Positions 1-64,000 of a stretch of DNA of 64,000 nt are shown here, one piece after another. Source of the stretch: Amia ocellicauda (Eukaryota > Chordata > Actinopteri > Amiiformes > Amiidae); the NCBI RefSeq assembly GCF_036373705.1, contig NC_089857.1, forward strand, positions 32,532,284 to 32,596,283, given 5' to 3'. The notes under the pieces were generated by a model. That model was given only the letters and a program-made list of their open reading frames with translations. It made no database searches and was not told the origin of the DNA. Position 1 is the first letter of the stretch, and each line of letters begins with the position of its first letter. The position numbers and the translations under genes are program-made.

Positions 1-191
1 CATCTGTGCAATCAGGAAAAAGTGGAATTCAATTCCGTGAACTAACTCCAGTGAGAGTGTCACGCAGGGAGCTGAGACAAATTCCTGCCTCTAACCTGTC
101 AGCTCGACGGCCCAGCTTTGGCCCAAGTGTGACGTCATTCCAAGAAGACTCTATTGAAGCATGCCGAAACTCCGATGACTTCAATTCATAA
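1..191 (+). CDS. kif27: C-terminal end of a kinesin, probably KIF27 (partial, 3' end only)
   Basis: An open frame enters from the left edge (first full codon at position 3) and stops with TAA at 189-191, giving about 62 residues. The peptide is Ser/Arg-rich, includes RVSRRELRQIPASNL and ends in DDFNS. No splice acceptor is visible, so the exon starts outside the window. I recognise no domain in so short a tail. The KIF27 call rests mainly on position: KIF27 lies directly upstream of GKAP1 on the same strand in other vertebrates, and the tail is compatible with that gene. KIF27 is a kinesin-4-like motor related to KIF7 and linked to motile cilia. It could be another gene's last exon. Confidence 0.55.
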   Translation, partial: SVQSGKSGIQFRELTPVRVSRRELRQIPASNLSARRPSFGPSVTSFQEDSIEACRNSDDFNS

Positions 192-3149
192 ACACCTCCT
201 GTTGTGATCTAAACAGCACTGTCTATTACTAAAACAAAACAGACACCAGCCGTAGAAAGTCAAAGCTTATTCTTCTGCAGCTGACATTAGACTTTTAATC
301 TGTGCACACTGTTGTGTATTGTGTGCTCTTATATTTATAAAATGTTTGCTGGGCACAATAATAGAATGGCATTTATACATTTATGCCATATCAAAGTGTC
401 TTTTCAGATATATCTATATGGTTATTGCACTGAACCCTACTTATGACCAACTTCAAACATGCTCTTCACGATCACCCTTGTGCCCTATGCAACTGTTTAA
501 ATATTTCTTACACATATATTTTTTCTTAGGGCTAGAAAAAAATCTAAACCTGTACCCTACCCAGATTTAATGTATTGTCAGAAGCCACTTTACAGCTACT
601 TATACATCAAAACACGATAGGGTACAAGTTTGTAATTTAGATTTCACGGGTAGGTCAAAGTTTTGATTTGGTCTAGCTCTTAAGTCTTTAAGCTCTTAAA
701 TTAAGTGACTCTGAGACTGGAAAGACCTTTCTGATTTTTGTATATTTCTTTCTAACTCATGCATATACAGTATAAATGAGTATGTATATATATTTGCCTA
801 TGTATGTGTGTGTATCTGTGTTTTGACGCTCTTTGCATAAGCTTTTATTACATAGATATAATAATTTAGCAGCACATTGAAACCTTTTACAATGCATTTA
901 ATTTTTCCAGAACTTTAATCTAAGTTTTTTTGTAAGCCTATGAACATCAGTGCCTATTGTATTTTATCTTTTGAGAACACTTACAAAAAAAAAAAAAATA
1001 GCCAAACACTGGGACAAAGTAGGCTGTGTGAATATTTAACTTCAATGGTGAAGTGATTAGTTACTAATGCAGAAATTGCCTTGTTTACTGGGCCACAGAT
1101 GGATAAACAGAAGGAATGAGAAACATATTTGTGATTCATTGTTGAATTTTATATACTTGTTTGGTTGACCTTTTCATTGTGTGTGTTTGGTGATGATTCT
1201 TAATTCTAGGACTTTTCAGCCTCTGTTCTCCTGGGGGGAAGGGAATCATAGACATTCCAGTATTTGTTTGTTTGTTTGTTTGTTTTTACTTTTTGTTTGT
1301 TTTGTAATTGAATGTTAACAATTTTCTAATAATATAAGTGACAAAAATATGATTCTTTGTTTTTCTTATCCCTGTAGTTAATTTGTTAATGCACTTGATG
1401 TTGTGAAACATTTCAAACAAATGTTTTTCTGTATATTTTAACATTAGACAGTCAAATATACTACTTTAAATAAGTAAAAAAAAAATGTTTCCTTGTATTG
1501 TTTGTAAATAATGATTAATGTTTTAATCATTTAATAGTCATTACAAAATATGACCTACGAATATGACATTGTGAATGGGTAGGCTATACTATCTTTTTGG
1601 GAAACAATAATAAAAAAAATGTTGGCAGGAATGATTACAATTAATATTTTCCTTTAGATATTACCTATCTGTTGTGCTGGTCACAAGTGTAAGACATCGC
1701 AATAATGCACACACTGACTCTCCTCTGATTACACAATGTTGCCAGTTGGAATAAAATAAAATAGCCTATTTTCATTCAATGTTGAAATCGCAGTATATAT
1801 GTAATTCAGGGTCATTATTTATTTATGATCCATTACATTTCAAAGCAGCATTTACTATTGCTATGAATCCTCGTCCTTTGTTGCCGCCAGACAAAATCCC
1901 AAACTACATTTAAATCCACCCTCACCTCGGCGTAAAGCGTAGCGATTTGGTTTTGTACTTCCGGGCCACCGTACTCCAAGGTTCTGTTGTGAAGTGACGT
2001 GAGACTGCAGAAGACACTCAAACAGGTTCAGAAATTGGTTTTAATGCTCAATTACAGACATCTATTGTGTGATGTATAAATGTATGTGTGTTTAAGTGTA
2101 TGCGTCTCGGTTTTCTGTTGGCACATTTGTTGTAATGATTTGTGTTATCGGTGTATTTTGGTATACTTGTTTGAAAGAGTCTTTCTCTGGCTTTACTTTT
2201 GGAACAAAAAAGAGAATCGTTGTTGCTAAAGTAAACCGTGTAAATGCACGACGCACTTCTGGGGTTGGCTTTCTGAAATCCCGGTTAAATCTTCTCGGCC
2301 ATAATCTGGTACAGAGAAGTTTGAGTAAATGCAAATGTATGACTTTTTTTTTTTTCCTCAGTGTGAACACAGACCGATCATAAGGAAGGAAAAGCTATTG
2401 CAGTGTGTCCATGGCATTTTTTAAACAAACAAATCTGGACACATTCCTTCATACACTTTATAATTTTAGTACTTCTGTTTTACACTGCAATGAAATCACA
2501 GTTGTTGTTGTTTTTGTTTGTTTGTTTGTTTGTTTTTGCATTACGTCAACAATCACTGAGGTAATGCTGGGATAACTTTACATAGCCTATATAAGAACAA
2601 CAGCTTGTTTCTCTAGTCTAGTTAACAGAATTAAGAAATGATCGATTTTAGGTTATACGTCATTAATAATGATCTCGTTCTTTATGTCAGGAAAATTATA
2701 TATATACAGTATAGGCTTTTTATTACTAAACTGATATTGATATATGTTCCTTGTATATATTTATTTATCAAATGTATATTCTTGACACATAGTTGGTGAT
2801 ATTTCAGTACAAACCCCTCTCGTTTGTTTATCCCCTATCCAGTTACATGTGAATAGTTTCAGACAGTGTTATCAGTGTACTGTGCTTAGACATAATCCAC
2901 CTCATTAGAAACTTAATTTTTGTCCTAATTACCTAAAATAATTTAGCCAAAGCATTACTATATATACATGCAAGCAATTTGAAAATGGCCATGTAGCATC
3001 CAAGTTTAAAAAGGGATCTAAATGAATTAAAATGCACTTTATTTTATGTTGTATTCACGTCATACGCCCTGTTTCAAATACCAATGTATGCACACTGTCT
3101 TTCTTAATATTGGCTGTGCTTGCCCCAGTTTGCAGGTAGTACTACAGAG
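192..3149. other. KIF27 3'UTR, spacer and GKAP1 5' non-coding region
   Basis: No convincing gene was found. The AT-rich DNA after the stop at 191 is probably the KIF27 3'UTR, and AATAAA-type signals at about 1750-1760 are the best candidate polyadenylation signals. There are (TTTG)n runs at about 1263-1285 and 2511-2536. The stretch 2858-2942 is the partner of an inverted 85-bp patch inside a transposon at 6352-6436. A splice acceptor ending at 3135 (tttgcag) precedes the GKAP1 start codon, so GKAP1 must have an upstream untranslated exon in this stretch. Confidence 0.5.
1950..2010 (+). promoter_or_regulatory. Candidate GKAP1 promoter / first untranslated exon
   Basis: In AT-rich surroundings this short GC-richer patch carries an ETS-type motif (ACTTCCGG, 1957-1964) and a CRE-like motif (TGACGTGA, 1995-2002). 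Both are typical of TATA-less housekeeping promoters. It lies 1.1 kb upstream of the first GKAP1 coding exon and downstream of the KIF27 end. No TATA box is obvious. The motifs are visible; the assignment as promoter is inference. Confidence 0.35.
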
Positions 3150-6100
3150 ATGGCTTCCGCTGTACTGTCCTCAGTTCCCACCACTGCCTCCCGCTTCGCT
3201 CTCCTGCAGGTGGACAGCGACTCTGACTCCGACTCCGAGTCTGGAAAGAGCAAGGCAGGCCGGGAGGCCGGCAAGTCCCGCTCTGGAAAGGCAGCAGTTG
3301 GCAAATCTGTCAACAGCAATGAGAAGAAAAAAGACAAAAAGAAGAAGAAGAAAGGACAACAGCAGAGCGAAGCCAACGAGGTAACATCATACAACTGAAA
3401 TGAACCGGGTTCATTCTTTTAAGAATCTTAACCCTAGAAGCATCACATTTTTAAACTCGATTCATGTTCCATTATGAGATTGTGGTTTGGTCGCCATATA
3501 GGATATATGTATTTCTTTTCATGATTATTAGTTAACAGTACATTATTTTCTAAAATTAGAGTGCAGGGGAAGTCTTGATATGTGATACAATGGTATGCTT
3601 AAAAGGATCACTCTTGTGTTACATCTTGCAGCTGACTGGCTATCTCCCCCTCTCCCTTTCCTTCTGGAATATAACTTCAGAGCTGAACAGGTTTATGCTG
3701 ATCAGTGGATACCATACCCATTCCTGAGTTTTAGCTGCTTGATCGTATTAGATGTTCTGACCATATGTAAACTGGGGTTTCATTGGGACATTCTCCAGGA
3801 AATTGCACAGTGTCCTGCCAATTTAAACCTATACCTCCTAAAGCGCACATTAGAAGCATGCATGTTCATGTTTAAATAGTTATATGATCAATACGAACAT
3901 TTTAAGAGAAACATTACTTTTGTTTTTTTGTCCTTTTGTCAACTTATCCTCTGAGGGTCTCACTGGCGACATAAAAAGAAAATAGTCCCATATGGTTTAT
4001 TGATGAATTATGTATTAACAAAATGTTATTCATCCTGATCTTTGCTGCCCCGTTTAATCACAAACAAACCACGCGTGGGCAATCTTACACTTGATCATTT
4101 ATTATTTTAAATACATCATTTTATTATGTTTTCATGTGGTATGTGTGGCTTTCTGGGTTTAAATGTGCTGAAAAGTGGAACTCAGTGGCAATGTGTTTAA
4201 TACATGGGGTTTTGTTCTTTGATTTTGTTTTGTTCAGTTAAGGAGTCTTGCTTTCAAGAAGCTCCCTCAGAAATCCTCCCAGCCACCGCCGGCCCTCAAT
4301 CTGCAGAACATCGCTGCTGATCTCATCCAGCACAACTCGGGAGATCATCGGGCACCCGAGGCCAATTGGCAGCAGTGGAAACAACGAGATGAACAGGTAC
4401 AGTACAGTTCTTCCTGCCGAAGACCTCCAGAGATGCTGCTCCAAACCTCCCCTTGACATCTGATAGCTCCCTGTGTCCACAATAAAAGCAGATGGCACAC
4501 AGGGTTAATGCACTGTGCAGAACCATAAGGGAGGCCTTATGTCGACAGAAACACAGCTGTTCAAATCAGTCGCCACCATTCACCTTTTCCACAAATTTGA
4601 GCGTGTCATATTTTTGCAGTGTCACTGTAGGCTGGTATGAAGAATTGAATGTGAATTACAGTTCAGTTTATTTTTAAAATAAATAATTTATGCACTTTTG
4701 TAATATATACATAGTTAACCTTTTTTTTATGTTGAACTTAGTTAACACATGATCTTTATGAAGCGGATCTGGAAAAAGCCTTAATTTTAAGCAAGTTGGA
4801 ATATGAAGAACATAAACAGGTACTTTATCTTTGTATTAAACAGATGGTTGGTTTTTTTTTTGCTTGTTTTTGTATGGTACTCATATTACTCTTAATTACA
4901 ATGAAGTGTATAAGGTGTCTTCCATTAGTGATTAGTGAAGAGTTTATGTAACTCGTATCATGTCTGTGAAAGGGGAGTTATTCTCTAAAATAATATATCT
5001 TTAATAGGCAGCAATACAAATTGAGCTTCTGTTTTTCACTGATCGTTGTAAACATGTCTTTCTTGCTCCCATAGAAATAATTCATTAAAATCAATACGCC
5101 AGCAATATTTTTCATATAATCTTCACTATCGCCTTAATAATGGTGTTGCCAAAGAGATTGCATTTGGATTGCTAATGTAAATATAATGCCATTGCCAAAC
5201 AGGACTAATGGTTTTAATGAATATACAATACTAAGAGCAACGCAACACTTTTATTCCTAGGATTTTGAAACTGTGGATACTACCTCACCTAAATCCAAAG
5301 GTGGAGGGAAGAAAGATAAAAGAAAGAACCAACAGGGTAAAGACAAACCCCTCACAGTATCCCTAAAAGACTTTCAGACGGAAGCAAATACAGGTAAGTC
5401 AGGAAACTCATTTTTAATCGTATATTCAGAACATGATATAGATATATTTGGCAAACTTTTTTTTGTTCTCTCATTCCTTTCAGATCATAGTAATAAGAAA
5501 CCAGAAGTAAGTATGAAAAACTCCATAATATGTCTGTACCCACTGCTTTTACTTTAGTAAGGGTTGGTATTAACTTCGTAATTATAAAGCTGGACATGTG
5601 CACAGCAGACCAATCAAATGTATAGTTTAAATTATGGAATTTAACTTCAAAATATCCAAGAAAATATTATGTCTGTGTATATATATACAGTGAGGGGGAA
5701 AAAAGTATTTGATCCCTTGCTGATTTTGTACGTTTGCCCACTGACAAAGAAATGATCAGTCTATAATTTTAATGGTAGGTGTATTTTAACAGTGAGAGAG
5801 AGAATAACAGCAAAAAAATCCTGAAAAACGCATTTAAAAAAAGTTATAAATTGATTTGCATGTTAATGAGGGAAATAAGTATTTGACCCCTTCGACTTAG
5901 TACTTGGTGGCAAAACCCTTGTTGGCGATCACAGAGGTCAGACATTTCTTGTAGTTGGCCACCAGGTTTGCACACATCTCAGGAGGGATTTTGTCCCACT
6001 CCTCTTTGCAGATCCCCTCCAAGTCATTAAGGTTTCGAGGCTGACGTTTGGCAACTCGAACCTTCAGCTCCCTCCACAGATTTTCTATGGGATTAAGGTC

Positions 6101-8576
6101 TGGAGACTGGCTAGGCCACTCCAGGACCTTAATGTGCTTCTTCTTGAGCCACTCCTTTGTTGCCTTGGCTGTGTGTTTTGGGTCATTGTCATGCTGGAAT
6201 ACCCATCCACGACCCATTTTCAATGCCCTGGCTGAGGAAAGGAGGTTCTCACCCAAGATTTGATGGTACATGGCCCTATCCATCGTCCCTTTGATGTGGT
6301 GCAGTTGTCCTGTCCCCTTAGCAGAAAAACACCCCCAAAGCATAATGTTTTATTATTTTAGGTAATTAGGACAAAAATTAAGTTTTGAATGAGGTGGATT
6401 ATGTCTAAGCACAGTACACTGATAACACTGTCTGAAGGGGTCAAATACTTATTTGTATATATATAATACATATATATAATTTTTTAAAAATAATTTTTTT
6501 TATTTTTTTTGTACTTACAGATATCAGTGTCAATACCCTTTTTTATGTATGATATGCCATATTATTTTCACAGGAAACAAAACCTATAAATGCAGCCACC
6601 CAAGATGACAGGTTTTTCAATAAACTGGAAGATGACGTCAGCAAAATCTTACTTAAAGAGAAGAGACGAGAGCAGTTCACTGGCAACAGTGGCATTGAAA
6701 TCCCTATACCTATAGAGCATGAAACGGTTTGATGACTATTTCAGTGACTCACTATATTTTAAGATTAGTATTTGTATCTTTAGTTTGGGCTTAAATCAGA
6801 AACTTGCTGTTATAAAAGGAAATGCTCATTAATATTGTGTAGCCAATATTTTTCTTGAATTACAAAAAAAAAAAATCCCGTAAAATAAGTTACACTAGCA
6901 ATTTAGTTAGTCAGTGAGTAGACCTAATGAAATTGGTTCAATGTTTAGCTGATGGAAAGTAGCTGTGTGGTTTGGAAGTGTTCTGAGCTTAATATAGGAG
7001 AACCAGAGACCATTGCTTTTGCATCGGTTGATAATACTCTGACAAATAATTCAGTGTTCTACACCTCTTTCTTCCCCCTTTAGCATGTAAATCATAATTT
7101 ATGCTGAAATTGAAAATGTGCTTTCATTCTTTTTTTGTTATCTTTGAAAGGTTGAAGTCAAAACTTTGACGAAAGCAATATAGATTATTGTAGTGTTTTT
7201 AAATCTTATATCTTCAGCTTCCACGATGGTCTACATGCTTGTATAAATAAGGAACACAGTAATGTAGAAAACTGTGACCTAATATTCTCAATGTGATATA
7301 ATGAGCTGGAAATAAATACTGTTTGATGTTTCTTCCTATATTGGCTCAGAACTTCAGGGGCTATAATGAATTCAAAGAGATGGGCAGTCTGAGCATTGTC
7401 AATGTTGTTATTAAAAGGAGCACAAATTAAGTAGTTGAAATGTATAATTTTACAACACTGCATTTATTTTCTTTTAGGATGTAAGAAATGAACAACTTAA
7501 ATATGAATTGGAAAAGAAAGACTTGGAAATAGAAAAGTTAAAGAAGATTATCTCACAGTGGGAGGTAATTAAACTCATAAATGTTCACTGTCTTATCATA
7601 CAGTGTTGTGATTCTGGAAGCTGTGTTGAATAAATGCAGTACTTCCAGAATTGATCCAGCTGTATTAAATATGTTTCAGAATGAGGAAGAGATTAAATGT
7701 TTGTATTTATTGAAGGTATTTCTAGTGTATTAGTCCAGTTTCTGTCAAAACTTCATTTTGTGATTTGCATTCTGGCCTACACATTTGTTTTTGTTTTCTT
7801 TTTGTGTGTATTATATTTTAAGTATTTTAACTAATTATCTTTTGCATTGGTTAGCTAGTATTTTGGTACATGTGCAGGGCTAATACTATATTTACATTGT
7901 TTCAGGGGAAATATAAAGAAGTGAAAGCAAGAAATGCACAGCTTTTGAAGATGCTTCAGCAAGGGGAAAGTAAGTACTGTGAGCAATAACACCTTCAAAG
8001 TAGAGGAATAGTTATCTGAGATTAAGAGTCTTTGGAGCGGTGTATGTTTCTCTTCTGTGGTCTTTACTTCCAAAAATAGAAAAATAAGCTCTATGAAAAG
8101 CTATGAAAATGTCGGATATCTGCAGTTTATATTGCGTTATATTTGATATTTTGCAATTGCAAGAAAAAAGTGGGTGACCCACAAATTGAAAGTGGTGCCA
8201 TGTTTATCGTCTTGTATTTATTAATTTACATTTAACTTACTTTACATTATTAATGTTAATAAACCACTCTATCTTTTAAGATTACAAGATCATGTTTTGA
8301 CAGCAGAGAGCATTATTTCTTGTTATTGATACCCATGTGCCATTATTTTTGCTTTTCAGTGAAGGATAAAGCAGAAATTCTTCTACAAGTTGAAGAGCTG
8401 ATGAATATAAAGGAGGAGCTATCATCACAGGTATGATGAACTGGCTCTGCTGTTACTGTCAGTATTAATAGGTTTTGAACCTGTCCAGATAACATGCTGA
8501 AGAGTTAAGTAAAATGTGTCAAATGCAGAATTACATTACAATAATGTTTATTGTTTGAATGGTATTGTATGTAATC

Positions 8577-8638
<62 letters not shown>

Positions 8639-9908
8639 TTGGAATAGAATCTCAATTGAATGGAATAAGATATTACTCCTTTTTAAAATTTTCTGTATGT
8701 ATATACTTTATTCCAAAGGTCAAAATAACTTGGAGAAGAAAATCGTTCTTTAAGGTTGAGAAACAACTTTGTTTTTTATTTTGTTTATAAAGGTCACTTC
8801 ATTGCATGCAGCTCTTGAACAAGAAAAGTCTAAAGTAAAAGGATTACAGTCAGATCAGCCTAGGCATCATCAGGTAAAGTATAATTTATAGAATTACTGT
8901 CTCCAAAATATGGCACATAATTCTTACCATCGAAAAAAAATTAAGTTAACAATCCACTGACTAAAATAATATTCTGCTGGAGATATAGTTTTCTTCCAAA
9001 CAGTGACCACTGTGCCGTACTGGGCACCAGTAAACCTGTGATGTAATCACTGAGTGCTATTTACTATTTGGTCTGTGTGAAATCTTGAAATACTTACTTG
9101 GCAGCAGTGTATCTTATTTATAGATAAAATAAATAAATAAATAAACAAAATCTAATGGTAATCTAAACCTGTTCATGCACCTCTGTGTTAAAGATTTCTA
9201 GTGAGTTTTCACTGGGTTTTATTTACTCAAAAAGGGTATTTATTACTTCTATATTTTCCAAGCTAACATATAATTTATTATAATCTCATCAATATTGTAT
9301 TAAACTTTATCTGTACTTCCCATGTAATTTTTTTACAATTATTTATTAATTAGCAGAAATCCTTATCCAGGGTGACTCAGTTTACAGAAGATAACTTTTT
9401 AAAGCATTACAAAAGTGCATTGTACAATCAGTACAAAACTGACTCTATTATTGTGAACCAGTCTTAAGTTCTTAAACTCTTCACTTCTGTAGCATTTTTT
9501 TGCTCCGTGTTTAAAAACAAAAAAGGTGAGGGTGAGATTTTAAAATGAGAGGGAGAGTTAAACCAATGGCAGCAGGAGTTTAATTTGATCATATACTCCA
9601 TAATTTAATGTGGTAAATCCCCTGCTCTCCAGCATTCTGGTTAAGTTCATGTTTTCATAGTTCAGACATAATTAAGAAAATTAGTAAAACGCATAAAGTT
9701 GTACAAACCTACAGTATCAGGGATGGGAAATTTAGTATTTTGGTTTAATAATTAATTTGTTTAATAATTATTTTTGGAACACTCATTGACAGTTTTATTT
9801 TGAGATGTTGCATGTGAAGTATATCTTTTACACATATTCAACATTTATATTTTTTGTATTTTACAGGGAAACAAGAAAGGCAAAAAGAACTCTGAATCTG
9901 ATATATGA
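3150..9908 (+). CDS. gkap1: GKAP1, G kinase-anchoring protein 1 (11 coding exons, 373 aa)
   Basis: Coding exons: 3150-3380, 4238-4396, 4742-4819, 5261-5393, 5484-5506, 6574-6726, 7478-7564, 7906-7969, 8360-8430, 8793-8873, 9867-9908. All junctions are GT-AG and the phases join into 373 residues (the mammalian protein is about 366). GKAP1 binds cGMP-dependent protein kinase I and is reported at the Golgi. Visible parts are a conserved N-terminus ([20 protein letters not shown]), an acidic Ser/Asp run (23-31), a Lys-rich patch (59-68), the [10 protein letters not shown] motif in exon 4, and a heptad-rich helical C-terminal half from exon 7 on that is likely coiled coil. The start ATG at 3150 matches the family. 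The donor after exon 6 (gtttga) is weak. A likely poly(A) signal AATAAA lies at 10315-10320. Intron 6 (5507-6573, here after the 23-nt exon) holds a Tc1 relic. Confidence 0.95.
5484..5506 (+). CDS. gkap1: GKAP1 23-nt micro-exon (coding exon 5)
   Basis: This exon lies between tttcag and gtaagt. Joined to the single base left by the previous exon, it encodes DHSNKKPE and restores phase 0 for the next exon. The mammalian protein has a comparable DHISKK stretch at the same place, which supports it as a real exon. Skipping it would shift the frame, because 23 is not a multiple of 3. Confidence 0.85.
5897..6343 (-). pseudogene. Tc1 transposase C-terminal fragment
   Basis: This fragment is 148 residues, equivalent to residues 190-337 of the transposase at 20757-21770, from which it differs at about five positions. 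It retains the catalytic second Asp and the Glu of the DD34E triad but lacks the helix-turn-helix DNA-binding region and the first Asp. The ATG at its start is only an internal Met of the family. It runs antisense to GKAP1 in an intron. It is non-functional. Confidence 0.9.
6352..6436. repeat. 85-bp inverted copy of 2858-2942 inside the Tc1 relic
   Basis: Reading 2858-2942 on the reverse strand gives this segment with about two mismatches over 85 bases, and both ends of the match are sharp. It replaces Tc1 sequence between the transposase fragment and the residual terminal repeat. It could be a templated insertion during break repair or part of a dispersed repeat also present at 2858. Confidence 0.85.
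8581..8634. repeat. (TA)27 microsatellite
   Basis: Uninterrupted TA dinucleotide run in the GKAP1 intron between coding exons 9 and 10. Confidence 0.99.
9343..9480. repeat. Old interspersed repeat fragment (SINE or DNA-element tail)
   Basis: The stretch TTAGCAGAAATCCTTATCC followed by GGGTGACTCAGTTTACA resembles a motif common in dispersed fish repeats (a variant of 'tttagcagacgcctttatcc...gcgacttac'). It lies in the last GKAP1 intron. The match is from memory and the family is not certain. Confidence 0.35.
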
Positions 9909-10813
9909 AGACCTATAAGGGACAATTCAGCAAAAAAAAGACTTATCTTCAGGGTTTCATCATTTAAAATGTACAGAACACCCAAATGGTTTAACAAACA
10001 ATTAATTTTGTTGAGATTATTTGGTTGAAGATTCAAACCTTGTTGTTAAAGGGTTCTGATTTTCAAGGTTTTTTTTTCTTTGTAATTACTTTAAACAAGT
10101 TTCATCTGACTGTTTTACAGAAATAATATATACACAGTATTATTGCCATTTCTAAACAATAATCTAAGTATATTTTGGAGCATCATATTTTTCAGATCGC
10201 ATTGGTATTTTAGTTGGTTTCACTCTTACAGAATCCACCTTTGATGGGTTTAGTTATTGTAACCCCAAATCAGAACCTTACGTTCTTTTTTTGTTGTTAA
10301 TTAAATCTTATACTAATAAAAGTTTCTAAATGTCCCTAATCCTATAATAATGATAATTCTGTCCTTTTGTTTATCTACTGTTGAAATGCCAAAACATGTA
10401 ATGCAAAGCTCTTTTTAACTGCAAAGTAAATAGACTACTTTTCCAGTGTCAAGTCTGATGTTTGTTTCTTGTGTACCTAATGCACATTTAAAAAAAGGGT
10501 CAAATATTCTCCAAACGATTTATTCAATCTTCTACCAGACCTCACACTTTAAGTGGGTGTATGCTGTACAGAAGTTATAAGGTTATAATCTGGTGTCCAA
10601 ATGGAGAATTGTGCCAACTGACTTGTCATTTCTCCAAGAAACACCAAAGAGAACTGGAACAACAGTCATCTCAGGATTTCATGCAAACCACCCCCAGGAA
10701 ATAATAATAAATCACTTGAATTAAGTTGCCCAAAAAGGTGTTGCACAAAACCATCTTAACACATTGAAGTCAAAATACTTAAAGGAATGGCTTCCATATT
10801 TTAATAATATATT

Positions 10814-10870
<57 letters not shown>

Positions 10871-11340
10871 AAGGGGTTTATACAACTGACTCCAGACATT
10901 TTAAGGTTGCCCTGAAACTTAGTGTTGATTGTTGAACATTTGGTAAACTGATATTTATACTTAATTACTGCAACACCAGCCCATAGAATAGTCTTCCCTG
11001 GATGGCAACTCTACTAACGGCAAGTTCAGTGTTTTAAGCAATATGGCTTTACCTGGAATATTAAAAGTTTCTTGATTTGTCAAAAGTAATACTTCTTGTG
11101 CAATATATCCTGTTTAAATAAGAAATTGCATGTAAAACACGTTTTCTTTCAAATGGAATTTCACTACACTGGTCGATTTTAATGAATGAGCTGCCTACAA
11201 GCTACCCTTCACTTTAACTGAACATGCCCACTTCTCAGAAATATAATACTAAACCCCACAGACATACTCTCCTAAGAGAAAATAATAAAAGATCGGGAAG
11301 GAAAAGGCGATCCTTATACTTCTGCTGTTGTATCCAAAGC
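9909..11340. other. GKAP1 3'UTR and spacer
   Basis: The likely 3'UTR runs to just past AATAAA at 10315-10320. Beyond it is AT-rich spacer with a (TA)n tract at 10817-10867. No gene was seen. Confidence 0.6.
10817..10867. repeat. (TA)n microsatellite
   Basis: About 25 TA units between GKAP1 and UBQLN1. Confidence 0.97.
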
Positions 11341-11379
11341 TCTATGCATTACAGGTGAGGCAATACCCGACTACAGTGA

Positions 11380-11797
11380 AAGCCAAATGTGACGCATGCG
11401 CATATAGTCCTTGAGTGAGCGAGGGGGGCGGAAGGGGAAGTGGCTTTTCCTTTTCTAGTAACTTCCCCGAAGGTCTACGTCATAACGAAGCAAGTAAACA
11501 AAACCAGGTCAGCTGTTGCTTTTTCATTTGATCTATTTCCCTTACTTTCCAACAACGCGCAGCACTGTTGTGTAAGAAAGCACGGATGCTACGGATGACG
11601 GAAAGGGGGTTTTCTGTACGGCGCCGCGCTTTTACCCATGATGCCCAAAACTGTCTGACAATCAGGAAGCAGTAAGTTGAAGTGATCGGTTTCGCAGACA
11701 TTTGTTTTCGCAGTATAATCATAATTTCCCCTTTTGACGATTGGTATTATTGCCACTTGACAACCGACGGAAATTGAAACAATTACAAACCGAGGAC
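11380..11797 (+). promoter_or_regulatory. UBQLN1 promoter and 5'UTR
   Basis: A local rise in GC/CpG content lies directly upstream of the UBQLN1 start codon. Visible motifs are an NRF1-like palindrome (ACGCATGCGCA, 11392-11402) and a GC box (GGGGGCGGAA, about 11424-11433). No TATA box stands out, as expected for a broadly expressed gene. The ATG at 11798 sits in a GACATGGCGGA context that also resembles a YY1 site. Confidence 0.55.
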
Positions 11798-29866
<18,069 letters not shown>

Positions 29867-32574
29867 CATCACTCATTCAGTCTGCAAACAAATGTAATTT
29901 ATTTTTGATATAACAACTGTTAAATCGTTCAGATTCTCGCTTTATTTCACTCTGACCCTCGAGACAGCGGCTTTGTGTTTTTAGGAAGGCACTGTAAAGT
30001 GAAGTTCCGTAGATTCACAAGAGCAGTGGGGATCAATCACTATGCTGCATGAAGCAAAAACTAAACTGAAGACTAACATATTTATTGTGATTTTTCTTTT
30101 TAAAAGCATTATTGGCTTCTTACAGTTGTGTGAGCTGGTGGTGTTACCTGAAACTGTCATACTCAGCATTTCCCTATCCTCTTCTTTTGGTTTATGGTCT
30201 TCAGTAGTAATTTATATGTTTGAAGTGAAGGAAAAGAAATATCAGACCTGTCAAACTACAACTGGTCACAGCTGCAAATTATGGTATATTGCTTCTTGTT
30301 TAAACAGCATGTTATTTTTGCTAACAGAGCCTTAAACATAAGTGTCCAGACCTATTAACTTGGTATGCTAATGTCAGGTCTAGAACAGTGTTTCTAGAGG
30401 AATATGGAAAAAAAAAAAACTTGTTTTCGCAAATTAACAACTGTAGACTTGTAAAATAAATTGAAGGAGTATCTTGTTTGGAACACTGATTTGGAAATCT
30501 ACACACACACCTGTACAGATAAAGAGAGCACTGTATTATAGTTTTTGGGTTATAAATATATACAATGATTTAACCATTCTTGATTTAACTGGTTTGACAT
30601 CCTTTGAAAAGCACTGTATACCCATACTGAAATTGTGTGCTTTTTAAATCATTCTGCTCATTGGCTGTTGCCACTGTATTCCTGAACTGCATTAGAATTT
30701 GTAACAGACATATTTTCAATTCAATTCAAGTGTCACTTGTGATATTAATCTCATTACTTCGAACTGACTTGTAAAAATAATGTACATCTTTTCAGTTTTT
30801 ATCAGTAGCCAATTTTTTTTCCTGTGCACAGGTCAATAAAATCAAATGTAAAAAGAAAAAATGTTGTTTAGTATTTATAAATAATTAAAACCCCCAAACT
30901 AAACAAATAACAAGATAAAACAGCAATTGCACCAGAACAATGAAAAACATTACTTTTACCAAGATGCAGAATAATTCACAACAATATGAGTAGGGTCTGT
31001 TTGTGATTGCAGAGATTTGTAAGGCCATCAGAATGAATTAAATATCTGTTTTCTAACTTGCATTTAGCAAATAAAGATTCAAATTCTGTTCTATTAGCAT
31101 GACATGTGGAATAATAAACATCCTACAGCTTGCACAATTTAATTTAATAACAATGTATCAGAAAAGCGGTTTTCACATTTTGAATTCCAGTCAAATTCTT
31201 TCCTGTTTTATGAAGATCACTCAAATGTTTTGTTGCAGTAACTATTGATGCCACTAGATGGCAGTAAATGTAACATTAAATAGTTTTAAATTGACTTCTA
31301 TTAGACAATCAGCAAATCAAACAGGTTTCATATTTTAAACTGTATAACTTGGGTTTCTAACTTGATTTAACAAAGCATTGTAAGATTGTAGAGATATACA
31401 ATATTTTTTTCCCCTCATTCCAGCTGTGATCACAAGTTGGCTTTGAAATCATTGCTCAAGAAAACGATTCTTAAAGTTTTCTACAAAATGACAGTGAAAT
31501 AATAAGTCTTTGGTAAAATTACAGTCCTGTAGTACAGACATACCTGGAAGATATGCATAAATATAAACACCAGGAGGAAGAAAACAAGACATTGTACTAG
31601 AGTGACAGACCAACTATTAGATCCATATTTATCTGGATTGAATGTCTCTCGAAATACGTAACGCTGGCAACTTTGTGTACAGCAACTGCTAAAAACATAT
31701 GATGAATAATGGAAATGTATCCCTGTGAGATAACACTGACTGATGCCTTAACAAGCCATAATCTGGGAATTTACATTAGGAAGCAAGATATTCACAAGAT
31801 GGGAAAGAAAAAAGCTGCATGTTCATTATATATGCATTTACACAGCTGTATCTAATAATCTTAAAACTGGAAATAAAGAAAAATAGCTTTTCAGATACAG
31901 TTGTAGTAACACCAATTATTCTATACTACATGATGAATATGCTATGGGTCCAGGTCAAGATAATTAAATTATTTATATTGGGTAAAATAACTAAATATTC
32001 ACCTAATTGGTGCTGATACATTAAACAAAACGCTGAGAAGAATGTGGGCCGTGTGTGTAATCCTTTTCCATTTCATTGTATTCTGAAATCCCATTTTAAC
32101 ACACTTGAAACTATATACAAAAAAAACTTCATAGCATAATGATTTGCTTGGCTGTGGGAAAACCTCTATTTTCTATATCAAAAGCAAAGTATTTCAAATG
32201 TAACAAACCTATTCTGAACGCTTCACAGGTCCACTGCCAACAATCACAGAAGCCTGCACATAGAATACATTTGCTTTTGTTTAATCGTTTGAAAACTAGG
32301 CACCACGGCACAATTCAAGCATAAATGTGTCGAGTAAGAGTACATTTCATTAGGCAGTTTTGTATAGGAAAGAGTTAGTTGTCAATTAAGCAATATAAAG
32401 GATCTCTACGTTATTTTTCGAATAAACAATTCAGTAAATATACACACCAAGCCATTTCTCTTCATCATTGAACGAATCTGTCCGTTCCTTTTTGTGTGTG
32501 TTCTCCCCATCACTGTGCAGTGTGAGCTCTGACAGGGATCCGCCCCAATCTGTCGACCTGAAGTGTTTCCATAG
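29867..32574. other. UBQLN1 3'UTR and convergent spacer with IDNK
   Basis: The UBQLN1 3'UTR probably runs to just past AATAAA at 30835-30840. The IDNK 3'UTR enters from the right on the minus strand, with an ATTAAA candidate at 32285-32280. The rest is AT-rich DNA without recognisable genes. Confidence 0.6.
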
Positions 32575-34788
32575 CTACAGATATGAAGGAAGAGCGCTCT
32601 CGATCTCGGCAGCAATTTCTGGGATGCTCTTCTCAATATCCAGGGTAATAGAGTTCTCGGATGCAGAAGGGGGTTCCAGTATGTCAAACTGAGATTGAAT
32701 CAAACTCGGTGCCATAAAATGTCCTTTCCTGGTAGCCATTCTCTTACTGATGAGCTCAATGGACCCGTGAAGGTACACAAACAGGATCCCCTTAACCCGA
32801 TCACGCTGCTCTTCCCTGCATTTTAAGTTTGAGATTTCCGTTCCAAACAACAGCGTCTCTCTGTAAACTCTCTTCAAAGCTGAACATATTAGAATTGCAT
32901 TTCTCCCTGAAGACATCTCCCTGTGTACGATCCAAGAAAAACAATGTTAATCAGATCTTGAATAGTCAGTCTTGTTAGTTATTGACACATAAAGTCACCT
33001 TTGCTAGTGTCAGTGCGGTCAAAAAGAATGACTGTACTGTAATGTCAGGGCACAACACTACTTCAGGTGGTCTTGATCAACTTCTTTTAAAAGCATTGTT
33101 ACCAACCAAAATTCATTCTGGGCCTGCTCCACCAATATCTGTTTTGAATTTTGGATGCAGAATGTGGTATCTAACAGAAGTGAGGAGGCCGTCCTAAATC
33201 AGAGGCAGAGTTGTCCTTCCCTTGAATGCTGATTCCAACAACACCATGACAGACCTCCATAAAATGTGACCTGGCAGGATTCACTATGATCTCCAGACCC
33301 AACGCTCTTTGTGCATATAAACAATACAGAATTGGCAATCTGTGCCCCCACCATGATCAAAAGCCTACGAAACAAAGAGCAAAGACGGCACATCCAACAA
33401 TGGGCCGAGCCCCCACTACAATGTGGGCTTGTCCGAACAGTGTGATTCACAGCAGTGGTCAGCATCTTGTTGCGTCTTGTACCGTGTGACATGTTGCCTT
33501 GGTTATGTGCCAATACACAAAAACAAAAAGGTTGAATTTCCATACCCAAATTATGTGTGGGAGTGCTGTATGCTGGCATTAGTAGGGAAGAATTCAGTCT
33601 TGTAGGATGACTGGGTAACTGAATGCTTCCAGTGACACAAAAGGTCCCCTTTAATTGACATTCTCTGCATATGACAAGGCCCCAGTGTAATGCTTATGTT
33701 AGGTACACATTCTGATTTGGATTTAATTCTGTATGACTGGTTCATGTGAACTGGTCTGAATCTGCTCCTGATTAGTGTAATTAAATGCCTGTAAAGGAGA
33801 ATGCTGTCTGTCCCCCAAACTTGAATCTTTGCAAAAAGGTTGAGAAGCATTTGTAATCACATAATTTGGTAAACTCATACAATCAGAATATAAATTTTCT
33901 TAAGCTGTGGCTCATCATCGTACCAATTAAAAAGGAAAGGCGAACGGAGGCAGCGGACCAAAAAAGTGAATTATTTAAAATGATTCCCTATCTGTATTTC
34001 ATGTATTAAAAATGACAATAAGGAGCAATCAAGAGACAGTAATAACACCAGACTCCAGGAACGACAACCACTCTTTGAAGTTGTCACACTGATTCGAGTG
34101 AGTAAACCATTTCTATTCCTCAATGTGCTCTCTTCCCTGCCACACCTCCTCATTTCACAATCAATTATCTTTGGTGGCGGGCTCAAACTCAGCCGAGATT
34201 CTTAAACCTAGCACGAGTTGTCTCCTCAAATACACAGAGGCATGTATTTTCAAGCACCTACAAATCAAATGATGTTAACATTCCCTTTCCCCACTGCCAG
34301 AATATGACAGAATCAGACATTGTTAACCTACTTTATTATCAACCCTGCATATAACGTGTTCTGTATGCAACACGCTATTGCATGTTCATGTCTACGACTG
34401 TATTCAAGTTTCAAGCAAATCACAGCACACTTCTGGGATGAAATATTTGCATGAATGATTAATCTGACCACAAGGATTTTAGATATTCAGTCTGGTGTTA
34501 TTTAATTAGCATGTTGTCAAAACATAGATTATGCTTCTCTATTGTTTCAGCTGCTTCAATAACAAGGTAGCATCCTAACAACTTTGTTCTTACTCTAAAG
34601 TGAAAGTTTAGCCCTCTCCCTTTTCAAGATGAACAAAATCTGACAACATCCTAATAATATAATGAATAAGTTACCTCAGGATTATGTCATGCAAAACAAG
34701 TAACCAAGGTATCCTATCCTGTTGAATAAATGTACAAAACATAGTCAGAAAGGAAATACAAAAAATGCATTTATATATCATCATCCTA

Positions 34789-34819
<31 letters not shown>

Positions 34820-35246
34820 TTTCTTCTTCTTCTTCTTCTTCTTTTTCATAACCCTGGTAAAACATCTTTTAACACTAGGTGTCACCAGTCACAGAAAGGT
34901 TCACTGTAATGGAAATCAGCAGAGAGAATCAAGGCCTGGTTTTGTATTCCTTTTATGGATTCAGTCCTATCACATTAAACGCTTATTATTGTTATTATTT
35001 GATAATGCCCTTTATTCCACTCTACAAAACATACTCCTTTACTTTTGGGTTGCTATAGAAAATATGATTGACAGATTTTTTTATTTGTTATGTAGTATAA
35101 TTTACAATGTTTTGTATGGGGGGAGTCATGTTTTAAACTAACTAACCAAGAGTATTTTGGTATTTTACCTACTAGCATTGTCAGACTTCCCATAATGATT
35201 GTATGCTTAATATGAATCATATAATAGACATTATTTAAATCATAAA

Positions 35247-35294
<48 letters not shown>

Positions 35295-36169
35295 AAATAA
35301 AGCAGGAACTTTTCCAACCCAAATATTCCAGTAAGACATTGCATATTTTTGTCTATGTTGTATCTTGTTAAAGTGTGGTTTAAAAAAAACAAAATAATAT
35401 ATCAAACTTTAAATCTCGATTTGATCGAAAATATCACAGAGCAACCTAGTGGCTCGGGTACCTCATCACATAAAGGTATTCCTTTGGCCATTCTGTCTAT
35501 GTTTTCCATGGGGTGATAGTCATCTCCATCAAATAGAGTCCAACCCAGCTGCAAAGATACAGACAATTAGAATTGATATTATGATGTACAGAAAAACACA
35601 CAATTATATCACTTCATATCTGCAAATGTACCTGGTTTGCAAGGAATGATCCCACAGCCGTTCTGAGAAACAAAAGACAGGCTATTCATTGGTATGGCAA
35701 GCTGAGGAATGGCAGTGCTATCAGGGTAAGCCTGCTGGGGAAGCTCAATAAAAAGCCCTTGTTTTATTAAAATATGAATTATAATAAAGAGAGCTGCACA
35801 GCTGGTGTAACACTGGAGTGCTGAGTGGCCACACAATGACTGTTACACAATGCTTTTGTTACAAAGTTACTGCCCAACACCCCGTCACCTCTGTACCCCG
35901 CTGATCAACTGCAGATAGCCAGCAAACACCTAATGGCATGCACTGTTGTAAAATACATTCAGTAGCATTATACATTGATGGGCTCAGTTACTATATATAT
36001 ATATATATATATTTGTTTTAAAGTAGGTACTTCCTTTTAACTGACACAAAATCCACTGATCTACATGCTATTCCAATCATATGCATTACTGTCTCTTTCT
36101 GTGCTATAGTTTCCGTTAAAGTTAAGCATACTTCCCACTCCCGCACACTCCCATTAACACCAGTATCAT
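32575..36169 (-). CDS. idnk: IDNK, gluconokinase (5 coding exons, 181 aa)
   Basis: Minus-strand coding exons in order: 36169-36132, 35662-35632, 35548-35462, 34718-34675, 32920-32575. All junctions are GT-AG and the phases close to 181 residues (human about 187). The enzyme transfers phosphate from ATP to D-gluconate, giving 6-phosphogluconate. Residues 1-14 (MILVLMGVCGSGKT) form the N-terminal strand and Walker A P-loop, with K13 and T14; the Lys codon is split by intron 1. LGWTLFDGDDYHP (24-36) and MAKGIPLCDEDRIPWL match the family's substrate-binding region. ICSALKRVYRE, KGHFMAPSLIQSQFDILEPP and a C-terminal helix follow. The start ATG is the only one close upstream of the P-loop. It is convergent with UBQLN1 and divergent from FRMD3. 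Confidence 0.95.
34787..34843. repeat. Compound (TA)n-(T)n-(TTC)n microsatellite
   Basis: TA tract 34787-34811, T tract to about 34822, then TTC repeats to 34843. It lies in the IDNK intron only about 70 bp upstream of the 44-nt coding exon. On the IDNK strand it reads GAA repeats, poly(A), then TA. Confidence 0.97.
35248..35290. repeat. (TA)n microsatellite
   Basis: About 21 TA units in an IDNK intron. Confidence 0.97.
35632..35662 (-). CDS. idnk: IDNK 31-nt micro-exon completing the P-loop
   Basis: This minus-strand exon lies between ttctcag and gtacat. With AA from exon 1 it gives K-T-A-V-G-S-F-L-A-N-Q, directly continued by LGW from the next exon. It matches KSTVGALLASELGW of mammalian gluconokinase in position and length. 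Without it the Walker A lysine cannot be formed. Confidence 0.9.
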
Positions 36170-36260
36170 CCCGCACGGCACTACCGCGTCTGAGGGACGC
36201 GCAGACGCACAGCACGCCGGTGACGTCAACAGCCTCCGCCCCCATCTTTTAAAGCTACAG
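36170..36260 (-). promoter_or_regulatory. IDNK core promoter
   Basis: A perfect palindromic CRE (TGACGTCA, 36221-36228) and, on the minus strand, a GC box with a YY1-like start (AAGATGGGGGCGG, about 36249-36237) lie 50-80 bp upstream of the IDNK ATG in a local CpG-rich patch. The motifs are seen; promoter function is inferred. It suggests CREB/ATF-type control. Confidence 0.6.
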
Positions 36261-36465
36261 CACATGTGGGTGCCATGTGACTGATGTGGATGGACTTTAA
36301 TCTTTAAAATCCATATAATCTGCGACATCCAACATTAACTCCTTACAGAAACTAAGTATTCATTGATTATCTGAGTAATAGTAATAGTAAAAGAGTAATA
36401 GTAAAAATAAGCAAGCATTAGTGAGAAAGATGATCTGTTAAACCGTGCACGTTGGGCTTTTTGTA

Positions 36466-36670
36466 GCTTAGGCCAGGGGTTTTCAACCCGGTCCCTAACC
36501 CTGCCCTGCTGGTTTTTGTTCCAACCTAGGTCTTAATTACTTAACTGAATGGTATATTGCTTTGTTAGGTCAATTAAGGATTCAATTAAGCAATTAAGAC
36601 CTCTGTTGGAACAAAAACCAGCAGGGCAGGGGGTACTCCAGGACCGGTTTGAAAACCACTGGCTTAGGCT
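36466..36670. mobile_element. Foldback (palindromic) non-autonomous element, copy 1
   Basis: Imperfect inverted repeat of about 200 bp. The left arm contains CCTGCCCTGCTGGTTTTTGT and the right arm ACAAAAACCAGCAGGGCAGG, with a centre rich in TTAATTAC/CAATTAAG. The outer arms match too (GCCAGGGGTTTTCAA and TTGAAAACCACTGGC). It encodes no protein. It is of the same kind as the element at 37553-37744. Confidence 0.85.
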
Positions 36671-37339
36671 ATAACCCATTGATTACAATAGTGTGCTGAA
36701 TAATATAGGCCTATACAATATGTATGTTCAGTTAAGCAAGTTGTCTCTTTGTAAAATATGTTTTACTTTTGCTTCCACTGTTGGCTCCAATAAAAAAAAC
36801 TCAATGTACATACTGGTTAAACTAAAGAAAAAAAATGTGTGTAAACATGCACTACATGTAGGCTTCTTCTGAATCTGCTGCTGCTGCTTAGCAAATGTAA
36901 CAGTTACATTAGTATTACATAAATAGTCATGGAAAATCCAGCAATCTGCTTGACTTCTACACTTTTCCATTTCCCTGGGTCATTGAAATCATCAAAATAG
37001 CTTGTGCTTTGATATACTGTTCTACTTTTCATATGTACTTATATAATCAGAGTACTACATAAGATTTGTAGTTAGAATTTCATAAAACACCTCATAAGTA
37101 TCACTATATGTACTGATTGCAACGTAGACATCAGTGGACAAATGCAAAAAGAAATGGTGTATATCATCTCCATTCAATATCATTCTGATGTCTGAGAACA
37201 GGAACGATTAATTGGACTCTGGCAAGTCTAGTGAGTCGATTCAGAGGATTATCATTTGATAAACTGATTCACTGAAATGGAAAAACTAAAACAGGGCTGA
37301 CTCACTTTGGGGTAGTGACTATGTAAAATCATACTAAAG

Positions 37340-38045
37340 TGGTGTAGTTTGTAAAATCACAGTACAGTGTAGTGTGGTGTACCGTGGTATGAACACAATA
37401 AGACACTGACTGAAACGCAGAGAAACTGACAGACATACACACTAACAATAGGGCAGTGCTAAATAATAAGCAAGTATATGGGCTGTTGATATGGCTGCAA
37501 CACTTTTGTCACTGAAGACACCTTTCTCGTCCCCTACTAAGTTGTTTTTTTTGGTTCCCTACACCACTTTAGAGGACCCCCTGTCCTGCTGATTTTTGTA
37601 CCAACCAATATCATAATTGCTTAATTGATTCCTTAATTGAACTAACAATGCAATATAAGGCTCAATTATATAATTAAGAGCTCGGTTGGAACACAAAACA
37701 ACAGGGTAGGGGGTCCTCCAGGACTGGTTTTGGTAACCCCCTGCCCTAAGACACTCCTTTTCTCCCTTGTGAAAATTTTGTGACTGGACTGATACAAGGA
37801 CTGACAGCATACACTGACTGGCTGCTTGTGAGTGTTATTATATTAGTGTGCGTGGACAAAACACAGTGCACAGCAGACTGTAGTGTGTGGTAATGTGGTA
37901 ACAACACAGTCAAGTTAAGTGTGGTGTACTGCACGCACACATTGGAGGTCTACCATGGTAACATCACAGTAAAGTGTGGTGTACCGTGGTAAAAACGCAG
38001 TAAAGTGTAGTGTGGTGTATTGTACACACACAGGAGGTCTACCAT
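37340..38045. repeat. Degenerate minisatellite rich in GTGTGGTGTAC
   Basis: Units built from GTAAAGTGTGGTGTAC and GGAGGTCTACCA recur at 37345-37400 and more densely at 37890-38045. Two larger units start at 37921 and 38012 (period about 91 bp). A foldback element lies between the two clusters. No coding potential. Confidence 0.7.
37553..37744. mobile_element. Foldback (palindromic) non-autonomous element, copy 2
   Basis: Inverted arms GAGGACCCCCTGTCCTG and CAGGGTAGGGGGTCCTC surround a centre with GCTTAATTGATTCC and ATTAAGAGC. Same plan and related arm sequence as 36466-36670. Confidence 0.8.
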
Positions 38046-38334
38046 TATAAAAAAAACCCAGTAGCACTTCGAATCTGACTTCAGATTCCATAGGGATGTT
38101 TGTAATAAGCAAGCATTGCACGTTTTAATATTGGTGATGACAATATCACTAATAAAATGCTCCAAAAACCAAATGAGTTTGTTAAATGCATTCGCCTACC
38201 TAGCTCTGCAATACTTATTTACTTTGGCTAGCAATGCAGTAATAGCTTTCATCTAGTTGCACAACAGCAGTCGTTGTCCCTGTAGACTAATTAAATATAT
38301 TTGTCATATGGGTTAAAAAAAAAGCCATGTGTTT

Positions 38335-38732
<398 letters not shown>

Positions 38733-38857
38733 TAAAGTTATGGAGGTGATTCACTGCTGTGCATTGACCAAAAGTGTCCCTTTCTGCGGTGAGGGATGTG
38801 GTGTGGCTGTTGAAACGCTGTATTGTTAGGCATGCTTGTTTACCAACAGCGCCAGTC

Positions 38858-40659
38858 ATTCCCACTTAATATTGAAGCGTGAGGCGTAGTACACGACTTA
38901 TTGCCATGTTTTAAATTAGCAGTTGAGCTATGGCCACATATGTGTTGATATTGTGATCATACTTAAGCAGGAGCAACTTATTGCGGATTTAAATGAGCTA
39001 TGAGTGTCTCCACACGAACACAAAAACGCAGTGACAGCCCGTGGAAAAAGTGCTGCACTTGGCTGTACATTAATATAATGGTGGGTGTAGCACAGCTGAC
39101 CCAAGTTCAGCACCAATGAAAGCTGTACGGGTTCAGTGTGCTTGTTGTAGTGATTGCATAGGACACTATCGTGAATTGTTCCACACTGTTCGTTATAATT
39201 GGTATATATGGTTATAGTTGGTTTCCCTTGATGCAATGGAGTTATCAACTGACATACATGATAATAAACTGTCTTCTTCCTCCCATTTAGATGGGTGTGG
39301 TTTGTGATCTGCTGTGGGTTACTTAGGTGGCCATAGTAGTGTGGGGATGCTGTACTGTGCCTGTAGTGTTGCAGAGCTTTTTTGACATCAAGACATGTGG
39401 TTTTTGAAGTGGAAGCTGAAAATCCATCTCGGTGAGCAGTTGTAATGTGAAATCAAAACTGATAATGCAGTGAACCCTTACAGTCTTAATGTCTGGCTCA
39501 CTGCTGTCCAGATGTATTGAGATGTGCTTTTTACAAGAAATCAAAATGTGAAAAAATCACTCCAGACCAGAGAATGTTTATATACACCTATATTTTTAGA
39601 TGCAGTTTGTGTGTGTGTGTGTGTGTGTATATAATCTAGTTATACTGTACGCCCTACTCTTACCTTCCCTTTACTTTTCTGCATGGTTTTGTTGGTAAGT
39701 CAAGATGCTATGATTCAATGGCAGACAGATGTACATTTTGAAATGTTTTAGGACCATATGTGTTGTCTATTTGTATATGTGAAGCAGCAGAACTGTTTTT
39801 AACCAGGCACTTTCAATTTTAAGTTTGTGATCAAGTTTCTACAGCCCTAGAAAATCACACATTGTGTAGGAGGCCTATCGCTTTAAGATACTGCAGTTTA
39901 ATAGCGGGTGTTGTGTTTTGAGGCTTAGTTTTTGGTAGTCCCTATTAAACACAAGTGTAGAGGAAATGTGGAAGAAAGACGGGAGCAGGGAAAGATGTCT
40001 CCTTTGTTCAGTCCCTATCCTGAACTAGCTTGATACTTCCTCTGCCATGCTTGAAAAAAGCAGTGCCAAAGTTGGTATCGCCAGTGAAATAATGTCCCCT
40101 TCGGTCACTATAGGGCACTGTCTGAGTCAATTCACACATACTGGGTTTAATCAATGCACAAAGCAATGGGAGAATGGTTTCCTGAAGGGACACATTGATA
40201 CTCCAGAAAGTCATAAGCGAGTGAGTTTTCAGCAGGTTCTTTAGGAGTATCGGAGCAAACCTGTTATTGCTTTGTCCTTTCCTGATTTACTGCTTAGCTC
40301 TGCATGACAGTATGCCAACCAGTTTAGTGATATTCCTGTTATAAGCTGTCATGCTGGTACTTTGTTTCGTACTATTTGGATATTATTGTCTAGTTAATGT
40401 AGACAACTCAGCTCAGATAAGCCATATACATTCTGCAGCAGTCGTGTTGTAGGTATATAGTTAATATTGTTATTCCACGGTGGTTTCTAATGTATAATTT
40501 ATGATCATCCATGTAGACATAATTCATACCCACCATAACAATACTTCCATTTCAAAGAGATTTTTTTTCCCTATTGATTTAAGTTAGTCCTAAGAGAAGC
40601 ACACCACTGTATTATACATAATTTGCATTATTATGTGAAAACAAAATACTAATTATTTA
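38858..40659. repeat. Duplication source segment, copy A (1802 bp)
   Basis: It matches 46963-48764 base for base as far as I can read, with a constant offset of 8105 and no indels, including a (TG)n tract (39608-39628). Its part 39871-40525 occurs a third time at 46312-46966. It starts about 190 bp into FRMD3 intron 1. Small open frames inside it recur in the copies but look random. Confidence 0.95.
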
Positions 40660-43600
40660 ACAGTATACGCCATGCTTTTACATGCTTTACTGTTGTCATT
40701 AAAATAAAAAAGTAGCTTTTTCTGAAAGGATACTCAATTATATATTTTTTTAATATCTTGGGTGTAAAAATACAAAAATAATGTAAAATTTGTATACAGT
40801 GTTTGACATTCAACTTGTTTAGGACCTTCTTTATAACTAGCAGATTAGTTTTTCACATTTATCTTTCTGTCTTAAGAATATGGAAGCTTTTCTTCTTGCT
40901 TTTCTATGTAGAATATAACTATATATATTTTTGCAGTTATATAAGAGGTTTTTGTCTATAAACGAAATAATGTAACTATATAATTTCGTTGTCATTTTCC
41001 CTTCCAATAAAAAAGAAAAGGGTTATACCTGATTACATCTAGTCTGCATCATTTTGCTTTCAGCCATGTTAACCAGTTCAGGAGAAATGGCTTCTGCACA
41101 GAGCTTGTAAACCTTTCTTTCTGCAAGGTGTGACAGGGAAGCAAATATAATGTCAAGTATTCAGAAAGTCATTGGTGTTGCAAAGGAAACTGAGCACAGG
41201 CGACAATGTCTCATTGCCTCCAGTTCAGATATAATGAATTACATTTTGACATAATACCCAGTTATTTTGTCAAAGAAAAGTTTCATTACAGATGGGCTCA
41301 AAACCTCCCTAGGTACATATGCAACTGGACATGAAATGGATATGTTCATGTAAACTGCATTGTTAAGGCTCTGGTATTTCGGAAAAACTCACCAACCAGC
41401 TTGAAAGAGCTGACATCCTTAATACTGGGAACTGCTGGAAAGTACACTTGACAAATCATAAAAACCATTAGCTGTGTCAAGGTCAGATAAGAGTGTCCTA
41501 ACTGCTTCAAAAACATGATGCTCTTTAGGTAATCAAATGCAGGTGAATAGACAATCAAGGACTAATCGCTCTCTCTTTTTTAAGGTCATATACCATCTAT
41601 TTTTGACAGCTGTTTCCAGTCACTTCTTTCAACGTTCATGCATTGTTAAGGATGAATACTGGGGAGAGTATCGATCATTTCCACCTCAGTACAGTCTACT
41701 AAAGCACAGTCCACCGGAGAACAATTATTGTAACTTTGTTTAACAATTTAGACCCAATCCAGGTTGGTATTTGGCAACTCTGGTATTTTTGTTTTGGAAA
41801 AGCAGAGGCAGAATAATTTACATAATAAATTACTGACCCTTTTATTTGGTCTATTAGATCGATATTATACAGATGATCAACACTAGGCTATCTTATTTAA
41901 ACATGCAATAGTACAAATGAGGCCCAGATGAGGTCAAATCTGGTGAGCTGCGACCCAAAAGCCGTAACATGATGGTCGGATAAAGCTTTGATTTAATCTA
42001 GATGTTGTTCTTAGGTGAGGTTTTATTTATTTTCCACTCCGGTGGAATTGTGTGAGGTACATCTTTGAAAGAACACACTTTTGATTGAACGGTTTATCAT
42101 TGGAATTTGTATCCTTTTCTAAATAGTTTTGCGTTTGTGAGTTTGCTCTTGAGAACAAAACAGTTGTGCCAGAGTTCAATTCAACTTTGTGTGTCATTAT
42201 CATTTAAGCTGATGAATGAACAAAAGGTAGCAAGATATCAAATGCTGAAGGTTAAAATCTGTTCCAAATTTCCAGGTAGGCATTTTAAATGACTGTGCCC
42301 AGTTTATTATTCTTACTGTCTGCAGTTGTTTACCTTTTATTTATCTTACAGTGCATGTGTCTGTAATGAGACACCTGCCCCCTACCAACCCTGCTGAAAG
42401 TGATTGTGCATGGCAGATTTCCACAAGCATTACTCTGCACCTGATGCAAGGAGCATGGCTCAATAACTCGGCATTAGAATAACAAAATAGGTGTAACAGC
42501 ATGGTACAAAGCCTTATTTGATACAATCAGGTATTGCTAATTAATTGAGATTAAAGCATAGTGACTGAGATATTATATACTGGAGAAAATGAACAGATTC
42601 AGTGCAATGCTTCTGGCTGCTTTTTCAAGTTAAACGAAGTAAAACAATATTCTGGAGATGGTTCTATACAATTGTAGTATTGTTACAGTATGTAGGAAAA
42701 ACAATTCTCCTTTGTGGGGAAGAAACCATTATAATGACTCCCCCATTTATCTGGATTGGGTGGAAAATGACGTGAGGAATGAAATGCACACACACTCACA
42801 CAAAGAAATACTTCAATACACAGAGAAATATTTTCATGACAACCTTCTTATTTCATTGTGATGCTTTGAAACTAGACATTGCTAAATACTCTTAACAGCT
42901 TTCAAAACTAATTAGGTTTTGTCCCTGAAATGTATTCACAGAATATAACATTTTGTGCACATGGCCTTTCACTGAGGAGATAAGATGTATTAAATGTGAC
43001 GTGTACGGACAAAAAAAGCCAACGCACAATGTTTTGATAAATAAAAATGCTCAAGCTCTATTTCCAGCAGCTTTGGTAAAAACAGTGTCCCTAACTTCCC
43101 TAACATAAGACTGTGATATACAGTCTAGTATGTGAAACACAATTACCTTTAAGAGGTAGTCTAGTCCTTGAGGTTGAATGGGTTTAACATCAGTCTCGTT
43201 AGGGACGGCACAGCTATTTTATTTTAAGTCCTAATCATCTGGAAGCTCTGGGTCCTACATTTCTGTTGCTTGTGGGGTTTTTAATACATCTAATATGCCT
43301 CATCCCCGAGTCTTACCCTTCTGCTGTCTTGTGAGGGACGGGATACTTGCTGCTACATGTCTTCTATAGGGCATAGGAGACTTGTATCATTACAAATGAG
43401 GTCTGGGAGTGTATTCTGGGAGGAGATTTAGGTGGGAAATACAGAGACTAGAAACTGGAATTAAGTGATACAGGGAGGTGAAGGTTCATGGTAAATTGGA
43501 AAAGAGAAATTGAAAGCTATTAAGGATTTCAAAATATCTTTCTTCTAGGGCACGCTGAGAAAATTTGTATAGCCGTATCACTTTTAATTTAAGCCTAATG

Positions 43601-46241
43601 ACAACCACTGCCATTATCCTTTGCCACCAAGTGTTGTTATTATAAAAATCAAATGTGCATATCAGTTAATTAAAAAAGCGTTTCTATATTCCTTTCACAG
43701 TGGACTGATACAACAGAGTTATTACCTTTTGAAAAACAGTTGGTTGCTATGATGAATAATAGCGATTGTTAGCACAATCAAGAAAGTATAAAACAGTGAT
43801 TACCCCTCGTGCTTCTAAAACTGTTTGCTGGTGAGAGTAGAAAAGAAGCATTAATCACTCGAGCTAATTTGCCATTCTGTTTGAAAGGACTGTGCAGGAA
43901 TGTGTTTGAATGTATACTCATTATCCACAATGCAACATAGCAAAAATAGTGTCTTTATTCATATTCTATCAAAAGGGACCGTCATTTAAAATATGGGACA
44001 GAGAGTCATGTTATATAAATCTTTTTTTCCCTGAGAAAAGCAACATATGGTTAGTAAAATAATAATTTGTCCTCGTTTCATTCTCCACCCAATTACTGAA
44101 ATATATAAAATATAGAATGCTTCCAATTATACCTGAGAAGACATAAATACTGTATCAGGCTTTATATTTTTTATTTTTTGGAAAGTTAGATTTTTTTTTT
44201 TTCTTTTACTGCAGTTAGGAAAAAATAAATCTACATAAGAATGATCTCAGTGTAAGCAGATTCTAACACTAACCAGAATAGCCAGTCCTTTAGACTGTTT
44301 TCACAATAACATATTTATTATAAAATGCGTCACACTAGAGAAGTATTTTTTGTGGGAATTTTGTCTCTTGAATTTCTCTCTAACCAAACTCTAACTAGAC
44401 CTCCATTGTTTTCCCTCCCCTCAGTGAAGGCTAACAGCTGCTGTGCAGACTGCTAACAAATTATTTGGTTTGCTTTTGTACATGGTTTCGCACAAGAGCA
44501 GTAGCCAACTCTCAGGAGCCTCAGTGTTTTTATTGTTTGCAGTCTTGCTTACGAAGCTAGAAGTTGCCGAGCAATGCCAAGCAATAAACATTTCCACTCC
44601 CAGGCAGGAAAATAAAAGGGGTTTTGGTACCAAAACTAGAATTAATGAGTTGACACACTGAGGGACCATCTTCCTTAACACTTACATTTCATGATTACCA
44701 TGATCAATGATATTTTCTGGCCTGTGAACCCTATGGAAGTTGCAGTGGGTTTACATAATTGTGCTGTGGTGTGGTTTGGTGGTTCAGAGCTGGTTTCAGG
44801 GAAGACTTGACAGCTGGAGTGTGAGTGGGGGTGTGTTAACCTCAACAGTACAAACAAAGCCTGTTTTTAGCCTCCTTTAAATCTTTTGGAACACAGCAAT
44901 AATAGAGCTATTAATTATTTACTTCCTTCCCCCCCAAAAAAAAAGAATAATTAACACTTACTAACATCTGCACAATATCCACATACAGCTGTTCTAAAAT
45001 GTATTGAGTAACAGATTTAACTATTTTATTTGAGGTTTCATTAAACAACTTACCTAGAAATTAAAAAGCATACTAGAGATATTGTTCAGGACAGATGAGT
45101 TCAATCAAAAAATAATACTGGAACCTAATCACTGACCCATAAATATTCTCATTTTCCCAAGAGCTCCACAATCGTGCGACAAGGGTAAAATCGCTATAAA
45201 TGTACTAAGTCAAGGGGCTGGGACAATTAAATTTCAGTCCTACGGGAGATCTTCATTTACCTTTACAAATGTGGAGGTAATTCTAGCTAGAGAAGACAAC
45301 CTCAAACCTTTTGATAAAGTGCTACTTAATTGGTCAAAACTGGTCTTTTGCTGTTGATAACTTTTAAAGGCTGTATGACTGTGCCTGTCTAGTAAAGACT
45401 TGGTTGTTGCTGACTTTGTATTTTGTTCTTTCACTATACTGCCCTGCAATGTATCTGTCGGACTTTGATTTTGCACATTGTCATTTTCAGTCTATGCATG
45501 ACTGAAGCACATTATGGCTTTGAGATTGCTTTTTCATACCTAATGTTTCCATCACTACCCAACCACTAAATCATGTAAGCCACTCCAAATGTGTAGGCCT
45601 TTAGGCTTTTAGGTATTGAGGGTGCAAACCACTTTGGAGGTCTTATGAAAGCAACTTGATACCAACTGAAACATTCCCGGGCTATGTGGATGGGCAGTAT
45701 ATTGATGTGTTGGTGGCACTGTTGGTTGGAAAGTTCATCTTCAGACAATGACGAGTCCATCAATGGAATATGAACAGTTTTGTTTGATTTTATGATAGTT
45801 TCTGTCAACGTTTTGGTTTCATCAGCTGAGTGTAATAGAGTGAAATCACCCACCGCTGACCTTTCCCTGGCTGCTGGCAGTGATTGTTCTGTGACACCTC
45901 GAGAAAGCTTTCCTTGCCCTGAGGTGAATTACCAGACAGGTTTAATTTGTGGAGTCAGGGGATCATAAATATTATTAAGACATACACATTTCCACTATTT
46001 CATGTCAGCCTTCCCCACCCCTTTTGTTTCAATGTCAGCATTTTATGAATTAGATCAGAATAATTGAGAATACTACTGGTTTAATTCAGAGAGGTACGCT
46101 GGTTGTCTTTACAGGGATAGTACTGCTGAATATGATTTTATTTTATAAACCTTCTCTACAGTTTCTAGCCACAAAGGTATTTTTTTAATCATTCCTTCAT
46201 TGTTTTCTTCTGACTGTTGTGGAAATGAACAGTGAACTTTG

Positions 46242-46308
46242 ATTATTTACTTGAGTTTTGAAATCTTGGTCATATTAGTACCTGCTCTGTAATTACTGCA
46301 GATTGGAT
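46242..46308. repeat. 67-bp direct repeat, left side of the inserted block
   Basis: Starts ATTATTTACTTGAG and ends CAGATTGGAT. It is repeated at 48757-48823. Together the two copies bracket the inserted duplicate like a very long target duplication. Confidence 0.95.
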
Positions 46309-46311
46309 AGT

Positions 46312-46966
46312 AGGCCTATCGCTTTAAGATACTGCAGTTTAATAGCGGGTGTTGTGTTTTGAGGCTTAGTTTTTGGTAGTCCCTATTAAACACAAGTGTA
46401 GAGGAAATGTGGAAGAAAGACGGGAGCAGGGAAAGATGTCTCCCTTGTTCAGTCCCTATCCTGAACTAGCTTGATACTTCCTCTGCCATGCTTGAAAAAA
46501 GCAGTGCCAAAGTTGGTATCGCCAGTGAAATAATGTCCCCTTCGGTCACTATAGGGCACTGTCTGAGTCAATTCACACATACTGGGTTTAATCAATGCAC
46601 AAAGCAATGGGAGAATGGTTTCCTGAAGGGACACATTGATACTCCAGAAAGTCATAAGCGAGTGAGTTTTCAGCAGGTTCTTTAGGAGTATCGGAGCAAA
46701 CCTGTTATTGCTTTGTCCTTTCCTGATTTACTGCTTAGCTCTGCATGACAGTATGCCAACCAGTTTAGTGATATTCCTGTTATAAGCTGTCATGCTGGTA
46801 CTTTGTTTCGTACTATTTGGATATTATTGTCTAGTTAATGTAGACAACTCAGCTCAGATAAGCCATATACATTCTGCAGCAGTCGTGTTGTAGGTATATA
46901 GTTAATATTGTTATTCCACGGTGGTTTCTAATGTATAATTTATGATCATCCATGTAGACATAATTC
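46312..46966. repeat. Duplication copy B, partial (655 bp)
   Basis: Colinear with 39871-40525 (offset 6441, no indels). One substitution was noticed: CTCCC here against CTCCT in copies A and C near 46440. It is joined at its right end directly to copy C over the shared bases ATTC, and at its left to the 67-bp repeat through three extra bases (AGT). Confidence 0.95.
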
Positions 46967-48764
46967 CCACTTAATATTGAAGCGTGAGGCGTAGTACACG
47001 ACTTATTGCCATGTTTTAAATTAGCAGTTGAGCTATGGCCACATATGTGTTGATATTGTGATCATACTTAAGCAGGAGCAACTTATTGCGGATTTAAATG
47101 AGCTATGAGTGTCTCCACACGAACACAAAAACGCAGTGACAGCCCGTGGAAAAAGTGCTGCACTTGGCTGTACATTAATATAATGGTGGGTGTAGCACAG
47201 CTGACCCAAGTTCAGCACCAATGAAAGCTGTACGGGTTCAGTGTGCTTGTTGTAGTGATTGCATAGGACACTATCGTGAATTGTTCCACACTGTTCGTTA
47301 TAATTGGTATATATGGTTATAGTTGGTTTCCCTTGATGCAATGGAGTTATCAACTGACATACATGATAATAAACTGTCTTCTTCCTCCCATTTAGATGGG
47401 TGTGGTTTGTGATCTGCTGTGGGTTACTTAGGTGGCCATAGTAGTGTGGGGATGCTGTACTGTGCCTGTAGTGTTGCAGAGCTTTTTTGACATCAAGACA
47501 TGTGGTTTTTGAAGTGGAAGCTGAAAATCCATCTCGGTGAGCAGTTGTAATGTGAAATCAAAACTGATAATGCAGTGAACCCTTACAGTCTTAATGTCTG
47601 GCTCACTGCTGTCCAGATGTATTGAGATGTGCTTTTTACAAGAAATCAAAATGTGAAAAAATCACTCCAGACCAGAGAATGTTTATATACACCTATATTT
47701 TTAGATGCAGTTTGTGTGTGTGTGTGTGTGTGTATATAATCTAGTTATACTGTACGCCCTACTCTTACCTTCCCTTTACTTTTCTGCATGGTTTTGTTGG
47801 TAAGTCAAGATGCTATGATTCAATGGCAGACAGATGTACATTTTGAAATGTTTTAGGACCATATGTGTTGTCTATTTGTATATGTGAAGCAGCAGAACTG
47901 TTTTTAACCAGGCACTTTCAATTTTAAGTTTGTGATCAAGTTTCTACAGCCCTAGAAAATCACACATTGTGTAGGAGGCCTATCGCTTTAAGATACTGCA
48001 GTTTAATAGCGGGTGTTGTGTTTTGAGGCTTAGTTTTTGGTAGTCCCTATTAAACACAAGTGTAGAGGAAATGTGGAAGAAAGACGGGAGCAGGGAAAGA
48101 TGTCTCCTTTGTTCAGTCCCTATCCTGAACTAGCTTGATACTTCCTCTGCCATGCTTGAAAAAAGCAGTGCCAAAGTTGGTATCGCCAGTGAAATAATGT
48201 CCCCTTCGGTCACTATAGGGCACTGTCTGAGTCAATTCACACATACTGGGTTTAATCAATGCACAAAGCAATGGGAGAATGGTTTCCTGAAGGGACACAT
48301 TGATACTCCAGAAAGTCATAAGCGAGTGAGTTTTCAGCAGGTTCTTTAGGAGTATCGGAGCAAACCTGTTATTGCTTTGTCCTTTCCTGATTTACTGCTT
48401 AGCTCTGCATGACAGTATGCCAACCAGTTTAGTGATATTCCTGTTATAAGCTGTCATGCTGGTACTTTGTTTCGTACTATTTGGATATTATTGTCTAGTT
48501 AATGTAGACAACTCAGCTCAGATAAGCCATATACATTCTGCAGCAGTCGTGTTGTAGGTATATAGTTAATATTGTTATTCCACGGTGGTTTCTAATGTAT
48601 AATTTATGATCATCCATGTAGACATAATTCATACCCACCATAACAATACTTCCATTTCAAAGAGATTTTTTTTCCCTATTGATTTAAGTTAGTCCTAAGA
48701 GAAGCACACCACTGTATTATACATAATTTGCATTATTATGTGAAAACAAAATACTAATTATTTA
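46963..48764. repeat. Duplication copy C, full (1802 bp)
   Basis: Colinear with 38858-40659 (offset 8105). It starts inside the shared ATTC at the B/C join. Its last eight bases (ATTATTTA) are also the first bases of the right-hand 67-bp repeat. Confidence 0.95.
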
Positions 48765-48823
48765 CTTGAGTTTTGAAATCTTGGTCATATTAGTACCTGC
48801 TCTGTAATTACTGCAGATTGGAT
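48757..48823. repeat. 67-bp direct repeat, right side of the inserted block
   Basis: Second copy of 46242-46308 (offset 2515). After it the sequence continues CTAATTTATG, presumably the original locus. Confidence 0.95.
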
Positions 48824-49450
48824 CTAATTTATGATCATGAAAGATGAGCCAGTGTTGATTTTCATTTTTGTTTTCTTAGTATTACTCATAAGCAGTGTTG
48901 AACTCCTCCGGCCCTTTTTAGATGGGGATTGTATAATTAATGAAGCTGACTTATCACCCTTTAGGGCATCAGTATCTAATGATGCTGATTCTGATGTCTT
49001 GGTTTGAGCAGCATTCCTGCGCATGTAGTCCTTGTCTAATATCTGTCCCCTTGTGCTGTCACATGGTCCCAGCAGATTACAGATAGGGTGCGGTGGTGGC
49101 TGCTGAACTGGCCAACCATGAAATCAAGTCACTCATACCAGGACAAATGAATGCCTTCCATCGCATATCTGTAAGAAGCCATACTGACTTACCGTGCAGG
49201 CATGATGCTGTGCTGGTAGCTGCATGTTTGCGCAGCCATCCCTCCCCAGGTCTTCACCCTTCTAGGGCCAGAAATCGCCTCAAATCCAGAAGAGCCAACG
49301 ATGCATCTGAAATCTGATGACTTTGATGTCCAGGAAGAAGGTTTTCCCAGCAGCAAGAAATTGGATCCTGCCCAATGATCAGTTTTAGTCTATCCTGTGC
49401 TTTGTACAGTATGTTCTTTCTAAAAACAAAACAGACCATTTTTTATCAAA
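48824..49450. other. Unassigned stretch of more balanced composition
   Basis: This 600-bp stretch right of the duplication is less AT-rich than its surroundings and has short open frames on both strands: minus 49024-48824 (66 codons, Ser/Lys-rich) and plus 49093-49317. I recognise none of them, and no splice pattern ties them together. It could be an old repeat, a retrocopy remnant or conserved non-coding DNA. Confidence 0.3.
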
Positions 49451-52400
49451 TAAATTAAAAACCGTATCCTGAAATAGCCCTTAGTGCTTTGTTTTTGTCA
49501 TATTTTTATCTCCTGGTTTCACCTTGTCTATAAAAAGATAAGAGATACCGCACTCAAATTTCTAGGACCTAAGGGGTTCTGTTTGTACTGCTAAAAATAC
49601 CTTTGTTTCTATTTTTTACACTTCATTAATATTTATATGAATATATCAATTTATGGTTTTATTTCTTCTTTTGTATCTTCTTGCTTTTTAATAATGATTT
49701 AACCAATCAAATGGGACTTCTCAGGTTCTCTAACAGATTCACTAATAGTCATGTTGTTTCTGTCTAGTGGAAATATATGAAGTTGGGCCAGAACCAAGGT
49801 TATGCAGTTTATATATCTGCCAGAGGTTTGGAAGATGCACGTCTAAGACGAGTCTAAGATAAACTGTAAGTGAATGGCTTGTGATATTTATTGTAGACTC
49901 TGTTCAACTTTACCCTTTCAATAAAATCTTACCTATTACAATATATTATATAAATCAAGTTTTCATGTTAGATACAGAAACATTGGCGATGTGATACTCT
50001 TGTCAAATTGTGTCCTGGAGGAAAGTGATTCCACACATTGATTCAGTATGTTATTCAAACAAGTGCTTTTCTGTCCTAAACACATTTGTACTTATTGCAT
50101 TATAGTATGTCCTTTGGTTGCAACATTTTATTTACACATCTATGTATGTCTGAAATTCTGAATCTTATCATACTAACTTTCAACTTGTACGCTTTTGTCT
50201 TTTGGGGGCTACATTAACTAGCTTCACGTTAACATTGCATTATCACATCTCTTTGGTTTTGATTGAACTACCCTTAAAAACACAACAACAAATAGAACAA
50301 TAGAACAACAAAAGACATTTACATTTTAAGATGTCATGTAGCATAATGGACATAAGTACATATTCAAGATCAATAGAAAGCATTACTAATGTCCTCATTC
50401 CGTTGGAAGGTTTATGATAATGTCACCATAACATCTAAGGGGAGATTAAGAATTCCTGTGAAACCTTATAACAAGGACATATCTGGAACTTAAATATTAA
50501 GTTGATATTAATCTCAAGATTGTTAAGGAATATGAAGTAGGCCCTCTATCTGTCAGTTTTGCATGTAGCTAGATACTGGTAAAGCCAAACGGTGGGAAAG
50601 GATCTCCAAAGGTTGATGTTTTACACTTAAAAAATGCTTTTAAGCCAATTACACTTACATCCTGTCCATAATGGATGCTAATTCAATTGAAAAAGCATCA
50701 GACAGTAGAAGAAATCGAATTTCCCATTTACTGCAATGCCAAGTAGACAGAGCAGTTAACGGTTTTGCTTTCCTTTAAGCAGGTCACATTTCTATCTTTG
50801 ATTCTAGTCTTGAAACTTGAAAATGCATAATTAAATAAAGATGACGTGCAATTTTCATTCAGCATTTAACCAGATAATGGGGTAGTGCTGTAAAATCGTC
50901 CGAGTCAAAATGTTACTCTGCTATGCAGGAAGGAAAATGCTCAAATTAATCTAATTGTTTAGAATTATTCAATTTTATTGAAAGGTTAAAGTCAAACAGT
51001 GTCTACAATAAATAACACAAGCCATTCGCTTACAGTTTCTTAGACTTGTCTTTATCCTGCTTCAGGGCTTCGACAATATGATCATGTTCTGATAAAAACT
51101 GAAGAAAGCAAATCTTATCTCACAATTGTTAAAAATAATAATATAGATTCTTGTCACTGATCTTTGATCTCTCAGATTAAACTATTATACTTCCTTAGGA
51201 AAAGTTTTTCAAAACTCACTACAAAATAAATCCTATGTATTAGCAAGTAGCAAATTAGCAATACATTTCTTCCTCAAATTGGCCTTTCTGTATCTAATTG
51301 ATTGTACAATAAATAGTTTTCACTGAATATTCCTATATAAATAAAATGTTTAAACATGAATGCAGAAGAATGAAAGCTTAATGAAGATTTATTTTTCTAA
51401 AAGGGCTTTAGTCTAAAATGCTAACATAAGAAAGTGACAGACAGCATTATCAAAATGCATTATAATGCAATATAGTTTTTGTTTCTGTAATACTAATGCG
51501 AAGCTTAGTTTTGGATCAATAACAGGCAACATTAATGGTTGACAGATTGTTCAGTAACAACTCATGCTTTTTAACTGTGTTTTACTTTTGTGATTACTTT
51601 TTTTTCCCTCATACTCAAGTCAAAAAGCTACATTTAATTATTCCGATAAACAAACAACAATCTGACTCGTTAACATAACAATTACTAGACATAATCCTCC
51701 TTAAATATTGTCAGTGACAAAACTATGAATACATTGACTAACAAAGTAATAACCTTAACATTGTGCTTTCCAGTATGTGTCTGTTAGAAATTTGGCTGAC
51801 ATTTTCTTTCAGTTCACATATTGAGCTGTAGCCTGTTCATTGATTTGATGCCAATGCCTCACTAGCAGAAATGTTGTGAAACTTCTGTTGTCTGTGGGGA
51901 ATGATGTATAAAAGACTAGTAGATACACAGAAGCTTAACCCTCAATCCGGTGTTGAGTAATACTGTGTAGAATTGTAAAAGAACATTTTTATAAGATTAA
52001 GTATTAGAAATATACCTTACGTTCTCTAGGGGAAGAGTCAGTTGAATACAAATACAATACATGTATATTTAATGAGTCTACAAACAGAGACATTTAGTAA
52101 AAAGATGGCAGACCATGCAACCTATGTGCTTATTATTGAGGGACTATTCATCAAGGGTTTTGCACCAATTTGCATCTTGCAATTTGCCTAAAAGGAATAC
52201 AAATACAAATTAACTGTACAATTAATGAAAATGAACTTACTCACAAACCGCATCTTTAAATCGAACTGCACCATGACTTGTGCATTAACTTCCATTAGTT
52301 TTATTTAAGTGAGAAAATGTGTTGGTATAAGTGTTAAACCCAAGACAAATACGGGCCATGGATTTCAGTAATGGACTAAATTCATGTCAGTCTAGAACAG

Positions 52401-54354
52401 TTCACGAATGTAGAGTAGAGAAGCACACGTGGGTTTGCAGTTTTTTTTTTACCAAGCTTTGCTGAATTGCTACAGTGCTGGCTGTGGCCTGACGAAGCCT
52501 TGATGCTGAATTAATTTCTGAAAAGGCCAGGCAGCGTTACTCTTCTGTGAAAACAACGGCTGTCTTCCTTATTTTTAATAATGAAGTGATGCTGTAGACA
52601 CACTATTATAACTATCTACATCTATTCATGGTTATTCCATTGAATTCATCTTACATGCTGCGGCCTACAAAACTAATCCAGCTTGGTGTCTCTTTTTCTT
52701 TATTTTTCTTTTTTCTTTTTGTTCATCATACAGCATCAGGGCCTGTGAAACAGGGATTTGTTCAAATGAGAACTAAAAACATGCCTTAGGGATACATTAA
52801 GTTAGCCCTGATTAGTCTGACAATCTGGTGGCTTTATAATGCTTTATAATGTGTTGATGGGAGTGTTGAAATCTAAATCTAAAAAACCTGAAATGGTATT
52901 TTTAAGCGCATAGCAATCTTCTCATTTAATTTAATTTCTTTACTATGTATCCTGTTTTCCTGGGGCGGTCCTGTTACTCCCCTCCTGACACGGCATATAA
53001 AATTAATTTCATTTTTGCAACCTTTGTGAGTTTCTCCATAAACTATTCTCAGCTGCCTCTGTATTGTGGTGTCTGCCCACAGTTATTTAAGTGACACAGT
53101 GGGATTTCTCCCTTTCTCATTTTGCCCAATCAGTCAATTAGCCCTCAACCCAGACAGATTCCCCCAGCCAGTGGGCAACTCATAGTCTCATTGTCTCTCA
53201 CAATAGTAACAATATTCTGTGCAGGGTAAGTAGTGAAAGAACCTGGTATGGTTCTTCTTAAACTATAATGTCTAACACACCAGGGATTACTTCCTTGAAA
53301 ACTGATAGCGGTGCCGATGCCAAAAGCTGAAAATGACAGCACTTAGTGAGAGACAAGGTCAGTTGTTTGTCATGTTATGCCCTCTGAAAGTTGTAGTGCT
53401 TAATAAATCACTTTTGTGAAACCAGGAAAATTGTTTTTGATTTTCCTGACGGCTTCTGGTGATGACAGAGTTCAACGGAATACTGATCTGTCAACATACC
53501 ACCAAGAAGGCCCAAAAGGCTTTTACAACTTGACATAGTTCAATTCCTTATCATTTAAACCTATTGAAGGTTCGTGGTCATGACCGGACAGCTTCTTTTG
53601 TTTTATGCATGATTTTTGTAATGCAACATTTTGGTTTTAACAGAATTTATGGGAAGCTTGAAGCTAAAATATATTCCCTGTTACAATTTTTATATGGAAA
53701 TTTCAATTTATCCCTAAGGTTTGTTTGTACATTTTTTGTACAGAAGGCTAAACAGTTTCCAAATTCAGCCATTTCCCTATAATGTCCGTAGTCCTTTCTG
53801 TATACTACCAGCATTGTTTTGAATGTATTACAGTGACAAACTACGACAGAGTTTAAAGGTGTTGAATAGGTTTTTGAATGGGCATTGCGTTTTATTGTGG
53901 GAATGGAGTACTGTGAATATGAATGACAAGAGTCTCTATTGAACAGAAGCATGCTCTTCATATAAGTCTATACTTACGCATGCCATTGACACTGTATCTG
54001 CTGGTGGCATTTTAAACTTTAAATATGCTGTACAGGGAAGGATTATTACTACTTAAGGTATCAAATTGGAAGGCATGTGTGGCCTGTGTTTTGGGTCGGA
54101 ACATTTTAACATAATAATAAAACAAGATCACAACAGTATTTGGAGATTAGTTTGTTCGGTAATTTATTTTGGCGAATCTGTTACTCACTGCTTCAGGTGT
54201 TTTGGGCATTATCTTTCTTGCTTTATATTAATGAGACAGGATTACTCTTTACTAACTCATACTGCAATTCAATCTAGGTTGTTGCTAGTGGCTTTGCCTC
54301 AAACCTTACTTTCAACTCTCACCACAGGCTTTCTGTAGGGTTCAGATAAGGAGA

Positions 54355-54535
54355 TTTAGGCCTGGATTAAATCAAAACCTCAACCCACCCATCACTTTTG
54401 AATGTTAAACTTGTCACTTGTTGGCAGTTATTTGTTTGCTAGAGGGTCCTGGCATCTACCTAATGGAAAACTGCCATCAAGTAATGGGTTTGGGAATTTG
54501 ACTGTGATTTGAAGTTTTGATTGAATGTTGCCCTT
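54355..54535. mobile_element. Possible MITE-like element with inverted ends
   Basis: Left end ATTAAATCAAAACCTCAA (about 54366-54383) pairs with the right end TTGAAGTTTTGATTGAAT (about 54508-54526) with about two mismatches. TTTAGGCCTGGATTAAATC is a motif I recall from dispersed fish repeats. There is no coding potential. Tentative. Confidence 0.4.
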
Positions 54536-56117
54536 AGCTGGTAATTCCTGCTTCTAATCCTCTACTTCTGAGATTACTCTTATATAGATTCTGAACTGAA
54601 ATATCCTAGTAATAGGTAAGTATATAATTAAAGATGCCAATCAGAAATATTAATCTCATATCAATAGCTTATATTCAATGTATTAGTTATGGTATTAACT
54701 ATGTATATACATACCAGAAAGTTGAATAATAGATGCACTTCATACTAATCCCAGTGTCATGTTTTTGTGAATATATAATAAGTGAAAGTTCAAAAAAAGA
54801 TTAAGTCATTATGCAGTTTAACTAACCGGCTGTAGATTAAGTGTGGGTTTGTAATTTTATTAGTGGATGAATATGTTGTTTTCTTCTGTTTCCCATATTC
54901 TAATTTTCATATTCTGGAGATTTCTTCTTCAAATGAAAACGATAGAAAGGAATGGGTTTTATTTTAATGTGGTTCCAGAAACAACCTAAAAAGAGGCATG
55001 CTGGATTTTGTCACAATATTTTATATTTATGAATATACATTTAATTGTATGCTTTCAGCTTCTGACGTAAGTTATGTTACCTAAATATTCAAAGAATTGT
55101 GAAAAACATGTTTTTCTTCTGTGTGATTATTGTGCCCAATTATGATATCACATTAGCAGGCAGATGCAATCTTATTAAGATAGATGTGGAGTGTGTGTAC
55201 TCATCCCTGGAGTGTATTAGTGTGTGCACATCCTTCTGGTACATTGGACTTGTGTTATGGCATGTTGTCTGGTGTTTAGAAATTTATTCTTAGATTTGTT
55301 TAGGCAGAGATGGGGGTTGGGCAGTCAAAGTCAGGTCAGAACTCACCAGAAGCAATAGAAATAGATTTGTACTGTTTTCAATGTGTTTGCATATGTTGGC
55401 TGAAATTATTGATCTAATCCAACAAATAGACAGCATATCTAAATGGCAACATGTCTGGTTCTAACAGGTTCTATATATAAACCATTGTTCATTTTAAGTT
55501 GCATTTAGCTACATTTTGCAGTTAGGTATGAAGGAATACATATCAAACAATTTTTTTTTTTATTAAGGCACAAGCCTATGGAAGACCTGTTTAGTTCATC
55601 TACACCTTCAGTAAATCAAATCTAGTTAGATTTCAATCTAGCCTCTTTGTTACTGAACCCAGACTTTCAACACAGCACCACCATAAGCAGGCCATGCAAA
55701 TATGTTTCCATACTCTCTTGAATTTGCTCTTAAATTCATCCTACCCCTGACCTACATCTAGGTTTACTTTTTGCACTCATCACACAAGAGACTTAAATCT
55801 GTAGCTTGAAACACAAAATCATTAAATATGTAGACTACACGCAGAGTGCTTCAAGTCAGTTTGCTTCCCTAAATTAATTTGTGTTCTGGAAGACATAATT
55901 TAGTATATTCATTGTTTCAATTACTTTATATATTTAGTATAGTTTCATGGTATTAAAGACTTTTCTAACTTTGACACAAAACCACTTTTGTTTTGTGTGT
56001 TCCACGAGATTAAGCCCTTTATTCTACAGTGAACTGTCATTTCTGGAACACATCTATACATAGTAACTGTCACACTGGAATCAAATACAGACGAGACTCA
56101 CTGCTCTTTGTTGCACC

Positions 56118-56118
<1 letters not shown>

Positions 56119-56174
<56 letters not shown>
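56119..56174. repeat. (TA)n microsatellite
   Basis: About 28 TA units followed by T-rich DNA. Confidence 0.98.
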
Positions 56175-56179
<5 letters not shown>

Positions 56180-59100
56180 TTTTTTTAATGTTCACTTACT
56201 ACTAAGTAAGTGAACAGTATAGTCTGCTAAAAATTCACAGATGTATAATTCATTCAATTTGGATCTAGGCATACAGGGTAATAATGTTAATAATTGAAGA
56301 GCATTGAAAAGAAACTGCTTTATTGTAAACTGGAAACTCAAGTGAGGTGAGGGATGGAAAAGTGACATGGATGATGGTATTTAAATATTCTAGGAAGAGT
56401 TTTACTGATGTAGCACGCAAAGAGCAAGAGACATATTCAGAAAATAACATAGTATTGTCTCATTATTTGAAGTATTTTAATTTATGTAAAAAAGTCATTC
56501 CAGGATATTGTACCTAAGACAAGCAACCTTAAAAGAATTGTGAAGAACTTATCTTTGATTAAAAGGATGTAGAAAAGGTACATTTGAAATACGAGGCATC
56601 AGCATGAACCTGCTGACAGGAAGCTTTTCCCAGCTCCCTTCTTCTCAGCCTTTCTGTTGGCGTGCGTGAGGAAGGCCCTGCGCTCTGCGTTCTGGCACAT
56701 CACTGTGGCATTTCAGGGAGATTGTCACATTCATTTTAGAAGCCAGCTGAGGGATCCTGTGTTGTTGATAATATTCAAGAAAAAAAGGAAAAACAGGCTT
56801 TCAGTAATAAATCAAGACTAACAGTCCTCCCAGAAGGTTTTTCATTCTTCTCTTTAGGGAAGCCATAGGAAAAAATAAACAGCACAGCCACTATTGGAAA
56901 GCCCAGCTGTTACCATCAACGACAAACAGCCTTCAGCAATGATTTTTTTTTTTGAATGGTTGTTGCACACAGAAACCCTCATTGACATCATGTCACCATG
57001 ATGATCATACAGTGACTCGGGAGAATTACATGCTGCTGTAATATCCCAGTCACTTACACTGTCATGCAATTAAACCATGTTACAGGCTTTAGTCAATGCT
57101 GCCTTTTGTTCCACTTGTTGTTTTTAATGATGCCAATCATCATGTCGTCGTCGTCTTTGTTAACCTGTTATTTTACATGATTTCCCCTAACTCGATATGC
57201 AAATCATATTTTCTATCTGTACAGATATGCAATTTTTCTTTGTCTTGGTGTATGGTTTATGAAAACAATACAAACACAATACAGATACATGGAAGCTGCA
57301 TTTCAAGATAATTAGTTAAGTAAAATGTAATGGAAGGACAAATGGCCTACACTCAGTGCTTGATCATTTATCCATTAGGCAGTACAGGCTTGTACACAGA
57401 GCAAGAGCTGAATTATTTATTAATGCTGCATTATCACTATCCTGCATCTGGCTTCCTGTGGATGGCAGAAACGGCATCACCAGGTGACTAAACTGACACT
57501 GCAAAGAATGATACATGTGCATATTTAATTTGTCCAGCTCGCAGGCAGTTGTTACAAATAGCACATTGAATGGGTTTGCCGGCAGTGACGAAAGCAGAGG
57601 TTACACACACTCAATTTAAGCTTATTATCTGCTTAAAAGGGCCCATCAAATGCTCATTTATTTAGATGTATTCTATCACAAGATTTAAAGAGAGCATAGT
57701 GCTCACTGAGTAACAATCTGTTTTTGCATATATCCTAAATATATTTTGGATTTGCAGCTAATTTGTGTTTGTAAATCATTCATGTCAGGGTGTTTCTTCG
57801 TACGTGTAGCATTTTGTGAGCTGTACGTTACTTTATTTATAATGCTTTTGACTTCAACCACGTCATTGTATCTGATTGTACTTGCCTGTAGATACTGATC
57901 CATTTTTAAAGAAATGAGATGTGAAGGAATAAGTACATTTACAGTTAATCCAAACACTCAGCAGTCCCCTGTGCGGTGATTCACCATCTCAAAAAAAAAA
58001 AAGTTTCTCCTGATCCAGCTGTCTTAAAAAAAATTCTCGACAGCATCTCACAGTAAAGATTTCTACTTAACCACTATCCACTGATCCATACTGTGGAATC
58101 GGTATACTGAAGCACTGCTGACAGTGACATCCTTTCTCGATATACAAAGTTAGTCATTCCAAAATCTGTTCATACACAGGGCCAGTGGTGCTTCAGGTTT
58201 TCAGATAGTAGTTTTAGAGGCATTTGCTGAAAATGAAGTGTTGCGCCTTGGAGGAAAAAAGAAAAAAGCCTTCCACACCTGCACACGATTAAACACGGCT
58301 ATAAATCTTTACTGGATTCCCACTTTAGCACCTGGTTATAGGTTAAGAGGTTTCCATTTGACTGAACAGAGCATCTAGACATTAACAAATTGGTGTATAC
58401 ATTTAGTAACTTGAATTCTTATGTTGTTTTTTTATTTTACTGCTGCTGGATATAAAACGATCAGGAATATTTGTATTAAATGAGAAAAAAGTATATATAC
58501 TGAAGTGAAGTTTGTAGAGAACTACATATTTCATTTCGCAATCTTAATTCAGTTGATTCAATTATGCAATTTTACTTTTAATGAATCTTGTACACAACTC
58601 TCTGCCAGCAATCAACATATCTTCATGTAAACCTTACATAACAAATATTCCAGCATTTCCAAAACAGCGAATAATACCTTATGAATCCATATGAAATATA
58701 CCTGAACTGATGGTAAGTGCGTTTCCTAAAGCCATTTCTTTTAAATAATAAAAGATTGACTTGTGATTAGGGTCAGCTTAACATAGTGTAAGAAAATGAT
58801 TTATGTCTCTAATTCTACAGAAAGCTGTTTTCGTTGCTCTGCTACTCTTGCAGCTCAATGCTATGTTTGGTCGTTCAGAGAAACAAAAAGCAGTAACCAA
58901 AGCTGCAAGGGGTTATGCAAGGAGTTGTCAGCTAATGAGCAACTGGCATCTTAACTGTGTCAAATAAGGTCTTTCTGTGTATTTAATTACATTTCTACAG
59001 AGCTCTGGTGGAGTGTGCTAACCTCCCCATTGTAACGGACTGTTGTATCAGGGCTTTTATCTTGAGCTCACCAGAGAAGGTCTTACTGTCTGATTAACCT

Positions 59101-62100
59101 CTTTGGGATTGGCAGAAGTTATAAGTCCTGATTGGTCATTCAATAAGTCAATTAATGGCCCGGGACAGACATTTTTGCAGTCCAAAGTCTATTTGATAGG
59201 GCTACAAAACATCAGTAGTAGTTTGAAAGTTTGCCTCACTATTCTGTCAGGCCTGCAACAGTACAACAATGTCTGTGCAGGGTTTTATCTTTTGAAGATA
59301 TTAATCTGCATATGTTATTTTGAAGCTTGCTCCAATACAATCAACATTTCAGTGCTTCTGATGCAACTATAATTCATGGAGTTGTCTTGCTTCTGCTTCT
59401 GTAAAATTAAGAAAGTAAAGATTATGAATTATCCCTGAATCTTTCATTTGTAGGTGAAGAATGTTTCTGATTTTTAATTATCCTGGAACTAATAGTGATT
59501 CTGATATAGATCAAATATTTGTATATAAGTAAGTGTGTAAGCCTGTTGAATTGAGTATGAAGGTGTACTAATAGATCTCATCTCCTGACAGAGGATTGTT
59601 GTTTCAAGTGGATCTGAGGGGCTTGTGTTACAACAAGGAGTAAATGATCCGAGTAAGAGCCAGAGGCAGGCACTTTGATTTAAAAATACAAAACAATAAA
59701 AAGTTCAATGTTTTACACCAGGGGTGGGATCTGTGTGGCGTGGGCTGCAATATAGAGTGTAATGTACATCATTAAAAGTCAGGGACTAGATCAAGTAAAA
59801 TAGTTTTAAAAGTATTCCCAATAGTCATGCCATGCAAAGATACTACCGTTTGTAATGCTTATATAAATATGAACATGAACATATTCAGGTAGTTTATTTT
59901 AAAAAACATGTACACATGGTAAACCATTATGTTTTTTTAAGCATTTAAAATTATTTGCAACTTGTAAGTGTAAGATCCTAGGTTTCATAAAACATGTGTT
60001 TAGCATATTAATATTCAGAGTTTGTAGGACAATAAAGGGTGATTGTGTTAAAAATTGAATTCAAGGTTGACATTGAGTTCACTTCAATCTAGCCTGAAAT
60101 CTCTTCTAGAGTTTCCTTTTAACACCTTGGTTGATCTTTTCTTGCCTCATGGGTGTATAGAGATGATGGCGTTTTTTCTCTTTTGGAATAGGTTATTCTG
60201 TTTCTGAGGAGGAATGGGAAAACATCACAGGTGTACACGAATCAGAAACACAGGAGCTAGAGATATTCCTGGAGAGAGCAAGCGGATGAATCGAGCTTGT
60301 GCTGTAATATTCACATTTTATTTTCCTCTTACAATACAGATTGTATTTGAAACAAAAAAGGCAGCTAACCTTAAAAAGGGTTGTTTTTTATGTTTCAAAT
60401 TATAATACCTGTTTTCCTGGAGTAAGGCATCAGGTTTTGTCTTTGTGTTTGTTGTTTTTGAGAGAGTTCATCAACGACAGACTCAATGATGTTTTGAAAA
60501 GCACAAACAATGTCCTGTTTTCAGATAAAACACCAGTCCTTATGAGTGATGCAAAGCTAGAAATCCCTGGCTGAAATGCACAAGGCAGCTGAATACGAAA
60601 ACATGAAGTGGAAAATGAAGGCGCCAACATTACAAATGTTATTAAATAATTTAATGTTTGCTGAAGCTTTCAACATGGCACTTAAGGGAGCTGTGAAACT
60701 TTGTCAGAGTACCAATTTCACATTTAAATTCAGAAGCTTCTTTCCTCAAAACAGAGAGAGAATTGGCTAGTATGATATCTTGCCATAAGGTTGGGAATAC
60801 ACAAGGAGAAAAACAGCTAAATATATAATTAGCGAATAAGAGGGTGTCAAGTATCTTGAAAATACTGGTAATGAACTATTTTTTTCCACACAAACGTATG
60901 TGTTTAGTCTAAAATTAAGTACTTGTAAATACTGATTTTATCAATACGCATCCTAGACCAAAGATGAATTATTGTTTGTTTATATGATTTTGACTGCCTC
61001 AAACCTTGGATTGCATATTAAACTATCCCTTCATATTAGTAGCCTTTGCTTATTTAATTATTTCTTCTCTCTGTTACCCAGAAGTGCACATAGAGTAAAA
61101 TAGACGATTTGAGTACAGTTAAAAAGCTTAAAGAATATAACAATGTGATCAAGGGCCCTCTTCAATGGGCCCTCTCTCCAGCACACACTGTGGCTGAGGT
61201 GTGTGTGCTACAGGCTGCCTGCCCAGTGAGATGTGACGTCTCTCTAACTAACCTTGCTCCTGTACTCTGTTCAAATGGCCCATATGAATACATACTATCC
61301 ATCAAATGCTGTCTTATATGCAGCCCATAGCTCACAACATAATCAAGGTGTCAAGTTGAGAATGGAGCCCCTGCGCAATAATTCAGCATGGCAAAAGATT
61401 ATTATACAGTACGGTTATAGTGGTTACGGACAGTAGGAAGCATTGTTAAGATGGCTGGAATCATTGACACATTTCCATAAAAAGATCATGTAAAGCACTT
61501 GCATTTTATAATAACAGTTTCAAAAGGTGCTGGATACGCTGTACTCTGTCTTCAGAAATGTCACCTGTTGAAAACTGCACAGCGGATAGGAAAAACTGGC
61601 AGCTCCAGAACAGAATAATAATAATAAAAAAAAATAAGCCTAATTGATGTCTACTATAAAGTACAAATTTTACATTTTTGAACACTGTTCAGTAGCTAAG
61701 ATAAACCACTGCACATTTTTCCCCTGTGAAAACAGCATACAGTTTAAAAATAGAGAATGTGTGATTTTCCCACCTGGGATAGTTTAGCTTCTATGTGCAG
61801 AGAACAACTTTAACCATATCTGTTAATAAAGTTAGTGAATAATCTAGATGTTCTCAAAATAATTGTCCTAGCCGTTAATTACAAATTACAAATTCTTACT
61901 CTGTGGAGGCCTTTTGTGATTTGGTTCTAATTTGCCATTAGTGAGTTGGTCTGAGATTTGATATAATCTAGTTATTTATAGACTGTTGGCATGCAGTAGT
62001 AAGTTTTTTTTTTTTTTTTTTTTGTAGAAACACATTGGTGGTGTTGTGAATATGATTACTGCTATGAGATTTACACCACACCAGTGTTTACTTCAGTTAA

Positions 62101-62599
62101 TTCACATTTGATTTTCCACTGTTTTACTTGAGTGGTAGTATAGAAAAATAAAGTATGAGACTTTCTAATGGGAGTTAGTCATGTGGGTAACAGTTACATT
62201 GTAGGCTGTTATTATTTAGTATTGTTGTGAGCTACTGTTCAGTGTAACTGCATGTGTCTGGCATGGTCTTTGTCTGTATTGACATTCAAAGCAGCCATTA
62301 AGTGTACTATTAGCAGTCCTGCCTGGGAGGGATTGTGCCATCACGACAGCCTTTTGTCATTCAACGCAACGCAGGTGTGTACCGTCCTAATTAGCTACAG
62401 GTGGAGTATTTAAGAGCCCCCTGGACCTCCGTGCCAGCAGTCAGCGCCAGCAGCCTTCAGTGCCCCCCTTCCGAAGGGCCATGCTTACAAAGGGCAGGGA
62501 CTCTAGCTGTGGCACTCCAGCGAGAAGACACCGCACAGCAACTATAAGAAGCCGTGACGATCGCTCCGATTCCTGTCCTGCTCTCTCCTTCCACTCAGT

Positions 62600-63990
62600 G
62601 TGCACCTCCCTAATTGCCTCCCTAATCCCTCTCCCCTCCTCCTCGCTGCTGTCATCCCACTCCTCAAGAAACCTACCCTTGACCCCACCTCTCCTCAGAA
62701 CTACCGCTGTCTCCCTACTCCCCTTCCTCTCAAAGACCCTCAACTGTGCTGTCAGCTCTCTGCCTTTCTTTCCCATCACTCACTCCTGGATCTTCTGCAA
62801 TCCGGCTTCCACACAGCTCACTCCACTGAGACTGCTCTCATGGAAGTCAATGACTCCCTCAGCTGTGCTTCAGTAGCTTCCCACTCCTCAGTCCTCATCC
62901 TTCTTGGTCTCTCCGCAGCATTTGACCCTGTCGATCACTCTATCCTCCTCTCCTGCCTCGCTGACCTTGGAATCTCTGGGACTGCTCTCACCTGGTTCTC
63001 CTCCTACCTCAACGATCAGACCTATCAATTGACATGGCGAGGTTCCTCATCCACCCCCCAACCTCTCCTCACAGGCGTTCCCCAAGGCTCCGCCCTGGGC
63101 CCCCTCCTGTTCTCTCTCTACAATTGCTCCCTGGGACCCCTCATCACATCCCATGGTTTCTCCTACCACTTCTATGCAGATGATGCCCAGATCTTCCTGT
63201 CTTTTCCCTCCACTGACCCTCTCATCCCCTCTCACATCTCTTCCTGTTTGTCTGCTGTCTCCGCCTGGATACACTCACACCACCTCAAGCTCAACCTCTC
63301 CAAATCGGATCTCCTGTTTTTCCCCCTCTTCCTCACCTTCTGCTGATCTCTCCATCTCAATCCCCTTGGAATCCACAACACTCTCTCCTTCTTCCGCTAA
63401 GAACCTAGGAGTCACCCTCGATCCTGCGCTCTCCTACACCCAACACATCATCACGCTGACACGCACCTCCAGATTCTTCCTGAGCAACATACGCCGAATC
63501 CGTCCCTTCCTCACCAACTACTCGACTCATCTGCTCGTCCAGTCACTGGTCCTCTCCCGCCTGGACTACTGCAACTCCCTCCTGGCCGGCCTACCTGCAA
63601 CTACTACCCGCCGCTCCTGCTCATCCAGAACACTGCGGCTCGTCTGGTATTCTCTCTGCCCCGATTCGCACACACTACTCCACTGCCCCGCTCCCTCCAC
63701 TGGCTCCCGATACCGGCACGCATTCAGTTCAAGTCATTGACCCTCACCTACCGCTGTCTCGACCACACTGCACCAAGTTACCTTCAGACCCTTGTCTCTC
63801 CATACATCCCCTCCAGGCCACTCCGGTCTTACAGTGCCAGAAGACTAACTCTGCCTCCTCTCCACTCTCCTTCCTACAGAACCCGCTCCTTCTCATCCCT
63901 GGCCCCTAAGTGGTAGAACGACCTTCCCACTGAAGTCAAAACAGCAGAGTCCTTGACCTCCTTCCGGCGCTTACTCAAAACACATCTTTT
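62600..63990 (+). pseudogene. Reverse transcriptase of the LINE, frameshifted
   Basis: At least three frame changes (near 62700-62750, 63310-63350 and 63617) and one nonsense codon (TAG at about 63915, where the family has a Trp codon: KWxNDLP) break the ORF2 protein. The catalytic YADD box survives. The endonuclease domain expected at the N-terminus is absent, so this is a 5'-truncated copy. It is not functional. Confidence 0.85.
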
Positions 63991-64000
63991 CAGACAGTAC
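62600..64000 (+). mobile_element. L2/CR1-like LINE fragment, runs off the right edge
   Basis: C-rich DNA in sharp contrast to the AT-rich intron encodes a non-LTR reverse transcriptase in broken frames. Recognisable blocks are AAVIPLLKKP and NYR (frame of 62600), VSLLPFLSKTL in a shifted frame near 62715, QSGFHTAHSTETAL, VLILLGLSAAFD, LLTGVPQGSALGPLLFSLY and the catalytic FYADDAQ (about 63170-63190). After 63346 the frame shifts again to AKNLGVTLDPALSY and LVLSRLDYCNSLLAGLP. A third shift near 63617 leads to LHWLPIPARIQFK and finally SFRRLLKTHLFRQY at the window end. These C-terminal motifs are typical of L2/CR1-clade elements. Confidence 0.88.

Follow-up and report, generated by a model that had tools for sequence, protein, structure and literature searches.

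An intron of Amia ocellicauda contains a 2.4 kb block that probably arose recently by templated insertion, in a single event of repair DNA synthesis. It would be a repair-mediated duplication whose chimeric filler contains one part in two copies. In the window (the whole stretch of 64,000 nucleotides analysed here), a partial and a full copy of an upstream donor segment are joined to each other, and both are enclosed by a direct duplication of the flank (Table 1). The donor is still intact, contiguous and single at its own locus in the self-comparison of the window, which indicates that the sequence was copied and not moved.

Table 1. Features of the insertion, its donor and the neighbouring exon, in positions of the window
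Feature	Position	Strand	Description
Coding part of exon upstream of the intron	38562..38666	+	35 aa, ends ...EISCNIQ; GTATGG donor at 38667
Donor segment	38858..40659	+	1802-bp 100% match to 46963-48764; 191 intronic bases from the exon
Twice-copied part of donor	39871..40525	+	matches 46312-46966 and 47976-48630
Left copy of 67-bp target-site duplication	46242..46308	+	67/67 to 48757-48823; genome search finds these two places only
Join 1, AGT	46309..46311	+	untemplated, or AG from 39868-39869 plus one substitution
First, partial copy	46312..46966	+	of 39871-40525; one mismatch
Join 2, ATTC	46963..46966	+	common to 40522-40525 and 38858-38861
Second copy	46963..48764	+	of 38858-40659; no mismatch
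Join 3, ATTATTTA	48757..48764	+	common to 40652-40659 and 46242-46249
Right copy of 67-bp target-site duplication	48757..48823	+	67/67 to 46242-46308

Self-comparison of the window recovers the second copy without any change (1802/1802, 100%), the first copy with a single one (654/655, 99.85%; C at 46444, T at donor position 40003 and T at 48108 in the second copy) and the flank in full (67/67, 100%), and the offsets from donor to copy are 6441 and 8105 bp. The twice-copied part is found once as the first copy and once within the full copy, in the same orientation, and the two donor pieces consequently overlap by 655 bp. The block proper spans 46309-48756 (2448 bp) if the eight bases shared at join 3 are assigned to the flank, while the net gain is 48757 - 46242 = 2515 bp because the 67-bp flank was duplicated too. 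No poly(A) end was seen at the block on inspection of the sequence. The original prediction had described a run over 39871-40525, a jump back to 38858 and on to 40659, and a return to the locus 67 bp upstream of where it was left; the self-comparison that it proposed yields exactly these three matches, and its three joins (AGT, ATTC and ATTATTTA) agree base by base, with the overlaps recomputed as 4 and 8 bp. It was also right that a simple tandem duplication does not give this order; we dropped that explanation, for which both the order and the place are wrong.

The copies themselves are much too long and too similar to be coincidental, and two of the three joins bear signs of microhomology. 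Of joins drawn at random in a simulation on the window sequence only, 46% had an overlap of 1 bp or more, 2.1% of 4 bp or more and 0.027% of 8 bp or more. Joins 2 and 3 therefore exceed chance, while join 1, with an overlap of 0-1 bp, does not. Tolerating one mismatch lengthens the overlaps of joins 2 and 3 to 6 and 10 bp, which random joins in the window reach in 2.5% and 0.06% of cases. Joins 2 and 3 thereby supply the two or more template changes with microhomology by which MMBIR/FoSTeS is recognised. Alternatively, copying at join 1 may have begun at 39868, which leaves a 1-bp overlap (T) and one G-to-T change (39870/46311).

As to the gene setting, neither the Pfam nor the PDB search gave a match for the 35-aa exon by itself, and for this reason the gene was placed by its next exon. 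A FERM_N match on the same strand lies at C8:32605806-32605922, 9.5 kb beyond the end of the window, where a TTTCAG acceptor precedes it; it is one of 28 FERM_N matches genome-wide. Phase and order suggest that the two exons are neighbours in one gene. If so, donor and insertion would both lie in a single intron of about 34.9 kb in a FERM-domain gene, which we take to be FRMD3. A ubiquilin exon is situated upstream, and an inverted repeat (36499-36638 and 37572-37711; 140 bp, 82%), which could form a hairpin, ends 0.85 kb upstream of the coding start. We expect no function of the block beyond intron growth of 2.5 kb, and it is otherwise an ordinary, probably neutral, intronic structural variant.

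We also searched the assembly (988,188,214 bases in 385 contigs) with a tool that leaves out words of very high frequency, which makes its counts of repeats minimum values. The block gives at least 17 matches, which comprise the block itself and its donor as well as 15 short hits of 30-62 bp, all over the TG microsatellite. Among exact matches, a 29-base pattern across join 2 occurs once in the assembly, at the insertion. Sequences of 1109 bp upstream and 1044 bp downstream, including the 67-bp repeat, match only themselves and the other 67-bp copy, and these two queries found no second haplotype of the locus flanks in the assembly. An 85-base pattern of the empty site, with up to three mismatches, had 0 matches in the assembly, and we infer the empty ancestral site from the flanking duplication alone.

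The anatomy may be explained as follows. The intron would have been opened at 46242-46308 by a staggered break, for instance by two nicks some 67 nt from each other. One end would then have annealed near 39871 with little homology and been extended to 40525, after which the new end would have slipped back to 38858, pairing via ATTC, and been extended to 40659. The released strand would finally have paired via ATTATTTA with the other, filled-in end, and filling of the overhang on both sides would have left the 67-bp flanking duplication. A collapsed fork making three switches (MMBIR/FoSTeS) would be an alternative route to the same product, and a polymerase returning 67 bp upstream gives the same sequence as a filled staggered break. 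Judged from the sequence, MMBIR/FoSTeS and break repair by strand annealing are indistinguishable, and either direction of synthesis fits; we lean towards strand annealing over a fork-borne process. The closest published class has been modelled by synthesis-dependent strand annealing (PMC2671141), and the fill-in of 3' overhangs is described as making direct duplications in mouse embryonic stem cells (PMC8355091). The flank duplication, which is seen here and in a second event described below, fits a staggered break with overhang fill-in. The serial template switching of the original prediction accordingly stands as a class, given the intact donor, the chimeric order, the single orientation, the microhomology at two of the three joins and the lack of a dispersed repeat. 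The specific MMBIR/FoSTeS pathway that it named is not singled out, since synthesis-dependent strand annealing, acting on a staggered break, would be expected to leave the same structure.

The difference in mismatches between the first and the second copy (1/655 versus 0/1802) gives a Fisher p of 0.27, or 0.07 counting the base at join 1, and the substitution confined to the first copy could reflect two templates or two events. It would be accounted for if the block arose in two steps, in which a tandem allele of 38858-40525, with its ATTC join, first formed at the donor and a single insertion then copied it from 39871 of one repeat through to 40659, the allele being since lost or carried by another haplotype. 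This sequence of events also derives the observed order from one simple insertion. However, it requires an extra event and an unseen allele, and the donor is single in the self-comparison of the window; moreover, the pattern across join 2 occurs once, at the insertion, in a search for exact matches with which the search for the block agrees. We therefore consider the two-step origin unlikely.

Separate DNA fragments captured and joined end to end, or breakage-replication/fusion, might also have built the block. Joins with microhomology, and short insertions chained together from around a single break, have been described for this process; the median size of its insertions in cancer is about 2 kb, so the sizes fit (PMC12807874). 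The donors of such insertions are, however, reported as tiled, with overlaps of at least 10 bp in less than 5%, and as randomly oriented, features that the same paper calls incompatible with template switching (PMC12807874). The donor pieces here overlap by 655 bp in one orientation, as template switching would allow, although two pieces are few for an argument from orientation. Fragment joining is thus very improbable in our view.

The near-perfect identity would also be expected if the structure was created by the assembly itself, and the assembly held neither an empty site nor a second haplotype of the flanks. Against such an artefact stand three joins resolved to the base, two of them with microhomology above chance, together with the second such event in the region. 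The precise 67-bp target duplication and the private substitution in the first copy are likewise unexpected of a misjoin. Because of this precise duplication and the microhomologies, misassembly seems very unlikely.

An extrachromosomal circle of 38858-40525, opened near 39871 and reintegrated, would turn the order A-B into B-A (PMC7450558), which resembles the start of the observed order, and a circle has been proposed for tilapia vasa (PMC3245284). Yet the model, by our own deduction and not from PMC7450558, leaves nothing beyond the circle join, whereas the second copy passes the would-be join at 40525 by 134 bp, reaching 40659, and contains 39871-40525 again. Neither feature follows from one turn of a 1664-bp circle and an extra switch to the chromosome would be needed, which makes this origin highly improbable.

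The block is not a mobile repeat, because it matches only two loci plus microsatellites and its internal join occurs once; copies elsewhere in the genome, which would have marked it as one according to the original prediction, were not found beyond the donor, the insertion and the short microsatellite matches, and the dispersed copies expected of a transposable element were absent from the genome search of the block. Transposons are not known to make target duplications as long as 67 bp. A mobile element or retrotransposed copy can hence practically be discounted, in spite of the direct duplication around the block, as no third copy was found in the genome, the block ends without poly(A) and 67 bp exceeds the target duplications known for transposons. 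A reading of the two 655-bp copies as LTR-like terminal repeats was dropped, since the genome search found no third copy.

A regional scan of the window and the next 200 kb (264 kb together) looked for pairs in low copy number that were at least 35 bp long and at least 95% identical; insertions shorter than 35 bp or lying in repeated DNA are missed by it owing to the length and depth filters. From 4078 self-hits, in which a pair may count from both sides, 14 rows passed the filters for length, identity, depth and complexity. Four of these belong to the block, seven to Tc1-like transposons and an inverted terminal pair, two to a dispersed 89-bp repeat, and one is new. This last pair, L023:2526-2692 and L023:4374-4540, is identical over 167 bp (100%) in the same orientation at a distance of 1848 bp, and the former was copied from the latter. 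A 25-bp direct duplication (L023:2502-2526 and 2689-2713) encloses the copy, its joins show overlaps of C and CAAT, and the genome search finds its sequence at two places only. We regard this event, 160 kb from the block, as a simple form of the same kind of insertion. It lay in the 200 kb that was fetched without knowledge of it, and one event is too few for a rate.

Several other repeats were noted in the same region. A young Tc1-like family, with pairs that are 97.6-98.9% identical, occupies eight places in the 264 kb (19287-20525 and 25303-26530 in the window, and more in L014, L015, L020, L024, L026 and L028), which suggests a recent burst; a 346-codon frame at 19441-20481 has HTH and DDE_3 matches. 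Sleeping Beauty-type Tc1 copies at 20535-21984 and 5678-6350 have an HTH_SB match and are about 95-97% identical mutually and to copies farther away; the frame at 20715 is interrupted by a stop. An inverted 85-bp pair (2858-2942 and 6352-6436; 97.6%) encloses 3.4 kb, abuts a Tc1 fragment and possibly represents the ends of a composite or nested element. Moreover, a fragment of a reverse transcriptase with an RVT_1 match is found at 62558-63343 and is LINE-like by our reading of the sequence.

The absence of changes in 1802 bp puts the divergence at no more than 0.17% (95%), which corresponds to an age below about 0.14-0.83 million years if the rate is assumed to lie between 6e-9 and 1e-9 per site per year. 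The likeness of the copies could alternatively be due to gene conversion between them. The insertion may still be polymorphic, but its youth does not show this; all but one of the 10 human-specific repair duplications tested in one study appeared fixed (PMC2671141).

The kind of event is already known. For the human genome, 1,136 candidates of repair-mediated duplication are reported, of which 824 are probable with a donor within 5 kb and 20 have chimeric acceptors, and 80 repair duplications are given for zebrafish (PMC2671141, Pace et al. 2009). At their breakpoints, 2-9 nt of microhomology, 1-68 nt of filler and 4-21 nt of target duplication are described, and proximal inserts reach 619 bp with donors under 5 kb while distant inserts reach 3,424 bp (PMC2671141). 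Germline template-switch calls in two people numbered 103 and 99 after filtering, 33 and 26 of them 'complex' (PMC8421209). The claim that such mosaics are rarely caught does not hold against the 824 proximal and 20 chimeric human cases, the 80 zebrafish cases, the complex germline calls and the second event in 264 kb.

Like the repair-mediated duplications of PMC2671141, the block consists of unique nearby sequence from the same chromosome with an intact donor and with microhomology or filler at its joins, and that class is described as sometimes including flank duplication and some chimeras of two donors. As in that class, the insert is at least 50 bp long and its sequence recurs at a single further genomic locus (besides the 15 microsatellite matches of 30-62 bp), and its breakpoints have microhomology, filler and target duplication, with no poly(A). 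The block is unlike the proximal class of PMC2671141 in its length of 2.4 kb, its origin 6-8 kb away, its 67-bp flank and its overlapping donors. Both of its offsets, 6441 and 8105 bp, exceed the ad-hoc cut-off of 5 kb used in PMC2671141, within which the second event falls at 1848 bp, and we file the block as a longer-range case of repair-mediated duplication and not as a proximal member. Furthermore, both events found here have a flank duplication, which was the case in a minority (6 of 39) of the proximal breakpoints inspected in Table 1 of PMC2671141.

Other known systems are similar in part. Templated insertions of the MMBIR/FoSTeS type share the microhomology at joins, the several templates and the return to the original locus (PMC8421209, PMC5120786), but the targets of MMBSearch do not exceed a read in length and are inverted copies of a template within 100 bp, unlike this direct, kilobase-sized copy from 6-8 kb away (PMC8421209). 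Class 2 templated sequence insertion polymorphisms also combine a patch from elsewhere with microhomology, added bases and no poly(A), yet they are characterised as lacking a target-site duplication and as coming from distant regions, in which the block differs (PMC5110952). Gap-filling captures by Pack-TIRs in animals resemble it in nearby filler, template switching and microhomology; their acceptor is a TIR transposon, whereas the acceptor here is unique intron sequence (PMC8277862). In a plant, patch-mediated insertions with tandem duplication in rice (Vaughn and Bennetzen 2014, by its title as cited in PMC6097286) are natural insertions ascribed to break repair. Within this known kind, the block stands out by its length, the extent of its flank duplication and the overlap of its donors.

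The block is useful as a length outlier of repair-mediated duplication in a fish, and its re-copied 655 bp is evidence against the joining of tiled fragments and against a plain circle. Because there is almost no divergence, every join can be read to the base, which makes it possible to compare models by their template order, use of overlaps and flank duplication. Two events with essentially no divergence occur in 264 kb, one of them in 200 kb not picked for it. They tentatively raise the idea that templated insertions whose flanking duplications are unusually long arise, or are retained, at an elevated rate in this lineage, which we regard as unlikely; the comparison rate, 0.19 repair duplications per Mb of transposon DNA in zebrafish, covers all ages and was obtained by different methods (PMC2671141). 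If true, staggered breaks of 25-67 nt would be patched with nearby DNA in the germ line often enough for the process to be studied in natural populations.
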